Below, in pieces: positions 1 through 64,000 of a stretch of DNA of 64,000 bases. This DNA comes from Anaerotruncus sp. GTDB lineage: Bacteria; Bacillota; Clostridia; Oscillospirales; Ruminococcaceae. The notes under the pieces are model-generated. The model was not told the DNA's origin and did not search any database. It saw only the letters and a program-made list of their open reading frames with translations. Both the position numbers and the translations under genes were made by a program. The stretch is taken from positions 1-64,000 of the forward strand of contig JAETRV010000009.1 in NCBI GenBank assembly GCA_021770005.1. The letters run 5' to 3'. Every line of letters begins with the position of its first letter. Positions within the stretch are counted from its first letter, which is position 1.

Positions 1-555
1 GAGGGGCGGCAGTGCCCCCCTCTTGTGAGAACTCCCCCGGCAAGCTTGGGTGGGGAAACGGATCGAACCGCCCCGGTCTTGCCGGGGAGGGGCCTACGGG
101 GAGGGGTCTCTGACCCCTATCCCGTAAGACAGGCCCGCAGGGGCATCGCGGCGGATGCCGCGATCTCGGCCTAAGAGCCTATTCAAAATCTAAAGCTTTA
201 CTCAATTTTTCTCGAAAAATTGCGGTTTCCAAAGGCAGAGCCTTTGGCCGCTCGCCGCAGCGAGTGGAACACTTTATCCTGAGAAGCGCATTTAGGGGGT
301 GAATTGCCGCCAAAGGCGGCAAGAGGGGGCTTTTTGCAAGTGAAAAAGCCCCCTTGCAAAAGATCCTGAATAGGCTCTTAGCGCGGAGATGCGGCGGAAC
401 ACTTTGTCCTGTGAAATGGGTTCCTATTTTTGTCCGGACATGTGCCGGACAAAAATCCCTGAAGCGCCAAACCGCTTACAAGCGGTTTGGCAAGCTGAAG
501 AAGTGGCTTTTTCCAAATGAAAAAGCCACCTCAAAAAGAAATCCATTTAACGATT
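1..555. repeat. Non-coding, hairpin-rich mosaic repeat region
   Basis: No credible gene is seen in the first 555 bases; the short ORFs here cross hairpins and have no convincing ribosome binding sites. The region is packed with inverted repeats. Examples are a GCCGCC/GGCGGC stem near 304, a GGGGGCTTTTT...AAAAAGCCCCC stem at 326-355, a TTTTTGTCCGG palindrome at 426-455 and an AAACCGCTTACAAGCGGTTT palindrome near 469-488. Several modules recur in inverted orientation at 17.86-18.10 kb, and one recurs at 55.69 kb. The phrase GGAACACTTT(A/G)TCCTG occurs twice here, near 268 and 395. This looks like a family of mosaic intergenic repeats; function is unknown. Confidence 0.6.
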
Positions 556-1359
556 TTAAAAAAGGCCATGCAGCAACCGGCAGGTTTCCGGGAGGTCGGA
601 GACAGGATTTTGGGCATACGCCTCGATGCTGACCCTCCCCCGGTACCCGGCGGCAAAGAGGGGATCAAGGGCGTCCCGACAGGCAGACAGATCATCCTGT
701 AATGGATAGGTGCGCGCGGGATATGCCGCGTAATGGATATGCCGGAGCTTGCGGTCACGACAGAGCTGCATGAGCGAACCGGGGTCGTCCTGCTGTTTCA
801 TAAAGTGGTAGAAATCGACGATCGCACCCACATTCCCGCATCCGCAGGCATCCGCTGCACGCTGCGCGTCCGACAGGGTAGAGACAAAACTGTGTTCCTC
901 GTCATTGATCGGCTCGATCGCCAGTGCTACCCCGCGTTCCGCTGCCTGTGTTCCGAACCGGTGCAGGAATTCCAGATATTGCGGAAACCCTTCCCCATCC
1001 CAGTCGAACCCCTCCGGCACAGTGGCGCGGTTCGGCCCACTCATCGTGATGAGGTCGGTCCCCATCTGCTCGGCCACCGAAAGGGAACGGCGGATATAGA
1101 TGTCCAGACGCACAGGGTCGGCGTGCGGCCCGATCAGCGCCATCCCCTTGGGGATCGCATTGTTAAAAACCTCGGCAGGCAGGCGGGCGCTGTCAAGCAG
1201 TTTGCGGTAGGCGGCGGTTTCCACGTCGTCGAGCAGGAGCAGGCGTGCGAGTGAGACTTCCGCATAATCGTAGCCGGACTGTCCGACCAAAGGGAGCGTC
1301 CGGCGGGCGAGCGGGTCGTCCGGTGTGGCGAGCAACAACAGGCAGCATCCAAGTTTCAT
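556..1359 (-). CDS. Sugar phosphate isomerase/epimerase (xylose isomerase-like TIM barrel)
   Basis: The 267-residue protein has the length and pattern of the AP-endonuclease-2 / xylose-isomerase-like TIM-barrel superfamily, which holds sugar epimerases and isomerases. Barrel-strand motifs with candidate metal ligands are visible: 'ALAIEPIND' (Glu), 'GAIVDFYHF' (Asp, His), 'RHIHYA' (His) and 'VSIEAYAQ' (Glu), in the order typical of tagatose/psicose 3-epimerase-like enzymes. The ATG at 1357-1359 is preceded by a good GGAGGTCG ribosome binding site. It is divergent from the LacI-type regulator at 1699, so joint control is likely. The substrate cannot be told; it may be an epimerase for the ketose handled by this locus. 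The family is clear, the reaction is not. Confidence 0.8.
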   Translation of the reverse strand: MKLGCCLLLLATPDDPLARRTLPLVGQSGYDYAEVSLARLLLLDDVETAAYRKLLDSARLPAEVFNNAIPKGMALIGPHADPVRLDIYIRRSLSVAEQMGTDLITMSGPNRATVPEGFDWDGEGFPQYLEFLHRFGTQAAERGVALAIEPINDEEHSFVSTLSDAQRAADACGCGNVGAIVDFYHFMKQQDDPGSLMQLCRDRKLRHIHYAAYPARTYPLQDDLSACRDALDPLFAAGYRGRVSIEAYAQNPVSDLPETCRLLHGLF

Positions 1360-1467
1360 GAAAAACGACCTCCTTCATCTGGTTGAAAACAAAATAAGAA
1401 TACAGTTTATGGAAGAAAAAGCGGCAGCAGGGGGAAGCCCCTATCCGCTCCACAGCCTAGCTGTGGA

Positions 1468-1490
1468 TGTCAAAACCATAGGTTTTGACA
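1468..1490. promoter_or_regulatory. Perfect palindrome, candidate regulator operator
   Basis: TGTCAAAACC-ATA-GGTTTTGACA is a perfect 10-bp inverted repeat in the divergent spacer between the TIM-barrel gene (556-1359) and the LacI-type regulator (1699). Its size and position suit a LacI-type dimer operator, although classical LacI operators usually have a central CG. Assignment is by position only. Confidence 0.4.
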
Positions 1491-1548
1491 AACGAGCTGA
1501 AAAGCATACAAAAAAGGCGAATTTAGACCGAAAAGCGGTCCGGACAAC

Positions 1549-1577
1549 TTGCAATAATGTTACCATTTTGATATAAT
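1549..1577 (+). promoter_or_regulatory. Sigma-A-type promoter for the LacI-family regulator
   Basis: TTGCAA (1549-1554), a 17-bp spacer and TATAAT (1572-1577) precede the regulator start at 1699 by about 120 bases. It is a close match to the sigma-A consensus in the correct orientation. The long leader holds no other obvious gene. Confidence 0.6.
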
Positions 1578-1698
1578 TGTGATAGGATTTGGGAAATTCG
1601 GGAAGAAAAAATGCTCAGGGCTTGTTTGAAAATAGCGAAAAAGACGGTTGTCTTGGTATTACAAGCAGTCCCTAAATATGCGCAAAGGGGAAAGATCC

Positions 1699-2760
1699 AT
1701 GAAGACGACAATCAAGACCATCGCGCAGAAGTGCAACGTTTCTCCTGTAACGGTTTCGCGTGTCATCGCCAATAATCCGAGCGTGAATGAAAAGACCCGC
1801 CAGTTTATCCTTGATACGATGAAGGAGCTGGACTATCGCCCGCAGAAGGTCGAGGCCCTCACCGAGCGGCAGCGCGCCCGGATGATTGTGATGGTGATGG
1901 AGGACATCACCCGCAATGCCAACGCGATCATACGGGCAGCGGCGAGCTATCTGCGGGAGAACGGCTACCTCTCGATCTTCTGTGAAACAGGCGCAAAAGC
2001 AGCCTATTTCGACGAATACCTCACCGCGCTGGTCGAGCGCGGGGTGGTGGACGGATGTATCGTTATCACCAGCCTTGCCGCCCGTACCGAGTTGGCGCGG
2101 ATCGCCGAGAAGCATCGGCAGCTTCCATTGGTGGCAGTGCACTGGTGTGAAGCGTGGTCGAAGGTGGATTCGGTCATTCTCGATAGCTACCACGGCTCGA
2201 TCTGCGGGGTCAATTTTCTGGCCGATATGGGGCACAAATACATTGCATTGGTCAACGCGCCGTCGGAGGCGTCCGGCTCCTATGAGGAGCGGATGGGCTA
2301 TCTGGACACGATGCACAAGCGCGGCCTCCCCACCGACGAAAAGTACATCCTTTCCGGGAACCTCGAGAAGTCGGGCGGGGTGCAGGCGGCGCGCAAGCTG
2401 CTCTCCGAGATGCCGGAGGTGACCGCTGTTCTCTCCTCCAACTACGCGATGGCCCGCGGTATTGTGGACGAACTGGCCGCTGCGGGCAAACGGGTGCCTG
2501 AAGATATCAGCGTGGTGCCCTTTGGAATCTTCCAGTCGGGGGAGGATCAGCGGGACTTCACCGCGGTGGGGGCAAGTTATGTGGATGCCGGGATCATCGC
2601 CGCCCGGATCGTGCTCGAACGGATTCAGGAGATTAAGGAGCATCAGATCCAGTTCAACACGGTGAAGAAGGTAGTATTAGAGCCGGAGGTATTCCTCGGG
2701 ACCTCCGCCCAGCCTCCTGCAAAAGCGTATGCCACCACCCGGACGGAAAGGAAGCGCTGA
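1699..2760 (+). CDS. LacI family transcriptional regulator
   Basis: The 353-residue protein has an N-terminal LacI helix-turn-helix ('TIKTIAQKCNVSPVTVSRVI', about residues 4-23) followed by a periplasmic-binding-protein-like sensor domain ('VALVNAPSEASGSYEERMGY', 'SGGVQAARKLL', 'VPEDISVVPFG'). The ATG at 1699 is chosen over the TTG at 1648 because it lies 8 bases after AAAGGGG and starts directly at the HTH. It faces the sugar epimerase at 556-1359 across a spacer with a palindrome and probably controls neighbouring sugar genes, including itself. The ligand is unknown. A terminator follows at once. Confidence 0.9.
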   Translation: MKTTIKTIAQKCNVSPVTVSRVIANNPSVNEKTRQFILDTMKELDYRPQKVEALTERQRARMIVMVMEDITRNANAIIRAAASYLRENGYLSIFCETGAKAAYFDEYLTALVERGVVDGCIVITSLAARTELARIAEKHRQLPLVAVHWCEAWSKVDSVILDSYHGSICGVNFLADMGHKYIALVNAPSEASGSYEERMGYLDTMHKRGLPTDEKYILSGNLEKSGGVQAARKLLSEMPEVTAVLSSNYAMARGIVDELAAAGKRVPEDISVVPFGIFQSGEDQRDFTAVGASYVDAGIIAARIVLERIQEIKEHQIQFNTVKKVVLEPEVFLGTSAQPPAKAYATTRTERKR

Positions 2761-2789
2761 CCGCTGCAAAAGCGGTCAGCCTTTTTGTG
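2757..2789 (+). terminator. Rho-independent terminator after the LacI-type regulator
   Basis: A CTGACCGCT / AGCGGTCAG stem with a 5-base loop begins at the stop codon and is followed by CCTTTTTG. It also separates the regulator from the convergent dehydrogenase gene ending at 2851. Confidence 0.75.
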
Positions 2790-2850
2790 CATCTCTTTAG
2801 AGTCTGTTCAGTATCTTTGGGAGGGTGCTTTTTCGCCTATGGGAAGGCTC

Positions 2851-3756
2851 TCACTCCGGAAAATCAAACTGGATTTCCAATCCGGCGGGTTCCTCCAGTG
2901 TCTTGACCACCGACCAGATGTCCTCTTTGCTGAACTGTTTCATGCTCTCGCGGAAGTTGGACGAGATGCCCTCGAGTGCGGGCAGGGAAAGCCCAAACGC
3001 GGATGCGGATGCGCACGCAATCTGCATATCCTTGTCAAGGATCGAGAGCGGGTTGCCGGTGCCGGTGAATACCCTGCCAGCGACATGCCGGGCCGTAGCG
3101 CGGAAGATACCGTTGGAAGCGCTGGTCCCGTCGAGCACCTCAAAAACGGTGCGGGGGTCGAGTCCCGACGCAGCCCCGAGTGCCAGCAGTTCGCAGGTTC
3201 CCTCAAACATCAGGCTGAAAAATGCCTGCATACAGGTTTTCGCTTTCTGCCCCATGCCGGGCTTGTCCCCGACGCGCACCACTGTCGAGCCGAGCTGGTG
3301 CAGCAGTTCCTCATTTTTGCTGAACGCCTCCGGGGATGCACCGACCATCAGGTACAGTTCACCCGAAGCACAGGTTGCGGCGGTGCCGCGTACAGGACAG
3401 TCAACCAGATGCAATCCCAGCGGCTCCAACCCCTTCTCTGCCTGCTCGCACGCCGCATACCCAACCGATGCGGTTACCAGCACGCTGCTGCCTTTGGGGA
3501 GTACATTTGCAGCGCCGTCCTGCCCGAATAAGACGTCCTGCACCTGCTCGCCGTTGAAGACCATCAGGATCAGGGCCGTCGCCCCGTCCGCTGCTTGTGC
3601 AGGGGAGGGGGCAGCTGTGCCGCCCTTTTGTTCCAAAAGCTGCATCCGCTCGGGCAGGAGGTCAAACCCCTGCACCTCATAGCCGTGTGCCAGCAGGTTT
3701 TCTGCGATTCCCATGCCCATCGTTCCCAGTCCGATGATTCCCATTTTGGTTTTCAT
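2851..3756 (-). CDS. NAD(P)-dependent beta-hydroxyacid dehydrogenase (3-hydroxyisobutyrate / tartronate semialdehyde reductase family)
   Basis: The 301-residue protein opens with a Rossmann motif 'IGLGTMGMGIAENLL', has the family substrate-binding stretch 'VDCPVRGTAATCASGELYLM' (cf. DAPVSGG in relatives) and the active-site Lys region 'GMGQKAKTCMQ'. Relatives reduce or oxidise 2- or 3-hydroxyacids such as tartronate semialdehyde, 3-hydroxyisobutyrate or threonate. The ATG at 3754-3756 is used rather than the upstream track start because it follows AAAGAGGAAT and begins the Rossmann fold. Together with the D-2-hydroxyacid dehydrogenase at 8339 it suggests that acidic sugar derivatives are handled here. 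The exact substrate is unknown. Confidence 0.85.
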   Translation of the reverse strand: MKTKMGIIGLGTMGMGIAENLLAHGYEVQGFDLLPERMQLLEQKGGTAAPSPAQAADGATALILMVFNGEQVQDVLFGQDGAANVLPKGSSVLVTASVGYAACEQAEKGLEPLGLHLVDCPVRGTAATCASGELYLMVGASPEAFSKNEELLHQLGSTVVRVGDKPGMGQKAKTCMQAFFSLMFEGTCELLALGAASGLDPRTVFEVLDGTSASNGIFRATARHVAGRVFTGTGNPLSILDKDMQIACASASAFGLSLPALEGISSNFRESMKQFSKEDIWSVVKTLEEPAGLEIQFDFPE

Positions 3757-3817
3757 TGAAATTCCTCTTTTCTTATCAATTCTATGATGATTTGGTCGAA
3801 CGTTTCTCTCCTTTTTA

Positions 3818-3846
3818 AGACTAAATGATTTGAAATAAAATGTCAA
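3818..3846 (-). promoter_or_regulatory. Promoter for the beta-hydroxyacid dehydrogenase
   Basis: On the minus strand TTGACA (3846-3841), a 17-base spacer and TAGTCT (3823-3818) lie about 60 bases before the start codon. The -35 is perfect and the -10 is moderate. Confidence 0.5.
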
Positions 3847-4053
3847 TATAAAGATATAAAATTATCATAAAATATTCAGAGAAATTAGCAGGATGTTTTA
3901 TCCATCTTTTGTGCGTCTTTTCTAGAAGTGTTTGAAACCAGAGAGGAAGGCAGCAGTTTTGATTTTTCAAACAACCTCTATATGAAAAACCACCAATTCG
4001 GCATCCGTTCTCTTGCATAGAATAGAGAAAAACAAAAAAACGACAATTCTGCA

Positions 4054-4082
4054 TTGCAAATTTCGACGCAAAATGTTATCTT
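4054..4082 (+). promoter_or_regulatory. Promoter for the amidohydrolase-transketolase operon
   Basis: TTGCAA (4054-4059), 17 bases and TATCTT (4077-4082) lie 66 bases before the ATG at 4148 in an AT-rich divergent spacer of about 390 bases. The rest of that spacer (3757-4147) shows nothing beyond these two promoters. Confidence 0.5.
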
Positions 4083-4147
4083 AATAAATAGCAAAAACTT
4101 ATCATTAGATTGTGCGAAAAATCAGGAAGGGCAAAAGGAGGTTTCAC

Positions 4148-5536
4148 ATGATGCTGGGAGAAAAAGCATTTGCGTCGATCGGGGAGCTGTCGGAGCAGCT
4201 CTGCGCGATGAGCAGAAAAATCTGGGAGAATCCGGAGGGCCCCTATCGGGAAGTGATCGCAAGCGATACATGCGCCTCGTTTCTGGAGGCAGAGGGGTTC
4301 CAGGTCGAGCGCGGATGCTTTGGCCTGCCGACGGCACTGCGCGCGCAGTGGGGTTCCGGACATCCGGTGATCGGGTTCCTCGGGGAATACGATGCCCTGC
4401 CCGGACAGAGCCAGAAGGATGTCCCGTATCAGGATCCGGTGACCCCGGGCGCTTATGGGCATGGCTGCGGACATAACCTGCTCGCGGTGGGCATGGCGGG
4501 CAGCGCCGCGGCGATCAAGCGGGAGATGGAGGAGAAAAAGCTCTCAGGCACATTGGTCTTTTACGGGTGCCCGGCCGAAGAGGTCCTGACCGGCAAGGGA
4601 TTTATGGCGCGGGCGGGCGCGTTCCGGGAGCTGGACTGTGCGCTCGCATGGCATCCCGGGCGGTATACCCGCGCGTCCTACAGCATCTGTACCGGTGTGA
4701 ACTCGGTGAAATATCATTTCACCGGCAAGACCGCACATGCCGCGTGCGACCCGGAAAAGGGGCGCAGCGCGCTCGACGCGGTGGAACTGATGAATGTAGG
4801 GATCAACTATCTGCGGGAACATGTCCCGATGGACGTTCGGATGCACTATGTGATTACCGATGGGGGAAGCGCACCGAATATTGTCCCGGATCATGCAACG
4901 GTCTGGTATTATGACCGCGCCCTGACCCGCGAAACGATGGAGATGGTGGAAGAGCGGATGCTCAAGGTGGCACAAGGGGCCGCGTGGATGACCGAGACCG
5001 AGCTGACGGTTGAGCGGCTGGGCGGCTGCTATCCGACCCTTCCCAACCACCAGCTTGCCGACCTGATTGACGCGTGTATGCGCGCGATCCCGCAGGAGCC
5101 GTGGACCGAGGAGGAGATCGCCTATGCCAAAAAGATCAATGAAACGGTCCCCGACCTCTGGCAGGAGAGTGTGCAGTTTTCCGGATCGAAGGACCCTGAT
5201 ATCCAGCTCCATTCCGGAGTTATGACGATCGATGAAGCCGATGACTACGGTTCGACCGATGTCGGAGATGTGGGGCATATCGTGCCGACTACCTTCTACA
5301 AAACCGCTTGTTACAGCATCGGTGCACCGGGTCACAGCTGGCTGGTTGCAGCCTGCCTGGGACGCTCGATCGGCCAAAAGGGGATGCTCTACGGCTCTAA
5401 GGTGACAGCGCTTGCAGGGCTGCGGCTGCTCACTGAGCCCGAACTGGTGCGCAAGGCACAGGAGGAGTTCAAGGAAAGTATGCAGGGCCGCACCTATGCG
5501 TGCATGATGCCGGACGACCTGCCCGCACCGGTCTGA
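4148..5536 (+). CDS. M20-family amidohydrolase, AbgB-like (aminobenzoyl-glutamate hydrolase subunit B-like)
   Basis: The 462-residue protein has the M20/M40 metallo-amidohydrolase layout. Metal-site motifs include 'GHGCGHNLLAVG' (His-Cys-His), 'GCPAEEVLTGKG' (Glu pair) and 'ALAWHPGRYT', followed by the inserted dimerisation domain ('GKTAHAACDPEKGRSALDAV') typical of amidohydrolases and of AbgB. Such enzymes hydrolyse N-acyl amino acids or p-aminobenzoyl-glutamate. The start is the ATG at 4148, 7 bases after AAAGGAGG, not the 4112 start. It is first in an apparent run with the split transketolase at 5604. Why an amidohydrolase sits in a sugar operon is unclear; it may release a sugar acid from an amide conjugate (inference). 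Confidence 0.85.
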   Translation: MMLGEKAFASIGELSEQLCAMSRKIWENPEGPYREVIASDTCASFLEAEGFQVERGCFGLPTALRAQWGSGHPVIGFLGEYDALPGQSQKDVPYQDPVTPGAYGHGCGHNLLAVGMAGSAAAIKREMEEKKLSGTLVFYGCPAEEVLTGKGFMARAGAFRELDCALAWHPGRYTRASYSICTGVNSVKYHFTGKTAHAACDPEKGRSALDAVELMNVGINYLREHVPMDVRMHYVITDGGSAPNIVPDHATVWYYDRALTRETMEMVEERMLKVAQGAAWMTETELTVERLGGCYPTLPNHQLADLIDACMRAIPQEPWTEEEIAYAKKINETVPDLWQESVQFSGSKDPDIQLHSGVMTIDEADDYGSTDVGDVGHIVPTTFYKTACYSIGAPGHSWLVAACLGRSIGQKGMLYGSKVTALAGLRLLTEPELVRKAQEEFKESMQGRTYACMMPDDLPAPV

Positions 5537-5603
5537 CCGCCTTTCCGAAGTTTTATTCCATTTTTTTAATGCCGCTGAGGCGGAACCCCAAGGGAGGAAT
5601 ACC

Positions 5604-6446
5604 ATGTATCACGCAACGGATCAACGGGATCAAGAGCTGGGAACGCTCTGCCGGACGATGCGGGTGGAACTGATCGAGCTGCTTCATCAGATTCAAACCG
5701 GGCATCCGGGCGGGAGCCTCTCCTGCTGTGAAATCCTAACCACCCTCTACTTTGACTGTATGAACGTCCGTCCGGAGCAGCCGGATTGGGACGACCGGGA
5801 CCGGTTCGTGCTCTCCAAAGGACACGCCGCTCCGATGCTCTATCTCACGCTTGCCCACCGGGGCTTTTTCCCGATGGAATGGCTGCCCACTCTGCGCCAG
5901 TATGGCAGCCGGCTTCAAGGGCACCCTTGCGCACACAAAACGCCGGGGATCGATTGCTCGACCGGCCCGCTTGGCCTGGGGCTTTCGGCGGCGCTCGGTA
6001 TGGCGCTTGCCGGCCGTTTGAATGGGCAGGATTATACGACTTGGGTCCTGCTGGGGGACGGGGAAATTCAGGAAGGCGGGGTCTGGGAAGCCGCGATGTC
6101 AGCGCGCAAGTTCAATCCCGGCCGGTTGGTCGCAATCCTCGACCATAACGGGGTACAACTCGACGGGACCAACGCCGAGGTCATGCCAATAGACCGGATC
6201 GCCGAGCGTTGGCAGGCGTTCGGCTGGGAGGTGTTCCCCTGCGACGGGCACAGCATCCCGGAACTGCGGGAGACCTTGGCTCGTGCAAAGGCCTCTGATT
6301 CTCCCGCGCTTGTGATTGCCGGGACGGTGAAAGGAAAAGGGGTCTCGTTCATGGAAGGACAGAGCGCATGGCATGGAAAACCGGTCAGCAAGGAGGATTG
6401 CCATCGCGCACTGCAAGAACTGGGGGTGGATCACAATGCCGGATAA
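5604..6446 (+). CDS. Transketolase, N-terminal (TPP pyrophosphate-binding) subunit, copy 1
   Basis: The 280-residue protein equals the N-terminal third of transketolase as encoded by split tktA/tktB-type genes in clostridia and archaea. 'QTGHPGGSLSCCEILTTLYF', 'DRFVLSKGHAAPMLY' and the TPP/Mg motif 'GDGEIQEGGVWEAAM...DHNGVQLDG' are diagnostic. The second motif reads DHN rather than the DNN seen in copy 2 at 22951. It needs the C-terminal partner encoded next, with which it overlaps by 11 bases. GGGAGGA precedes the start. It presumably transfers a two-carbon ketol unit between a ketose phosphate of this pathway and an aldose phosphate. Confidence 0.92.
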   Translation: MYHATDQRDQELGTLCRTMRVELIELLHQIQTGHPGGSLSCCEILTTLYFDCMNVRPEQPDWDDRDRFVLSKGHAAPMLYLTLAHRGFFPMEWLPTLRQYGSRLQGHPCAHKTPGIDCSTGPLGLGLSAALGMALAGRLNGQDYTTWVLLGDGEIQEGGVWEAAMSARKFNPGRLVAILDHNGVQLDGTNAEVMPIDRIAERWQAFGWEVFPCDGHSIPELRETLARAKASDSPALVIAGTVKGKGVSFMEGQSAWHGKPVSKEDCHRALQELGVDHNAG

Positions 6447-7377
6447 GGTTTCGATTCGAGACGTTTATGGGGCAGCGCTCAAAAAGCTGGGAGAACAGGA
6501 GGAACGGGTCGTGGTGCTCGAGGCCGATGTGGGTGGCTCGACCAAAAGCGCGGTCTTTGGGAAAGCGTTCCCCGATCGGTATTTCAACGTCGGGATTGCC
6601 GAACTGAACATGGCGGCGATGGCGGCAGGGTTCGCCTACGCTGGGAAAATCCCGTTTGTCAACACCTTTTCAGTCTTTCTCACCACCCGGGCCTCCGACC
6701 CGATCAGCAGCATGATTGCCTATGACCACCTCAATGTCAAGCTCTGTGGGGCCTATAGCGGCCTTTCGGATGCCTATGACGGCGCAAGCCATCACGGGAT
6801 TTTCGATCTGGCATATGTCCGCTCCCTGCCGGGCATGACCGTCCTTTCGGTCTGCGACCCGGTGGAGACTGAAAAAGCGGTATTCGCCGCCGCAGAGATC
6901 GAAGGCCCGGTTTACCTGCGGCTTTCCCGCGCCGAAGCGCCAAAGCTCTACCCGGAGAACATGGTGTTCACACCCGGCAAGGGGATTCTGCTGAGAGAAG
7001 GCGCAGATGTATCGATTTTGGCCACCGGGCTGATGGTACACCATGCGCTGGAAGCTGCAAACCGCTTGCAGGCGGAAGGGATTTCCGCGCGGGTGGTTGA
7101 CCTGCACACCATCCAGCCGGTTGACCGGGAGCTGGTGCTCGAATCCGCGGAAAAGACCGGGTGTGTCGTCACCGCAGAGGAGCACAGCATTCGGGGCGGG
7201 CTGGGCAGTGCGGTCGCGGAGGTGCTCGCACAAGGGCGGCCCACGATACAGGAATTTGTGGGATTGGATAGCTACACCGAGAGCGGCGCATATGGGACGC
7301 TGCTGTCCGCTTACCATCTGGACGCGCAGACGATTGCTGAAAAGGCGCGGATTGCGGTGCAGCGTAAAAAGCCATAA
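6436..7377 (+). CDS. Transketolase, C-terminal (pyrimidine-binding) subunit, copy 1
   Basis: The 313-residue partner of the preceding gene contains the central pyrimidine-binding and C-terminal domains. It shows 'RVVVLEADVGGSTKSAVF', the activating-Glu region 'RYFNVGIAELNMAAMAAGFA', and the C-terminal 'GLGSAVAEVL'. The ATG at 6436 overlaps the upstream stop by 11 bases, implying translational coupling and a heteromeric enzyme; the 6373 track start would intrude on the previous gene. Copy 2 of this pair is at 22951-24741. The two copies differ clearly in sequence, so they may act on different substrates (inference). Confidence 0.92.
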   Translation: MPDKVSIRDVYGAALKKLGEQEERVVVLEADVGGSTKSAVFGKAFPDRYFNVGIAELNMAAMAAGFAYAGKIPFVNTFSVFLTTRASDPISSMIAYDHLNVKLCGAYSGLSDAYDGASHHGIFDLAYVRSLPGMTVLSVCDPVETEKAVFAAAEIEGPVYLRLSRAEAPKLYPENMVFTPGKGILLREGADVSILATGLMVHHALEAANRLQAEGISARVVDLHTIQPVDRELVLESAEKTGCVVTAEEHSIRGGLGSAVAEVLAQGRPTIQEFVGLDSYTESGAYGTLLSAYHLDAQTIAEKARIAVQRKKP

Positions 7378-7429
7378 CCACATGAGCAAGCAATGAGCAG
7401 AATACACTTTCAGGAGAGGGGAAATCGAT

Positions 7430-8320
7430 ATGAACGAATCCATCCACCGTTATTTCCAGATTGGAACCATCCAATGGATGAGCCATCCGAGAAAAGAGCT
7501 GCTTACCTCGATTCGGGAGATTGCCTGTGACGATTTCTTCGATGCGATTGAGGTCGGGAAATTCCCGGACGAGCAGACCCGGGAACAGGCGGTCAAACTG
7601 TTGTCCCAGAGCCATCTGACCGTCTGCTACGGCGCGCAGCCCCGACTGCTCGGACCAAAACTCAACCCCAATGACCTCGACGAGGAGGGGCGCAAAAAAG
7701 CGGAAGCCACCCTTTTGGAAGCGGTCGACGAGGCCGAGAGCGTCGGCGCGCGGGGAATCGCTTTCCTGGCGGGCAGGTGGTCGGCGGAGACCAGGCAGGA
7801 GGCGTTTGCACAGCTCCTGAAAACTACGCGGACAGTTTGCGATTACGCGGCGGAGAAGGGGATGATGGTCGAGCTGGAAGTGTTCGACTATGACATGGAT
7901 AAGGCGGCGCTGATTGGTCCCGCGCCGTATGCAGCGCAGTTCGCCGCTGAGATGCGCACCACCCACAACAATTTTGGGCTGCTGGTCGATCTCTCCCACT
8001 TCCCCACCACCTATGAGACCAGCCGGTTTGTCATCCGCACCCTGCGTCCATACATCACCCATTTCCATATCGGCAATGCTGTGGTACAATCAGGGTGTGA
8101 GGCGTACGGCGACCAGCACCCCCGTTTTGGGTTCCCCAACAGCGCGAACGATACCCCTCAGCTTGTGGATTTCTTCCGGGTGCTCAAAGAGGAAGGGTTC
8201 TTCTGTGCGGAGCAGCCGTATGTACTTTCGTTGGAGGTCAAGCCCTGGGGCGACGAGGATGAGGACATCATCCTTGCGAATACCAAACGGGTGATCCGCC
8301 GCGCCTGGGCGCTGCTCTAA
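7430..8320 (+). CDS. Sugar phosphate isomerase/epimerase family TIM-barrel protein
   Basis: This is a 296-residue xylose-isomerase-like TIM-barrel protein. Visible strand-end motifs include 'MVELEVFDYDMDK' (Glu, Asp), 'FGLLVDLSHFPTTYE' (Asp, His), 'YITHFHIGNAV' (His) and 'VLSLEVKPWGDEDED' (Glu), matching the metal-site arrangement of the family. It begins at ATG 7430 after AGGAGAGGGG, 52 bases behind the transketolase pair and 18 bases ahead of the dehydrogenase, so all appear to be one operon. It is diverged from the other TIM barrel at 556. It is likely a ketose/aldose isomerase or 3-epimerase; the substrate is not evident. Confidence 0.8.
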   Translation: MNESIHRYFQIGTIQWMSHPRKELLTSIREIACDDFFDAIEVGKFPDEQTREQAVKLLSQSHLTVCYGAQPRLLGPKLNPNDLDEEGRKKAEATLLEAVDEAESVGARGIAFLAGRWSAETRQEAFAQLLKTTRTVCDYAAEKGMMVELEVFDYDMDKAALIGPAPYAAQFAAEMRTTHNNFGLLVDLSHFPTTYETSRFVIRTLRPYITHFHIGNAVVQSGCEAYGDQHPRFGFPNSANDTPQLVDFFRVLKEEGFFCAEQPYVLSLEVKPWGDEDEDIILANTKRVIRRAWALL

Positions 8321-8338
8321 AAGACAGGAGGAATTTGC

Positions 8339-9295
8339 TTGAAAATTGTGATTCTGGATGGTTATACCGAAAATCCCGGCGATCTGAGCTGGTCGGGGCT
8401 GGAAGCGCTGGGCGAGCTGACCGTTTACGACCGGACCCCGCCCGAGCTGGTCGCCGACCGGATCGGCGACGCGGAGATCGTCATCCTCAACAAGACGCCG
8501 CTCCCCCGCAAAATGCTCGACCGCTGCCCGAACGTCCGGTATATCGGGGTGCTCGCCACCGGCTACAACATTGTCGATGTGCAGGCGGCGAAGGAGCGGG
8601 GCATCCCGGTCTGCAACATCCCCACCTATGGCACCGACGCGGTCGGACAGTTTGCGATTGCGATGCTGCTCGAGATCTGCCACCATGTGGCGCACCATGA
8701 CGCAGCCGTACATGAGGGGCGTTGGGAGTCCTGCCCAGACTGGTGCTTCTGGGATTACCCGCTGATCGAGCTGGCTGGAAAGACCATGGGCATCATCGGA
8801 TTTGGGCGGATCGGCCGCACCACCGGCCGGATTGCCCGCGCGCTTGGGATGCAGGTGGTCGCCTACGACAGCGCCGAGACCGATGAAGGCAGGGAGATCG
8901 GGCGGTACCTGCCGCTGGAAGAGCTGTTTGCCTGCTCGGATGTAATCGCCCTGCACTGCCCGCTCTTCCCTGAGACCGAGGGGCTCATCAACCGCGATAC
9001 CATTGCGAAGATGAAAGATGGGGTGATCCTGCTCAACAACAGCCGCGGTCCGCTCATCGTCGAGCAGGACCTCGCGGACGCCCTCAACAGCGGAAAGGTC
9101 TATGCGGCCGGCCTGGACGTGGTTTCGACCGAGCCGATCCACGGAGACAACCCGCTGCTCAAGGCCAAAAACTGCCTGATTACCCCGCATATCAGCTGGG
9201 CGCCCAAGGAGAGCCGCCAGCGGCTGATGGGGATTGCAGTCGAAAGCTTGCAGGCGTTTCTGGACGGGAACCCGATCAATGTGGTCAACCCATAA
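8339..9295 (+). CDS. D-2-hydroxyacid dehydrogenase (glycerate dehydrogenase-like)
   Basis: The 318-residue enzyme has the D-isomer 2-hydroxyacid dehydrogenase fold, with NAD motif 'MGIIGFGRIGRTTGRIA' and the catalytic triad regions 'LLNNSRGPLIVEQDL' (Arg), 'DVVSTEPIHGDNPL' (Glu) and 'LITPHISWAPKESR' (His). It interconverts 2-oxoacids and D-2-hydroxyacids, with hydroxypyruvate/D-glycerate the commonest use of close relatives. Translation starts at a TTG (8339), 6 bases after AGGAGG; no better ATG exists in frame. It ends the operon begun at 4148. With the beta-hydroxyacid dehydrogenase at 2851 it suggests that C3/C4 acids such as glycerate or hydroxypyruvate are intermediates. Confidence 0.88.
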   Translation: MKIVILDGYTENPGDLSWSGLEALGELTVYDRTPPELVADRIGDAEIVILNKTPLPRKMLDRCPNVRYIGVLATGYNIVDVQAAKERGIPVCNIPTYGTDAVGQFAIAMLLEICHHVAHHDAAVHEGRWESCPDWCFWDYPLIELAGKTMGIIGFGRIGRTTGRIARALGMQVVAYDSAETDEGREIGRYLPLEELFACSDVIALHCPLFPETEGLINRDTIAKMKDGVILLNNSRGPLIVEQDLADALNSGKVYAAGLDVVSTEPIHGDNPLLKAKNCLITPHISWAPKESRQRLMGIAVESLQAFLDGNPINVVNP

Positions 9296-9320
9296 AATTT
9301 CCTAATCCCTGTTTCAAAAA

Positions 9321-9350
9321 ACAGCAGCCGGACGAAGGTCCGGCTGCTGT
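9321..9350 (+). terminator. Strong hairpin after the sugar operon
   Basis: ACAGCAGCCGGAC / GTCCGGCTGCTGT is a perfect 13-bp stem with a GAAG loop, 25 bases after the dehydrogenase stop. The U-tract is poor on the plus strand (TGCATTG) but good on the minus strand (TTTTTTG). It is probably a terminator or a processed 3' end. Confidence 0.65.
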
Positions 9351-9453
9351 TGCATTGTGAAAATTGGTTGTCCCTTTTTGGCGGTTCCGGTGGTTATTCT
9401 ATATAGGATAGGACAAATCCCAAGAATGACAAAATTTGAGGAGGTCTTTCTGA

Positions 9454-11133
9454 ATGAAATCTCTCTGGTACGCAGTCCTGGCAGCGACGGTTGCGTTGAG
9501 CGGATGCGGCATAGCAGAGCCCGGCACCGAGGATTTGATTCTTGCCAATCCCGGGAATCCATCTTCCCTCGAGATGCATCATTCCAGTCAGACAGAGTCG
9601 CCGGTATCAAATGAGGCGCCAGACATACAGGAGGAACCGCTTCCGGCCCTACCGGAGGAATACGGGCTGCTCTGTGAAGCTGCCGGGCTGATGGGTGACC
9701 CGGAGGCATCTGTTCAGGTTTGGCCGATTGAGCCGGACACAGGCGAGGGAATGCGGGTTCCGGATAGCTGGGAGCTGCGGCGGTCGGTTGCCGCGCTGCT
9801 GGCGGACGCGGAGCTGGAAAAGTTGGATAAAATTCCGGAGATGGCGGCGGCCGACGGCGACCCAATCAGCATACAGATCGACCTGGAAGAGAAATGGACC
9901 TCGATTGCTGTTTATCCGCTGTCAGAAAGCGACGCCACCAATCCGGGCGGCACATATCTGGAGGTGGGCGGCTCACGGCCGGTACCCGCTGAGGAAAGCG
10001 CATCCAGCAAGATAGAGGATACCACGTTCCCGGATGTCGAAGTTTACATCGGCGGCCGGGCGCTTTACGATCAGTTTGCCGCGTTGATCGGGCAGCATAC
10101 CGAAGCGGTACATGTTAATTTTGGGGGGAAAGCCACGATCCTGCGTCCGGCTCCCGATGCGTCTGAAACAGCGGCCATTGAAAATGCAATGCTACAAATA
10201 GGGGACATTCTGTTATTGGGTTGGCGTGACATTGGGCAGACAGACCGTTACTGGATGCTCGAGGCGCACAACGTAAACACCGGCGAGATGCTCTATCAGA
10301 TTCCGCTTGGCGACAGGCTGCTGACACGGATTTCCCCATCCAGCACATTTGAGCGGTTCGACTATTGTCTTTTTTTCCAGGACGGTGTGCTCTATAAGAA
10401 CAGCGAAGACCCGTCGGTGGAGATGGCCTATGATCTGCCTGCTGTGGTCCCGGCCGCAGATCAGATGGGTGGGCGGCAGGACGGCGGAAGGTTCGACCTC
10501 TTTGGGGATAGGCTGGTCTGGGAGGCGGACGATGGGGTTTGGATCGCCAATCAGGACGGCAGCGGTGCACAGCTCCTTTATGCGAACGCCGCCATCCCGC
10601 AGACGCTTGCGCCCGGAAAAACACTTCAGGTGATCGAGCCGCGCCTACTCTGTGAGGGGACCAGAGTGGCAATGACCATCTATGACAGTCAGGGGGCTGC
10701 CGATGGGATGGAAAATATCGGGTTTGTCCTCTGCGATGCCGAAGCCGGTTCAGGCAGGGAGCCGCAGGTCATCCCGTTTCAGGCGTACAGCCAGCCGCAA
10801 GGCCCAATCAAAGACCGATACATGGTGCTGCGCAACCAGGAGGAAACCTGCATTGCCGATGTACAGGCAGGAACTGCGGAGCTGCGGAGGCTCCCGTTTA
10901 ACCCAGTGATGGACTGCCAAAGCTACGATTTTGAAACATTGATCTATTTTGAACAGCAGAGCGGCGACCGGTTCACCGTTTACCGCTGCGGCGCGGACAA
11001 CCCGGACGACCGGTCCGATATCCTGCTCAAAGGGGACGTTTGGGGGGCTCTGGCCGGGGTCACCCAGCAGTATGCAGTGGTGAAGGGCACCGACGCTGAC
11101 GGAGAGTGGCTCGCGCTGGTAGAGTACCGTTGA
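9454..11133 (+). CDS. Uncharacterised secreted lipoprotein
   Basis: This 559-residue protein has a lipoprotein signal peptide ('VLAATVALSGC', lipid Cys18) and so should be anchored on the outer face of the membrane. A Ser/Pro/Glu-rich linker follows (about residues 40-65). The C-terminal half has repeated beta-strand-like segments with aromatic and Asp-Gly turns ('GVWIANQDGSGAQLLYANA', 'VLCDAEAGSGRE', 'YRCGADNPDDRSD') that resemble beta-propeller or TolB/WD-like blades; this is a visual impression only. It is a single gene with its own GAGGAGG ribosome binding site and a terminator behind it. No enzyme motif is recognised and no function is proposed. Confidence 0.8.
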   Translation: MKSLWYAVLAATVALSGCGIAEPGTEDLILANPGNPSSLEMHHSSQTESPVSNEAPDIQEEPLPALPEEYGLLCEAAGLMGDPEASVQVWPIEPDTGEGMRVPDSWELRRSVAALLADAELEKLDKIPEMAAADGDPISIQIDLEEKWTSIAVYPLSESDATNPGGTYLEVGGSRPVPAEESASSKIEDTTFPDVEVYIGGRALYDQFAALIGQHTEAVHVNFGGKATILRPAPDASETAAIENAMLQIGDILLLGWRDIGQTDRYWMLEAHNVNTGEMLYQIPLGDRLLTRISPSSTFERFDYCLFFQDGVLYKNSEDPSVEMAYDLPAVVPAADQMGGRQDGGRFDLFGDRLVWEADDGVWIANQDGSGAQLLYANAAIPQTLAPGKTLQVIEPRLLCEGTRVAMTIYDSQGAADGMENIGFVLCDAEAGSGREPQVIPFQAYSQPQGPIKDRYMVLRNQEETCIADVQAGTAELRRLPFNPVMDCQSYDFETLIYFEQQSGDRFTVYRCGADNPDDRSDILLKGDVWGALAGVTQQYAVVKGTDADGEWLALVEYR

Positions 11134-11194
11134 GCGGCAGAGGAAGTGGGCAAGGGATCGGGTGTTTTTTCACTTGTAAAAGGAAGATGAGAAA

Positions 11195-11233
11195 TAAAAA
11201 AGGGCGGATACTGCAAAGTACCCGCCCTTTTGT
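11195..11233. terminator. Bidirectional terminator between convergent genes
   Basis: AAAAGGGCGG...CCGCCCTTTT, with an extra TACT/AGTA inner pairing, lies between the lipoprotein gene (plus) and the small membrane protein gene (minus). A-rich and T-rich flanks on both sides suit termination in both directions. Confidence 0.8.
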
Positions 11234-11260
11234 GAGATTCAGGAAAAGGAAAGACCCCGT

Positions 11261-11542
11261 TTATTCCTCTGTAGACGGTTCTTTCTTGTCTTCTGCGCTG
11301 TTCCCGCCTTCCGACGAAGCAGACTCTTCATCCGGGGCCTGCTCCTCCTCCGGCGCATCCTCGTCGCTTTCGACCTGGGTGGCATAGTAATCCAGGTCCT
11401 CCGCTTCCTCGTCCATCAACTCATCGTCAAAATCTTCACAAAGCGCGCATTTCCGGCGTTTGAAATAGGCCGCAAACGCCACAATAGCACCCGCGACTGC
11501 GATCAGAAGCGCGACTATGGCGATGAAGCTGTTCTTTCCCAT
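11261..11542 (-). CDS. Small single-pass membrane protein with acidic tail
   Basis: This 93-residue protein has one N-terminal membrane segment ('FIAIVALLIAVAGAIVAFAAYF', residues 6-27), then a basic KRRK stop-transfer with CALC (two Cys three apart), and a roughly 55-residue tail that is almost all Asp, Glu and Ser. The basic stretch after the membrane segment predicts a cytoplasmic acidic tail (inside-positive rule). It is read from its own promoter divergent from araB. It resembles short clostridial membrane proteins of unknown function; no domain is recognised. Confidence 0.7.
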   Translation of the reverse strand: MGKNSFIAIVALLIAVAGAIVAFAAYFKRRKCALCEDFDDELMDEEAEDLDYYATQVESDEDAPEEEQAPDEESASSEGGNSAEDKKEPSTEE

Positions 11543-11598
11543 CTGTAAAAACCTCCCGTAAAAATCATTATCCGAATCCGATCGGTTATATTGTCTAT

Positions 11599-11627
11599 AT
11601 TATAACGCTTCTTTTTCGGGTTGACAA
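11599..11627 (-). promoter_or_regulatory. Promoter for the acidic-tail membrane protein
   Basis: On the minus strand TTGTCA (11627-11622), a 17-base spacer and TATAAT (11604-11599) precede the 11542 start by about 57 bases. Confidence 0.55.
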
Positions 11628-11697
11628 GTCATTACAGGTATTTTGTGTGTTTTTCGCGAAAACATCCGCCGCGTCCCTCACATTTCCATCCGCTTAC

Positions 11698-11727
11698 TTG
11701 ACTTTTCCGCATGGTCTGCTTTATAAT
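11698..11727 (+). promoter_or_regulatory. Promoter for araB
   Basis: TTGACT (11698-11703), an 18-base spacer and a perfect TATAAT (11722-11727) lie 51 bases before the araB start. No clear operator palindrome is seen beside it. Confidence 0.6.
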
Positions 11728-11777
11728 CGAAGTATTTGAGAAATGAAAAGGAAATCTTTGTCTGGGAGGGTTTGACG

Positions 11778-13457
11778 ATGGCGAAAACAAAATATGTAAT
11801 CGGTTTGGACTATGGCACGCTGTCGGGACGCGCGGTGCTTGTGGAAGTGGCAACCGGGGAGATCATTGCGCAGGCGGTGAAGGAATATCCCCATGCGGTG
11901 ATGGACCGGGCGTTGCCTTGCGGCGTGCGTTTGGAGGTGGACTGGGCGCTCCAGCACCCGCAGGATTATCTGGACGTACTGACCGAAACGGTGCCCGCGG
12001 TGTTGCGGCAGACGGGGACCGCCCCCCAGGAGGTGATTGGCCTTTCGATCGACTTCACCGCTTCGACCATCCTGCCGGTCGACCGGAATGGCACACCGCT
12101 CTGTCTGCTGCCGGAGTTTGAAGCCCGTCCGCACGCTTATGTGAAACTGTGGAAGCATCACGCTGCCCAGCCGGAAGCGGATGAGATCAATGCACTGCTC
12201 ACCGCGCGCGGGGAGATCGACCTGCCCCGTTACGGCGGTAAGATTTCCTCCGAACTGACACTGCCCAAAGCGCTTCAGATCCTGAGAGAGGACCCGGAGG
12301 TCTACCAGCGCGCCGATCAGATACTAGAGGCGTCCGACTGGCTGACCTTCCTGCTGACCGGTTCCCGCCGCCGCACCGGAAGTACCGCCGGTTATAAGGC
12401 GATGTGGCTGGAAGGGGAGGGCTATCCCGACCGGGCATTTTTGAAGGCGCTTGACCCCCGGCTGGAAACCTATCCGGAGGACAAGCTCAGTGAGGATATC
12501 TGCCCGGTAGGCAGCCGGATTGGGGAGCTGAACCCGGTCTGGGCGGAAAAACTGGGCCTCCTGCCCGGTACAGCGGTTGGGGCGAGCATTATCGATGCGC
12601 ATGCCGGGCTTCCGGGCTGTGGGATCACCAAGCCGGGGCAGATGATGCTGATTATCGGCACTTCGAGCGTACAGGCCGCCCTGAGCGAACGCCCTTATTC
12701 GGGCGGCGGCATCTGCGGCGCGGTCAAGGGCGGGATCATGCCCGGCTATTATGCGCTGGAATCCGGGCTTGCCGGCGTCGGTGACATCTTCGGCTGGTTT
12801 GTCAACCACGGTGTCCCCGCCGCCTACCACGAGAAAGCCAAAGCTGCCGGATGCGGGATGCACGAGTATCTGACCCGGCTTGCGGAAAAGCTCGCTCCCG
12901 GGGAAAGCGGCCTGCTCGCCCTCGACTGGTGGAGCGGCAATAAGACCCCGTTTGTCGACGTTGACCTCTCGGGGATGGTCGTCGGCTACACCCTTTCGAC
13001 CCGTCCGGAGGAGGTTTACCGGGCGCTGATCGAGGCGACTGGCTTTGGCACACGCCTGATTATGGAGGCGTTCGAGCAGGCGGGCGTATCGGTCGAGGAG
13101 ATCCGCGCCTGCGGTGGGATTGTGGAAAAGAACCCGCTCCTGATGCAGATTTACGCGGACATTACCAACCGGGAGATCAAGGTGGCGGCGTCCCAGCAGA
13201 CCGCGGCCCTCGGCGCGGCGATGTATGCCGCGGTCGCCGCGGGTTCCGAGCGGGGCGGCTACGACTCGATCTTCGATGCGGCACAGGCGATGGGCCGTAT
13301 CCAGGAAACGACCTACCGCCCTATCCCGGAGCATGTCGCGGTCTACGAAACCCTCTACCGCGAATACTGCCGCTTGAAAGAGTATTTCGGTGCGGAAAAC
13401 CCGGTGATGAAAACCCTCAAGCAGATCCGCCAGAAGGCTTGGCGGCAATCGTTCTAA
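11778..13457 (+). CDS. araB: Ribulokinase
   Basis: This 559-residue FGGY-family kinase is close in length and motif order to AraB. It opens with 'YVIGLDYGTLSGRAVLVEV' (phosphate-binding loop) and has 'GLSIDFTASTILPVDRNGTP', the AraB-like 'LPEFEARPHAYVKLWKHHAA', 'IDAHAGLPGCGITKPGQMML' and the C-terminal 'IRACGGIVEKNPLLMQIYAD'. It phosphorylates ribulose (L- or D-) at O5 with ATP in the cytoplasm. The ATG at 11778 follows GGGAGGG; the upstream track start has no such site. No araA or araD is present in the window, so it may serve another pentulose. It is monocistronic, with a promoter before and a terminator after. Confidence 0.88.
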   Translation: MAKTKYVIGLDYGTLSGRAVLVEVATGEIIAQAVKEYPHAVMDRALPCGVRLEVDWALQHPQDYLDVLTETVPAVLRQTGTAPQEVIGLSIDFTASTILPVDRNGTPLCLLPEFEARPHAYVKLWKHHAAQPEADEINALLTARGEIDLPRYGGKISSELTLPKALQILREDPEVYQRADQILEASDWLTFLLTGSRRRTGSTAGYKAMWLEGEGYPDRAFLKALDPRLETYPEDKLSEDICPVGSRIGELNPVWAEKLGLLPGTAVGASIIDAHAGLPGCGITKPGQMMLIIGTSSVQAALSERPYSGGGICGAVKGGIMPGYYALESGLAGVGDIFGWFVNHGVPAAYHEKAKAAGCGMHEYLTRLAEKLAPGESGLLALDWWSGNKTPFVDVDLSGMVVGYTLSTRPEEVYRALIEATGFGTRLIMEAFEQAGVSVEEIRACGGIVEKNPLLMQIYADITNREIKVAASQQTAALGAAMYAAVAAGSERGGYDSIFDAAQAMGRIQETTYRPIPEHVAVYETLYREYCRLKEYFGAENPVMKTLKQIRQKAWRQSF

Positions 13458-13462
13458 ATCTG

Positions 13463-13511
13463 TTTCCGCACTGGAGAGCAGGGCCCTCCGGTGCGGAAAT
13501 TTTACTTTTTT
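13463..13511 (+). terminator. Terminator after araB
   Basis: A TTTCCGCAC-T-GGAG / CTCC-G-GTGCGGAAA stem (14 pairs, one G-U) is followed by TTTTACTTTTTT. Confidence 0.85.
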
Positions 13512-13606
13512 GCAATTTTATTCGGAATATAGCTATATGTTTCCAATTTTGTTTCGTGCATTTTGCTAAAAATAGAGGATTTGGGATGTTTTTTTTGTAA
13601 ATTGCA

Positions 13607-13635
13607 TTGACAATCTCGCCTCGGAATCTTATAAT
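13607..13635 (+). promoter_or_regulatory. Consensus promoter for the RpiR-kinase-dehydrogenase operon
   Basis: TTGACA (13607-13612), exactly 17 bases and TATAAT (13630-13635): a perfect sigma-A promoter 87 bases ahead of the RpiR gene. The palindrome at 13669 lies directly downstream. Confidence 0.8.
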
Positions 13636-13668
13636 AGGTTTGTAAATAATTATCCGATAGAAAATTAC

Positions 13669-13702
13669 CACGAAAAAGATTTATATAATAATCTTTTTCG
13701 TG
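13669..13702. promoter_or_regulatory. 13-bp inverted repeat, candidate RpiR operator
   Basis: CACGAAAAAGATT ... AATCTTTTTCGTG is a perfect 13-bp inverted repeat with an 8-base AT spacer, between the consensus promoter and the RpiR start. A roadblock operator for autoregulation by the downstream RpiR protein is the simplest reading. It lacks a GC-rich stem, so a terminator is less likely. Confidence 0.5.
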
Positions 13703-13721
13703 TCTACAAAAGGAGCTTTTT

Positions 13722-14630
13722 ATGCCGGAAACACCTCTTGTAGTCCTCTGCATTAAAAATAAATATCAGCAGATGAACCCTGCCATGAAGCAGATCGCTG
13801 ACTATATCATCAGCAACCCCAACCGGGTAATCTATATGGGGATCAGTGAACTGGCAGCGGCGAGCAGCGTGAGCATCGCTTCGGTGACCCGGTTTGTCAA
13901 GCAGGCAGGCTACCGGAACTTCAAGTCGTTCCAACTTGAGCTTGCGGGTTCGCTCACCGAAAGTATCGGCCCGGTTTCCAGCGATTCTCCCAGCAGCAAG
14001 ATCACCTTTGAGTATGGTGGGGCCTCCGAGCGGGATACGACCGAAGAGGTCTGCCGGAAGGTATTCAGCAGCAACCAGCAGATGCTCTCCGATACGATCA
14101 AAGCGCTCGATTTTTCCCTGGTGGAGATCGTTTCCCAGCGGATCATTAAGGCGCGCAACGTCATCTTCCTCGGTTGCGGACGTTCGCACATCACCGCTGA
14201 AAGCGGCCGTACCCGCCTCTACCGGCTGGGGATACCATCCTTCTGCTACAGCGACGTGCATGAGCAGATTGTCGCTGCTACCATGTGTGACAAGCAGGAT
14301 GTGGTCATCGGGATCAGCAACTATGGCCGGACCGCGTCGGTTGTCAACTGCCTGAAACTCGCCCGGGAACGCGGGGCGTTCACTGTCGGGATCACCAGTG
14401 CGGAAGGTTCCCCGCTGGCACAGGCTGCCGAGTACCTCTTCCTGACGGCTTATAACTACGCCAACCTTGAATACCGCGGCCGCGACCATTCCTATGAGCC
14501 GGCATGTGAAAACATCACCCAGATTGTCCTGCTCGACTGTATTTATATGAATGTGGCTTTACATATGGATAAAAACTGTCTGGACCGGTTCTATGAGACG
14601 GTTCGGGAACTCGAAAAAGAACGCATCTGA
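13722..14630 (+). CDS. MurR/RpiR family transcriptional regulator
   Basis: The 302-residue protein has an N-terminal RpiR helix-turn-helix ('VIYMGISELAAASSVSIAS', 'VTRFVKQAGYRNFKSFQLEL') and a C-terminal SIS sugar-phosphate-binding domain ('VIFLGCGRSHITAESGRTRL', 'DVVIGISNYGRTASVVNCL'). RpiR proteins respond to phosphosugars made by the genes they control. It begins at ATG 13722 after AAAGGAGC and leads the operon with the FGGY kinase (14670), zinc dehydrogenase (16215) and hexuloisomerase (17282). A palindrome between promoter and start is a likely binding site. Confidence 0.92.
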   Translation: MPETPLVVLCIKNKYQQMNPAMKQIADYIISNPNRVIYMGISELAAASSVSIASVTRFVKQAGYRNFKSFQLELAGSLTESIGPVSSDSPSSKITFEYGGASERDTTEEVCRKVFSSNQQMLSDTIKALDFSLVEIVSQRIIKARNVIFLGCGRSHITAESGRTRLYRLGIPSFCYSDVHEQIVAATMCDKQDVVIGISNYGRTASVVNCLKLARERGAFTVGITSAEGSPLAQAAEYLFLTAYNYANLEYRGRDHSYEPACENITQIVLLDCIYMNVALHMDKNCLDRFYETVRELEKERI

Positions 14631-14669
14631 CTTTAAGTCCGATTGAAAGAGGGGAGCGGAGGGGACGTT

Positions 14670-16157
14670 ATGCAGATGATCGGCATTGATGTAGGCACCT
14701 CCGGCGCAAAAGCGGCTGCGTTTGAACCCGGGAAACGGATGGTGGCCTGTGTGCGGGAGCGTTACACCTGCATCTGCCCGGCGAAGGGCCTGCTTGAGCT
14801 GGACCCGGAGGAGGTCTGGCAGGCGGTGCTCCGGTGCTTGAAACGGCTGGCCGGGCAGATCGACCTTTCACAGGCCGGGATGCTCGCCGTTTCGACACAG
14901 GGAGAAGCGGTCGTCCCGGTAGACCGGGAAGGCAAGCCGCTGATGAATGCGGTCCTCACCTTTGACTCGCGCAATGCGGAGGAGTTTGAATGGTTCACCC
15001 GGCAGACCGACCGGTCCCGGGTGATGGAGCAGACCGGGATGCCATCCCACCCGATGTTTTCGGCCACCAAACTGGTTTGGCTGCGCAACAACGCCCCCGA
15101 TGTTTTTGAAAAAGCGTGGAAGTTTTTCTGCTTCGGGGATTACATAGCGTTCCGGCTGGGCGCTGCCCCGGCAATCGATTACGCAATGGCCAGCCGCACG
15201 ATGCTCTTCGATCTGCGCGCGCGGCGATGGTCAGATGAACTGACATCACTCTGTGGGGTGCCTGTGGAAAAGCTGCCCGAACCGGTTGCAGCGGGAACCC
15301 CGGTTGGGACCGCTGGCCCCGCGTTGACCGCGCTCGGTTACCCGGACACGCTACGGATTTTCTGCGGCAGTCACGACCAGATCTGCTGTTCGCTGGGAGC
15401 GGGGGTGTTCGATGAGGGGGTCGCGATGGACTCGCTCGGTACCACCGAGAGCATCGTCTGTGTGAGCAGCCAGCTCACGACCTCCCAGCAGAATCTCGAC
15501 TGCAATATCCCGGTCTACCCCTATCCGGGAGATGGGCTTTACGCCTATATGACCTTCCTTACTACCTGTGCGTCCCTGCTGGAATGGTTTCGCACACGGC
15601 TGCTCGACGCGCCGGAGGAAGGGTTTTACGCCCAGTTCGACCAGAAGTTGGCCGAGATGCGGGATCAGCCCGCTTCGGTGTTCGCGCTGCCCTACTTCGC
15701 GGGGGCGGGTACCCCACAGATGGATTTCCGGGCACAAGGACTGTTTGCCGGCTTGACGCTCGACACCGACCGCTACCAGCTCTATCGGGCAATCCTTGAG
15801 GGAACCTGTTTTGAGGGTCGACTGAACCTCACCAATATGGAATCCTGTGGGATTTCGGTGCGGGAATTGCGGTGCATCGGCGGCGGCGCAAGGTCTGCAC
15901 CGTGGCTTCAGATGAAAGCCGACATCACCGGCCGGCGAGTCGTCTCGATGGCCTGTGAGGAGGCGGGATGCTTGGGCGCGGCGATGCTCGCGGGGGTGGG
16001 AAGCGGCCAGTTCCGTAGTCTGCGGGAGGCAGGCGGCGATTTGCTGCGTGAAAGAGGCGTGTTTTTACCTGATCCGGAACGTGCCGCGCGCTATGAGGGC
16101 GCCTACCAGACCTATTTAAAGCTGTATCCGGCGAGCTCCGCCCTATACAGCGTTTAA
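14670..16157 (+). CDS. FGGY-family carbohydrate kinase (xylulokinase-like)
   Basis: The 495-residue FGGY kinase starts with the phosphate-binding loop 'MIGIDVGTSGAKAAAFEP'. It has 'LAVSTQGEAVVPVDREGKPL', the substrate/ATP hinge region 'FCGSHDQICCSLGAGV' and the adenosine motif 'CIGGGARSAPWLQMKADITG'. The family phosphorylates sugars and polyols (xylulose, gluconate, erythritol, apulose and others). The ATG at 14670, after GGAGCGGAGGGG, begins the domain exactly. It differs from araB at 11778. Because RpiR and a hexuloisomerase flank it, the product is probably a ketose 6-phosphate (inference). Confidence 0.87.
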   Translation: MQMIGIDVGTSGAKAAAFEPGKRMVACVRERYTCICPAKGLLELDPEEVWQAVLRCLKRLAGQIDLSQAGMLAVSTQGEAVVPVDREGKPLMNAVLTFDSRNAEEFEWFTRQTDRSRVMEQTGMPSHPMFSATKLVWLRNNAPDVFEKAWKFFCFGDYIAFRLGAAPAIDYAMASRTMLFDLRARRWSDELTSLCGVPVEKLPEPVAAGTPVGTAGPALTALGYPDTLRIFCGSHDQICCSLGAGVFDEGVAMDSLGTTESIVCVSSQLTTSQQNLDCNIPVYPYPGDGLYAYMTFLTTCASLLEWFRTRLLDAPEEGFYAQFDQKLAEMRDQPASVFALPYFAGAGTPQMDFRAQGLFAGLTLDTDRYQLYRAILEGTCFEGRLNLTNMESCGISVRELRCIGGGARSAPWLQMKADITGRRVVSMACEEAGCLGAAMLAGVGSGQFRSLREAGGDLLRERGVFLPDPERAARYEGAYQTYLKLYPASSALYSV

Positions 16158-16214
16158 AGGGATACCACGAGTCTTTTCAAGAGACCTGTAAGCATAGAAG
16201 AAGGGGGTTTTCGG

Positions 16215-17285
16215 ATGAAAGCTGCTGTTGTTGAAAAGATACGGGATGCCCGGGTGCTCGAGGTAGAGGACCCGAAGACACTCCCCGGAAGCATGAAAAT
16301 CAAGGTGGAGGCGTGTGCAGTCTGCGGGTCGGACCTGCGGATCTTCACCAAGGGGGACCCCAGGGCGACCTTCCCGCGGATCATCGGCCATGAGATTGCC
16401 GGGACGATCGTCGAGCTGGGTGAGGGGACGACCGGTTACGCGGTTGGTGACCGGGTCTGCGTTGCGCCGGGTCACGGATGCGGCGAATGCAAATACTGCA
16501 AAAACGATATGGGGAACGTCTGCATCAATCCTCAGCCGAGTATTGGCTACGCAAGCTCGGGCGGGTTCGCACAGTATATCGTCCCACCGGTCAATGTCGT
16601 GAAGAACGGCTTTGTCAACAGAATCCCCGACAATCTCTCGTTCGAGGAGGCAAGCATGTCCGAGCTGCTCGCCTGCTGCATCAACGCGCAGGAACGTGCG
16701 ATGGTCGGCGAAGGGGACACGGTGCTGATCATCGGTCCCGGTCCTGCGGGCTGTATGCACATCCAGCTTGCCCGCGCGCGCGGCGCGAAAAAGGTGCTGC
16801 TTTCGGGGCGTACCCCTGGCAGGCTCCAGAAAGCCGTCGAGCGGTTCCATCCGGACGCTGTGTTCACCGAGCAGGGGGACGCGCTGGTGGAGAAGGTGCT
16901 CGCCGAGACCGATGGGCTTGGTGCGGATGTGGTGATCGTCGCCGCGCCTTCCCACGAGACACAGGAGGTCGCGATCAAACTGGCGGCTCCGCGCGGACGG
17001 GTCAACTTTTTCGGCGGCCTGCCCAAGGACAACTGCATCTCCCATATCGAAGCCAATATCATTCATTATAAAGAGGTCATGCTGACCGGCGCGTCGTCCA
17101 GCCTTGGACGGCAGAACCGCGAAGCCCTCCAGCTCATCAGCGAAGGCAAGGTCAAGGCTTCCGACTATATTACCCACCGTTATACCCTCGACGAGTTCAA
17201 CGAGGCGTTTGCGGCGGTTGAGCGCAAGGACACGATCAAAGCGGTCCTCTTCCCGTGGAAGACCCGCGCGGAGCTGGACGGATGA
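16215..17285 (+). CDS. Zinc-dependent medium-chain alcohol/polyol dehydrogenase
   Basis: This 356-residue MDR-family enzyme shows the catalytic zinc motif 'CAVCGSDLRIF', 'IIGHEIAG', the four-Cys structural zinc loop 'GCGECKYCKNDMGNVC' and the NAD motif 'IIGPGPAGCMHIQLAR'. It is nearest in type to sorbitol, threonine or galactitol-phosphate dehydrogenases, which oxidise a secondary alcohol to a ketone. It is translated from ATG 16215 after AAGGGGG, and its stop overlaps the next start (ATGA), so it is translationally coupled to the hexuloisomerase. It likely makes the keto sugar the kinase or isomerase uses. Confidence 0.88.
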   Translation: MKAAVVEKIRDARVLEVEDPKTLPGSMKIKVEACAVCGSDLRIFTKGDPRATFPRIIGHEIAGTIVELGEGTTGYAVGDRVCVAPGHGCGECKYCKNDMGNVCINPQPSIGYASSGGFAQYIVPPVNVVKNGFVNRIPDNLSFEEASMSELLACCINAQERAMVGEGDTVLIIGPGPAGCMHIQLARARGAKKVLLSGRTPGRLQKAVERFHPDAVFTEQGDALVEKVLAETDGLGADVVIVAAPSHETQEVAIKLAAPRGRVNFFGGLPKDNCISHIEANIIHYKEVMLTGASSSLGRQNREALQLISEGKVKASDYITHRYTLDEFNEAFAAVERKDTIKAVLFPWKTRAELDG

Positions 17286-17851
17286 GCGGCGGCGGTTACG
17301 CCGAGGCCCGCGACCTGATCCTTGGGGAACTGGCCGGGGCGCTCGGAAACGTAAAGGAAACCGAGGTCAACCAGCTGGTGCGGATGATCTGTGACGCCGA
17401 AAAAGTCTTTGTCGTGGGGGTCGGCAGGGTGCTGCTGATGCTCCAGGCACTCGCAAAGCGGCTCAACCATCTCGGCATCGAAGCCAACTTTGTCGGCGCG
17501 ATCGACGAACCGGCCATCACCGAACGAGACCTGCTTCTGGTCGGGTCGGGCTCGGGGGAGAGTGCGGTTCCGCTCGCGATTGTGAAGATCGCCAAGCGGT
17601 ACCACGCGAAAATTGCGCACATCGGCTCCAATCCCAACAGCTCAATGGCGGAATATGAGGACTTGTTCGTCCGGGTCCCCTGCCGTACCAAACTGAATCT
17701 GCCGGGCGAGATTGCCTCGCAGCAGCCGATGAGCAGCCTGTTTGAACAGAGCCTGCTGCTTCTGGGGGATACGGTCGCGATGCTGGTCATGCAGGAAAAG
17801 GGATTGGACGACCTGCACGCGCTCTGGAAAAAACACGCCAACTTGGAATAA
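17282..17851 (+). CDS. 6-phospho-3-hexuloisomerase-like SIS protein
   Basis: The 189-residue single SIS domain has the length and motifs of PHI/HxlB: 'KVFVVGVGRVLLMLQALAKR', 'FVGAIDEPAITERDLLLVGS', 'SGSGESAVPLAIVKIAKRY' and 'PMSSLFEQSLLLLGDTVAML'. PHI interconverts D-arabino-3-hexulose 6-phosphate and fructose 6-phosphate, normally with hexulose-phosphate synthase in the formaldehyde RuMP pathway. No synthase is present here; the partners are a kinase and dehydrogenases. The ATG at 17282 overlaps the upstream TGA by 4 bases. A role in using an externally supplied 3-hexulose or polyol is a reasonable inference. Confidence 0.85.
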   Translation: MSGGGYAEARDLILGELAGALGNVKETEVNQLVRMICDAEKVFVVGVGRVLLMLQALAKRLNHLGIEANFVGAIDEPAITERDLLLVGSGSGESAVPLAIVKIAKRYHAKIAHIGSNPNSSMAEYEDLFVRVPCRTKLNLPGEIASQQPMSSLFEQSLLLLGDTVAMLVMQEKGLDDLHALWKKHANLE

Positions 17852-17862
17852 AGATAGTGTCT

Positions 17863-18100
17863 TTTGCAGGGGGCTTTTTCTCTTGCAAAAAGCTGCTGGA
17901 CGGGGAACCACCCTTCCTCTTGCTAAACCGCTTGTAAGCGGTTTAGCGCTTTGCTAAACCGCTTGTAAGCGGTTTAGCGCTTCAAGGTATTTTTGTCCGG
18001 CACATGTCCGGACAAAAATAAAAATGCGCTTCTCAGGTGGGCGCCCGCAGCGAAGCGTTTCGGAGCGCAACCGGCGCGCAGCGTCGGCTCTTAGCGCGGA
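17863..18100. repeat. Mosaic intergenic repeat (inverted relative to the 1-555 copy)
   Basis: This 300-base gap between the hexuloisomerase and the next dehydrogenase contains no gene. It carries two tandem copies of a GCTAAACCGCTTGTAAGCGG-containing palindrome near 17924-17981, then a TTTTTGTCCGG...CCGGACAAAAA palindrome at 17990-18020, GCGCTTCTCAGG and GGCTCTTAGCGCGGAG. Reverse-complemented, these modules match parts of 280-490, in a partly different order. The 17865-17898 hairpin could also terminate the upstream operon. Confidence 0.65.
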
Positions 18101-18171
18101 GTAAAGGCTGGCGAAACTTTTGATACTTTTAATATTTACTTCTTTTAATGAAACATAAGGGGGTTTGCCCA

Positions 18172-19227
18172 ATGAGCGAACAGATGCGGGCGGCGGTGCT
18201 CCACGCGCCGGGAAAACTGGTGGTGGAACAGGTTGCCGTCCCGGAGATCGGACCGGATGACGTCCTGCTCCGGGTTTCGGCCTGCGGGGTCTGCGGGTCG
18301 GATATCCCGCGGGTACTGACGACCGGCACCTATCATTTCCCGACCATCCCCGGACACGAGTTCGGCGGCAGGGTGGTCAAAACCGGCAAAAATGTCGAAC
18401 CCTCGCTTGTGGGAAGGCGTGCGGCGGTCATCCCGCTGATTCCCTGCCGTAAATGTAGCATGTGCGAGGTCGGCGCGTTCGCCCTCTGTGAGGCCTATGA
18501 TTTTCTTGGCTCCCGCAGCGACGGCGGGTTCGCCGAATATGTCAAAGTCCCGGCGCAGAACCTCGTATTCGTGCCGGACGAGGTGGACGACGATTCCACC
18601 GCTTTCCTCGAGCCGATCAGCGTCGCGCTCCATGTAATTGAAAACTGCGGCGTCTCGTACGGGGACACTGTCGCGGTCTACGGGCTGGGAGCCATCGGAG
18701 TGTTTGTCGCCCAGTGGGCCAAAGTCTTTGGTGCAAAGACGGTCTATGCGGTTGACCTCGACCCGAAAAAGATTGAGGTTGCAAACCAGCTTGGGCTGTA
18801 TGGGGTCAACAGCGCGGAGACCGATGCCGAGGCGTTCCTGAAGGAACAGGGCGGCGTGGATCGGGTGTTTGAAGCGTCCGGCGCGCCGGTGGTGTTCAAT
18901 CAGGCGTTGCGGGTACTGCGCCCCTCCGGGGTGCTCGGGCTGGTCGGACGTCCGACCAAACCGCTGGAAATCCAGGGGGACGCTTACGAAAAATTGCTGC
19001 GCGGACAGCTCACCATCAAGGGGACTTGGAGTTTTGAGTTCAAACGGTTCCCGAAACACGCATGGGAAACCAGCCTTGAGGCGCTGCGCACCGGCAAAAT
19101 CCAGACCGCGCCGATCATCTCCCACCGGCTGCCGCTCGAAAAAACGCTCGACGCGGTCAAGCTGATGGCAGAGCATTCGGAGCCGTTCTATAAAATTCTC
19201 ATCAACCCGGCCCTGGAGAGGGCCTGA
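18172..19227 (+). CDS. Zinc-dependent medium-chain dehydrogenase (galactitol-1-phosphate dehydrogenase / sorbitol dehydrogenase-like)
   Basis: The 351-residue MDR enzyme has 'CGVCGSDIPRV' (catalytic Zn Cys), 'IPGHEFGGRVV' (His-Glu), the structural zinc loop 'IPCRKCSMCEVGAFALC' and the NAD motif 'VYGLGAIGVFVAQWAKVFG'. It oxidises a polyol or polyol phosphate. The start is the ATG at 18172 after AAGGGGG; the 18148 ATG lacks a site. It heads a run with the sugar ABC importer and second transketolase, so it probably acts on the imported compound or its phosphate. It is clearly different from the 16215 enzyme. Confidence 0.87.
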   Translation: MSEQMRAAVLHAPGKLVVEQVAVPEIGPDDVLLRVSACGVCGSDIPRVLTTGTYHFPTIPGHEFGGRVVKTGKNVEPSLVGRRAAVIPLIPCRKCSMCEVGAFALCEAYDFLGSRSDGGFAEYVKVPAQNLVFVPDEVDDDSTAFLEPISVALHVIENCGVSYGDTVAVYGLGAIGVFVAQWAKVFGAKTVYAVDLDPKKIEVANQLGLYGVNSAETDAEAFLKEQGGVDRVFEASGAPVVFNQALRVLRPSGVLGLVGRPTKPLEIQGDAYEKLLRGQLTIKGTWSFEFKRFPKHAWETSLEALRTGKIQTAPIISHRLPLEKTLDAVKLMAEHSEPFYKILINPALERA

Positions 19228-19254
19228 AATAGCAAAAAATAGGAGGAAGTAACA

Positions 19255-20289
19255 ATGAAAGTCAAACAATTCAGCAGCATCCTATTGGCAATGGCACTGG
19301 CTGGCGCAACCGCGCTGTCCGGCTGCGGCGGTTCTTCGGCGCCGGCTTCGTCGGCAGCTCCGGCATCCAGCGCAGCTCCCGCCGCTTCGAGCGAGGCAGC
19401 TCCGGCAGAGTCCAGCGCCCCGGAAGCCAGCGGCGACAAGATCACCATCGGCTACGCTCCCACCACCATGAACAACCCGTTCTGGCTCGCAGTGCTTGAC
19501 GGTGTCAAATCGGTCACCGATTCGATGGACAATGTTGAGATCGTCACCATCGACTGCCAGAACGACCAGTCCCGTATGAACGACCAGATCGGCGACCTGC
19601 TGGCTTCCGGCATCGACGCGCTGCTCGTCGCTCCGATGGACTCCACCGGCGTCAAACCGGCGCTCGAGGCCTGCAAACGTGACGGCGTCCCGGTCATCAA
19701 CTTCGATACCCCGGTTACCGACGTTGACCTCGTCGAGTCGATCATCGCCTCGAACAACTACAACGCGGGCGTTGTAGTTGCAAAGGACATGATGGAGAAA
19801 CTCGAGAAGGGCTCCAAAGTTGCGGTTCTGCACTCTCCTTCCGGTCAGGCATGTATCGACCGTGCGGCCGGCTTCTATGACACGATCGGCGATTACTTCG
19901 AGGTTGTCCAGGAGCTGGACGGCAAGGGCGACACCGGCGTTTCGCTCCCGCTGGCTGAGGATATCCTGCAGGGTTCCCCGGACCTCGGCGCGTTCTTCGC
20001 GGTCAACGACCCGTCTGCAATGGGCTGTGTACAGGCGCTCCAGGCACATCCCGAGATGCAGGGCGTTCTGGTCTACGGCGTTGACGGCAACCCGGATGCA
20101 AAAGCCATGATCGAGGCAGGCACCATGACCGGTACCGGCGCACAGTCCCCTGAGACCATCGGCGCAAGATCCGCTGAGACCGCGCTTCAGGTTCTGAAGG
20201 GCGAGTCGGTTGAGCATGACATCGTTGTCGATACCTTTATCATCAACAGCGACAACGTCAGCCAGTACGGCACCGACGGTTGGCAGTAA
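19255..20289 (+). CDS. Sugar ABC transporter substrate-binding lipoprotein (RbsB-like)
   Basis: The 344-residue protein has a lipoprotein signal ('AGATALSGC', Cys24), an Ala/Ser/Pro-rich linker of about 35 residues, then a periplasmic-binding-protein type 1 domain of the ribose/galactose class ('ITIGYAPTTMNNPFWLAVLD', 'DALLVAPMDSTGVKPALEAC', 'VLVYGVDGNPDAKAMIEAG'). It sits on the outer membrane face and delivers a monosaccharide or polyol to the RbsAC-type partners encoded next. GGAGGAAG precedes the start. A stable hairpin follows the stop, typical for genes that need excess binding protein. Confidence 0.93.
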   Translation: MKVKQFSSILLAMALAGATALSGCGGSSAPASSAAPASSAAPAASSEAAPAESSAPEASGDKITIGYAPTTMNNPFWLAVLDGVKSVTDSMDNVEIVTIDCQNDQSRMNDQIGDLLASGIDALLVAPMDSTGVKPALEACKRDGVPVINFDTPVTDVDLVESIIASNNYNAGVVVAKDMMEKLEKGSKVAVLHSPSGQACIDRAAGFYDTIGDYFEVVQELDGKGDTGVSLPLAEDILQGSPDLGAFFAVNDPSAMGCVQALQAHPEMQGVLVYGVDGNPDAKAMIEAGTMTGTGAQSPETIGARSAETALQVLKGESVEHDIVVDTFIINSDNVSQYGTDGWQ

Positions 20290-20322
20290 GCGAAAAACAG
20301 TTTCCCGGAATGGGAGATTTCT

Positions 20323-20349
20323 GGGAGAGCGGCTTACTGCCGCTCTCCC
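20323..20349 (+). promoter_or_regulatory. Intercistronic hairpin after the binding-protein gene
   Basis: A GGGAGAGCGGC / GCCGCTCTCCC stem with a TTACT loop and no U-tract lies between the binding protein and ATPase genes. Such hairpins usually stabilise the upstream mRNA or attenuate transcription, giving more binding protein than ATPase. Confidence 0.65.
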
Positions 20350-20367
20350 GTTTACGGAGGTGGAAGA

Positions 20368-21858
20368 ATGCAGAAAAAACTTTTGAGGATGGAGAACGTC
20401 TCCAAGCTGTTCCCCGGCGTCAAGGCGCTGGATAACGTCAACCTCGATCTTGAGGCGGGGGAGGTGCTGGGCCTGCTCGGGGAAAACGGCGCGGGCAAGT
20501 CCACCCTCATGAACGTGCTGGGCGGCATCTACAAACCCGAAACCGGTCAGATTTTTATTGATGATGAGCCGGTCACGATCAATGGCGTTCTGGATTCCCA
20601 ATCCAAGGGGATCGCCTTTATCCACCAGGAGCTGGCGCTCGAACCCTACCTGACGGTTGCGGAAAACATCTTCCTCGGCAGGGAGATGAAGAATTCGCTG
20701 GGCATGGTGAGCAAGCCTTTAATGTACGAAGCGGCAAAACCGTATCTCGAAATTGTGGGCCTTGATATCTCCCCGTCCAGCCATGTTTCCCAGCTCAGCA
20801 CCGGCCAACAGCAGATGGTGGAGATCGCCAAGGCATTTTCTTTGAACGCGAGAATTATCGTCATGGATGAACCGACCTCTTCCCTCTCGGAAAAAGAGGT
20901 GGAAATCCTCTTTAAGACTGTCCGGGATCTGAAGAGACGGAACATCGGCGTCATCTATATTTCGCACAAGATGTCCGAAATCTTTGAGCTGACCGACCGA
21001 ATCACCGTCATGCGGGACGGCACCTACATAGGCACCAAAAACACCAGCGAGACCAACGAGGACGAACTCATCCGGATGATGGTCGGACGCGAACTCGGCA
21101 ACTACTATGTGCGTACCTTTAACGAGCCGGGAGCGGTAGCGCTCGAAGTGCGGCACGTCTCGTCGGGCAAGCAGGTCAAGGACTGCTCGTTCCAGCTGCA
21201 CAAGGGGGAAATCCTCGGCTTCTATGGACTGATCGGCGCGGGGCGCTCCGAGCTGATGCAGGCAATCATGGGGCTGGATAAGCGGGACAGCGGCGAGATC
21301 GAGCTGTTCGGCCACCGGCACGACAACCTCACCCCGCTCGAGAGCCAGAAACTTGGTATGGCGCTGGTTCCCGAAAGCCGGAAAACCCAAGGGCTGATCC
21401 TCGACAACACGGTGGCGTTCAACACCACCCTTGCGGTGCTCGACCAGTTCATCAAGAATCTGGTGGTCAACTACAAGGTGGAGCGGGAGATCGTCGAGAA
21501 CGGGGTCAAGAGCATGAACATCAAAACCCCGTCGATCACCCAGCGGGTCGGCAACCTCTCGGGCGGCAACCAGCAGAAGGTGGTGCTTGCCAAGTGGCTG
21601 GCGACCAACCCAAAAATCCTCATCCTCGACGAACCTACCCGCGGTATCGACGTCGGCGCCAAGGCGGAGATCTATAAGATCATCAACGATCTTGCCGCAG
21701 AGGGAATCGCAATTATTATGATCTCCTCCGAGCTGAATGAGGTCATGAATATGTGCGACCGTATGGCGGTGATGCGCGAGGGCGAGATCGCAGGATTCCT
21801 CGACCATCAGGACTTCTCGCAGGATCTGATCCTGAAGTATGCGTTAGGAGGCAGTTAA
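20368..21858 (+). CDS. Sugar ABC transporter ATP-binding protein (RbsA-like, two nucleotide-binding domains)
   Basis: The 496-residue tandem ATPase is typical of ribose/xylose-type importers. Domain 1 has Walker A 'GENGAGKST', signature 'LSTGQQQMVEIAKAF' and Walker B 'IIVMDEPTSSL'. Domain 2 has the usual degenerate Walker A 'GLIGAGRSE', signature 'LSGGNQQKVVLAKWL' and Walker B 'ILILDEPTRGID'. It energises uptake by the permease whose ATG follows its stop codon with no gap. The start at 20368 follows ACGGAGGTGG. The substrate is unknown but is probably the sugar of this locus. Confidence 0.95.
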   Translation: MQKKLLRMENVSKLFPGVKALDNVNLDLEAGEVLGLLGENGAGKSTLMNVLGGIYKPETGQIFIDDEPVTINGVLDSQSKGIAFIHQELALEPYLTVAENIFLGREMKNSLGMVSKPLMYEAAKPYLEIVGLDISPSSHVSQLSTGQQQMVEIAKAFSLNARIIVMDEPTSSLSEKEVEILFKTVRDLKRRNIGVIYISHKMSEIFELTDRITVMRDGTYIGTKNTSETNEDELIRMMVGRELGNYYVRTFNEPGAVALEVRHVSSGKQVKDCSFQLHKGEILGFYGLIGAGRSELMQAIMGLDKRDSGEIELFGHRHDNLTPLESQKLGMALVPESRKTQGLILDNTVAFNTTLAVLDQFIKNLVVNYKVEREIVENGVKSMNIKTPSITQRVGNLSGGNQQKVVLAKWLATNPKILILDEPTRGIDVGAKAEIYKIINDLAAEGIAIIMISSELNEVMNMCDRMAVMREGEIAGFLDHQDFSQDLILKYALGGS

Positions 21859-22857
21859 ATGGAAGAAAAATTGCTCGACCGGTATGAGAACCATGTCATC
21901 CTCGGGCCGATCGTCCGCTTTTTAAAAGCGAACGTCGGTATCCTTATCGGTTTCCTTGTTCTGTTTGTAATCCTCAGCTTTACAGCTGATAACTTCTTCA
22001 CCACCGCGAACTTTTTGAACGTCTTGCGCACCATCTCGACCAATGCGTTCCTCGCAATCGGCGTCATGATGGCGATTATGCTCGGTGGTATCGACCTGAC
22101 CGGCGGCGCTTTGATCGCGTTTTCGGGCGTTGTCACCGTCGTTTCGATGCAGCGGTACGGCGTTTCGATCCCGGTTGCGGTCTTTCTCGGCCTGATTATC
22201 GGCGTCATCGTCGGTTTCATCAACGGCGTGGTCATCGCCTACACCGGTATCCACCCGTTCGTCGTTACCCTTGCGATGCAGAGCGTCTGCCGCGGTGCGG
22301 CTTACCTGCTCGCCAACGGCCAGCCGGTCTCGATCACCAATGAACCGTTCACCCGCCTGGGCAATGGATTCCTTGGCCCCCTGCCGCTGCCGGTCATCTA
22401 CACGATTGTGTTCGTGGTTCTTGCTTATCTGCTGCTCAACAAGACCAAGATCGGCCGCCATGTGTTCGCGGTCGGCGGCAACGCCACTGCTGCGCGGTTC
22501 AGCGGTATCAACATCAAAAAGGTCAAGATCATGGTTTGGACGATCAGCGGCTTCCTCGCTTCGTTCGGCGGCGTGATCCTCGCTTCCCGTATGTCCTCCG
22601 GCCAGCCGGCGGTCGGTATCGGTTTTGAGACCGACGCGATCGCTGCCGCGGTTCTCGGCGGAACCAGTATGTACGGCGGCGTCGGCACAGTCGGCGGTAT
22701 GTTCATCGGCGTTCTGGTTATTGGTATCATCAGCAACGGCCTCAACCTGTTGCGCGTCAACTCCTACTGGCAGTATGTGGCAAAAGGTATCATCATCCTG
22801 ATCGCGGTCTATATTGATATGTATAAAAACCGCAAACAGAATGCCCGCAAAGAATGA
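21859..22857 (+). CDS. Sugar ABC transporter permease (RbsC-like)
   Basis: This 332-residue polytopic protein of the BPD_transp_2 class has multiple hydrophobic segments. It includes the family motif 'MLGGIDLTGGALIAFSGVVT' and the conserved loop 'GGNATAARFSGINIKKVKIM', with a second conserved stretch 'IAAAVLGGTSMYGGVGTVGG'. It forms the membrane channel of the importer with the RbsA-like ATPase. Its ATG follows the upstream TAA directly, so translation is coupled; the ribosome binding site AGGAGG is inside the ATPase gene. Confidence 0.94.
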   Translation: MEEKLLDRYENHVILGPIVRFLKANVGILIGFLVLFVILSFTADNFFTTANFLNVLRTISTNAFLAIGVMMAIMLGGIDLTGGALIAFSGVVTVVSMQRYGVSIPVAVFLGLIIGVIVGFINGVVIAYTGIHPFVVTLAMQSVCRGAAYLLANGQPVSITNEPFTRLGNGFLGPLPLPVIYTIVFVVLAYLLLNKTKIGRHVFAVGGNATAARFSGINIKKVKIMVWTISGFLASFGGVILASRMSSGQPAVGIGFETDAIAAAVLGGTSMYGGVGTVGGMFIGVLVIGIISNGLNLLRVNSYWQYVAKGIIILIAVYIDMYKNRKQNARKE

Positions 22858-22905
22858 TCCTGTGCCTCTAAAAAAAGATTCAAAAATCTGGAAAGAATGA
22901 TCCTG
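22849..22905. repeat. Short direct repeat after the permease gene
   Basis: AAAGAATGATCCTG occurs at 22849-22862, spanning the permease stop codon, and again at 22892-22905. It looks like a small local duplication. Confidence 0.5.
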
Positions 22906-22950
22906 ATTGTTTTGGAATCGTTCGACTTATGAGAACTGGAGGTCCGTTCT

Positions 22951-23793
22951 ATGGATGCTGCAAAAGTAAAATCGCTCAATCTGACCGCTGCAAAGATGCG
23001 GCGGCACGCCCTCGAGGCGATTCAATGCGCCAATTCGGGGCATATCGGCGGCTCGTTCTCGATCGCCGAAATCCTTTCGGTACTCTATTTTGACCGGATG
23101 CGCATTGACCCGAAAAACCCCCGCTGGGAGGACCGCGACCGGTTTGTGCTCTCGAAAGGGCACTGCACCCCGACCACCTATTCGGCACTGGCCCTGCGCG
23201 GGTTCTTCCCGGTCGAGGACCTCAAGACCTTCCGCAAGATCGATAGCAACCTCTCGGGTCATATCGAGATGAAGCATGTGCCCGGCGTGGATATGTCGGC
23301 GGGTTCGCTCGGACAGGGGCTTTCGGTTGCAACCGGTATGGCGCTCGCAGGCAAAACCGACGGCAAGAACTATCGGGTTTATGCGATCACCGGCGACGGT
23401 GAGATCGAAGAAGGCCAGATCTGGGAAGCTGCGATGGCAGCCGCCCATTTCAAATTGGATAATCTGGTCCTGTTTGTGGATAACAACCAGCTCCAGCTCG
23501 ACGGTCCGGTGAGTGAGGTCATGTCGGTCAACCCGATCGACGAGAAGTTCCGCGCGTTTGGCTGGAACGCCATCAACGTCGACGGCAATGACGTGGAAGC
23601 GCTGAGCGCTGCGCTCGACGAGGCGGAAAAGGTTTCGGGCAAACCGACAGTCCTTGTCTGCCACACGGTCAAGGGCAAAGGCGTCTCGATCTTCGAGAAC
23701 GGCGTGAAATGGCATGGCGGGCGTCCTACGGCGGAGGAGTACAAAACCGCCTATGCGGAACTGGATGCGCGCATCGCAGAATTGGAGGGTTGA
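22951..23793 (+). CDS. Transketolase, N-terminal subunit, copy 2
   Basis: The 280-residue N-terminal half of a split transketolase shows 'CANSGHIGGSFSIAEILSVL', 'DRFVLSKGHCTPTTY', and the TPP motif 'GDGEIEEGQIWEAAM...DNNQLQLDG' in its standard DNN form. It is followed 3 bases later by its C-terminal partner. It is downstream of the RbsBAC-type importer and may belong to that operon, despite a 93-base spacer with no clear promoter. Having two split transketolases within 18 kb is unusual for a housekeeping function and fits substrate-specific use. Confidence 0.93.
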   Translation: MDAAKVKSLNLTAAKMRRHALEAIQCANSGHIGGSFSIAEILSVLYFDRMRIDPKNPRWEDRDRFVLSKGHCTPTTYSALALRGFFPVEDLKTFRKIDSNLSGHIEMKHVPGVDMSAGSLGQGLSVATGMALAGKTDGKNYRVYAITGDGEIEEGQIWEAAMAAAHFKLDNLVLFVDNNQLQLDGPVSEVMSVNPIDEKFRAFGWNAINVDGNDVEALSAALDEAEKVSGKPTVLVCHTVKGKGVSIFENGVKWHGGRPTAEEYKTAYAELDARIAELEG

Positions 23794-23796
23794 TCT

Positions 23797-24741
23797 ATGG
23801 GAGAGAAAATTTCCACCAGAGTTGCATACGGCGAGGCCCTGCGGGATTTCGGCGGGGATGAGAGGATCGTCGCGCTTGACGCAGACCTCTCCACCTGCAC
23901 GATGAGCTGCTATTTCGGGGAGAAATACCCCAACCGCTTCTTTAATATCGGTATCGCCGAGGCGAATATGATTGATATGGCGGCGGGCTTCGCCACCACT
24001 GGCAAGATCGCATTCTGCCATTCGTTCGCAATGTTCACCGCTGGGCGTGGATATGACCAGGTCCGCAACTCGATTGCGTACCCCCATCTGAACGTCAAGG
24101 TGATCGGCAGCCATGCTGGCTTGACGGTCGGTGAGGACGGCGCAACCCATCAGTGCATCGAGGATTTGAGCCTGATGCGCACCATCCCTGGGATGGTCGT
24201 GCTCTGCCCCTGCGACGCGAATGAGGCCCGCGAGGCGGTCAAAGCGATGATCGCGTATGACGGCCCCTGCTTCATGCGCACCGGTCGCACCGCGCTCGAA
24301 ACCGTCACCGACGGGTTCTCCAACTATAAATTCGAGATCGGCAAAGGTGTCACACTGGTAGAAGGCAGCGATGTCACGATCATTGCCACCGGTCTGATGG
24401 TGCAGGAGTCGCTGAAAGCCGCGGAACTGCTGAAAGCGGAGGGGATCAACGCCCGAGTCATCGACATGCATACCATCAAGCCGCTGGATAAAGAGCTGGT
24501 CATTAAGGCCGCCAAAGAGACCGGTGCGATCGTCACCGCCGAGGAACACAACATCATCGGCGGACTGGGCAGCGCGGTCTGTGAGGCGATCTGCGACGAG
24601 TGCCCGATTCCGGTCGTCCGGGTCGGCGTGCAGGACGAGTTCGGCCGCTCGGGTGATGCGGGCGCCCTGCTGAAACTCTATGGCCTCACCCCCGAGAATG
24701 TTGCCGAGAAAGCAAAACTCGCAATCTCGAGAAAAGCATAA
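23797..24741 (+). CDS. Transketolase, C-terminal subunit, copy 2
   Basis: The 314-residue C-terminal partner has 'ERIVALDADLSTCTMSCYFG', the activating-Glu region 'RFFNIGIAEANMIDMAAGFA' and 'GGLGSAVCEAICDECPIPVV'. It starts 3 bases after the N-subunit stop, implying coupled synthesis of a heteromer, with GGAGG inside the end of the previous gene. It closes the operon, and a strong terminator follows. Confidence 0.93.
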   Translation: MGEKISTRVAYGEALRDFGGDERIVALDADLSTCTMSCYFGEKYPNRFFNIGIAEANMIDMAAGFATTGKIAFCHSFAMFTAGRGYDQVRNSIAYPHLNVKVIGSHAGLTVGEDGATHQCIEDLSLMRTIPGMVVLCPCDANEAREAVKAMIAYDGPCFMRTGRTALETVTDGFSNYKFEIGKGVTLVEGSDVTIIATGLMVQESLKAAELLKAEGINARVIDMHTIKPLDKELVIKAAKETGAIVTAEEHNIIGGLGSAVCEAICDECPIPVVRVGVQDEFGRSGDAGALLKLYGLTPENVAEKAKLAISRKA

Positions 24742-24780
24742 TTCGTTTCCTCCATATTTTTTGTTTTACATAGGGTTCAG

Positions 24781-24820
24781 GAAGCCCCCGCCGAAAGGCG
24801 GGGGCTTCCTCTTTATTTCT
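24781..24820 (+). terminator. Rho-independent terminator after the sugar operon
   Basis: GAAGCCCCCGCC-GAAA-GGCGGGGGCTTC is a perfect 12-bp stem with a GNRA-type loop, followed by CTCTTTATTTC. It marks the end of the carbohydrate locus and the start of AT-rich sequence. Confidence 0.9.
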
Positions 24821-24952
24821 ATACGGTAATTTTATGATTTATTTATATAAAAAACAGTAATCGTCTTTACACATTTAAAACAATTTTAATATATAAAATT
24901 GTTTTATTTTAACGAAATCTGTGTAAAAGATAATCTTTTTTAAGAAAATGGA

Positions 24953-24981
24953 TTGACAAATCTTGTATGTAGAACTATACT
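24953..24981 (+). promoter_or_regulatory. Near-consensus promoter of the AT-rich membrane/secreted gene island
   Basis: TTGACA (24953-24958), 17 bases and TATACT (24976-24981) lie about 75 bases before the first gene, in sequence far richer in A+T than the sugar locus just upstream. Confidence 0.75.
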
Positions 24982-25055
24982 GGATTTGTAATCCGGATTT
25001 ACAAAATTTTCACAAGAATATTAAAAGCCTACTTAATAAGGAGGGATATTGCAAG

Positions 25056-25571
25056 GTGCGCTGGTTTTCTGCTAGTTTGGCTGCAATATGCGGTTGCTTT
25101 TTTGTTGCGTTAACCCGTTTTTCTTTTTTTGTATATCAAAAAATAGTAAACGGGATTTATTATGGAGAAAATCCTGTCCTTTATCTTTCATTGATTGTTT
25201 TCCATTTGGCTGCATGTTTAGTAATCGGCATGATATGCGGAGGAAAAGCACCCGTTCCCACTTATCGACCGCAATCACAGAGTTCCTTTGCTGATTTTTT
25301 GGTTTCCAGAAGAGGTCGGCTAATTGTGCTTCTATTCGTCTTATTAGTGCTCTGCAATCTGTTTCCGGATATTATTGGGTATGCCCATGGTATCCTTATG
25401 ACGAATAGAATGAATAACTCTATTTTCAGCCATCCTCTTTGGCATCAGTTTTTGATTCTGGAACTTGCTGATGTTGTGGCGGTTTCCTCCTATCTGCTCT
25501 GTGCGATCTGCTATCACCTTCGTATTGGTTGGCGAGAGTTTCAAAATATGAAAAGGAGTATTTTGCTATGA
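25056..25571 (+). CDS. Uncharacterised membrane protein of an AT-rich island
   Basis: This 171-residue protein has four hydrophobic segments, at about residues 3-25, 42-62, 87-107 and 134-155, so it is a polytopic membrane protein. I choose the GTG at 25056 because AAGGAGGG lies about 10 bases upstream; the track start at 24963 lies inside the promoter. Its last codons overlap the next start (ATGA), coupling it to the secreted protein. Base composition is much lower in G+C than the host genes, suggesting acquisition. No family is recognised. A role in export of, or immunity to, the coupled secreted protein is possible but speculative. Confidence 0.65.
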   Translation: MRWFSASLAAICGCFFVALTRFSFFVYQKIVNGIYYGENPVLYLSLIVFHLAACLVIGMICGGKAPVPTYRPQSQSSFADFLVSRRGRLIVLLFVLLVLCNLFPDIIGYAHGILMTNRMNNSIFSHPLWHQFLILELADVVAVSSYLLCAICYHLRIGWREFQNMKRSILL

Positions 25572-26230
25572 AAAAAATGATATGGAAAAAATCAATGTAT
25601 ATTTTGCTGAGTGCGTTGCTAGTCCTGTATTCAGCAACTTGTTCGGCATCTGCTTATGATGATAATGTGAAAGCAGAACCAACAGGAACAGTTTCTGTTG
25701 TAAACCGTACAAAAAGTATGAATATTGATATGGTAAGACAGATTGAAAAGGGTGTTTCTGTTGCTGTAAAAGATGAAAATGGCATTTATCATCCGGTCGA
25801 TTGTACAGTTATAGTAAGTGAATTTCCACAGGAAAGGAATGCTTTGCTTGATGGAAATCGCTACAAAATGGATGTTTCTGCTCAAAATATTAAAGTGAAG
25901 TCGAATAGTAAGGACTATAATCATGGGGATACAAATTGCTCTTTGTATCTTACTATGGAATGGAATGATGGACCAGGTACAGAAAATTCTATTGAACGCC
26001 TTAGTGGAAACATAAAGATGGTAAAAGGCACTTATTATGGCGGGCAGGTATACTGGGGAGCAGATGCGAACGATGTATATGATTATAAAAATTTAAGTAA
26101 TAGACAAAAATCGTTTGACTTCGATCCAGACTATGATAACTGGTCTCTTAGTGCAACTTACCGAGTAAACCTTAATGAAGAAGTGGGATATGATGCATAT
26201 GTTACTGTGACTCCTACCATTTTTGATTAA
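25568..26230 (+). CDS. Uncharacterised secreted beta-rich protein
   Basis: This 220-residue protein has a clear signal peptide ('MYILLSALLVLYSATCSASA', cleavage probably after ASA near residue 29). The mature part is rich in Asn, Asp, Tyr and short beta strands ('CSLYLTMEWND', 'GTYYGGQVYWGADANDVYDY', 'NWSLSATYRVNLNEEVGYDA') and ends in 'VTVTPTIFD'. Only one Cys remains after cleavage. The ATG at 25568 overlaps the upstream stop by 4 bases and follows AAAAGGAG. No family is recognised. The pattern of membrane protein plus small secreted protein is seen in some bacteriocin-like loci, but no further evidence supports that. Confidence 0.65.
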   Translation: MKKMIWKKSMYILLSALLVLYSATCSASAYDDNVKAEPTGTVSVVNRTKSMNIDMVRQIEKGVSVAVKDENGIYHPVDCTVIVSEFPQERNALLDGNRYKMDVSAQNIKVKSNSKDYNHGDTNCSLYLTMEWNDGPGTENSIERLSGNIKMVKGTYYGGQVYWGADANDVYDYKNLSNRQKSFDFDPDYDNWSLSATYRVNLNEEVGYDAYVTVTPTIFD

Positions 26231-26272
26231 ATGTTAATAGAAAGCGGATATTGGTCTATTTTTTCTACAAAA

Positions 26273-26303
26273 ATCACAGGGTGTTATTGTGACACCCTGT
26301 GAT
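26273..26303 (+). terminator. Hairpin between the second and third island genes
   Basis: ATCACAGGGTGT / ACACCCTGTGAT is a perfect 12-bp stem with a 7-base loop. It lies between the secreted protein gene and the third gene, without a strong U-tract (TCTGCGC). It is probably an attenuator or mRNA 3' end. Confidence 0.55.
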
Positions 26304-26329
26304 TCTGCGCATAAGGAGGAGAAATCGTA

Positions 26330-26869
26330 ATGAAAAAATAAATTCTGCTTGTTGGGAAATTATTGCTTTTGATTGTTGCGGTTTATCTGCTTACGTTTGC
26401 AAATTCGATATTGGGCTCTATCATAAATTATTTTTATGCCACCTATGAGCAATATTATACGGTTCTTTTCTTTTCAAGCCTCGCGCTCATCGCCCTGTTT
26501 AACATTAGCATCGGGGTGCTGCTCTGCTTTCTGGTACATAAGCTGCCGTTTTTCCGGACCGGTTACCGGGTATTGCCCCGCAAGCAGATCTTTTGGGTGA
26601 TCTTCGGACTGATACTCGGATTTTTTGCGCTTGGTACTAGGCTCGTAGACTTGCCTTATGGGGAGATGGATCTGATGCTTCGTGTTCCTCTGCGTTTTAT
26701 ATTTCAGCACCTTCCATGTGGGTGGGACGAAGTGGCCGCCGTCCCATGGATAGGAAGGTTTTTGCCTCATGAGGGGACCTGCCTGTCCTGCATCGGCGTT
26801 TTCATCGGCTACGAGCTTTTTTCTCTATCCGCAGTCAAGCGGATGCAATCCCAGAAAGTGCAAGGATAA
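26330..26869 (+). pseudogene. Membrane protein gene with stop at codon 4 (nonsense)
   Basis: A strong ribosome binding site (AAGGAGGAG) is followed by ATG AAA AAA TAA and then, in the same frame, an open run of 176 codons beginning ILLVGKLLLLIVAVYLL. The intended product was thus a roughly 179-residue protein, and one AAA-to-TAA change at codon 4 interrupts it. Without the stop it would have four hydrophobic segments ('LLLLIVAVYLLTFANSILGS', 'VLFFSSLALIALFNISIGVL', 'IFWVIFGLILGFFALG', 'LSCIGVFIGYELFSLSA'). Restart at the TTG at 26363 is possible but lacks a ribosome binding site. GC content rises in its 3' part. No family is recognised. Confidence 0.7.
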
Positions 26870-27114
26870 GGCTGCAATGTTTTTAGGAGAGGTTCCTTTG
26901 GATAATACCATCATACCAAAAGGAAAAGCGCTGTTGGGCAGGATTCCCCGTCCAGCGGCGTTTTTGGCGGTTTGTACGGGGAATGAAAAAGTCCTCATAA
27001 AAAAGAAAAACCCCCTTGGAAATCCTGCTTTAAAAACGCGAAACAGATTCTCAGGGATACTTCTTTGTGTCCGGGGCCAAAACAGTGGCGTCGGATTTTT
27101 CTTGAACTTTCAGG
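26870..27114. other. Convergent gap, no feature seen
   Basis: About 245 bases lie between the nonsense-interrupted membrane gene (plus) and the kinase-like gene (minus). An A-rich tract with AAAAACCCCC occurs near 27000-27015, but no convincing hairpin or gene; the 26769 ORF is a shadow. Confidence 0.4.
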
Positions 27115-28266
27115 TCAGCGGAGAGGGCATTGGACACTGTCGGCAAATGCGACATGGACGGTGGAAAATTGGTCGGAGAGATATTCGGATGAGCTGCATT
27201 CCACAGCAGGCATCCCTTTGATGCGGTGCAGCAGGATCGTGAAGGTGACGGTGGTGCCCTCCCCCGGCTGGGAGGAGAGGGTCACAGCTCCTCCGAGCAT
27301 CCCGATCGCAAGCCTTGCAAGTGGAAGCCCCAGTCCATTCCCCGAGAACGGGTGGTCTCCATGTCGGTAGGAGAAATAAGGTTCGAACACTTTGGGGAGG
27401 ATATTCTCTGGGATGCCTAGGCCGCGGTCCGAAATCGAGAAAAGCAGCCGTTGGCCAGCCCGCCGTACCCGCACACGCACCTGGTTGCCCTCACGGGTGA
27501 ACCGGGAACAGTTGGAGAGAATCTGGAGCAGTGCAATCGAAAGACGGTTGGTATCACAGGAGGCGAGTAATGGACCATCCGGAATATCGTATTCAAGGGG
27601 GATGTCATTGCTTTCGAGTACCACCGAAACCGCTCCGAGCAGCTCCCGCAGATATTGAAAAAGGTCTACCGGGCGCGGTGAAAGCGGAGCAACGGCATTG
27701 AACATGCAGGTATAGTCGAAGATCATCCCGCAGCTGCGCAGCAGCTGGAACGCATTTTGGTTGATGGATTCGAGATAGGGTGCGCCCGCTTCGATACAGT
27801 CGCTTCCGGCGGAAGCGCAGACATGCATTAGCCCATGGAGCGAAGCAAAAATATTGCTCAACGGCAACCGGTACTGGCTCGAGAAGCTTGAAAGGACCCG
27901 GTTTGCGCCTTGGGGGTGCAGACCGGTCCCACTGGGGGAGGTGAAAATTGGCTGTACCAGATAACGGGAAGGATCGCCGGGAGAAAGCGCGGAAAGCCGT
28001 ACCGCATTCTCTGAGAGCATCCCGCCCGGGTTCAGGCTGACAAAAAAGCCACGCGCGGCAATCTCCTTTTTGACCTCGTCCGGGGCGTGGCCATTTAGAA
28101 GAAGCTGCACTCCATCAGGGAGTGCGAGACAGGGCATCGCCTGTACTGCGGCGTCGCTTGCCCAGAGGGGCACGAATGAACCGTCTGTAATGACGGCGGG
28201 GATATTAGCGGACTGAAACATGCTGGTGATTTGTTGGAAGAACAGGTCGTCCTGCTGCTGCTTCAT
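27115..28266 (-). CDS. Histidine-kinase-like protein lacking the phospho-acceptor His
   Basis: The 383-residue soluble protein has an N-terminal sensor-like half (PAS-like 'PAVITDGSFVPLWASDAAV'), a dimerisation-helix-like segment, and a C-terminal HATPase domain. The ATPase boxes are good: N-box 'LLQILSNCSRFTREG', G1 'SDRGLGIPE', F 'VFEPYFSY', G2 'GNGLGLPLAR'. Where kinases read H-E-L-R-T-P-L it reads S-Q-Y-R-L-P-L (residues 130-136), so the phosphorylatable His is Ser. No membrane segment and no response regulator gene are adjacent. It may bind ATP and signal without autophosphorylation, or be an anti-sigma-like or pseudo-kinase regulator (inference). Confidence 0.75.
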   Translation of the reverse strand: MKQQQDDLFFQQITSMFQSANIPAVITDGSFVPLWASDAAVQAMPCLALPDGVQLLLNGHAPDEVKKEIAARGFFVSLNPGGMLSENAVRLSALSPGDPSRYLVQPIFTSPSGTGLHPQGANRVLSSFSSQYRLPLSNIFASLHGLMHVCASAGSDCIEAGAPYLESINQNAFQLLRSCGMIFDYTCMFNAVAPLSPRPVDLFQYLRELLGAVSVVLESNDIPLEYDIPDGPLLASCDTNRLSIALLQILSNCSRFTREGNQVRVRVRRAGQRLLFSISDRGLGIPENILPKVFEPYFSYRHGDHPFSGNGLGLPLARLAIGMLGGAVTLSSQPGEGTTVTFTILLHRIKGMPAVECSSSEYLSDQFSTVHVAFADSVQCPLR

Positions 28267-28368
28267 GTAATATTCCTTTCCGTGTCGGGGGTCTTTTGTT
28301 ATCTTCTCATTCCCTCATGGGGATATACAGGAGATTTTTGGTATCGAACGATATTCGACGAATTCCGA

Positions 28369-28398
28369 CAAATCAATTATAGTCAAATCAATTATAGT
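28369..28398. repeat. Tandem 15-bp repeat upstream of gap
   Basis: CAAATCAATTATAGT is repeated exactly twice in tandem in the spacer between the kinase-like gene and gap. It could be a regulator site or a slippage product. Confidence 0.5.
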
Positions 28399-28489
28399 AT
28401 ATTACTTGGTGGTTTTCAATAAAAACCCTTGCATAAAGCATGCAGGTTTGAAGAAAATAAAAAAAATCGTTTAAACTTTGACAAAGATA

Positions 28490-28518
28490 TTGTAGTTTTT
28501 CAGGAATTGGTATAGAAT
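28490..28518 (+). promoter_or_regulatory. Possible gap promoter
   Basis: TTGTAG (28490-28495), 17 bases and TAGAAT (28513-28518) are placed 33 bases before the gap start. A perfect TTGACA at 28478 has no -10 at the right distance. Confidence 0.35.
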
Positions 28519-28520
28519 AG

Positions 28521-29564
<1,044 letters not shown>

Positions 29565-29587
29565 GCAACGGCTGATTCCGTTAACAG

Positions 29588-29630
29588 AAAAAACCCGCTG
29601 CACATGTTTAATGTGCAGCGGGTTTTGTGC
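29588..29630 (+). terminator. Terminator after gap
   Basis: AACCCGCTGCACAT-GTTTA-ATGTGCAGCGGGTT is a 14-bp perfect stem followed by TTGTGCG and preceded by AAAAA. Confidence 0.9.
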
Positions 29631-29689
29631 GTTCTGATAGAGATGATCGGAAAATCAGCGGAAAAAAGGGGATTTCAAATTGCTTGCTA

Positions 29690-29718
29690 TTGAGAAACGA
29701 AAGCTATTATGCTACAAT
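29690..29718 (+). promoter_or_regulatory. Original ychF promoter, now cut off from ychF
   Basis: TTGAGA (29690-29695), 17 bases and TACAAT (29713-29718) lie 49 bases ahead of the ychF 5' remnant at 29767. By position this is the host promoter of ychF. The inserted element now lies between it and the intact ychF at 53971, so it reads into the element. Confidence 0.6.
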
Positions 29719-29743
29719 GAGCCATGTTAAGTTGGTTTACTGC

Positions 29744-29783
29744 AAAATCAGGAGGTATTGGAAGTTATGAAATTAGGAATTGT
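29744..29783 (+). repeat. Left attachment site (attL)
   Basis: AAAATCAGGAGGTAT, an 8-base spacer, then ATGAAATTAGGAATTGT. The same two blocks with the same 8-base spacing (different spacer bases) occur at 53948-53987 directly after the integrase. The blocks are the ribosome binding site and first codons of ychF. The 17-base coding block is the probable crossover region. Confidence 0.85.
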
Positions 29784-29814
29784 AGGTTTATGCCGATTTC
29801 ATTTATTCGCTTAA
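29767..29814 (+). pseudogene. ychF: 5' remnant of ychF (8 codons) at the left element end
   Basis: ATG AAA TTA GGA ATT GTA GGT TTA encodes MKLGIVGL, identical to the YchF N-terminus at 53971, then departs into element sequence (CRFHLFA, stop). It still has a good AGGAGG site and the host promoter, so it may be translated to a 15-residue peptide. It marks where the element joined. Confidence 0.8.
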
Positions 29815-29910
29815 ATCCTCATGAAATGTCACAAAGCCTGATAGCTCAACGGGTGCGGGACTTGACTGCTTCATGTACTCTCATGTTTCAATATGAACTG
29901 CCATGCAAAA

Positions 29911-29932
29911 ATGTGGCGAAAATGTGGCGGAC
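29911..29932 (+). repeat. Left arm-type repeats (tandem 11-mers)
   Basis: ATGTGGCGAAA followed directly by ATGTGGCGGAC, 128 bases inside attL. Two nearly identical 11-mers occur at the right end (53898-53919) in the same orientation. They are candidate binding sites for the integrase N-terminal domain. Confidence 0.65.
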
Positions 29933-29975
29933 GCTCTGCCGCAGGAGGAACCCTGCAACAAAATCTGTAAAACAT

Positions 29976-30013
29976 AAAGCACCGGGTATCCACATTGGAA
30001 TACCCGGTGCTTT
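29976..30013 (-). terminator. Terminator of the Rpn nuclease gene
   Basis: An AAAGCACCGGGTAT / ATACCCGGTGCTTT 14-bp stem lies just after the minus-strand stop at 30023. The element end between 29815 and 29975 holds the arm repeats but no gene. Confidence 0.8.
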
Positions 30014-30022
30014 ATATTTAGT

Positions 30023-30910
30023 TCATAGCAATATGCTCTCCAGGTCTTCAAGGGTCAACCCTGTAGCTGCCACAATTTGATCATGGGACATACCCATAGC
30101 CAAAAGGTTTTTGGCTATCGTGAGAATGCCTTGACGCCTACCCCTATCTTCGGCAGTTGCCAAGTCAGATTGGAGGTCGGTCTGGTACATCCTACGGCTG
30201 CGAAACACAGCCCGTTCCCGTTCGTCCTGGCTAATGCTCATTAAACGGCTCCCGGCCATTTGCAACACCTCCTTTGATGCTATGACCTCGTTTACTGTTT
30301 CACGGTATGTTGGTTCGCTGGCGTACTGGAAGAATACCGCCCATTTCTCCAGGTCTGTCATATCATCGACAGACTTCTTCATGATCTCTTGGAGCTTGCT
30401 CAACTCTACATATACAACATGAATAGCGTCTGACAATAATTCATTGTCCTCGTCATGCCGCAGAGAGTAAGAATTGACATACCCTAACCGTTCTGGAAAC
30501 ACCGTGTAGGAGCAGAATGTTACCTGATATGTCCGGGCTAGTTTATCGTATCTCCGTAGTCCCTTGGAAGGCTGGGAAGAATGAAGATCGCATAGATAGT
30601 ATATGCTCTTGCCTTTTAGATTCTGGTACTGACCGTCAGAATCCTCTTGGATACGGCTGGCCTGCATCTCTAAATCGACCTGGGAACCATCATCAATGCG
30701 ACAATTCACATCAAGCCTTTCCGCTTTCTCGTGGGTATCTTCGGGAGGTATTTCGCTGTTGCGGACCTCTACATCAATCACAGGATGTTTGATGACAGAT
30801 GAAATCAGATCTTTCAGAATCGGTTTAGATTCTTCGGGCGATAAAATCAGCTTGAATACCCGGTCATCGGACGGCGGTAGTATATCCGCATCCATTGGCA
30901 GCAGTCCCAT
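30023..30910 (-). CDS. Rpn family recombination-promoting nuclease / PD-(D/E)XK nuclease family protein
   Basis: This is a 295-residue protein of the Rpn / PDDEXK_2 family. 'PPSDDRVFKLILSPEESKPI' starts the nuclease domain; 'ERLDVNCRIDDGSQVDLEMQ' carries the catalytic Asp and Glu-x-Gln core; 'GRRQGILTIAKNLLAMGMSH' and 'DQIVAATGLTLEDLESIL' form the C-terminal tail typical of the family. Such proteins nick DNA and promote recombination, and many are mobile-element passengers or anti-phage factors. I place the start at ATG 30910; a TTG at 30928 is also possible and the ribosome binding site is weak (GGGGTG). It has its own terminator. Confidence 0.85.
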   Translation of the reverse strand: MGLLPMDADILPPSDDRVFKLILSPEESKPILKDLISSVIKHPVIDVEVRNSEIPPEDTHEKAERLDVNCRIDDGSQVDLEMQASRIQEDSDGQYQNLKGKSIYYLCDLHSSQPSKGLRRYDKLARTYQVTFCSYTVFPERLGYVNSYSLRHDEDNELLSDAIHVVYVELSKLQEIMKKSVDDMTDLEKWAVFFQYASEPTYRETVNEVIASKEVLQMAGSRLMSISQDERERAVFRSRRMYQTDLQSDLATAEDRGRRQGILTIAKNLLAMGMSHDQIVAATGLTLEDLESILL

Positions 30911-31065
30911 AAAGCAACACCCCAACAAACTTTTTTCATTATCAGTATATCACAGATCAAGCCATATTTCCACTACAATTTCCGATAACCCTTTCTCTTC
31001 TCCGTGTAATGTGTCGTATGAGCCATACCCGCAACGATATATTATCAAGATAGATGATACCTAGG

Positions 31066-31105
31066 AACCGCTCTGTGCCTTGAATGGCACGGGGCGGTTT
31101 ACTTT
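31066..31105 (+). terminator. Hairpin in the spacer before the second Rpn-like gene
   Basis: An AACCGCtCTGTGCC / GGCACGGgGCGGTT stem with a 6-base loop is followed by TACTTTATC. It lies in the 340-base gap between divergent genes; no gene is seen in the gap. It may end an ancestral transcript. Confidence 0.5.
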
Positions 31106-31253
31106 ATCATGAAAAGAGGTGAAATCCTAAAGGTATGCTGAATTGCGCAAATTATCATCAGGAAGGGAGAGCAAAACACTCAGGACATGAACAAAAGTAT
31201 TTGACGAAATCCGCACTATATGCTACAGTTTGTTTTGAAAGGGCAGTGATGGT

Positions 31254-31907
31254 ATGGATATTACAGAAACCAGTATCGTCCATAATGACATTCTACAGCA
31301 AATCAAACATCTACGATTGATGGATGATGTGTTAATGTTCAAGTGCTTTAAGGATAATCCAGAGTGTACGGAATTGCTCTTGCAGCTAATCATTAAAAAA
31401 TCATCCTTTCGGGTAGACCAGGTAAACGCCATGTGGCATGGGTCTTCTGCTGGGCTTGCTATATTAGCGGCAAACAGTGGTGGATGGCGTTATAAGATCA
31501 GGGTATTTCGGGACGATACAGCGGATAGAAAGCAGAAAAAAGGAACCGAACTCTTTCAATCAGAATTTTCGGCGGCTCAGACAGGTATAGATCAGAACAT
31601 AGCAGGACATTACGCCATATACATGATCGAACATGGCGCTGTGCGTAAACCTATTGACCATTCGGGGATTCTGATTGACGGAATGGGTGAAAACGGCTGG
31701 TGTGGCTTTGGTGTCAATACATTCTATGTAAATTGTGACCGCAAAAACAGAAGCCCGCTCGGCAAACTGGTGTATGACTTTTCCTGTACCGACCCATCCT
31801 ATATGAACTATCCACTATTGGCGGATAGGGTACGCTATTTCAAGGAAAATAGGCAAGGGGTTCGGGATATATGCGAGATGCTGGAGCAGAAAAAACAAAG
31901 AACATAA
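31254..31907 (+). CDS. Rpn/PD-(D/E)XK-family protein with degenerate catalytic core
   Basis: This 217-residue protein has both ends of the Rpn/transposase-nuclease family: 'LMDDVLMFKCFKDNPECTEL' near the N-terminus and 'GKLVYDFSCTDPSYMNYPLL', 'ADRVRYFKENRQGVRDICEM' at the C-terminus. In relatives the middle carries Asp and 'YDIEVQ'-like catalytic residues; here the matching segment reads 'GWRYKIRVFRDD', so the catalytic Glu and Gln are replaced. It is probably an inactive nuclease or a protein with another role. It is preceded by a GAAAGG-type site, with a terminator behind it. Confidence 0.7.
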   Translation: MDITETSIVHNDILQQIKHLRLMDDVLMFKCFKDNPECTELLLQLIIKKSSFRVDQVNAMWHGSSAGLAILAANSGGWRYKIRVFRDDTADRKQKKGTELFQSEFSAAQTGIDQNIAGHYAIYMIEHGAVRKPIDHSGILIDGMGENGWCGFGVNTFYVNCDRKNRSPLGKLVYDFSCTDPSYMNYPLLADRVRYFKENRQGVRDICEMLEQKKQRT

Positions 31908-31915
31908 AATTGCGA

Positions 31916-31955
31916 AGCACCCAAGGATGAATGACCTTGGGTGCTATCTTTATGT
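31916..31955 (+). terminator. Terminator after the degenerate Rpn-like gene
   Basis: An AGCACCCAAGG / CCTTGGGTGCT 11-bp stem with an 8-base loop is followed by ATCTTTATG. Confidence 0.8.
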
Positions 31956-32077
31956 TGAGTATGAAAAGTCCCATAACAAATTTGTATTTGTATGCTGGCA
32001 GCATACCTTGAGAAGCAACATCCCCTTTATACTGGGTATCAGAAAAATTTACAGGCAGAACGAAATGGAGGAGTTTT

Positions 32078-32260
32078 ATGTTTGAGAAAGAAAAATTTGA
32101 GATTCCGCTTACCAGCCCTATGCTGTACGACAGGCTGCATACACTCTCAGCCGAATACTCGGTGTCCGTTGAGCAGCTTGTCAATCTGGCGGTGCAGCGG
32201 CTGGTGGACGATGTTGACTTTGTAAGAAGTCTCCGAACAGGAACAGCGGGAGGGGCGTAG
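32078..32260 (+). CDS. Small ribbon-helix-helix-like protein
   Basis: The 60-residue protein has a beta strand then two helices ('SPMLYDRLHTLSAEYSVSVE', 'QLVNLAVQRLVDDVDFVRSL'), the pattern of Arc/MetJ-like or CopG-like DNA-binding proteins that act as small repressors. It has a strong ribosome binding site (GGAGGAG) 6 bases before ATG. It ends 4 bases from the stop of the convergent XRE regulator. No toxin partner is seen. Fold assignment is by pattern only. Confidence 0.6.
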   Translation: MFEKEKFEIPLTSPMLYDRLHTLSAEYSVSVEQLVNLAVQRLVDDVDFVRSLRTGTAGGA

Positions 32261-32264
32261 TCCG

Positions 32265-32600
32265 CTACGCTCCCTCCCCTCCAAAATATGCGAAAATCGT
32301 CCGCAATACGTTGATCGCCATTTGCTTACGCTCCAATGGCTGTTGGTCTACAATCTGCTTAAACTGCTCCATGATGTTGGTATCGTTGTCGGACACGGAA
32401 TCGGCCAGCAGATAATCCACGGTAACGCCAAGTCTGTTGACCAGCCGCACCAGCGTATCCAATGTCAAACTCCGCTCCCCACGTTCGATAGCCCCCATAT
32501 AGGTGTCCGATATTTCAACGGCCTCCGCAAGCTGGGCCTGTGTGAGATTCAGCCGCAGCCGTTCTTCTCTGATCCGTTCGCCCAACCTCTTATAGTCCAT
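32265..32600 (-). CDS. XRE-family helix-turn-helix regulator
   Basis: The 111-residue protein has an N-terminal HTH_3 domain ('LGERIREERLRLNLTQAQLA', 'EAVEISDTYMGAIERGERSL') and a short C-terminal tail. It is the type of repressor that controls element genes, and matches the second XRE protein at 46756 in length and layout, with the shared 'VDYLL' after the HTH. It is divergent from the 32774 gene, whose promoter lies in the shared spacer and is a likely target. Confidence 0.88.
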   Translation of the reverse strand: MDYKRLGERIREERLRLNLTQAQLAEAVEISDTYMGAIERGERSLTLDTLVRLVNRLGVTVDYLLADSVSDNDTNIMEQFKQIVDQQPLERKQMAINVLRTIFAYFGGEGA

Positions 32601-32773
32601 GTGTTCACCCCCTGCTTATTCTACCCAAGTGAGCGGCTAGCAAGAAACATCTAATAGGGGTATATATATTGACTAATAGGGGTTTTCATGATAACATGAT
32701 GTGGTATCATTCACTTCAAGGCAAAGATTCCGGGCTTTCCCTGGTGATATTTTGCGGAAAGGAAGAACCACAA

Positions 32774-33148
32774 ATGTCCAGAGTTTGTAGGACGGCGAAA
32801 GAGTTCGCCGAGGCTGTAAAAAATAATGAGGAATACATCACAATCGAGGGCGACTTAAAAAACGGCGTTTTGCGTATAAAGGCTACCGGAAAGGTTGCAT
32901 GGGGAGTATGCGTTGCGTCATTAGCGGTGGCTATAGCTGCGGTTGCCGTGGCTCCGGTTGGGGGTGGTGCTCCGGCTGGTGCTGGCCTTGTAATGGCTAC
33001 ACCAGCGGCAGCTACGTTAGGAGCCGCAGTTATTCCAGCCATTGCGATAGGCGTTTGCGCTGGGGGTGTTGGTGTGCTGAATACGTTGAGGGATAAGTAC
33101 AAAATCGTGGAAAAGACCGATACATATATAACCCTCAAGCGCAAATAA
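32774..33148 (+). CDS. Small protein with Gly/Ala-rich hydrophobic core
   Basis: The 124-residue protein has an N-terminal charged region ('CRTAKEFAEAVKNNEEYITI'), a long hydrophobic, Gly/Ala/Pro-rich stretch of about 65 residues (two probable membrane segments around 'VAPVGGGAPAGAGLV') and a charged C-terminus ('DKYKIVEKTDTYITLKRK'). ATG 32774 is chosen over the track start because of AAAGGAAG just upstream. Such proteins are common next to others in clostridial elements, but I know no function. It may insert into membranes. Confidence 0.6.
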   Translation: MSRVCRTAKEFAEAVKNNEEYITIEGDLKNGVLRIKATGKVAWGVCVASLAVAIAAVAVAPVGGGAPAGAGLVMATPAAATLGAAVIPAIAIGVCAGGVGVLNTLRDKYKIVEKTDTYITLKRK

Positions 33149-33187
33149 ATCACTTCAACACTGACGAAAAATTGGGAGGTCATAGTT

Positions 33188-33466
33188 ATGGGCGGCGAAA
33201 AAGCGATGGCAGTTCTTGCAATCATCCAACAGTTAATACCGGAGGCTAAGAAAATTTCTAGAATCCACGGGTTTGTTCACAAGCGGGTCGAAGCGGAAAT
33301 TAATGGCATACGAGGATTCCTGGTTTGGGATTTTATTGTTTACAATGAGATCACATTTGACGATGCAGAGGGCAATATCATGTCGTTCTTTACCTCTGCA
33401 TCTGACGATAAAACCGAAGCCGAGTGGAATCGACTTGTGGAGAAATACGGGGTCAATACGGACTGA
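33188..33466 (+). CDS. Hypothetical protein, 92 residues
   Basis: This soluble protein starts at ATG 33188 after GGGAGGTC. It has an N-terminal helix ('AMAVLAIIQQLIPEAKKISR') and mixed strands ('VEAEINGIRGFLVWDFIVYN', 'ITFDDAEGNIMSFFTS'). It follows the membrane-type protein by 39 bases and precedes the 33491 gene by 24 bases, so the run is probably an operon. No family is recognised. Confidence 0.6.
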   Translation: MGGEKAMAVLAIIQQLIPEAKKISRIHGFVHKRVEAEINGIRGFLVWDFIVYNEITFDDAEGNIMSFFTSASDDKTEAEWNRLVEKYGVNTD

Positions 33467-33490
33467 TACGATTGGAAGAGTGGAGTGTCC

Positions 33491-33808
33491 ATGTTCAAAA
33501 AGAGGTTAAAGAAAATTCCTGCTGATCTGGTGTCCTACATCCAGATTGAAACTGAAGCCATCAAGGATGCCAACGACAAAATGATGATCTCCTCCTACTG
33601 CCTTGGCAAACTGGAGTTGGTCAACTGGTATCTCGAACTTCTGGAGACTGGCTCTGAGAAGTACATCGTCCCGCAGAGCAAGGCGCACTTAGAGACAGTT
33701 AGAGATCAACTCTTGGCCTGCCATAAGGCGATTATGGCGGCAAAAATAATGAAACCTGGGGATCGTCCACTGCTGGACATCAAATACCCCAAAGGATACG
33801 AAGGATAG
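33491..33808 (+). CDS. Hypothetical protein, 105 residues
   Basis: Mostly helical soluble protein ('IPADLVSYIQIETEAIKDAN', 'LGKLELVNWYLELLETGSEK', 'LETVRDQLLACHKAIMAAKI'). The start could be ATG 33491 or GTG 33485; GGAAGAG precedes both. It is followed 9 bases later by the lipoprotein gene, in the same probable operon. No family is recognised. Confidence 0.6.
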   Translation: MFKKRLKKIPADLVSYIQIETEAIKDANDKMMISSYCLGKLELVNWYLELLETGSEKYIVPQSKAHLETVRDQLLACHKAIMAAKIMKPGDRPLLDIKYPKGYEG

Positions 33809-33817
33809 GTGATTTTG

Positions 33818-35278
33818 GTGAAGAAAATAATTGCGTTGCTGACAGCGATTATGTTGCTGCTGTCGGCTTGTTCCAGTGCCACATTGGATGGTGCTGGTAA
33901 AGAACTGGAGGATACCATAGCGAACGCCACGGATGCTGACAATAAATACGTCCAGATGGTCAAGGGAGGATACAGACCCGACAACCCCGATGTAACCTAT
34001 GAGGACGCATTTACCGCCTTCTTTGGTACGCCACGCTGGAAGTATTTTGAGAGCGAAGGTGGGCAGGATGTTGTGGAGTTTACAGGTGATTGCACCTACC
34101 AGGACGTTCCGGTAAAGGCTCGGATTCAATTTGTGGTTGACGAAGAAAACGGAACCTTTGAAGCGTCTTATCTTGCGTTCAACGAAGTCCCACAGGATGC
34201 CCTGACGCTGGCGGCGGTAATTTCAAAAGCATTTGAGACACAAGAAATAAGCGGTCAAGAGAACGGAACAGAGCAATCAACGAATGCTGAAGGACAAATT
34301 TGTATTCACGGTATTCCAGTACAGAATGCAATGAATATGTCCGCAGAAGAAGTGATTAGTACATTTGGTGAACCGGACATTTATGAACTGGATGTTTACT
34401 ATGATGGTGATAGAATCGAATATGAATCGGAACAGATTTGCTTTATAATGTCAGAGGATGGCAGTGTATTTTGTCTGGACGCCCCCGCAGAAAAATTCAC
34501 GCTAAATAGCCAAAGTCTTAACTTGTACTTTGATGATCTCGTCAGCATACTTGGTGATGATTATTATAGTCTTGGAGGCTCAGGATACCAGTGGAGTATC
34601 GGTAATTTTTCATACACCTTCCACGTTTCTACTGATGACTATGCTGCTGACATCATTGAAGTTTCCAAAATTGATACCAATGATCCGATTGATAACGATG
34701 CCTATTTAGGTGAAGAAGGCAATTATGGGACTTACGGCAATCTGGATTCCGCACTGGTCGGCAGATGGCGGTCATTCGACGGTGGTACACTCCAATTTGA
34801 CGATAATGGGATGATAAGTTTTTGCGACTTCAACTGTTGGAGTTTAGTAGGAGAAAACCCTAATCGTGTCTATTGGGAAACCTCAAACGGTAGAGTTAGC
34901 TGTTCTGCATATTTTGATAACAGTGATACATATACAATTGCAAGTCCATCTAGCGAGCCAGGAACAGAGTACATTTCCTTTTCGAGAAATAGGAGGCATA
35001 TGTACCAACGCACTACGGGTGAAAATGGCGATGGAATTATTGGGACGTGGACTAGTGTAGAGAATAGTATTTGGTCATTTCAGTTTAATGTGGATGGTAC
35101 TGGGATGTATAATGGGAGATACCCGATTACTTGGAGTACCTATACAGCGGATGATGGCGCCGATGCAGTGAGGTATAGCTTGATAGATAACACCTACTTT
35201 GACTATACAGTAGAAGGTGATTCGCTCGTAGTCTTTCTTTCTGACAGTAGCCGTGTATATACCAAAGTTGGAAACTAA
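33818..35278 (+). CDS. Uncharacterised lipoprotein of the element
   Basis: This protein of about 486 residues has a lipoprotein signal ('TAIMLLLSAC'). The mature part shows a possible N-terminal domain ('DVTYEDAFTAFFGTPRWKYF'), a middle region ('EEVISTFGEPDIYELDVYYD') resembling BLIP/SmpA-type small beta domains, and two similar C-terminal blocks ('ALVGRWRSFDGGTLQFDDNG' and 'GIIGTWTSVENSIWSFQFN') that look like duplicated lipocalin-like 'G-x-W' units. The start may be GTG 33818 or GTG 33809, with AAGGATAGG upstream. It is probably surface exposed; function is unknown. Confidence 0.7.
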   Translation: MKKIIALLTAIMLLLSACSSATLDGAGKELEDTIANATDADNKYVQMVKGGYRPDNPDVTYEDAFTAFFGTPRWKYFESEGGQDVVEFTGDCTYQDVPVKARIQFVVDEENGTFEASYLAFNEVPQDALTLAAVISKAFETQEISGQENGTEQSTNAEGQICIHGIPVQNAMNMSAEEVISTFGEPDIYELDVYYDGDRIEYESEQICFIMSEDGSVFCLDAPAEKFTLNSQSLNLYFDDLVSILGDDYYSLGGSGYQWSIGNFSYTFHVSTDDYAADIIEVSKIDTNDPIDNDAYLGEEGNYGTYGNLDSALVGRWRSFDGGTLQFDDNGMISFCDFNCWSLVGENPNRVYWETSNGRVSCSAYFDNSDTYTIASPSSEPGTEYISFSRNRRHMYQRTTGENGDGIIGTWTSVENSIWSFQFNVDGTGMYNGRYPITWSTYTADDGADAVRYSLIDNTYFDYTVEGDSLVVFLSDSSRVYTKVGN

Positions 35279-35289
35279 TCAATAATTTG

Positions 35290-35330
35290 CAACAGGAGGG
35301 CGGCCACAGTCGCTCTCCTGTTGTATCTAT
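35290..35330 (+). terminator. Terminator after the lipoprotein gene
   Basis: A CAACAGGAG...CTCCTGTTG 9-bp stem with a 16-base loop, followed by TATCTATC. Confidence 0.6.
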
Positions 35331-35403
35331 CAACGGAGGGATAGCGGTACTACTCTTAATCTACATCCTTATGATTCCGAACACAAGAAGGAGGCACCAC
35401 GAT

Positions 35404-35577
35404 ATGAGTATGAAAGATTTGCTTTACCGGATGAAACCGCCATGCGATAAATGCCCCTATAAGCTGGATCTGGTACATACGTTAGTCAACCCCTGCCCTC
35501 AGTGTAGGGAGAACGGCTACAAAACCTATGAGCGGTTCATAAAGGAGTTGTCGGGCAAATATACGAAAGGTATGTGA
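35404..35577 (+). CDS. Small zinc-ribbon-like protein
   Basis: The 57-residue protein carries 'CDKCPYKL' and 'CPQCREN', two Cys-x-x-Cys pairs 18 residues apart, which would bind one zinc ion. It starts at ATG 35404 after AGAAGGAGG; the longer track ORF begins in the terminator. Its stop overlaps the possible GTG of the next ORF. It may be a DNA- or protein-binding accessory factor. Confidence 0.65.
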   Translation: MSMKDLLYRMKPPCDKCPYKLDLVHTLVNPCPQCRENGYKTYERFIKELSGKYTKGM

Positions 35578-35582
35578 TTGGG

Positions 35583-36071
35583 ATGGATGTTGAAGAACTG
35601 AAAGCTATGATCCCCTCTGAAACTGTGCGGAAGTATGTCATAAAATCAGAGTGGACATTCACAGACAGAGAGAAGGCTGCACTTTTGTATCGTGGAGACC
35701 TGTCACTGAAAGAGCAGTATTCTCGGCTGGGAACCTTGCGGGACACGACTGCTGATAAAAGATTGCAAAAGCAACTTACAGAATATCTGGAACGGGAAAA
35801 ACAGGCTATCCGAGCGTTCAAAGAAAACGCTGCTAATCGTTGCGTCTATGTTCTGAAGGTGCAGGAAAATGGCGGCTTTCATGAAGGTGAATATCTTGCT
35901 TGTGGATATTTCTTCGATTGGAATGTGGCTTTTGAGTACGGAAAGAAGGAAAACGTCCCGTTTCAAATCGAAAAATATTTGGTCAACGCTGTGTTTGAAT
36001 TTGAGGATGGCACTTGCAATCATACTTCGATAGCCAATCTTCATTTCAGCAAAGCAGGAATGGTTTTTTGA
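35583..36071 (+). CDS. Hypothetical protein, possibly frameshifted at a T6 run
   Basis: This 162-residue soluble protein ('SEWTFTDREKAALLYRGDLS', 'KRLQKQLTEYLEREKQAIRA', 'EGEYLACGYFFDWNVAFEYG') of no recognised family starts at ATG 35583. It stops inside TTTTTTGA (36064-36071). Removing one T opens the frame for a further 23 codons to 36141 (EIPIVCVPAMAIYSTSVIKP...), so the end may be a one-base slip or sequencing error, or simply the natural stop. Confidence 0.55.
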   Translation: MDVEELKAMIPSETVRKYVIKSEWTFTDREKAALLYRGDLSLKEQYSRLGTLRDTTADKRLQKQLTEYLEREKQAIRAFKENAANRCVYVLKVQENGGFHEGEYLACGYFFDWNVAFEYGKKENVPFQIEKYLVNAVFEFEDGTCNHTSIANLHFSKAGMVF

Positions 36072-36147
36072 AATTCCTATCGTATGCGTTCCTGCTATGG
36101 CGATATATTCTACCTCTGTAATCAAACCGGATTGGGGATGATTCATA

Positions 36148-36243
36148 TTGCCGTACCGCAGAACCCTTGAAGTGGTGCTGATCGTACTCACCGCTTTGCT
36201 TGAGGCTCTGAGCGAGATGGACGACTCACAGGATGCAGCTTAG
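36148..36243 (+). CDS. Possible small peptide, 31 residues
   Basis: From a TTG at 36148 after GGGGATG the frame reads MPYRRTLEVVLIVLTALLEA and ends in DDSQDAA. It has one short hydrophobic segment between basic and acidic ends, like small membrane peptides. The ribosome binding site is weak; treat as tentative. Confidence 0.3.
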   Translation: MPYRRTLEVVLIVLTALLEALSEMDDSQDAA

Positions 36244-36264
36244 AAAATCGGAAAGCGGCGTGAG

Positions 36265-36300
36265 CAGAGGGCTTCCCTATACGGGAAGTCCTCTGTTTCT
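36265..36300 (+). terminator. Terminator before the DUF932 operon
   Basis: A CAGAGGGCTTCCC / GGGAAGTCCTCTG 13-bp stem (one G-U) with a 5-base loop and TTTCT tail separates the 35404-36243 genes from the recombination cassette. Confidence 0.75.
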
Positions 36301-36354
36301 ATGTTCGGCACAGGAAAAACCACAAATCTAAATCTATTTCAGGAGGTAAAAGTT

Positions 36355-37290
36355 ATGCCCGCTAACGTCGAAACCATGTTCTATGTCCGTGAAAAGCCTT
36401 GGCATGGGTTGGGAACCCGTGTCGAAACCGCTCCTTCGTCCATTGATGCCTTGGTTCTCGCTGGCCTGGACTGGACGGTGGATCAGAAGAATGTCTACGC
36501 TGAGGACTGCTCCCTGATCCCTGGCTACAAGGTGAACACCCGCAGCACCGACAACGCCGCCCTGGGTATCGTGTCCGACCGCTACAAGGTGGTGCAGAAC
36601 GAGGACGCCTTCAGCTTCACCGATGATCTGCTGGGCGAGGGCGTCACCTATGAAACCGCTGGCTCCCTCCAAGGGGGCCGCAAGGTCTGGATGCTGGCCC
36701 GTATGCCCCACCGCTATATCATCGCTGGGGACGAGATCGCCCCCTATCTGGTGGTAATGAACTCCCACGATGGCAGCTCCGGTATAAAGGTGGCTATGAC
36801 CCCCATCCGGGTTGTCTGCCAGAACACCTTGAATCTGGCCCTCAACAGAGCAAAGCGTATCTGGACGACCAAGCACACCGAGAACGTCATGCTCCGTGTC
36901 CATGAGGCCGAGGAGACGTTGGGCCTGGCCGAAAAGTACATGGGCGAGTTGGGCCGGGGCATTGATACTCTGTCCAAGATCAGGCTCACCGACAAGAAGG
37001 TGATGGAGTTTATGGCCGAGTTCTTTCCCATCACCGCCGATCTGTCCGATGTCCAGCGCAAGAATAATCTCCGTCTGCTGGATGATATGAAGCGGCGGTA
37101 TTGGGACGCTCCCGATCTCTCCAATGTGGGGAAGAACGGCTACCGTTTCGTCAACGCCGTCAGCGACTTCGCCACCCATGCCAACCCCATCCGCAGGACG
37201 AAAAACTACGATGAAAACCTGTTCCTACGGACTGTCGAGGGCAACCCCATGATTGACAGGGCGTACAAAATGGTATTGGAGGCAGCGTAA
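36355..37290 (+). CDS. DUF932 domain-containing protein (phage/plasmid-like)
   Basis: This 311-residue member of the DUF932 / TIGR03299 'phage/plasmid-like protein' family opens 'MPANVETMFYVREKPWHGLG' and contains 'DRYKVVQNEDAFSFTDDLLG', 'HDGSSGIKVAMTPIRVVCQN' and 'IWTTKHTENV'. The family is widespread on plasmids and phages and often sits beside recombination exonucleases; its biochemical role is unsettled. It starts at ATG 36355 after AGGAGG. It is followed 2 bases later by the YqaJ exonuclease and then the Cys-rich protein: one operon of DNA-processing genes. Confidence 0.9.
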   Translation: MPANVETMFYVREKPWHGLGTRVETAPSSIDALVLAGLDWTVDQKNVYAEDCSLIPGYKVNTRSTDNAALGIVSDRYKVVQNEDAFSFTDDLLGEGVTYETAGSLQGGRKVWMLARMPHRYIIAGDEIAPYLVVMNSHDGSSGIKVAMTPIRVVCQNTLNLALNRAKRIWTTKHTENVMLRVHEAEETLGLAEKYMGELGRGIDTLSKIRLTDKKVMEFMAEFFPITADLSDVQRKNNLRLLDDMKRRYWDAPDLSNVGKNGYRFVNAVSDFATHANPIRRTKNYDENLFLRTVEGNPMIDRAYKMVLEAA

Positions 37291-37292
37291 TT

Positions 37293-38237
37293 ATGGCAGC
37301 AAAAGTGTTAATTTCTACTGAGAATATGCCTTATGAGGAATGGTTGGAGTACAGGAAGCTGGGTATCGGCGGCTCGGATGCCTCCGTGGTCTGTGGGATT
37401 AACCGCTATAAGTCCCCTGTGGAGCTGTGGCTGGATAAGACGGACCAGCTCCCGCACCAGGAAGCTGGGGAGGCTGCCTATTGGGGGACGCAGTTGGAAC
37501 CTTTCGTTCGGGCCGAGTTCACCAAGCGCACGGGGATTGAGGTCAGCCACAAGACCGAACTGCTCCAGAGCGAGGAACACCCCTTCATGCTGGCGAATCT
37601 GGACGGTATCTGCGAAGTTCCGGACTACGGAACCTGTGTATTTGAGGCCAAGACCGCCTCCGCATACAAGGCTGGCGAGTGGGAGGATACCATCCCGGAC
37701 GAGTATATGTGCCAGATCCAACACTACATGGCCGTGACCGGATACCGGGGAACGTATATCGCTGTCCTCATTGGCGGCAACACCTTCAAATGGAGGTTCG
37801 TGGAGCGTGACGAGGAATTGATTTCTATGCTCATTGAGCTGGAATCGGCCTTCTGGAACCATGTGCAGGATTGCACACCCCCGCCGCTGGATGGCTCCGA
37901 TGCGTCCGCTAAGTTCCTGTCCCAGCGGTTCCCCAGCAGTACGCCTCAGTCTCACATCACCTTGCCCGATACCGCCGCCGCTCTGCTGGCTCAGTATGAC
38001 GATGCCTGTGCGCAGTTGGAGATTGTCACCGAGCAGAAGCAGAGGGCTGAAAATCTTCTGAAGGAGATGATGGGAGAAAACGAGGTGGGGACTCTCATGG
38101 ACAGGATCGTCACCTGGAAGAGTGTGTCCCAGGAGCGATTGGACAGCAAGACCTTGAAGGCCGAGCATCCCGCCCTCTGCAAAAAGTACACCAGCAAGTC
38201 ATCCTACCGCCGCTTCACCATCAAGGCGGCGAGTTAA
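37293..38237 (+). CDS. YqaJ-family (lambda-exonuclease-type) recombination nuclease
   Basis: This 314-residue YqaJ viral recombinase-family nuclease shows the lambda-exonuclease core: 'LGIGGSDASVVCGINRYKSP', 'YWGTQLEPFVRAEFTKRTG' (Glu), 'ANLDGICEVPDYG' (Asp), 'CVFEAKTAS' (Glu-x-Lys) and 'YMCQIQHYMAVTG' (Gln). These enzymes resect double-stranded DNA 5' to 3' so that an annealing protein can act. A C-terminal coiled-coil-like segment ('LLAQYDDACAQLEIVTEQKQ') extends it. The annealing partner may be the next gene. Confidence 0.9.
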   Translation: MAAKVLISTENMPYEEWLEYRKLGIGGSDASVVCGINRYKSPVELWLDKTDQLPHQEAGEAAYWGTQLEPFVRAEFTKRTGIEVSHKTELLQSEEHPFMLANLDGICEVPDYGTCVFEAKTASAYKAGEWEDTIPDEYMCQIQHYMAVTGYRGTYIAVLIGGNTFKWRFVERDEELISMLIELESAFWNHVQDCTPPPLDGSDASAKFLSQRFPSSTPQSHITLPDTAAALLAQYDDACAQLEIVTEQKQRAENLLKEMMGENEVGTLMDRIVTWKSVSQERLDSKTLKAEHPALCKKYTSKSSYRRFTIKAAS

Positions 38238-38252
38238 TTTAGGAGGTTCATC

Positions 38253-39041
38253 ATGGATAATACGAAGCTGAAAGGCCGTATGAGCGGCAAGGTGCAGGAG
38301 TTGCAGCAGCCTGCCGGAAATCAGAACATCTCTGTTACTTCTGCTCCGGAAACCGCTCTGGCCCCGGTAGATTCCGCTTATCTGGCCCTGAAGAACAATG
38401 CCCTTGACCTGATCCGTGCCAATTTGAAAAGCCAGCCCTTGTCCCTCGACCTGTTCGATGTGGTCAAGTCTCCCTCTGGCGGCTCTACGGTGTTTGAGGT
38501 GCCGGGGCTGGCGGGAAACGAGGCTGCCATGGAGCTGATGGGCATTGTGCTGGACTACACCACGCCGCGGGCCTATTGGGATACGCCTGATCCGGTGGAG
38601 GGTACACCCCCTGTCTGCATGAGCCAAAACAGCATCATTTCCCACGATGGGAAAGCCTGCGCTCTCTGCCCCTACAATGACTTTGGCAGCAAAGACGGGG
38701 ACAGCAATGCGAAAGCCTGTAAGGAATCGGTGCTGCTGTTCCTGCTGCGGCCCAACAACATCATCCCCCTGCTGGTGCGTGTTCCCGTTACCAGCAAGCC
38801 CAGGTTTCTGAAATACTCCACCCGCCTGTTGAGCAGTCTGACGCCGATCTCCAGCGTGGTCACGAAGATCACCTTGGAGAAGGCCACCAGCAAACAGGGC
38901 AAGCCCTACGCCTTGTTCAACTTCCAGGCGGTCAGCACCCTTAGCTCGGAGGAAGCGGCTCAGGCAAAGGTGTTCGGGCAGCAGTTCATGGAGATCGTGA
39001 ACGCCGCCCAGATGGTGCCGGAGCTGGCACAGGCCAGTTAA
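38253..39041 (+). CDS. Cys-motif protein of the recombination cassette (possible single-strand DNA-binding/annealing role)
   Basis: The 262-residue protein has a low-complexity N-terminus, then 'LKSQPLSLDLFDVVKSPSGG', a four-Cys cluster spread over 'PPVCMSQN', 'KACALCPYNDFGS' and 'AKACKES' that could bind a metal, and strand-rich 'LLFLLRPNNIIPLLVRVPVT'. It follows the exonuclease by 15 bases after AGGAGG, the position usually held by RecT/Erf/Beta-type annealing proteins, but no such family is recognisable. A single-strand-binding or annealing role is inferred from context alone. Confidence 0.6.
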   Translation: MDNTKLKGRMSGKVQELQQPAGNQNISVTSAPETALAPVDSAYLALKNNALDLIRANLKSQPLSLDLFDVVKSPSGGSTVFEVPGLAGNEAAMELMGIVLDYTTPRAYWDTPDPVEGTPPVCMSQNSIISHDGKACALCPYNDFGSKDGDSNAKACKESVLLFLLRPNNIIPLLVRVPVTSKPRFLKYSTRLLSSLTPISSVVTKITLEKATSKQGKPYALFNFQAVSTLSSEEAAQAKVFGQQFMEIVNAAQMVPELAQAS

Positions 39042-39056
39042 AATAAGATACGCAAT

Positions 39057-39110
39057 GATGGCCCGGTGTCCCTGCCTTATGTTGGGGATGCCGGGTCATT
39101 TGCTTTTTCG
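39057..39110 (+). terminator. Terminator of the recombination cassette
   Basis: An ATGGCCCGG...CCGGGTCAT stem enclosing an inner imperfect pairing is followed by TTGCTTTTTC. Confidence 0.6.
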
Positions 39111-39168
39111 GAAAGGGGAAATAGATTGTATAACACCGTAAAAATGTCGGCGGTAGCTCTTCGCCGCA

Positions 39169-40011
39169 TTATGGATGAAACCTTTCTACCAATTCATCGT
39201 AGTTGTCTACCAGCGACAAACGAGCCCAGTAATCTTTCGTAATATCATCTGCAACGCCATTAGCTGTATTGCCATAAACCTTACTTTCAGCAATACTCAG
39301 CGCACCACGACCAACATAGACACCGCCAGATTGCTCCCCTGCGACATTTCCAGAAACGGTGCATCTAATCATGAGGGTTTCTTCTGTGGAGTTTATAAAA
39401 ACTGGACCTTTGTAGATGGCATATCCGCCAGTAAAAGTACAGTTCTTAATGGTTGCTCTGCAACCATCCGTTCGGAAATGTGCTCCTACACCTCCCGTAT
39501 TATTGGCAAACTGACAGTCTGAAATAAAAGCTTCTCCACCTCCAATGCTTAATGCAGATACACCATTTTCTGCAACACAGTTGACAAAGGTACACTTCTC
39601 AAAAATTTGTGTAGGACTGCTACTAGAGACAAAAGGCCATGTTGCTTGAATCCCTGCGCCATCAAAGGTAATATTTTGCACTTTGATATTCCCTGCTGTG
39701 AATGTCCCAAGCATTAGACGAGCTTCAGATGTGGTACGTCGAATCGTTACCGGGCAGTCAGCCCGACCGAGCACTAGTTCCGTTGGCGTATCGCTGATGT
39801 AAGTGCTAAGTTCAATCACGTCATCCTCGTTGGCATGAGCAATAGCATCAAGCAATTCTTCAAAAGTTGATATGGAGATAGCGGGCGGTTCTGGGGTGGG
39901 TTCCGAGACTTCATCAACTTCGTCAGGAAATGCACCAGCTTCATCAATGGGGAGTATCTCTACATCGGCTGCTGGGAGGCAAATCCTGAGAAATGAAATA
40001 CTACAGTACAC
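39169..40011 (-). pseudogene. Parallel beta-helix surface protein fragment, 5'-truncated
   Basis: The frame holds a right-handed beta-helix type sequence: repeating short strands with Asn and Cys ladders ('FEKCTFVNCVAENGVSALSI', 'FISDCQFANNTGGVGAHFRT', 'TIKNCTFTGGYAIYKGPVFI', 'GGVYVGRGALSIAESKVYGN'). Such proteins are normally secreted and longer. This frame has no signal peptide; its first residues come from sequence shared with the start of the opposing 39993 gene, and the putative GTG at 40011 has no ribosome binding site. I read it as a relic whose 5' end was lost at a recombination junction near 39990. The Pro/Glu-rich segment after the junction fits a mature N-terminus. Confidence 0.6.
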
Positions 40012-40454
40012 AACGTCCCGTTGCTCCGGGTACGTTCCCGAAAACGGATGGCAACAGGGTAATCGAAATCGTCAACTTTGACAAGCGGCAGTATTGCAGG
40101 GAGGCTAGTCGTGATTGCTGGGGCTACATCAAATACGAACACCCCCTGACCGAGAAACAGGCTGCGGACTATGAACTTGTCCGGGAGCAGCTTCTTGATT
40201 TCACACAGCGGTACATGGTGTGTGCGGGGACATCGTTTCTCCGCACCTTTGCCACGGCTGCGGAACTCAACGAGTGGTTTGACGCACAAGTTGTAGAGGA
40301 CCGTCACTTCTGCCGCTTCTATGACTGGGTGAGGATGGTACACATTCTTGGCTGTCGTTATATGTGGCTCAAGCCGGAGGAACGGTGGACGGACGATCCA
40401 CAATGCAATTTCCCAAGTCCCTCTCTGCTTTCCAGAGAAGAACCTTGGAGCTGA
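39993..40454 (+). CDS. Hypothetical protein, 153 residues
   Basis: This soluble protein is rich in aromatic and charged residues ('EASRDCWGYIKYEHPLTEKQ', 'HFCRFYDWVRMVHILGCRYM'), resembling hypothetical proteins of phages and plasmids, with no named domain. ATG 39993 is the first good start; GGGAGG lies about 13 bases upstream, farther than ideal. It is followed 15 bases later by the 40470 gene. Its 5' end overlaps the relic beta-helix frame on the other strand. Confidence 0.55.
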   Translation: MKYYSTQRPVAPGTFPKTDGNRVIEIVNFDKRQYCREASRDCWGYIKYEHPLTEKQAADYELVREQLLDFTQRYMVCAGTSFLRTFATAAELNEWFDAQVVEDRHFCRFYDWVRMVHILGCRYMWLKPEERWTDDPQCNFPSPSLLSREEPWS

Positions 40455-40469
40455 ATGGGGGAGGTAAGC

Positions 40470-40736
40470 ATGATTGAATTTATAGAGAAAGAGCGATATT
40501 ACGACGATTCGACTTTCACGGGCCAATGTTGGATGTACCCTACGTTCATGGTGAAAGACGGTGTTGAGTATTTCATGTGGAACCGCCGGGAGCCAGATGA
40601 TAGTTGGAAGGTGAAGGAGCGGGAGAGCCAGAAAGCGGAGCTGCTTGCCAATGACGGGGCGTATTTTCATTTCCACGGTCTTTACGCAGACCCATTCAAG
40701 TGGTGCTGGATGACCCATCCGACACAGACAAACTGA
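40470..40736 (+). CDS. Hypothetical protein, 88 residues
   Basis: The ATG at 40470 has an excellent GGGGGAGG site. The product ('FMVKDGVEYFMWNRREPDDS', 'LLANDGAYFHFHGLYADPFK') has no recognised family. Its 3' end overlaps, in another frame, the start of the Rep-like frame at 40700, which lacks its own N-terminus; the two may have been joined by a deletion. Confidence 0.5.
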   Translation: MIEFIEKERYYDDSTFTGQCWMYPTFMVKDGVEYFMWNRREPDDSWKVKERESQKAELLANDGAYFHFHGLYADPFKWCWMTHPTQTN

Positions 40737-41463
40737 TTCGCAAGCTGGATAAACATATCGCTGAATACTTTGACCACAGATATACGCTGGACGATTTTAT
40801 TTTATCCTGCTTAACCCTCACCGGAGACATTGACGTTGGTAGCCGCGCAAACGTCTACAACTACTTGAAGGTCATACGCCGGGTAGGGAGAGTAAAAGGG
40901 TTTTCTCCAATCAGTTATGATTGTTTCGATGATAAGGCCAGCTTTTGCCTGAGCGGAAAGAGTAATGTCACGGATTTTCTTTTGTATGATCTGGAGAAAT
41001 TCGTTGCAGACCAACTGCGAAATGCAGATACAGGACAAAAGAAGTTACAAACGGCAGGTGAGCAGACCAAGGGCATCCTGCGGGCAGAAGTGCGACTGAC
41101 GAAGCAAAAGGCCATCCGAGAGTATACAGATACTGCGGATACGTCTGGTCAAATCGTGAAAATATAGAAATATTCGCACAAGTAGTTCCCTTTGGGGATT
41201 TCTACAAGATGGATGCCGCTGTGGAGATCGTTCGTAGCGAAGTCAAGGATAGTGTCATGCGAAGAAAGATGCTGCGGCTTTTGGCACTGATTCCAGAGAA
41301 GAAGTCCCTACACCTTGCTCAGAAAGCCATGAACTGTCGAGACGTAGAGAAGGTCATGGACACCTTTGCTGAGATGTGTTTATCTCCGGTGACTATCAGT
41401 AAACGCCATGAAGTCAAGCAACTGGAATGTCTGTATGAGTACATATTAGGCAAGAAACAATAG
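40700..41463 (+). pseudogene. Rep-like replication protein gene, 5'-truncated and frameshifted
   Basis: Two ORFs (40700-41167 and 41209-41463) read as one protein if a single base is added in the AAAA run at 41159-41162: 'TADTSGQIVK' then continues '(N)IEIFAQVVPFGDFYKMDAA'. The N-part ('LTLTGDIDVGSRANVYNYLK', 'ILRAEVRLTKQKAIREYTDT') and C-part ('RRKMLRLLALIPEKKSLHLA', 'QKAMNCRDVEKVMDTFAEMC') resemble Rep proteins of clostridial elements, which usually have about 100 more N-terminal residues. No start with a ribosome binding site is present. It is probably inactive. Confidence 0.55.
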
Positions 41464-41476
41464 GAGGTTGAGAAAA

Positions 41477-41584
41477 ATGTTTGGTGAGGTAAACTATACT
41501 AAAGATTCGGCAAATACTGTGGAAGAGGGCGGTATCCATAAGACAGTCGCAAGGAGAACCAACAACAGGCAAACTGTTAGATAG
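41477..41584 (+). CDS. Small basic peptide after the Rep-like gene, 35 residues
   Basis: ATG 41477 follows GGAGG by 10 bases. The product begins MFGEVNYTKDSANTVEEGG and ends in a basic 'VARRTNNRQTVR'. A terminator follows directly, so this may be a true small gene or the start of a truncated one. No family is recognised. Confidence 0.4.
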   Translation: MFGEVNYTKDSANTVEEGGIHKTVARRTNNRQTVR

Positions 41585-41592
41585 AATTGGGA

Positions 41593-41640
41593 AACGCAGA
41601 TGCACCAGCCTAATATGGCGGGGCATCTGCGTTGTTATTG
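41593..41640 (+). terminator. Terminator after the Rep-like relic
   Basis: An AACGCAGATGC / GCATCTGCGTT 11-bp stem, 19-base loop, then GTTATTG. Confidence 0.7.
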
Positions 41641-41648
41641 CTTTATAC

Positions 41649-41664
41649 TATCCCGCGCGGGATA
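41649..41664. promoter_or_regulatory. Perfect 16-bp palindrome
   Basis: TATCCCGCGCGGGATA lies in the convergent gap between the Rep-like relic and the AlbA_2 gene. A second hairpin, CACCCG-TT-CGGGTG, lies near 41731. They could be parts of a replication or recombination site; function is unknown. Confidence 0.4.
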
Positions 41665-41793
41665 AATCGGCGCACAAAATGCGTATCGGCACAGTAAGGA
41701 TACACTGGAAATTGTTGATCTTCTTATTTCACCCGTTCGGGTGTACCAAATAGCTGTCTACAAACTTTCGAGTGTGTATGCCCTTTTCATATC

Positions 41794-42927
41794 TTACTCT
41801 CGGACAAGGCCAAATGCGTTTGCTAAGGAATTAAATACTTGGTTTATGGAATCCTGCAAAGAATGCTCTTCTGTACACATACTTTCTAGTGAATTGACAA
41901 TATTTCTTTCAATTGCATAGGATGTATTCCAGCCAGTGTCAGTAATGTAGCCCTTTGCATTTAATAAGGTCGCCGAAACATGCCAAGGCTTTGGGACATT
42001 TAACCTATTAAGCAGGGAACCATAATCTGTTATAATGCGTACAAGACGTCCTTGTAAATCATCCCAGTTGTATACTTCCTTATCTTTGTATCCAGAAATA
42101 CAGCGGATTTCTGTCGCTTCTATGATCCCACTATGAAAAAACTGAGTATAGGTTTTAATAAGATTAGTTGAATAATCAGCATCAAAAATACAATAGCCAT
42201 CTGCATTATATCGGGAACTCCAGCCGTTTCCAGTAAGTGGATGAACTGGAGGATTTCCATCGACTTGTTTTAGGTCAACAATATTCCCTAGCTCAAAGCT
42301 CCATTCCGGAATGATGTGTATCACGAGTTTGCCAAGGTTTCCTAAATTCCCAACACACTCATTCGCCAAAATAAGGGATATGCGTTCCCGCTTAAAATCT
42401 CGAATTTTATCTTGAAGTCCATTTGTATACAAAAATTCTTTTCGTAAGTCATCAATATCCATGTACATGATACCATTGACGTGGCGCATGAAAAATTCAT
42501 CTTTATTGCCGTCCCAAAAACTATGGGGACGTGCATAACTTTTAGGAACAGAAATGACAATAGCAATATTATTAGCATCAAGTTCAACAGGCACGCAATC
42601 AATCCCATGCAAATGAGGACGAATACGGGATAGCACCATCTGTCTAAATGACGATAACCAATTATCAAAATCACCCAGTCCCATACCTGCGCCGCTCAAT
42701 TTTATAGGGAGCCGATTTTCGTCCTCCTGCATCCCAATAATAATAGTGCCACCATTTGTATTTGCGAGAGCAGCAATCTCTTTCATAAATTTGTCTTTTT
42801 GTTTATCTTGTAATTTTCCTCCCACAAATGAATAATCCTTATATTCCAGTTCCCGATTTTCAAAGATTTGATTGTCAATAAGCCCTTGTAAATCACGTTT
42901 CGTTATGTTCTTTGTATTGAATAACAA
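41794..42927 (-). CDS. AlbA_2 (Schlafen-like) domain ATP-binding-type protein
   Basis: The 377-residue protein has an N-terminal AlbA_2 domain ('ENRELEYKDYSF', 'KDKFMKEIAALANTNGGTII', 'IGMQEDENRLPIKLSGAG'). The following segments ('IDCVPVELDANNIAIVISVP', 'PHSFWDGNKDEFFMRHVNGI') fit the same family, called putative DNA-binding or Schlafen AlbA_2. A helical C-terminal region has no clear match. It starts at a TTG (42927) after GGAGGT, 33 bases behind the restriction-modification gene on the same strand, so they are probably co-transcribed. Members near restriction genes are suspected in phage defence; the role here is inferred. Confidence 0.78.
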   Translation of the reverse strand: MLFNTKNITKRDLQGLIDNQIFENRELEYKDYSFVGGKLQDKQKDKFMKEIAALANTNGGTIIIGMQEDENRLPIKLSGAGMGLGDFDNWLSSFRQMVLSRIRPHLHGIDCVPVELDANNIAIVISVPKSYARPHSFWDGNKDEFFMRHVNGIMYMDIDDLRKEFLYTNGLQDKIRDFKRERISLILANECVGNLGNLGKLVIHIIPEWSFELGNIVDLKQVDGNPPVHPLTGNGWSSRYNADGYCIFDADYSTNLIKTYTQFFHSGIIEATEIRCISGYKDKEVYNWDDLQGRLVRIITDYGSLLNRLNVPKPWHVSATLLNAKGYITDTGWNTSYAIERNIVNSLESMCTEEHSLQDSINQVFNSLANAFGLVRE

Positions 42928-42960
42928 TGTAGCTACCTCCCAATAGTTTTATAAGCTCAA

Positions 42961-45711
42961 TTATTTTGCCATCTTCTGATACATCTTCATCAACTCCGAC
43001 ACGCAGGCCGGCTCGGAGTTCAGTTTACCCCAAAATCCATAGGCCACCATCACGGCTTTGTCGTTCATCTGGTGGGCCTTCCGCAGTTCCGGGGGCATGG
43101 TGGTTTCATCGTAGAGATCGGCAAGGCTGGCGTCCGGGTAGAGGGCACGGGCGTCAAGAATGGCCTGGGCGGTCTGCTCGATTTTGGCCTTTTGTGCGTC
43201 CGTAGGGGTAGGCCAGGGGAAGTTGTTGTAGACAACATCCTTGGAATAGCGGTAGTCGCTTTTCAGCCGTCCGCAGACAGCACGCATCCAGGCCATGTGT
43301 ACGTTAGAGGTCAGCACACCTAAATGATACAGAGTAGCATCAGGAATAATAAATACAAGATCGCTACTTAATATTTTGGAATCGACCAGTCCCATAGGTA
43401 CATAACGTCTACGTTCAGAAGAGACTTTCGGAATTATTATATAATTCGTTTGGGGAATATTGGTTGTTCCAAATATCAACGGAAAATCAGCAAGCTTTTT
43501 CGTTGATGCTCTCGAACTATCTGACCGAAACTTTTGAACAGCCTCAACGCGCTCTATGCACTTTGGCATTTTCCGGAGCTCACCGGGTGGACAATCTTTT
43601 AAGTATAGGCAATACCTAAAATACCGGTTAATAAACTCATGGGAGCCTACCCAAGGTCTAAACCACTTTTCCGCCATTGGTTCTGCTCTTAAAAATTCCT
43701 CCATTTCAGATTTTGTAAATAGATAAAATCCGCCGTCAAGAGGCATATTGCCGATACCAATATTAGGAACATCACATATAGATTTATTGCGGCTCTCTAC
43801 AAACACATTGTCAGCATCCAACAGATACCCGTTGATGTTCTGAACCACCTGCGCCCGTTCTGATGTGAACAGCGTTTTAGGTGTGGCGTTGGGGGCCGTG
43901 CTGAATCCGACGATCACACAATGAACATGGGCTTTGATTTTGGCCTCGCTGTCCCAGCGGAATGTCCGGTGAGCAAAGTCGATATGAACGCCTGATTCAA
44001 ACAGCGGTTTCCATAGATTGGCTACCGCTTCACCCTGGGTCACAGAGTTGGTGGATACCAGAGCGGCCCGGATAGACGTTCCCGCCATCAAGTCTGCAGC
44101 TTTCTTATACCAGCAGGAAACGTAGTCCAGATTTCCGGCGTTCTTCCATCCGGGGAAAATGGCGTTTACATCGTCCTTCTGTTCTGCGCCCATCATCCGC
44201 GCGCCGATAAAGGGCGGATTGCCCATAATGTAGTCCAACTCGTGCTTGGGGATCACATCCGTCCACTCTGTCCGCAGGGCATTGCCTTCCACAATGTTGG
44301 CATAGGATTTCAGCGGCAGAAAATCCAAGGTCATGTGTACCACGTCCTCGGTTTCCTTCATCATCTGGCTTTCAGCGATCCACAGCGCCGTCTTTGCCAC
44401 AGTCACAGCGAAGTCGTTGATTTCTATACCGTAAAACTGGTTGATGGAGACTTGAATCGGATTGCCGATGTCCAGCATGATTTGTCCCTTATGAAGCAGA
44501 GAGATTGTTTCATTTTCCAGCCGCCGGAGGGAGATGTACGTTTCCGTCAGGAAGTTGCCCGAACCACAGGCAGGGTCAAGGAATTTCAGCCCCGCCAGCT
44601 TCCTCTGAAAGGCTTCCAGCTTGGCCTTGCGGGTCCGCTCCACCGTGACGGCCTCAATCTCCGCAAACTCGGCTTTCAGTCCATCCAGGAATAACGGGTC
44701 AATCAGCTTATGGATATTCTCAATGCTGGTGTAGTGCATCCCGCCAGAGCGCCGGGTTTCCGGGTTGAGGGTGCTTTCAAAGACCGCGCCGAAAATGGTG
44801 GGACTGATAGCAGACCAGTCAAAGTCCTCGCTGGCTTTTCGCAGAATCAGGTCAACGATGGTTTCATCCAGCCGGGGAATCACGATATTTTCATCTGCGA
44901 ACAATCCGCCGTTGACGTAGGGGAACGCCGCTAAGTCCTCGTCCATGTATGGGTCACGTTCTTCCGGCTTCGTGTCCAGGACTTTGAACAGGTCAATCAG
45001 GGCACGGCGGGCCTCCCGCTCATGCCCCTGCAAGTAGTCATGGAACATACTCCGGTTTCCAAAAATCCCGGCATCCTCAGCATACAGGCAGAACACCAGA
45101 CGGACACACAGCTTGTTCAGACTTTTCAGCGTTTCCGGGTCTCTGGGGTCTTTGTACTGCTTTAGGAGCGCATCATAGAGCACCCCCACCAACTCGCCAG
45201 CCTGGAGGGAGATTTCCATTTCCTTTTTGATATGCTCGCTGCCCGTGTCCACCAGAAATTGCAGACGGTGAAACTCCTTCTCCAAGTCCGCCAGCTTGAG
45301 GACTTCCGGCTCGTCATTGGGGCGGTTCATATCGTGAATCTGAAACTCCTGGAAGTTGCAGACGATAATCCAGCGGGGGACCTGGTTATAGGGCAGATAC
45401 CCGGCATACCTTCTGGCCTGCTGGTAAGGGGTCAGCATACTGCCGTCAGACTGCTTGTACCCTTTCCGCAGATCAATGTCCCGGCCCTTCTGCTCAATCA
45501 GGACACGGGTGGATTCGATGTAGCCGTCAATGAAGCTGGTATGGTCCAGCTTCACCGGGACTTCAAATGCAATAGCGGTAGAACCGTCTACGCCGAAAAC
45601 CTTCGTCAGCAGTTCAATCCAAAACCGCTGCGTCTCCTGCTTCTCATCGCCCCGGCCCTTCCAATCCGCCGCAAACCGGGTGGCGGCAGTGCGCTTTTCC
45701 ACATCCGTCAT
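42961..45711 (-). CDS. MmeI-like Type II (IIL) restriction-modification enzyme
   Basis: This 916-residue fused endonuclease-methyltransferase has an N-terminal PD-(D/E)XK nuclease (D62 in 'SFIDGYIEST', E73-x-K75 in 'LIEQKG'), then a helical connector. The gamma-type N6-adenine methyltransferase follows, with motif I 'LDPACGSGNF' (about residue 375) and motif IV 'IMGNPPFIG' (about residue 495). A target-recognition region and C-terminal tail ('DVVYNNFPWPTPTDAQKAKI') complete it. Length and order match MmeI-family single-chain enzymes that cut and modify DNA with one target domain. The start at ATG 45711 follows GGAGG. It is intact, and co-directional with the AlbA_2 gene as a defence cargo module. 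Confidence 0.88.
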   Translation of the reverse strand: MTDVEKRTAATRFAADWKGRGDEKQETQRFWIELLTKVFGVDGSTAIAFEVPVKLDHTSFIDGYIESTRVLIEQKGRDIDLRKGYKQSDGSMLTPYQQARRYAGYLPYNQVPRWIIVCNFQEFQIHDMNRPNDEPEVLKLADLEKEFHRLQFLVDTGSEHIKKEMEISLQAGELVGVLYDALLKQYKDPRDPETLKSLNKLCVRLVFCLYAEDAGIFGNRSMFHDYLQGHEREARRALIDLFKVLDTKPEERDPYMDEDLAAFPYVNGGLFADENIVIPRLDETIVDLILRKASEDFDWSAISPTIFGAVFESTLNPETRRSGGMHYTSIENIHKLIDPLFLDGLKAEFAEIEAVTVERTRKAKLEAFQRKLAGLKFLDPACGSGNFLTETYISLRRLENETISLLHKGQIMLDIGNPIQVSINQFYGIEINDFAVTVAKTALWIAESQMMKETEDVVHMTLDFLPLKSYANIVEGNALRTEWTDVIPKHELDYIMGNPPFIGARMMGAEQKDDVNAIFPGWKNAGNLDYVSCWYKKAADLMAGTSIRAALVSTNSVTQGEAVANLWKPLFESGVHIDFAHRTFRWDSEAKIKAHVHCVIVGFSTAPNATPKTLFTSERAQVVQNINGYLLDADNVFVESRNKSICDVPNIGIGNMPLDGGFYLFTKSEMEEFLRAEPMAEKWFRPWVGSHEFINRYFRYCLYLKDCPPGELRKMPKCIERVEAVQKFRSDSSRASTKKLADFPLIFGTTNIPQTNYIIIPKVSSERRRYVPMGLVDSKILSSDLVFIIPDATLYHLGVLTSNVHMAWMRAVCGRLKSDYRYSKDVVYNNFPWPTPTDAQKAKIEQTAQAILDARALYPDASLADLYDETTMPPELRKAHQMNDKAVMVAYGFWGKLNSEPACVSELMKMYQKMAK

Positions 45712-45795
45712 GGTCTTACCTCCGCAAACGGGATTTGCAACCAGTATACTACATTATAGCAAAAATGGCAATCGCTAACGGAATGGGCAAGCAAT

Positions 45796-45827
45796 GTATC
45801 GGAATATCCTTTTGGATATTCCGATAC
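45796..45827. repeat. 14-bp inverted repeat upstream of the restriction gene
   Basis: GTATCGGAATATCC-TTTT-GGATATTCCGATAC is a perfect stem, extended by flanking CAAGC/GCTTG. It lies about 85 bases upstream of the restriction-modification start. It could be a regulator site or part of a transfer/replication origin. Confidence 0.6.
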
Positions 45828-45839
45828 GCTTGTTGGGAG

Positions 45840-46035
45840 TCTCGCCTGGCGGCTCGGTCAGCGCTACTGAGTGCCTCAGCACTCAGCGGTCGCCACCGGC
45901 GACCCGCGCCCCCAAGCCCCGGACTGTCCGCTTTGCGTCCAGTCGAACACGACTGACGGCGTGGCTTTTGTCGCTCCCTTTGGTCGCTCGTTCCTGCACA
46001 TCCGCGCAGGAAGTATGGGGCGCATTTTGCGCCCG
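45840..46035. other. GC-rich, hairpin-rich non-coding segment (possible origin of transfer)
   Basis: Between the restriction gene and the SLOG gene there is a short GC-rich stretch with stacked hairpins (CTGAGTGC/GCACTCAG near 45866, GGTCGCC/GGCGACC near 45887). It is much richer in G+C than the flanking element DNA. No gene is seen. Such structure is typical of oriT or other processing sites, but no nic motif is recognised. Confidence 0.35.
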
Positions 46036-46623
46036 TCAGGGGTGCGATGGGGACAGCGCGGTTTCACCATGGGAGACAGAGAGCGTGATAGGGTCAATCA
46101 CGATAATCTCCCGGCCCGCCTTTTGAGCGTAACAGACAGTAGCAGCCGTCCCACCCCGTTTCTCTCCGTTATCAACAGCAAGCAGGAGAGCGGCGTAATC
46201 AACCAATCGTTGGTTACGCTCCAGCATACACTTTCTGTCATAGGCGCGCTTTACATATTCCACGGAATCTGCTTCACTCAGGATGTCTCTGTAACAAGCT
46301 TGGGCTGGGGTTGACCACTTCATTTCCTGCCCCTCGCAGGGCAGAACACAGTGGAGTTTGATTGCCGGTTTTCTCTCCCGCAGATCAAGGACGGCTATCG
46401 CCGCCCAGGTATCTACTCCAAGGGCCATCCCGGTATAGAAGTCTGTCACACCAGCCGCCGCCAGCTTCTCAATCTGTCGGGCAAGCACAGCTTTCAACTC
46501 AACGCACCGGGGATCGTTTTCGTCATACTTCCAGGGGAATTTGGCAGGGCGGTGTCCCGTAAAGGCACAGCTCGTATACAATTTATTTTTCATCATTTCA
46601 CCATAGCTTTCCGTTGTGTGCAT
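46036..46623 (-). CDS. SLOG-family (DUF1273/YpsA-like) protein
   Basis: This 195-residue Rossmann-like SLOG domain shows 'CAFTGHRPAKFPWKYDENDP', 'GVTDFYTGMALGVDTWAAIA', 'KLHCVLPCEGQEMKWS' and 'AALLLAVDNGEKRGGTAATV', matching the YpsA/DUF1273 group. SLOG proteins bind nucleotide-derived ligands and recur in conflict systems and mobile elements. It starts at ATG 46623 (or 46596) and is divergent from the XRE regulator at 46756 across a repeat-rich spacer. It ends close to the hairpin-rich segment. Confidence 0.82.
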   Translation of the reverse strand: MHTTESYGEMMKNKLYTSCAFTGHRPAKFPWKYDENDPRCVELKAVLARQIEKLAAAGVTDFYTGMALGVDTWAAIAVLDLRERKPAIKLHCVLPCEGQEMKWSTPAQACYRDILSEADSVEYVKRAYDRKCMLERNQRLVDYAALLLAVDNGEKRGGTAATVCYAQKAGREIIVIDPITLSVSHGETALSPSHP

Positions 46624-46669
46624 TTATTCTGCCCTTTTTGAGCAGTATAGTAGCAGTTCTATTTTACAC

Positions 46670-46745
46670 CTAATAGTTCGTAATAGCAACTAAAAATTCG
46701 TTATAGAAGCGAACCAAAAGTTGTAAAATACGAACCAGCGAAAGG
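46670..46745. promoter_or_regulatory. Divergent operator region with repeated half-sites
   Basis: The spacer between the SLOG gene and the XRE gene carries TTCGTAATAG, TTCGTTATAG and two inverted-orientation CGAACC copies (AGCGAACCAA and TACGAACCAG). Repeated TTCGTWATAG-like half-sites suit binding by the adjacent XRE repressor. Confidence 0.5.
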
Positions 46746-46755
46746 GCGTGATAAC

Positions 46756-47091
46756 ATGACGCATGATGAACTGCTCCTATTCGGTGAACGTCTTCATAGC
46801 AGACGTAAGTTGCTGAATTTTACGCAAGACTTTGTATCTGAAAAAGCGGGCATAAGTCTGCGGTTTTATCAGATGATAGAACGCGGCGAAAAGAGTGTAT
46901 CGCTGGATACGCTCATTCGTTTGAGCGACATTTTGAAAATCAGCGTTGACTATCTGTTGTTTGGCGATTTGTCATATTCCCTTGACAACCCTTTAACAGA
47001 AGCACTTGGCAGGTTATCACCCCAGCAGCGTGAGGACGCGCTTAAAATTTTGCAGTTATACTCCAAAGCTTGCAGTTCACAAAACAAATAA
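46756..47091 (+). CDS. XRE-family helix-turn-helix regulator
   Basis: The 111-residue protein has an N-terminal HTH_3 domain ('LNFTQDFVSEKAGISLRFYQ', 'MIERGEKSVSLDTLIRLSDI') and a C-terminal helix ('ALGRLSPQQREDALKILQLY'). Its layout mirrors the 32265 regulator. It is a likely repressor of the divergent SLOG promoter and of itself through the TTCGTWATAG repeats. The gene is closed by a good terminator. Confidence 0.88.
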   Translation: MTHDELLLFGERLHSRRKLLNFTQDFVSEKAGISLRFYQMIERGEKSVSLDTLIRLSDILKISVDYLLFGDLSYSLDNPLTEALGRLSPQQREDALKILQLYSKACSSQNK

Positions 47092-47135
47092 AAATCAGCA
47101 TTGCTCTATTCCGCGCAATGCTGATTTTTATTGTA
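47090..47135 (+). terminator. Terminator after the XRE regulator
   Basis: An AAAAATCAGCATTGC / GCAATGCTGATTTTT 15-bp stem with a 10-base loop and ATTG tail begins at the stop codon. Confidence 0.9.
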
Positions 47136-47165
47136 TTATCAGAAATATTTTTGGAGGTTTTCAAG

Positions 47166-48010
<845 letters not shown>

Positions 48011-48138
48011 TGCACTCAGAATCATTGGACACAGAGACCGCATGAACTGTCTTACGGATACGGAGCTAGAACGAGAGATTTTGCAACATATAGTATCTCA
48101 TGGAGTGGGATACCCTTACAGCAGATGCTTACAAATGT

Positions 48139-48180
48139 GAACAGGTGACGCACCCCTAACAGGGTGCGCCGCCTGTTTCT
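48139..48180. terminator. Hairpin between the recombinase relic and the Rep gene
   Basis: AACAGG-tga-CGCACCC / GGGTGCG-ccg-CCTGTT is an interrupted stem with a 6-base loop followed by TCTACAC; it lies between convergent genes. Bases 48011-48138 contain no gene. Confidence 0.55.
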
Positions 48181-48211
48181 ACACAACAATTTAAAGTAAA
48201 AATAGGGATAT

Positions 48212-49363
48212 TTAGATCCAATTTTCAAGTGCTGCTTTGCTATAGTAAGTCTCCAAAAGGTTCCAGATGCGATCAACGCCCCATTCCTGCGGAACCGTGA
48301 CCGGGTTGATACCGAGATTGGACAACTCCTTCACTGTGCGGTTGAAGACATCCAAATCACCAGGGAACAGTTCCTTCGCTCTTGGTACACCACGACACTG
48401 GTTTACCCACTGCAAAGCCTCAATTAGTCGATCTTCTTTTTGTGAATTAAAGTGATGGGATTTAATCATACAAATAGCATATTTCAAAGAGTACCAATGA
48501 CCTTTTCCGATACTCTTCTTCCAAAAAGAATTGACTATATCACGGCACACTTCGGGAGAAAGGAGGTATTCGTACTTGTTTATGTTGCGATTCCCTGCCT
48601 CTTCAGCTTGCTTAGTAAGAGCATACATTTTGTGGTAGTCACATTGAACCTCAAAACGTATGATTCCTTTTGCGTGATCCAATGTCGCTTGTGAAATTGG
48701 TGGGTATCCATTTTTCTCATTCTCTTTGGACTGCTCAATGAACTTCATGAGTTTGCTGTAGCAGTTAATCCGGGCAGACTTGCTTATCAAATAGAAACTA
48801 CTATCTCTGCTTTTCTTTCGATGTGCCTTATCATCATATTTCATCCATTCTCTATATTGAAATGGAATATCTGATTTTTTGATTAGCTTCATTATCTGTA
48901 TATCAGTACATGGTTTGCCACGCTGCTCGTACAGCTCAGGAAGGTACAAATTAGCACAGTAATCTACACGTTTTAGGCTATAGGCATCAAAGGTTCCGAG
49001 CAATGGAGAGATTGTTTTCGATATGGTATTGAATTGGGGGATGGCACGTTCCATATCGGTAAGTGTGGCGGCAGTGATATAGTCAGAAATACCGCCTAAA
49101 ATTTTGGGATTTATTTTTGCGTCAATAACATCATAAAATTGCTCAAATCCGTTCGTCCAAATATTGTAACGGATTGTCCATTCAATTCCTTTATCTTTGT
49201 GATGGAATTTGATTTTTGTATTTCCGTGTTCATCAGGATACATTTTAATACTTCCTGTTTTCTCCCTATACTCTTTAAGATTGTTGAGCAACTGTTTAGT
49301 TTCTGTCTTAAATATGGGTGTAGATAGGGTCATCGTGTGAAAACCCAGTGAAGATCGTAACAT
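48212..49363 (-). CDS. Rep-like protein (rolling-circle / phage gene II-type replication initiator)
   Basis: The 383-residue protein has segments typical of rolling-circle or filamentous-phage-type initiators: 'FDAYSLKRVDYCANLYLPEL', 'SFYLISKSARINCYSKLMKF' and 'AKGIIRFEVQCDYHKMYALT' (R-x-E core). A metal-binding HUH motif is not obvious to me. A long C-terminal helical part follows. It starts at ATG 49363, 7 bases after GGAG. The AT-rich 800-base region upstream, with a hairpin, would be its origin or promoter. It is intact, unlike the second Rep-like gene at 40700. Confidence 0.55.
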   Translation of the reverse strand: MLRSSLGFHTMTLSTPIFKTETKQLLNNLKEYREKTGSIKMYPDEHGNTKIKFHHKDKGIEWTIRYNIWTNGFEQFYDVIDAKINPKILGGISDYITAATLTDMERAIPQFNTISKTISPLLGTFDAYSLKRVDYCANLYLPELYEQRGKPCTDIQIMKLIKKSDIPFQYREWMKYDDKAHRKKSRDSSFYLISKSARINCYSKLMKFIEQSKENEKNGYPPISQATLDHAKGIIRFEVQCDYHKMYALTKQAEEAGNRNINKYEYLLSPEVCRDIVNSFWKKSIGKGHWYSLKYAICMIKSHHFNSQKEDRLIEALQWVNQCRGVPRAKELFPGDLDVFNRTVKELSNLGINPVTVPQEWGVDRIWNLLETYYSKAALENWI

Positions 49364-50133
49364 GGTGTGTCTCCTTCCGTGAATAGGTTTTATTCAGAAC
49401 ATAGAAAATCCTTCTGTGAGGGGTTGTTCACAGAAGGACTTTCAAAGTGAGAAATATGGATTTTTAATTCTTTGGTGTGCCTGATTTCATCGAAGAAGAA
49501 CGACCAGAAATAGAACTTACAACAAATTTTGAATGTGTATCTTCTCAATCAGAAGTAAACGTAGTTTAGCAAATCAGAATTGCAACACATCAGGATATTG
49601 GAAGTAGTGTCTGCAACTCCCTCCTTGTGCTGATTCCTGTTTTGAAAGTCGTGAAGAATGGAATTGTGCTCTGCTCTTGGCATCCACTTTCTTGCACTTC
49701 TCTTGTCACATATTCAGAGACTTCACTATCGAAAACAGCAGTTTTCCTCATATCCAATCTGAAATCTTTCCTCTCGAACAAAATGCTTCTATAGTGATTC
49801 ACAGTGCTTTCAGCACTTCATATTGAACCCATAATAGGACCATACTAGACACCCATACTGATCTTATCTTGAAGTATTTTTCCTTGTAGTCTTCATACAT
49901 ATTTCTCGCTTTTATTATCATTGTAATGCGCAATTTCTATAGAAATAGAAGTATATAGAAAACATAGTTGTGTACTGTAATGGATGTTGTAATGAAGTGT
50001 GACTATCAAGAAGATACAATATAGAAGTTATATAAGCAATCATACTTATATTATTGAAAAAGGATAATATAAGAAAACAAAGGCACAGGGCGGGTGCCTT
50101 TGCTAAACCTTTTTATTCAATGCAAAATTACTG
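49364..50133. other. AT-rich non-coding region, possible replication origin
   Basis: About 770 bases lie between the Rep-like gene and a gene relic. The region is strongly AT-rich, particularly 49900-50080, with stretches such as TATAGAAATAGAAGTATATA. A hairpin TCCTTCTGTGA/TCACAGAAGGA at 49409-49438 sits close to the rep start, where a double-strand origin or rep operator would be expected. The 70-residue ORF at 49590-49802 on the minus strand has no ribosome binding site support and is not called. Confidence 0.45.
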
Positions 50134-50286
50134 TTGACAACTACAAGGAAAGCTGAGATTGACGCTTGGGAAACTCAAAGGCAAAAACTTCTGCATCCCG
50201 TCAACATGAAAATGGTGATGGCAGCAGCGAAAGAGGCCGGACTTACTCCCGAGGAAATCGCAGAAAAATTAGGGCTGGAAGTTTAA
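50134..50286 (+). pseudogene. 3' gene relic, about 50 codons
   Basis: An open frame ending at 50286 reads 'KAEIDAWETQRQKLLHPVNM', 'KMVMAAAKEAGLTPEEIAEK', LGLEV. It looks like the C-terminus of a larger protein (helix-turn-helix-like 'LTPEEIAEKLGLE'). No start with a ribosome binding site is found upstream. It is followed by a terminator. Confidence 0.4.
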
Positions 50287-50307
50287 GGCCCATCAAATGG
50301 CATACAC

Positions 50308-50348
50308 AAAAAGAGGTTATCCCAACCACGAGGATAGCCTCTTTTTCA
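50308..50348 (+). terminator. Terminator after the 50.2-kb relic
   Basis: An AAAAGAGGTTATCC / GGATAGCCTCTTTTT 14-bp stem with a 9-base loop and T-run. Confidence 0.85.
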
Positions 50349-50373
50349 TGTTAGCCAATATCGGAAAACATGA

Positions 50374-50919
50374 TTAAAAAACGAGTAGTGTTTTATCAGT
50401 ACATATCTCGCTATACAGTTTGCATATCTGCTTATATGCCAATAGAATCGAACGCAAAAAGTTCAATTGGTTCAGTCTTGTTTCGGCTTCATCCGTCGAA
50501 AATTCATCTGAGGAATTTTTAAATTTCTTTTCTACTTCAGCTTTGACTTTGCTGTAATTATTATCAATCAAGCAAAAGACTTCATCATATGATCCACAGG
50601 TTTTCCATATGACGCCATACTCTTCTGATATTGATAATCGAATCATACCTAAAAAGCTAAGATAAGATTCTAGTATAGCCACAAAATCTGAAATCTTCTT
50701 GAAAACACTTTCATTTTGCTGATTTATGAACTTGCATTGCACCTCAGTTTGAATTGTATCAATGAACGCAAAAAAATCTCCCGCATTAAACGATTCGCCA
50801 CATAAGTAATCGGGCAATTTACATATACAGATGGCGATATTATAATCTGCAACAGCTTGTTCAAAAGCTGCTGCGTATGGGGGCCTACAAAAAAGCGAAC
50901 CAGCGGATGCTACTGCCAT
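50374..50919 (-). CDS. Hypothetical protein overlapping the FtsK-like relic
   Basis: The 181-residue helical soluble frame ('GESFNAGDFFAFIDTIQTEV', 'KISDFVAILESYLSFLGMIR', 'LNFLRSILLAYKQICKLYSE') has no recognised family. Its first residues ('SLFCRPPYAAAF') overlap, antisense, the start of the FtsK-like frame, so the true start may lie further in or the 5' end may have been cut at the junction near 50.85-50.9 kb. No good ribosome binding site is seen at the listed start. Confidence 0.4.
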   Translation of the reverse strand: MAVASAGSLFCRPPYAAAFEQAVADYNIAICICKLPDYLCGESFNAGDFFAFIDTIQTEVQCKFINQQNESVFKKISDFVAILESYLSFLGMIRLSISEEYGVIWKTCGSYDEVFCLIDNNYSKVKAEVEKKFKNSSDEFSTDEAETRLNQLNFLRSILLAYKQICKLYSEICTDKTLLVF

Positions 50920-52260
50920 GTCTGGTGGGGCACAATGTGGTCGGTAGCCTGACCTTCATGGATCTGTCAGAACAACCACACTTGCTGTTGGGCGGCTCCT
51001 CGAACTCCGGTAAATCCGTCGGACTACAGGCTGCCATCAGCAGTATCTCCTACGGTGTATCTCCCGAAACAGTCAATTTTGTTCTGGTAGACCTCGGTGC
51101 GAATGACCTGATGCCATTTGAAGACCTTCCTCACCTGGCTTGTCCAGTTGTTCGGAGCCAAGATGTAGCCTTTCAAGCCTTAAAGGCCCTGGTCGTTGAG
51201 ATGGAACGACGCAAGGACTTAGAATTGACCAACAAGCAGGAGTTCGACGCCTTACCCAGACTGGTGCTGGTTGTTGACGAATTTCCTGTTTCACTACGTG
51301 GAGAACAAGCGTATTTCTAATTCGCTGCGCGACATGATCTCCAGCCTGCTGCGGAGAGGGCGGCATGGCAAAATCCATGTCGTGTTGGCGGCTCAGAATC
51401 CAACCTATCAGAACATGAAAGTTGACTTGGGGAACATTACAGCCCGCATAGCTTTTCAGTGTGCCAAGAAGAACTTTTCTGAGGTTATCCTTGGTGAAGG
51501 TGGAGCTGAAAGACTTAGTGAATCGGGCGATTTGCTCCTAAAGGCCACAAACTTCAGTGGATTGCAGCAGATTAGAGGTGCATACGCTACTCCCGAGGAA
51601 CTCAAACAGCTCGTTCAGACGATTGCCGCCAAATGGCGGGGGAAACGTGCGGATCGCTTTGCCATCGACATCCATAATGGTGAGGGGGAGTTTTCTCCCA
51701 ACTATGGTAAGGTTGTTGTGCAAACGCCACCCGATGATCGGCTCCTCGCTACTGTAATGTTGTGGGCAGTAGGTAGAAAGGTTGTTTCGGTGAATCAGAT
51801 TCAACGTAATTTCAAAATTGGCTGGAATAAGGCTGCTGAGCTGGTTAATCAGTTAGAGAGTATGGGCCTTGTGGGACAGCCTATAAGTAAGCTGCCCCGG
51901 TGCGTTACTCCATTTTCGTTTGAGGATATTCCTGCCGATATGCTTGGTTTCTTACAACGCAACGGCGTCACCGATGAAGCTGTAAAGCTGGCAATTTCGG
52001 CTAGAGACAGTAACAGTAAGACAACCGAACTGGCCACCGAACGACTCTATAAGGTGAGGCAATACCCCATAGAGAAAACTCCTGCGGCAACACAAAACTT
52101 TTTATGGGACAATGGGCCTAGCGTAGAGCACGCCAAGGCAAGATCCACAACTTCTTCCAAACATAAGTTTCGTGCTCGCAAGCGTGAGCTGCCTCCCCAA
52201 GAAATCAATAGAATATTGGAGCGGCTTGGAAGTGACAGAAACAAGCGACAAAAAATTTGA
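50877..52260 (+). pseudogene. FtsK/SpoIIIE-family DNA translocase (coupling-protein-like), frameshifted and 5'-truncated
   Basis: Frame 1 (50877-51320) has Walker A 'LLLGGSSNSGKSVGLQAAIS' and Walker B 'LVLVVDEF'; frame 2 (51271-52260) continues 'FHYVENKRISNSLRDMISSL', 'RRGRHGKIHVVLAAQNPTYQ' and a C-terminal winged-helix-like tail. An extra C at 51285/51286 (GAATTTCCTG for GAATTTCTG) explains the shift, right after Walker B. The N-terminus expected for ICE FtsK-type translocases is missing. Such proteins drive DNA transfer, so this loss should cripple self-transfer. Confidence 0.8.
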
Positions 52261-52374
52261 TAGATGCACCCTAATTATATACGGTAAGGTGCAGATTGTC
52301 AAAAGATTTGGAACAAGAACGGTAGCTATTTTTATAATCAAATGATTATCTTTACGGAGAGGAGACGGACCCAT

Positions 52375-52590
52375 ATGCAAGACGCTAAGGCCAAAGCCGT
52401 AGTCCCCATTGAACAGAAGGTTGCCCTGACCAAATATGAGGCCGCTGAGTACAGTAACATCGGCATCAACAAAATTGAGGCGATGCTTCGGAAACCCAAC
52501 TGCCCATTTGTCCTTTATGTAGGGCCGAACAAGAAGCTTGTCAAACGCAAAGAGTTTGAGGAGTTCATTAGGACGAATCTTGTGATTTGA
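52375..52590 (+). CDS. xis: Excisionase (Tn916 Xis-type)
   Basis: The 71-residue protein has the winged-helix excisionase pattern of the Tn916 Xis family ('VALTKYEAAEYSNIGINKIE', 'AMLRKPNCPFVLYVGPNKKL', 'VKRKEFEEFIRTN'). It would bend the element ends and direct the integrase toward excision. The start is ATG 52375 after GGAGAGGAGACGG. It lies 87 bases before the integrase gene, the standard order. Both are intact, so the element may still excise. Confidence 0.85.
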   Translation: MQDAKAKAVVPIEQKVALTKYEAAEYSNIGINKIEAMLRKPNCPFVLYVGPNKKLVKRKEFEEFIRTNLVI

Positions 52591-52677
52591 AGGTAATTTC
52601 ATTCTTGCCTGACAGGAGCCTCTGTGATACAATGGGTGTGTTGCAGGGGCTCCTTCCAACATAGAAAGGAGTTCCCC

Positions 52678-53898
52678 ATGGGTAAATATATCAAGGGCAA
52701 AAAACTTCCCAAAGGTATTTCACAGAGGAAGGATGATGGAAAATTTATAGCCGGCTTTGTTGGCAAGGCTGGCAAAAGGTATCAGCGGCGGTTTGATACC
52801 ATGGTTGAAGCCGACAGATGGCTGTATGAAATGCGTCATCAGGACGAGTTCGGGGACGGCATAGACGCTGAGGACATAACCGTTGACGAGTGGTTTAAGT
52901 TCTGGCATACAGAGCTTATCAAGGATTTGGCGGCAAATACTCGGAGAAACTATGCCGAGCGGTACTATCAGAATATCCAGCCTGTTATTGGCAGAATGAA
53001 GCTCAAAAATGTGAAGCCTATGCACTGTACCAAAATTCTGAACAGTATGGACGATAAATATGCCGGGTCTACAATCTACCAAGCATATATCACACTTGGG
53101 ACCATCTTTAAGTCTGCCAAGCTGAACGGCAAGATCAAGGTTCACCCGTTGGACGGCGTAAAGTTTTCCAAGAGTACAAAAGCAGTAGATGATCTGAAAG
53201 TTCTCACTATGGAGGAGCAAAGAAAGTTTCTTGAAGTTGCACGGAGGTCACACAATTATTATCAGTACGCTTTCTTGTTGGAAACAGGGTTGAGAACGGG
53301 TGAGATGATTGCTTTGACGTGGGACGATGTTGACTGGGAGAGGCGGACACTGACTATTCGGAAAACGATGGAGTTCCGCTACAAGCGACAGCAATTTTGG
53401 GTTGCCGGGCCTCCCAAGACGATGGCAAGTTATCGCACCATTCCGCTGACGGGCAGGGCATATGAAATCTTGAAAGAGGTCTATGCCACAAAGGATACCC
53501 GCAAGCAATCCCCCGAACTGAACACCGTTTTAGAGTACGCAGACAAGCGGAAGGATCAGAAACAGAAAAAGAGCTTCAATATGAAAGACCTTGTTTTTAT
53601 CAACTTCCGCACGGGTATGCCAAACAAGAACAGCTCCTATGATACCCATTTGTATAAACTCTGTGATGAGGCTGGAATCAAGCGATTCTGTATGCACGCT
53701 CTTCGCCACACCTACGCCACCCGGGCCATCGAAAGCGGGATGCAGCCCAAGACCTTGCAAAAGCTCCTCGGTCATTCCAGTCTGAAAACGACAATGGACA
53801 GATACGTCCATGTCACAGATGATAGTATGGAAATGGGTATCAGGCTCTTTGAGCAAGGGCAACTCGAAAACGGGTTGGCAGCAGCAAAAGGCCCGTAA
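52678..53898 (+). CDS. int: Tyrosine integrase (Tn916-type)
   Basis: The 406-residue tyrosine recombinase has an N-terminal arm-binding domain ('KKLPKGISQRKDDGKFIAGF'), a SAM-like core-binding domain ('ITVDEWFKFWHTELIKDLAA'), and a catalytic domain. The catalytic residues lie in 'LETGLRTGEMIALTW' (Arg), 'GPPKTMASYRTIPL' (Lys), 'CMHALRHTYATRAI' (His-x-x-Arg) and 'LLGHSSLKTTMDRYVH' (His, Tyr). ATG 52678 follows AGAAAGGAG. Its stop overlaps the right arm repeats, and attR lies 50 bases beyond. It inserts the element in the 5' end of ychF. Confidence 0.95.
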   Translation: MGKYIKGKKLPKGISQRKDDGKFIAGFVGKAGKRYQRRFDTMVEADRWLYEMRHQDEFGDGIDAEDITVDEWFKFWHTELIKDLAANTRRNYAERYYQNIQPVIGRMKLKNVKPMHCTKILNSMDDKYAGSTIYQAYITLGTIFKSAKLNGKIKVHPLDGVKFSKSTKAVDDLKVLTMEEQRKFLEVARRSHNYYQYAFLLETGLRTGEMIALTWDDVDWERRTLTIRKTMEFRYKRQQFWVAGPPKTMASYRTIPLTGRAYEILKEVYATKDTRKQSPELNTVLEYADKRKDQKQKKSFNMKDLVFINFRTGMPNKNSSYDTHLYKLCDEAGIKRFCMHALRHTYATRAIESGMQPKTLQKLLGHSSLKTTMDRYVHVTDDSMEMGIRLFEQGQLENGLAAAKGP

Positions 53899-53919
53899 TG
53901 TGGCGGAAATGTGGCGGAG
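53898..53919 (+). repeat. Right arm-type repeats (tandem 11-mers)
   Basis: ATGTGGCGGAA followed directly by ATGTGGCGGAG, beginning inside the integrase stop codon. They match the pair at 29911-29932 near the other end. Confidence 0.65.
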
Positions 53920-53947
53920 ACCACTTTGAAAGTCTTGAAACCCTTGA

Positions 53948-53987
53948 AAAATCAGGAGGTATATAAAAAAATGAAATTAGGAATTGT
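53948..53987 (+). repeat. Right attachment site (attR), supplies ychF start
   Basis: AAAATCAGGAGGTAT, 8 bases, then ATGAAATTAGGAATTGT, matching attL at 29744-29783. The left part (ribosome binding site and spacer) should be element-borne, and the sequence after the 17-bp block is host ychF. Confidence 0.85.
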
Positions 53988-55071
53988 GGGTCTGCCGAAT
54001 GTAGGAAAATCGACCCTCTTTAATGCAATCACCAATGCGGGTGCCCAGTCCGCGAATTATCCATTCTGCACGATTGAGCCAAACGTCGGCATGGTTGCGG
54101 TCCCGGATGAGCGGCTGGATGTGCTCGCCAAAATGTACGATCCGGACAAATATACCCCCGCTGTGATCGAATTTGTTGACATCGCTGGGCTGGTGCGCGG
54201 CGCGTCCAAGGGGGAGGGCTTAGGCAACAAGTTCCTCTCGCATATCCGGGAGGTGGACGCGATTGTGCATGTTGTACGCTGCTTCGAGGACGGAGAGATC
54301 GTCCATGTAGATGGCGAGATCGGTCCAAAGCGGGACATCGAAACGATCAGCCTGGAACTGATCTTCTCGGATATTGATCTTGTCGATCGCAAGATTGACC
54401 GTTCCCTCAAGGCCGCCAAGGGAGGGGATAAAGCACTTGCTGCACAGGCCGAGCTGCTCAAACAGCTCAAGGCCCATCTGGAGGAGGGAAAGTCCGCCCG
54501 GAGCTTCGACTGTTCGCCCGATGAGTGGGACGAAGCGATTGCGGATATGCCGCTGCTCTCTGCAAAACCGATCATTTATGCAGCCAATATGAGTGAAAAT
54601 GATTTTACTAATGGGATAGAATCTAATCAATTCTACAAAGAGGTGGAAGAGATCGCGCTCGCAGAGCATGCGCAGGTGCTTCCGATCTGCGCGCGGATCG
54701 AGGAGGAAATTGCGGATATGTCCCCCGAAGATAAGCTGATGTTTCTCGAGGAGATGGGGCTGCATGAGTCGGGGCTTGACCGGTTGATTAAGGCGAGCTA
54801 TGCGCTGCTTGGCCTGATCTCCTATCTGACCGCAGGAAAGCAGGAAGTTCGCGCGTGGACGATCACCCGGGGGACAAAAGCGCCGCAAGCTGCGGGGAAG
54901 ATCCACACCGATTTTGAAAAAGGGTTCATCCGCGCTGAGGTGGTTTCGTTCGCGGATTTGACCGCCTGCGGTTCGATGAACGCGGCAAAGGAAAAAGGGC
55001 TTGTCCGGTCGGAAGGCAAAGAATATGTGATGCAGGACGGCGATGTCGTGCTCTTCCGGTTTAACGTATGA
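53971..55071 (+). CDS. ychF: Redox-regulated ATPase / GTP-binding protein YchF (OLA1 family)
   Basis: This 366-residue Obg-like ATPase shows G1 'GLPNVGKSTLFNAITNAGAQ', G3 'DIAGLVRGASKGEGLGNKFL', the ATP-specific NMSE motif 'IYAANMSENDF' in place of NKxD, and a C-terminal TGS domain ('IRAEVVSFADLTACGSMNAA'). YchF binds the ribosome and hydrolyses ATP; it is near universal. The true start is ATG 53971, inside the element right end; the 53911 track start is artefactual. The native promoter is 24 kb away at the left end of the element, so expression may now depend on read-through from int/xis or an unseen element promoter. Confidence 0.96.
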   Translation: MKLGIVGLPNVGKSTLFNAITNAGAQSANYPFCTIEPNVGMVAVPDERLDVLAKMYDPDKYTPAVIEFVDIAGLVRGASKGEGLGNKFLSHIREVDAIVHVVRCFEDGEIVHVDGEIGPKRDIETISLELIFSDIDLVDRKIDRSLKAAKGGDKALAAQAELLKQLKAHLEEGKSARSFDCSPDEWDEAIADMPLLSAKPIIYAANMSENDFTNGIESNQFYKEVEEIALAEHAQVLPICARIEEEIADMSPEDKLMFLEEMGLHESGLDRLIKASYALLGLISYLTAGKQEVRAWTITRGTKAPQAAGKIHTDFEKGFIRAEVVSFADLTACGSMNAAKEKGLVRSEGKEYVMQDGDVVLFRFNV

Positions 55072-55658
55072 GCCGCCGGTCGATCCTGTTGCTGGTCGGT
55101 CTGTTCCTAACCGGGGCGTTGCTTGGCGCGGGATGGCAGCTGCTTCGACGCGCGCCCTCCCGCGAGAAAGCGTTGTTTTTGCCTGAGGCGAAGAATGACT
55201 TTGTTTTTGCCGTTGTTCCAGGAGGGGAATCGGAACCCGCTTCTCAGCCGGAGGAGGAAGTATTCACATCTGCCGGGGCTCCGGAGCGGATGATGGGGAT
55301 CGAAACACGAATCTCCCGTAGCCGCTATCCGGTGGGGACGACCGAAATTGGGCTGACAGTTATCAACCACACCACCAGCGATCTGCTCTATTCCGAATGG
55401 TTCGATTTTCGCAGAGTCGAAGAGGGGGAGGTCGTTCGCTTGACCCCGGTGGAGGGCAGCACCGTCAATCCCGCCGGGCTGACAGAGTCGGAGCGGTTGG
55501 AGGGTGGCGGCAGTGTAGTCCTTACCGTTCCGATTGACCTGTTTGATCCGCCGCTTGGCCCGGGCGTCTATCGGGTCGCTCAGCTTGCCTGTTACGGGGA
55601 CACAGGTGATCATGCGCTTGCATGTACTGAAATCAGTGCGGAATTCCAGCTGGAATAG
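55068..55658 (+). CDS. Membrane-anchored Ig-like domain protein
   Basis: The 196-residue protein has an N-terminal signal-anchor ('ILLLVGLFLTGALLGAGWQL'), a linker, and an extracytoplasmic beta-sandwich ('GTTEIGLTVINHTTSDLLYS', 'EWFDFRRVEEGEVVRLTP', 'PLGPGVYRVAQLACYGDTG') resembling the bacterial immunoglobulin-like domain in many clostridial proteins. Its ATG overlaps the ychF stop (ATGA), so the two are coupled. The function is unknown. Confidence 0.75.
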   Translation: MSRRSILLLVGLFLTGALLGAGWQLLRRAPSREKALFLPEAKNDFVFAVVPGGESEPASQPEEEVFTSAGAPERMMGIETRISRSRYPVGTTEIGLTVINHTTSDLLYSEWFDFRRVEEGEVVRLTPVEGSTVNPAGLTESERLEGGGSVVLTVPIDLFDPPLGPGVYRVAQLACYGDTGDHALACTEISAEFQLE

Positions 55659-55689
55659 GATACGGCGGGGGTTCTGCCCCTCGACCCTG

Positions 55690-55738
55690 CAATTTTTCGA
55701 GAAAAATTGAGTAAAGCTTTGGATATTGGACAGGCTCT
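55690..55738. repeat. Dispersed repeat copy, inverted relative to 175-225
   Basis: CAATTTTTCGAGAAAAATTG followed by AGTAAAGCTTTGGATATTGG and ACAGGCTCT is the reverse complement, with a few changes, of the block at about 178-222. It contains its own hairpin and lies between the Ig-like gene and the convergent DUF624 gene. Confidence 0.65.
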
Positions 55739-56408
55739 AAAGCTCACAGAACTGTTTCAGGACGGTGCGAAGGTAGAAGTTCCCGAACAAGCAGGGGACC
55801 GAAAAGCCGATCAGCAGCAGATAAGCGGCACTGAGCGGGAACGCAAGTACTGCGACCACCAGAAGTCCATAATAGAAGAGAACAGCCAATACCGCGCGAA
55901 ACGGTTTGGCGATTCCGAGCACCAGCGCCAGACGTGCGGAACGCAGCAGAGGTGCCTCATTGTACAGGATGCCATACAGATAGGTGGAGGAGAGCAGGGT
56001 CACGAGGAAGATGGTGGAGCAGAACATAAAGGGTAGGAAAAACAGAGGGTTGGTGGAGGCATAGCGCAGATAGAATGCAGCGCCGTAACCCGACAGGCCC
56101 ATTGGAAGGGCGGTCAGCAGGAACGCACCGTAGGCAGTTTTCCACCGCTTTAGGAAAGCGGTGCGATAGTGATAAAAACAATCGACTGGCTGGTCCAGGA
56201 CCATCCTGCGGACTACGTAGTTCATGGCGAAAAGAGCGAGCGGGATGGTGATGACCGGGATGCAGCTGGCTAAGAAAAGCAGGTTCAGCTTAAATAGGGA
56301 AACACATTCGAGCTGTAGGATCTCTAGAAAACGGGCAAGACCGGTTTTTTCGGGTGCATCCGGGTCGATTCCCGGTCCGGGGGCGGCATAATCTTTACGG
56401 AAAAACAA
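55737..56408 (-). CDS. DUF624 (YesL-type) membrane protein
   Basis: This 223-residue polytopic protein has about five membrane segments ('LLFLASCIPVITIPLALFAM', 'AYGAFLLTALPMGLSGYGAA', 'LFFLPFMFCSTIFLVTLLSS', 'VLFYYGLLVVAVLAFPLSAA') of the DUF624 / YesL family, which is regularly found beside carbohydrate ABC transporters; its role is unknown. It is divergent from the MsmX-type ATPase, in keeping with that association. Only a weak ribosome binding site (AGGGGAA) is seen. Confidence 0.85.
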   Translation of the reverse strand: MFFRKDYAAPGPGIDPDAPEKTGLARFLEILQLECVSLFKLNLLFLASCIPVITIPLALFAMNYVVRRMVLDQPVDCFYHYRTAFLKRWKTAYGAFLLTALPMGLSGYGAAFYLRYASTNPLFFLPFMFCSTIFLVTLLSSTYLYGILYNEAPLLRSARLALVLGIAKPFRAVLAVLFYYGLLVVAVLAFPLSAAYLLLIGFSVPCLFGNFYLRTVLKQFCEL

Positions 56409-56558
56409 AAAAATTCCCCTTTCACGCCGGTCTGGTCGGGTTCCGTTTCAGTAAGGTTGTCCTTTTTCCGACAGGGCCCGGACTGCGTATAAATTTTAAA
56501 TAGGAATCTGCTGTTTCCAGTTTACCATAGCGGGATTTTGGATGCAACAGCAGAACAG

Positions 56559-56588
56559 GGCGCGGGCAGAAAATTTTCTGCCCGCGCC
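56559..56588. promoter_or_regulatory. 30-bp perfect GC-rich palindrome
   Basis: GGCGCGGGCAGAAAA and its exact complement are joined with no spacer, in the 390-base divergent gap between DUF624 and the ATPase gene. It could act as a terminator for stray transcription or as an operator. There is no flanking T-run. The rest of the gap has only the promoter at 56669. Confidence 0.5.
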
Positions 56589-56668
56589 TGGTTTGTGCGG
56601 ATATGACAAAGAAGCGGCTGCTTTTTTTATTACATCATTTTTTTGCTATCAACATCGTCTTATTACCC

Positions 56669-56697
56669 TTGCGAATTTCCTGTAAAGATGCTATTCT
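56669..56697 (+). promoter_or_regulatory. Possible promoter of the MsmX-type ATPase gene
   Basis: TTGCGA (56669-56674), 17 bases, TATTCT (56692-56697), about 100 bases before the start. The match is moderate. Confidence 0.35.
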
Positions 56698-56798
56698 TGG
56701 AGATAAGAGAGAACCTTTGCGGGAATCAGAAAAGAGGTATTCCGATCCCAATGCGGTTATGAAATTACCCATGAGGTATGATTTGGAAGGAGCGCGTT

Positions 56799-57896
56799 AT
56801 GGCAAGTATCACATTTAAACATGTTAAAAAAATCTATCCGGGCAACGTTACCGTCGTTCCCGACCTGAACCTTGAGATCAAGGACAAGGAGTTCGTGATT
56901 CTCGTCGGCCCGTCTGGATGCGGAAAATCCACGACGCTGCGTATGATCGCCGGGCTTGAGGACGTCAGCGAAGGCGAGCTGTATATTGGCGACCGGGTAG
57001 TCAATGATGTTGCTCCGAAAGACCGCGACATTGCAATGGTATTCCAGAACTACGCGCTCTATCCGCATATGACCGTTTACAAAAATATCGCATTTGGACT
57101 CAACCTCAAAAAGATGCCCAAGGACGAGATCGACCGCAGAGTGCATGAAGCGGCAAAGGCACTCGATCTGGAGCACCTGCTCAACCGGAAACCGAAGGCG
57201 CTCTCGGGCGGCCAGCGCCAGCGCGTGGCGCTCGGGCGTGCAATGGTGCGTGACCCAGCCGTATTCCTGCTTGACGAGCCGCTCTCCAACCTGGATGCGA
57301 AGCTGCGTACCGCGATGCGTTCGGAGATCAGCCGCCTGCACAAGCGTTTGCAGACCACCTTCGTCTATGTTACCCATGACCAGACCGAAGCGATGACGAT
57401 GGGCGACCGGATTGTTGTTATGAAAGACGGTATCATCCAGCAGATGGATACCCCGCAAAATCTCTATGATTTTCCCTGCAATCTGTTCGTAGCCGGCTTT
57501 ATCGGCTCCCCGCAGATGAACTTCCTGGATGCGGTCATCTCCGAGAGCAACGGCGTTTACCGCGCAGAGGTCTGTGGAAATCTGATTACCCTGTCCGACC
57601 GGATGGACAAGAAGAAACTCGCTCCCTATGTCGGCAAGACGGTGGTTCTGGGCATCCGCCCTGAGGACATCGACGCGGTTTCCTCCGACAGAAAGCACGA
57701 TCTGGAAGCAAATATCGAGATTGCCGAGCTGATGGGTGCAGAGATTAACCTGCATGTTGACTGCAAGGGCAGCAAAATGGTGGTCCGCGCAGCGTCCACT
57801 TTCGCCGGACGCGAGGGCGATATTGCAGCGCTCAACTTTGATGTGGAAAAGATCCACCTGTTCGATAAGGAAACCGAGTTGGCGATTGCCCACTAA
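56799..57896 (+). CDS. msmX: Multiple-sugar ABC transporter ATPase (MsmX/UgpC-type)
   Basis: This 365-residue ATPase of the MalK/MsmX/UgpC group shows Walker A 'VGPSGCGKSTTLRMIAGLED', signature 'LSGGQRQRVALGRAMV', Walker B 'VFLLDEPLSNLDAKLR' and a C-terminal TOBE/OB regulatory domain ('LGIRPEDIDAVSS'). Such ATPases commonly serve several CUT1 importers. It starts at ATG 56799 after GGAAGGAG. It probably energises the 59180-62250 importer and perhaps others, as a shared subunit. The symbol is by family resemblance. Confidence 0.92.
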   Translation: MASITFKHVKKIYPGNVTVVPDLNLEIKDKEFVILVGPSGCGKSTTLRMIAGLEDVSEGELYIGDRVVNDVAPKDRDIAMVFQNYALYPHMTVYKNIAFGLNLKKMPKDEIDRRVHEAAKALDLEHLLNRKPKALSGGQRQRVALGRAMVRDPAVFLLDEPLSNLDAKLRTAMRSEISRLHKRLQTTFVYVTHDQTEAMTMGDRIVVMKDGIIQQMDTPQNLYDFPCNLFVAGFIGSPQMNFLDAVISESNGVYRAEVCGNLITLSDRMDKKKLAPYVGKTVVLGIRPEDIDAVSSDRKHDLEANIEIAELMGAEINLHVDCKGSKMVVRAASTFAGREGDIAALNFDVEKIHLFDKETELAIAH

Positions 57897-57976
57897 AACT
57901 GCGGGCTGGGCGGGCCTTTCGTCTCTCGGGATCATCATGACAGTTATCTGAAAATAATAATGGAGGTTGAAAGAAT

Positions 57977-58861
57977 ATGCCGCCCCGCCAGAATGAAAGT
58001 TATGTCATCAAACCGGCGGCCCCCGATACCAGCGTGCGGGGGCTGCTGGTTCTACCTTTTGCACAGACGCTCCCGTTATCGGTAGGGGACCTTTACAGCG
58101 GTCGCGGACGGGAAGGGGACTATACCCTGATCGCCTCTGTTCGTGGAAGCCTCACGGTGACCACCCACACCCAGTATTTCCTGCTGGATGCGGGGCAGGT
58201 TCTTGCCATGCGCTGCGGGGAACCTTATACCATCCAGTCGGTTTCCGATTGCCTTTGCATGGAAGTGCATTTGCAGGGGGAGCTGGCCGACCGCTTGATC
58301 CAGGAACGGATGGAGAACGGGGTCTATCTGTTCTCTGGGTGCGCGCCTGCGGTGCGGGAGACGGTGATGGCCCTCTCGGTGCTCGAGGAGGAGAACCCGC
58401 CGGTGAGCGGAGAACTCGCCTCGTCCTATGCGTATTCCCTGCTGATGCAGCTCTGTGGCGCCAAGGTGCAGCAGGATGCCGCGCCGCCGCCTCTCTCGCC
58501 ATTGGTAGAATCCGCTATTGCGATCATCCAGGAAGAATTCCCGTTTTTGGAGGGGCTGGATGAGCTCGCGGAGCGGCTGGAGGTTTCCAAAGCGCATCTC
58601 AGCCGCAGCTTTGTGAAAAAGACGGGGATTTCCCCGGGGAAATATATCACACGGGTGCGGATCGAATATGCCAAGCTGCTGCTGCGGGCGGAGGATGTCT
58701 CGATTGCGTATGTGGCAGAAGCATCTGGATTTGCCAACGCAAACTATTTTGCCAAGGCGTTTCGCAGGGAAACCGGTATGTCCCCCAGTGAATATCTCGA
58801 AAGCGCGCCTAGACGCCAGCATACGGGGTATCGCTTGGAAGAGCGGCAGCCGCTCTGGTAG
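57977..58861 (+). CDS. AraC family transcriptional regulator
   Basis: The 294-residue protein has an N-terminal cupin-like sugar-sensing region ('HTQYFLLDAGQVLAMRCGEP') and a C-terminal AraC double helix-turn-helix ('GLDELAERLEVSKAHLSRSF', 'VSIAYVAEASGFANANYFAK', 'AFRRETGMSPSEYLES'). It starts at ATG 57977 after TGGAGG. It lies between the ATPase gene and the binding-protein operon and probably activates the latter in response to an alpha-galactoside; the inverted repeat at 59004 is a candidate target. Confidence 0.92.
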   Translation: MPPRQNESYVIKPAAPDTSVRGLLVLPFAQTLPLSVGDLYSGRGREGDYTLIASVRGSLTVTTHTQYFLLDAGQVLAMRCGEPYTIQSVSDCLCMEVHLQGELADRLIQERMENGVYLFSGCAPAVRETVMALSVLEEENPPVSGELASSYAYSLLMQLCGAKVQQDAAPPPLSPLVESAIAIIQEEFPFLEGLDELAERLEVSKAHLSRSFVKKTGISPGKYITRVRIEYAKLLLRAEDVSIAYVAEASGFANANYFAKAFRRETGMSPSEYLESAPRRQHTGYRLEERQPLW

Positions 58862-59003
58862 GGAATCTATACATAGCACATAAATCTATATTTTGTTTCG
58901 CATCCTGAAATATCTTGTTTTTGTATAGGTGAATTTTGTCCTTTTTGTAGGACGTTTCGACCAAAACATACATTCTTTTATCGTGTTTTTGGACGAAATT
59001 TTT

Positions 59004-59071
59004 AAAAATATACCCATATGTTGTGATAAACCGCACTTAAAGCGTTCGATGCAACATATGGGTATATTTTT
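59004..59071. promoter_or_regulatory. 20-bp perfect inverted repeat upstream of the sugar ABC operon
   Basis: AAAAATATACCCATATGTTG (59004-59023) and its exact complement (59052-59071) are separated by 28 bases, ending 108 bases before the binding-protein start. No other feature is recognised in the 318-base gap after the AraC gene. Possible roles are paired sites for the AraC regulator or a leader RNA hairpin; the T-run after the second arm also permits termination. Confidence 0.6.
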
Positions 59072-59179
59072 CAAATCCCTGTCCATTTACAGAACCGGCG
59101 GACGGGTTTAAAATTTTAGTAATGGCGCTATGGGGATAGTCTAGCCAAAAAACAAAGAAATTCGTAGAGGAGTGGAGTT

Positions 59180-60469
59180 ATGAAAAAGATTCCCCGCATA
59201 GCAGCAATCGTTCTGGCTGTAACACTGCTTCTGACGTCTCTGGCCGGGTGCAGTGCGGCTGATGGCAAAACGCATCTGACCTTCCAGATTTGGGACGTCG
59301 CACAGCGCGACAGTATGCAGGCAATTTGTGACGCCTATACTGCCCAGAATCCGGATGTGGTCATCGAAGTGCAGGTGACCAGCTGGAACGAGTATTGGAC
59401 CAAGCTGGAGGCGGCTGCCGAAAGCAACACCATGCCGGACATCTTCTGGATGCATACCAACCAGATCCTGTATTATTCTGATTTTGGGATGCTGGCGGAT
59501 ATGACCGATCTGTATGACGATGTGGACCCCAATTTCTACAACGAGCATTTCTCCGAGATCTCCCGCAACAATGCGAGCGGAAGCAACGGCAGGCTTTACG
59601 GCGTGCCGAAGGACAAGGATAACATCATCCTCGTCTACAACAAGGAGATGTTTGATGCGGCGGGCGTGGCCTATCCGGACGATGACTGGACCTGGGACGA
59701 CCTGACCGACGCTTCCGCCAAGATCTACGAGACCACCGGGAAATATGGCTTCATGGCATATGCGGAGGATCATCTGGGCTATTGGAACTTTGTTTATCAG
59801 GCTGGCGGCTATATCCTCAACGAGGATAAGACCAAAGCAGGGTTCACCCAGCCTGCGACGATCGATGCGATGAAGTTCTACATAGGCATACAGGACAACG
59901 ACTGGTGCCCCACCCAGACCTATTTTGCCGAAACCCAGCCGGGCGTTGCGTTCTTCTCGGAGATCGGCTCGATGTACCTCGAGGGCAACTGGGAGCTGAT
60001 GAACAAGGCCACCAGCTATCCCAACATGGACGGCAAATGGGATATTGCCAAGCTGCCCAAATGCCCCAATCCTGCAAGCGGCGACGGCCGCGCCACCATC
60101 TCGAACGGCCTGTGCTTCTCGACTGCGGCGCGCGGCAAAAACCTTGAGGTTGTCAAGGACGTTCTCAAATATTTCGGCACCGAGGAAGCCCAGATTCTTG
60201 CAGGCTCCTACGGCGCGGCAATCCCTGCCTACAACGGCACCGAGGATTCTTATTTCGAGGCGTTTGAAAAGGCTGGCTACCATCTGAATCTCCAGGTGAT
60301 TAAAGATCAGTTCGATTACAGCATCCAGTGTGTCAACAACGCTTCCCGTCCGAAGTGGAAGAGCCCGGTTGGCGACGAGCTGATTAAGATTTACAGCGGT
60401 CAAGTGGATATCGACACCGGGCTGGCAAACATGCAGCAGATCGTGGACAATGCCAGCGCGGCATCCTGA
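59180..60469 (+). CDS. Sugar ABC transporter substrate-binding lipoprotein (CUT1)
   Basis: The 429-residue extracellular solute-binding protein (family 1) has a lipoprotein signal ('TLLLTSLAGC', Cys24), the family start 'HLTFQIWDVAQRDSMQAICD', 'NTMPDIFWMHTNQILYYSDF' and 'NGRLYGVPKDKDNIILVYNK'. It captures an oligosaccharide for the two permeases encoded next. GAGGAGTGG precedes ATG 59180. With the alpha-galactosidase downstream the ligand is likely a raffinose-type or melibiose-type sugar (inference). Confidence 0.94.
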   Translation: MKKIPRIAAIVLAVTLLLTSLAGCSAADGKTHLTFQIWDVAQRDSMQAICDAYTAQNPDVVIEVQVTSWNEYWTKLEAAAESNTMPDIFWMHTNQILYYSDFGMLADMTDLYDDVDPNFYNEHFSEISRNNASGSNGRLYGVPKDKDNIILVYNKEMFDAAGVAYPDDDWTWDDLTDASAKIYETTGKYGFMAYAEDHLGYWNFVYQAGGYILNEDKTKAGFTQPATIDAMKFYIGIQDNDWCPTQTYFAETQPGVAFFSEIGSMYLEGNWELMNKATSYPNMDGKWDIAKLPKCPNPASGDGRATISNGLCFSTAARGKNLEVVKDVLKYFGTEEAQILAGSYGAAIPAYNGTEDSYFEAFEKAGYHLNLQVIKDQFDYSIQCVNNASRPKWKSPVGDELIKIYSGQVDIDTGLANMQQIVDNASAAS

Positions 60470-60492
60470 TAAACTGAGGGGAGGGCATTCTT

Positions 60493-61398
60493 TTGAGTAA
60501 TCCAAAATCCGGGACAATCAAGCTGTCCGCCGCCGCAAAGCGGGAGCAGAACTGGGGCTGGCTTATGGTGGCCCCTACCATTATCGGCCTGGTCGTGCTG
60601 AATGTCTGGCCGTTTATCCAGACGCTGTACGCCAGCTTCTGTGAGCATCTGGGCTTCGGCCATTACCGGTTCCTCGGCATCGGCAACTATACCACCATGT
60701 TCAAAAGCCCCGAGTTCTGGAAGGCGACCTGGAACACCATCTATTTCTGTATCCTGACGGTGCCGGTCGGTATCTTCCTCTCCCTGCTGGTGGCGATCCT
60801 GCTCAACGCCAAGGTCAAGGGCAAGAGCTTCTTCCGGTCGGTCTTCTTCCTGCCGATGGTCTGTGCCCCGGCTGCAATCACGATGGTCTGGCGCTGGATA
60901 TTCAACGGCGATTACGGCATCCTCAACCAGATGATGGGCACCAGCATTAACTGGGTCACCGATTCCAAGTTCGTTATGATCGCTTGTGCGGTTGTCGCGG
61001 TCTGGAGTGCGGTGGGTTATGATGCGGTCCTGCTGCTCTCCGGCTTGCAGAATATCTCCAAGTCCTACTACGAGGCAGCGGAGATCGACGGCGCCGGGAA
61101 GATCACCCAGTTCTTCCACATCACCCTGCCGATGGTTTCCCCCACCCTGTTCGTGGTGCTCATCATGCGTCTGATGGCTTCGATGAAGGTTTATGACCTC
61201 ATCTACATGATGGTTGAGGACACCAACCCCGCGCTCACCAGCGTGCAGAGCCTGATGTACCTGTTCTACCGCGAGTCGTTTGTGGCGAGCAACCGCGGCT
61301 ACGGTTCCGCAATCGTCATCTGGACCGTCTTCCTGATCGGCATTGTGACTGTCATCCAGTTTGTCGGTCAGAAGAAGTGGGTCAACTACGAAGTGTAA
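60493..61398 (+). CDS. Sugar ABC transporter permease (MalF/UgpA-type)
   Basis: This 301-residue CUT1 permease has six hydrophobic segments and the conserved EAA-like loop 'YYEAAEIDGAGKITQFFHIT'. It starts at a TTG (60493) about 8 bases after GGGGAGGGC; no ATG is better placed. It pairs with the MalG-type permease 12 bases downstream. Confidence 0.93.
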   Translation: MSNPKSGTIKLSAAAKREQNWGWLMVAPTIIGLVVLNVWPFIQTLYASFCEHLGFGHYRFLGIGNYTTMFKSPEFWKATWNTIYFCILTVPVGIFLSLLVAILLNAKVKGKSFFRSVFFLPMVCAPAAITMVWRWIFNGDYGILNQMMGTSINWVTDSKFVMIACAVVAVWSAVGYDAVLLLSGLQNISKSYYEAAEIDGAGKITQFFHITLPMVSPTLFVVLIMRLMASMKVYDLIYMMVEDTNPALTSVQSLMYLFYRESFVASNRGYGSAIVIWTVFLIGIVTVIQFVGQKKWVNYEV

Positions 61399-61410
61399 GG
61401 AGGGATAACG

Positions 61411-62250
61411 ATGAATAAAAGTTCTATGGGACAGTCCAAAAAGATCGTTACCACCGTTACCTATGCTGCGCTTATCCTGGGCTCGATCGTGATGATCTTC
61501 CCGTTCCTCTGGATGATTCTCACCAGCTCTAAGACGGTCCCTGAGAGTATGCAGGTTCCGCCCACCATCTTCCCGGCGCAGGCCACCACCGAAAACTTCA
61601 CCAAGGTAATGGCTAGCCTGCCGTTCGTCAACCTGTATCTCAACACCGGACTGATGATCCTTTTCCGCGTGGTCTGCGCGGTGGCGTTCAGCTCGATGGC
61701 AGGCTATGCGTTTGCAAAGCTGCAGTTCAAGGGCAAAAACCTCCTGTTCAGCATTGTTCTGATCCAGATGATGCTGCCCAGCCAGATCTTTATCATCCCG
61801 CAGTACCAGATGGTCGCCAAGCTGGGCGCGGCAAATACCATCTTCGCGCTGGTATTCCCCGGCCTGGTCAGCGCGTTCGGTACCTTCTTCCTGCGGCAGG
61901 CATATCTGGGTATCCCCAATGAGATCGGCGAGGCTGCTTATCTTGACGGTTGTAACCAATGGCAGTCGTTCACCAAGGTGATGTTCCCACTCACCTCTTC
62001 GTCGGTGGCAGCGCTGACCGTCTTTACCGCGGTGTTCGCTTACGGAGACCTCATGTGGCCGCAGGTCGTCAACTCGGATGTCAAGATGATGACCCTCTCG
62101 GCCGGCCTTGCGAACCTGCGCGGGCAGTTCACCACCAACTTCCCGGTCATGATGGCCGGAAGCCTGCTGGCGATGCTCCCGATGGTGATCCTTTATCTGT
62201 TCTTCCAGCGCCAGTTCATTGAAGGCGTTGCGATGACCGGCGGTAAATAA
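61411..62250 (+). CDS. Sugar ABC transporter permease (MalG/UgpE-type)
   Basis: This 279-residue second CUT1 permease has the EAA loop 'EIGEAAYLDGCNQWQSFTKV' and C-terminal 'FFQRQFIEGVAMTGGK', typical of the MalG group. ATG 61411 follows AAGGAGGG. It completes the importer with the binding protein and, probably, the MsmX-type ATPase at 56799, as no ATPase gene lies inside the operon. Confidence 0.94.
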   Translation: MNKSSMGQSKKIVTTVTYAALILGSIVMIFPFLWMILTSSKTVPESMQVPPTIFPAQATTENFTKVMASLPFVNLYLNTGLMILFRVVCAVAFSSMAGYAFAKLQFKGKNLLFSIVLIQMMLPSQIFIIPQYQMVAKLGAANTIFALVFPGLVSAFGTFFLRQAYLGIPNEIGEAAYLDGCNQWQSFTKVMFPLTSSSVAALTVFTAVFAYGDLMWPQVVNSDVKMMTLSAGLANLRGQFTTNFPVMMAGSLLAMLPMVILYLFFQRQFIEGVAMTGGK

Positions 62251-62333
62251 TTCGTCGGCCTTCCAGCGGCTGGGTGGCTGTGCCACCCTCCGCGGGACGT
62301 GCGGAAGCCCCGGTCTTCCTTTCCGGAAGCGTG

Positions 62334-62376
62334 ACAGCCCCGGCGCTGGTTTCGACCCGCTGGGGCTGTTGTTTTA
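62334..62376 (+). terminator. Terminator between the permease and alpha-galactosidase genes
   Basis: An ACAGCCCCGGCG / CGCTGGGGCTGT 12-pair stem (one G-U) is followed by TGTTTT. A further hairpin lies near 62265. The galactosidase may thus have partial separate control. Confidence 0.7.
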
Positions 62377-62504
62377 AACAAATGCAGCTGGCTTTTTGGT
62401 CTCTTTTTTCTATCGTTCAGGATAGTGCTGGCTATTGCATCACATCTTAAAATTGCTTAAAATGATTGCAGCAAATTTTTATGTTTATGTGAGGAGATTC
62501 CACC

Positions 62505-64000
62505 ATGATCGTTCATGACAAAACAGGGGGGCTTTTCACCCTCCACACCCGCAATACCACCTACCAGATGAAAGCGGACAACTACCGGGTGCTGCTTCAC
62601 ACCTATTATGGCGCGCGGATCAGCGGGGGAGACCTGTCCTACCTGGTCCGGTATACCGACCGCGGCTTTTCGCCCAACCCCGGTGAGGTCGGGCACAACC
62701 GGGATTATTCGCTCGACACCCTGCCGCAAGAGTATTCCACCTGTGGCGTGGGGGATTTCCGCATCCCGTCACTCGACCTCGAACTAGAGGACGGCAGCCG
62801 GATCGCTGACCTGCGGTACACCGGGTTTGAGGTGCGGAAAGGCAAATACCAGCTCGAAGGTCTGCCCGCCTTTTTTGGGGACGAGCAGCAGGCCGAAACA
62901 CTGGTCCTCTTCCTGGAGGACACGGCCGCGCAGGTCGGGGTAGAGCTTTACTACGGGGTGTTCGAGGAATATGACCTGATTACCCGCGCTGCCCGGATTG
63001 TGAACCGGGGCAGCCATCCGGTCCGGCTGCGCCGCGCTACTTCGCTTTGTCTCGACTTCCAGCGCGCAGACCTCGACCTGATTACCTTCGACGGCGGACA
63101 TGTGATCGAGCGCTGCCCCTCCCGCACCCCCCTGCGCCAGGGCGTCCAGAGCGTAGGCAGCGTGCGTGGGACCTCCAGCCACCAGCATAACCCGTTTGTT
63201 GTCCTCTGCGACCACGAGGCAAACGAGGATTACGGGCTGTGCTATGGCGCTGCGATGGTTTACAGCGGTAACTTTGAGGCAGCGGTCGAACGTAGCCAGT
63301 TCGAGAGCAGCCGTCTGGTTATGGGGATCAATCCCTACCATTTCTGCTGGCCGCTTAACCCGGGAGAATCGTTTACCACCCCGGAAGCCGCCCTCATCTG
63401 CTCGACCTGTGGCCTCGCCCGGATGAGCCACCAGTTCCACCGCGCGATCCGTGAACACCTAATCCGAGACCCCTACAACGGCGCACGCCGCCCGGTCCTG
63501 ATTAACAACTGGGAGGCGACCGAATTCCATTTTGACGCGGATACACTCGTCTCGATCGCAAAAGAGGCGGCTTCGCTCGGTGTAGAGTTGTTTGTCATGG
63601 ATGATGGCTGGTTCACCAACCGGGATAGCGACCTGAGCGGCCTGGGAGACTGGGTGGTAGACCAGAACAAGCTGCCCGGCGGGCTGGAAGCACTGGTCCC
63701 CCGGATCAATGAGCTGGGGTTGCGGTTTGGGATGTGGATCGAACCGGAGATGGTCAGCGAGGACAGCCAGCTCTACCGCGAACACCCTGACTGGGCGCTG
63801 CGTGCGCCGGGCCGGGCCCAGACCCGCGGTCGCAGCCAGCTTGTGCTCGATTTTTCCCGCAAGGAAGTGCGCGACCATATCTATCAGGTTCTCAAGGAGG
63901 TGCTTTCGAGCGCCAACGTCACTTATATTAAATGGGATATGAACCGCAGCCTTTCGGATGTCTGGTCGGCAGGGCTTCCCGCCAACCGGCAGGGGGAGGT
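62505..64000 (+). CDS. Alpha-galactosidase (GH36), 3' end beyond the window
   Basis: The ORF is open to the last base (498 codons seen of the usual 720-740) and was not in the ORF track. It has the GH36 N-terminal beta-sandwich ('LLHTYYGARISGG', 'FVVLCDHEANEDYGLCYGAA') and the start of the (beta/alpha)8 barrel: 'PVLINNWEATEFHFD', 'LFVMDDGWF', 'FGMWIEPEMV' and the nucleophile region 'YIKWDMNRSLSDVW' (the Asp). It hydrolyses alpha-1,6-galactose from raffinose or melibiose in the cytoplasm. ATG 62505 follows GAGGAGA. Confidence 0.94.
   Translation, partial: MIVHDKTGGLFTLHTRNTTYQMKADNYRVLLHTYYGARISGGDLSYLVRYTDRGFSPNPGEVGHNRDYSLDTLPQEYSTCGVGDFRIPSLDLELEDGSRIADLRYTGFEVRKGKYQLEGLPAFFGDEQQAETLVLFLEDTAAQVGVELYYGVFEEYDLITRAARIVNRGSHPVRLRRATSLCLDFQRADLDLITFDGGHVIERCPSRTPLRQGVQSVGSVRGTSSHQHNPFVVLCDHEANEDYGLCYGAAMVYSGNFEAAVERSQFESSRLVMGINPYHFCWPLNPGESFTTPEAALICSTCGLARMSHQFHRAIREHLIRDPYNGARRPVLINNWEATEFHFDADTLVSIAKEAASLGVELFVMDDGWFTNRDSDLSGLGDWVVDQNKLPGGLEALVPRINELGLRFGMWIEPEMVSEDSQLYREHPDWALRAPGRAQTRGRSQLVLDFSRKEVRDHIYQVLKEVLSSANVTYIKWDMNRSLSDVWSAGLPANRQGE

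Follow-up and report, generated by a model that had tools for sequence, protein, structure and literature searches.

We propose that the segment between the transketolase gene (tkt) and gap in the window (the whole 64,000-nucleotide stretch of DNA analysed) encodes a Sec-secreted antibacterial protein, ORF2, and its four-transmembrane (4-TM) immunity protein, ORF1, and that the pair sits in a hypervariable locus; as judged by gene content and comparison with related loci, we assign this reading a probability of roughly 0.5. The segment would be the current filling of a resident locus between transketolase and histidine kinase/gap, in which a fixed skeleton – terminator, strong promoter with a private palindrome, ribosome-binding site (RBS) and signal-peptide start, hairpin and ORF3 – carries exchangeable secreted cargo. 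Sec would export ORF2, whose mature form of some 191 residues would act on related bacteria from outside, and ORF1, its dedicated partner, translated first and coupled to it, would protect the producer, perhaps via the exposed loop between TM3 and TM4. ORF3 would be an orphan immunity-like gene left from earlier cargo that has drifted to a nonsense mutation. We also put forward, tentatively and at a little under even odds, a broader proposal: a secreted MTWIDG/PTIFD protein and a 4-TM immunity protein would form a two-gene antibacterial system, not described before and scattered among Clostridia and other Bacillota. Here the system would occupy a chromosomal cassette locus in which mature secreted domains are exchanged while the promoter, operator and signal peptide in front of them stay resident, and in which recombining orphan paralogues of immunity genes are retained.

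The ORF1–ORF2 pair and its relatives

ORF1 (25056..25571, + strand, GTG start) encodes a protein of 171 aa with four TM segments in a positive-inside topology, the putative immunity partner of ORF2 (25568..26230, + strand, ATG start), which is predicted to be a Sec-type secreted protein of 220 aa and belongs to an undescribed family marked by the motifs MTWIDG and PTIFD. The ORF2 start codon overlaps the ORF1 stop as ATGA and has its own Shine–Dalgarno (SD) sequence, AAGGAG at 25553; the Sec-type signal peptide is likely cut after A29, a site judged by eye. The beta-rich character ascribed to ORF2 in the preliminary description is plausible, but low-confidence models (pLDDT about 40) are its only basis: AlphaFold2, run twice on three-sequence alignments, yielded a pLDDT of 40–41, too poor for fold comparison.

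We found six further ORF2 homologues at five loci in other genera: in the Oscillospiraceae MAG RGIG8500 (G200), in degraded form in a Butyricicoccus MAG (G412), at one locus each in genomes G598 and G652, and twice in tandem in G1368, a genome of a different family within the phylum. These proteins are 24–32% identical to ORF2 (hhalign E-values down to 2e-16), share the core MTWIDGPGxxNSIxNLSG...WGSD and a PTIFD-like C-terminus and, like ORF2, start with Sec-type signal peptides. The spread of the family is patchy, with 5 other genomes among the about 1,900 covered by a non-exhaustive survey with differing queries; weak matches mainly over signal peptides or short stretches were excluded.

A small 4-TM gene (150–177 aa) adjoins the gene for the secreted protein at 6/6 loci of the family, the window included, lying upstream in the window and downstream at the others. 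The intact partners have the same positive-inside topology, an exposed loop of 25–43 residues between TM3 and TM4 and short cytosolic loops (16–31 residues); in G412 both the secreted and the membrane gene are broken, the latter split into two frames. In a background set of 129 ORFs (120 aa or longer) from the window and the related loci, the other small 3–5 TM proteins are the ORF3 family and one further ORF; with so few genes of this kind in the background, it is very improbable that the pairing arose by chance. ORF1 matches its G598 counterpart with an E-value of 0.0018, a score that 0/150 segment-wise shuffles reach, and the G598 pair holds the closest relatives of both ORF1 and ORF2. We rejected the grouping of ORF1, ORF3 and the other partners into one sequence family, the ORF1/G598 match being marginal and the rest at noise. 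As judged by these sequence comparisons, ORF1 and ORF2 are a separate, real two-gene module, and the earlier suggestion of a secreted protein with a dedicated membrane partner is borne out by a pairing kept at every locus of the family.

The ORF1/ORF2 module had no match in Pfam, NCBIfam or PADLOC and only weak matches in PHROGs, the strongest of which, PHROG 33499 to the G652 homologue (E 0.004), begins in the signal peptide. No Pfam family matched ORF1 or ORF3, a PDB sequence search found no match, nor did searches of phages, plasmids and viral contigs with family members, and Rfam had no match. Since no PADLOC model matched ORF1, ORF2, the ORF3 homologue or the family members, a known anti-phage defence system was rejected. 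The earlier statement that none of the three genes has a recognised family thus stands, as our search for characterised homologues found none. Near two of the ORF2-family loci (L044 1400–2504 and L072 7308–8803) we observed ECF-sigma-like genes together with putative anti-sigma genes (DUF4367- or DUF4179-like), which possibly indicates a regulatory link. The ORF2 remnant in the Butyricicoccus MAG is closely preceded by a second small gene pair (L055 456–1070), coding for a signal-peptide protein of 103 aa and a 2-TM protein of 71 aa.

The locus in the window and in a sister species

The AT-rich segment, its promoter, the ORF1/ORF2 coupling, the hairpin and the SD sequence and early stop of ORF3 were all found where the preliminary description had placed them. 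Its picture of 2 kb of AT-rich DNA holds for ORF1 and ORF2 (40% and 36% GC, compared to 59% for tkt) but not for the 3′ half of ORF3 (52% GC). Furthermore, the window is equally AT-rich (36–41% GC) at 42–43 and 48–51 kb, and because of these other stretches AT-richness alone is no marker of an island.

The tkt operon ends in an intrinsic terminator (24779..24810, + strand), a copy of which recurs before the second promoter in the sister species G006 of the same genus. The sigma-70-type promoter TTGACA-17-TATACT (24953..24981, + strand; 11/12 matches) sits inside a block, 24746–25021, that is 92% identical to this second G006 promoter. Just after the –10 lies a palindrome, TTGTAATCCGGATTTACAA (24986..25004, unstranded), a putative operator that may be the binding site of a local repressor; the form common to both species, TTGTAA(A)TCCGGATTTACAA, directly follows the –10. 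Searched with up to 3 mismatches, the palindrome is confined to this locus in the window's genome (G000) and in G006, and a genome-wide repeat was rejected on this ground.

The transketolase and gap proteins that flank the locus in G006 are 98–99% identical to those of the window. Between them the order is tkt, terminator, promoter, the secreted protein sec1, a second terminator and promoter, an M23 peptidase (with a signal peptide; Pfam 7e-15), a lipoprotein, a broken sec2, two tandem intact ORF3 homologues, histidine kinase and gap, so that the cargo includes a lipoprotein and secreted proteins without family assignment. Sec1 and the frameshifted sec2 (L005 1571–5224) share two blocks of 300 and 289 nt at 91–92% identity; separated by 3.0 kb, they flank the M23/lipoprotein cargo. 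The idea, formed by eye, that the broken sec2 ends as an NlpC/CHAP-like amidase had no support from Pfam, NCBIfam or PDB and was dropped. In five other genomes of the genus the kinase adjoins gap, and cargo, ORF3 and tkt are absent from the stretch taken upstream of gap. A perfect 15-bp tandem duplication, CAAATCAATTATAGT, upstream of gap in the window (28369–28398) is present as a single copy in the sister genome.

The RBS and first codons of ORF2 (25553..25596, + strand) appear to be a resident signal-peptide start: they are identical to the start of G006 sec2 at 42/44 positions, a score over 44 bp that was reached by 0/300 shuffles. Residues 1–41 of ORF2 also align with G006 sec1; the mature part does not. 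Common to the two species are thus the terminator/promoter, the palindrome, the 44-bp ORF2 start and the hairpin, and the genes between these four pieces differ. The plainest inference is a resident locus that exchanges secreted cargo by recombination, and on the same footing a gene may keep its signal peptide and exchange its mature part.

ORF3 and its hairpin

The hairpin ATCACAGGG...CCCTGTGAT (26273..26303, unstranded; RNA fold z = –5.7, no U-tract) occurs only directly before ORF3-type genes, once in G000 and twice in G006, and was not found in four other genomes of the genus; being private to this locus, it was rejected as a genome-wide repeat. ORF3 (26330..26869, + strand) would encode a 4-TM protein but is interrupted by a stop at codon 4, and we regard it as a pseudogene of the resident locus. 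Its SD sequence, AAGGAGGAG at 26313–26321, lies 8 nt before the ATG at 26330, and the gene reads ATG AAA AAA, a stop at 26339–26341 and then 175 sense codons up to the stop at 26867. The G006 homologues, 86% and 66% identical to ORF3, have the same ATG, the same SD spacing and a sense codon at the position of the window's stop. Because they are intact, the stop does not mark where the family's reading frame truly begins; it arose either in this lineage or as an error of assembly. Relative to them ORF3 is disabled, as had been proposed, and homologues starting downstream of the stop, which the preliminary description had named as evidence to the contrary, were looked for and not seen.

ORF3 is also a mosaic, with the first 210 bp 76–83% identical to the nearest homologue, the remainder mostly 94–99% identical and a sharp change in identity near 26540. 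Over the last 119 codons dS is 0.055, compared to 0.36–0.53 for tkt, gap and the kinase, and the dN/dS of 0.52 compares to 0.01–0.05 for the same genes. ORF3a/3b of G006 and the mosaic ORF3 together show a small gene of immunity-like type whose tandem paralogues recombine. As judged by these comparisons, ORF3 belongs to the resident locus and not to the ORF1–ORF2 module; no ORF3 homologue was seen beside any ORF2 homologue at the five other loci.

Two other accounts of ORF3 bear on this. It is possible, though we think it unlikely, that ORF3 is alive, with the stop being a sequencing or assembly error (it is a single-base lesion in a 155-contig draft) or with translation restarting just downstream at ATT, CTG or TTG codons. 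While the lesion is a single one, the other 175 codons are open and a TTG start at 26363 would retain most of TM1, both G006 homologues use an ATG upstream of the stop position, no SD sequence precedes the later starts, and dN/dS is raised. The view taken in the preliminary description, that the three genes are one recently acquired island whose third gene served ORF2 and is now dead, strikes us as highly improbable. AT-richness, contiguity and the common strand of the three genes fit it; however, ORF3, the hairpin and the promoter block occur in the sister species without ORF1 and ORF2, the ORF2 homologues at other loci come without ORF3, and 199 genomes of the family hold no ORF3 relative bar one weak match. 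With ORF3, the hairpin, the terminator/promoter/palindrome and ~44 bp at the ORF2 start all shared with G006, the claim of a single acquired set is not supported, and recent acquisition fits at most ORF1 and the mature part of ORF2.

Possible functions of the pair

The reading of ORF2 as an antibacterial protein and ORF1 as its immunity partner draws on several lines of evidence. The same locus in the sister genome holds other cargo, including the M23 peptidase; a 4-TM gene of constant topology, of a kind rare in the background, adjoins the secreted gene throughout the family; the nearest relatives of ORF1 and of ORF2 sit together in G598; the distribution is patchy; and gene decay is repeated (ORF3 here, G412, sec2 in G006). 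Moreover, the ORF3 paralogues are tandem and recombining, as described for Firmicute immunity genes (PMC9484751), and the layout equals that of dysgalacticin (PMC8308785). Against it, we found no sequence match to any of the toxin, bacteriocin or immunity families searched, and the structure models were too poor to use. That small membrane proteins diverge fast is not in itself a sign of immunity, and hypervariability also fits surface proteins.

Dysgalacticin (DysA, with DysI) and streptococcin A-M57 are large, non-lytic Sec-secreted class III bacteriocins, and the former is made as a precursor of 220 aa, of which about 28 form the Sec leader, next to a gene for a membrane-associated immunity protein (PMC8308785). 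ORF2/ORF1 likewise combine a 220-aa Sec precursor with an adjacent membrane-protein gene in the absence of modification or ABC-transport genes: the only neighbours of ORF2 are the 4-TM gene and ORF3, and a predicted Sec-type protein of ~20 kDa without modification genes answers to the description of class III. Dysgalacticin is plasmid-borne, whereas ORF1/ORF2, a putative bacteriocin and its putative immunity protein, lie in a chromosomal hypervariable locus. A tblastn search (E up to 0.1) of a plasmid collection lacking the DysA record itself gave no match. The likeness to DysA is one of layout, and ORF2 may work like a dysgalacticin-type bacteriocin rather than be one.

Tandem recombining immunity paralogues are documented in Firmicutes, among them those of the polymorphic T7SS toxins TspA/TsaI, EsaD/EsaG and TelC/TipC (PMC9484751). 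Such loci resemble the one studied here in their recombining tandem immunity-like paralogues and in the partial toxin copies inside the array, and TsaI is a polytopic membrane immunity protein, with five predicted TM segments compared to four in ORF1 and ORF3. However, no T7SS toxin features were seen in ORF2, and a T7SS-exported toxin was rejected because ORF2 and its homologues begin with Sec-type signal peptides. Zoocin A and lysostaphin-type proteins are secreted M23 endopeptidases; the cargo at the same promoter in G006, a signal-peptide-bearing M23 peptidase of putative antibacterial use, is comparable to these, whereas the cargo in the window lacks a peptidase domain.

A non-toxic surface or envelope role for ORF2 (adhesin, wall-binding or matrix protein), with the 4-TM protein as anchor, chaperone or export partner and the locus variable through phage or host selection on surface proteins, is a serious alternative, albeit one that we consider rather unlikely. 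It would account for the signal peptide and the apparently beta-rich chain, as well as for G006 cargo that is lipoprotein or unassigned secreted protein rather than enzyme; however, no wall-anchor motif was seen in ORF2, its partner is encoded as a distinct 4-TM protein that diverges fast, and antagonism accounts better for the M23 peptidase behind the same promoter and for the tandem array of orphan ORF3 genes. We see little prospect of a signal–receptor relation, with ORF2 exported as the signal and sensed by the 4-TM protein: while the private palindrome next to the promoter and the ECF sigma and DUF4367-type genes near two homologues would suit a small signalling pair, the short cytosolic loops of the partners contain no recognised signalling domain and no regulator is conserved beside the pair. 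Should the antibacterial reading be true, a currently unannotated protein family would join the arsenal of competing gut Firmicutes, and the two sister species would provide a natural comparison of shared regulatory parts with different secreted cargo. Through its conserved motif and its pairing the ORF2 family lends itself to searches and tests, and the locus displays turnover of secreted cargo and immunity-like genes.

Elsewhere in the window, an MmeI-type restriction-modification enzyme (42964–45711, – strand) lies beside an SLFN/AlbA_2 protein (41797–42927, – strand), with a resolvase/DUF4368 recombinase fragment (47513–48007, + strand) in the same region; 41797–48007 appears to be an island of its own, of defence or mobile character. 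Downstream of gap, 30026–30928 (– strand) encodes a PD-(D/E)XK nuclease-family transposase (PF12784, Rpn-like; E 1.7e-36). Finally, a 31-bp unit with hairpin structure (GCTAAACCGCTTGTAAGCGGTTTAGC) occurs twice in perfect tandem repeat at 17920–17982.
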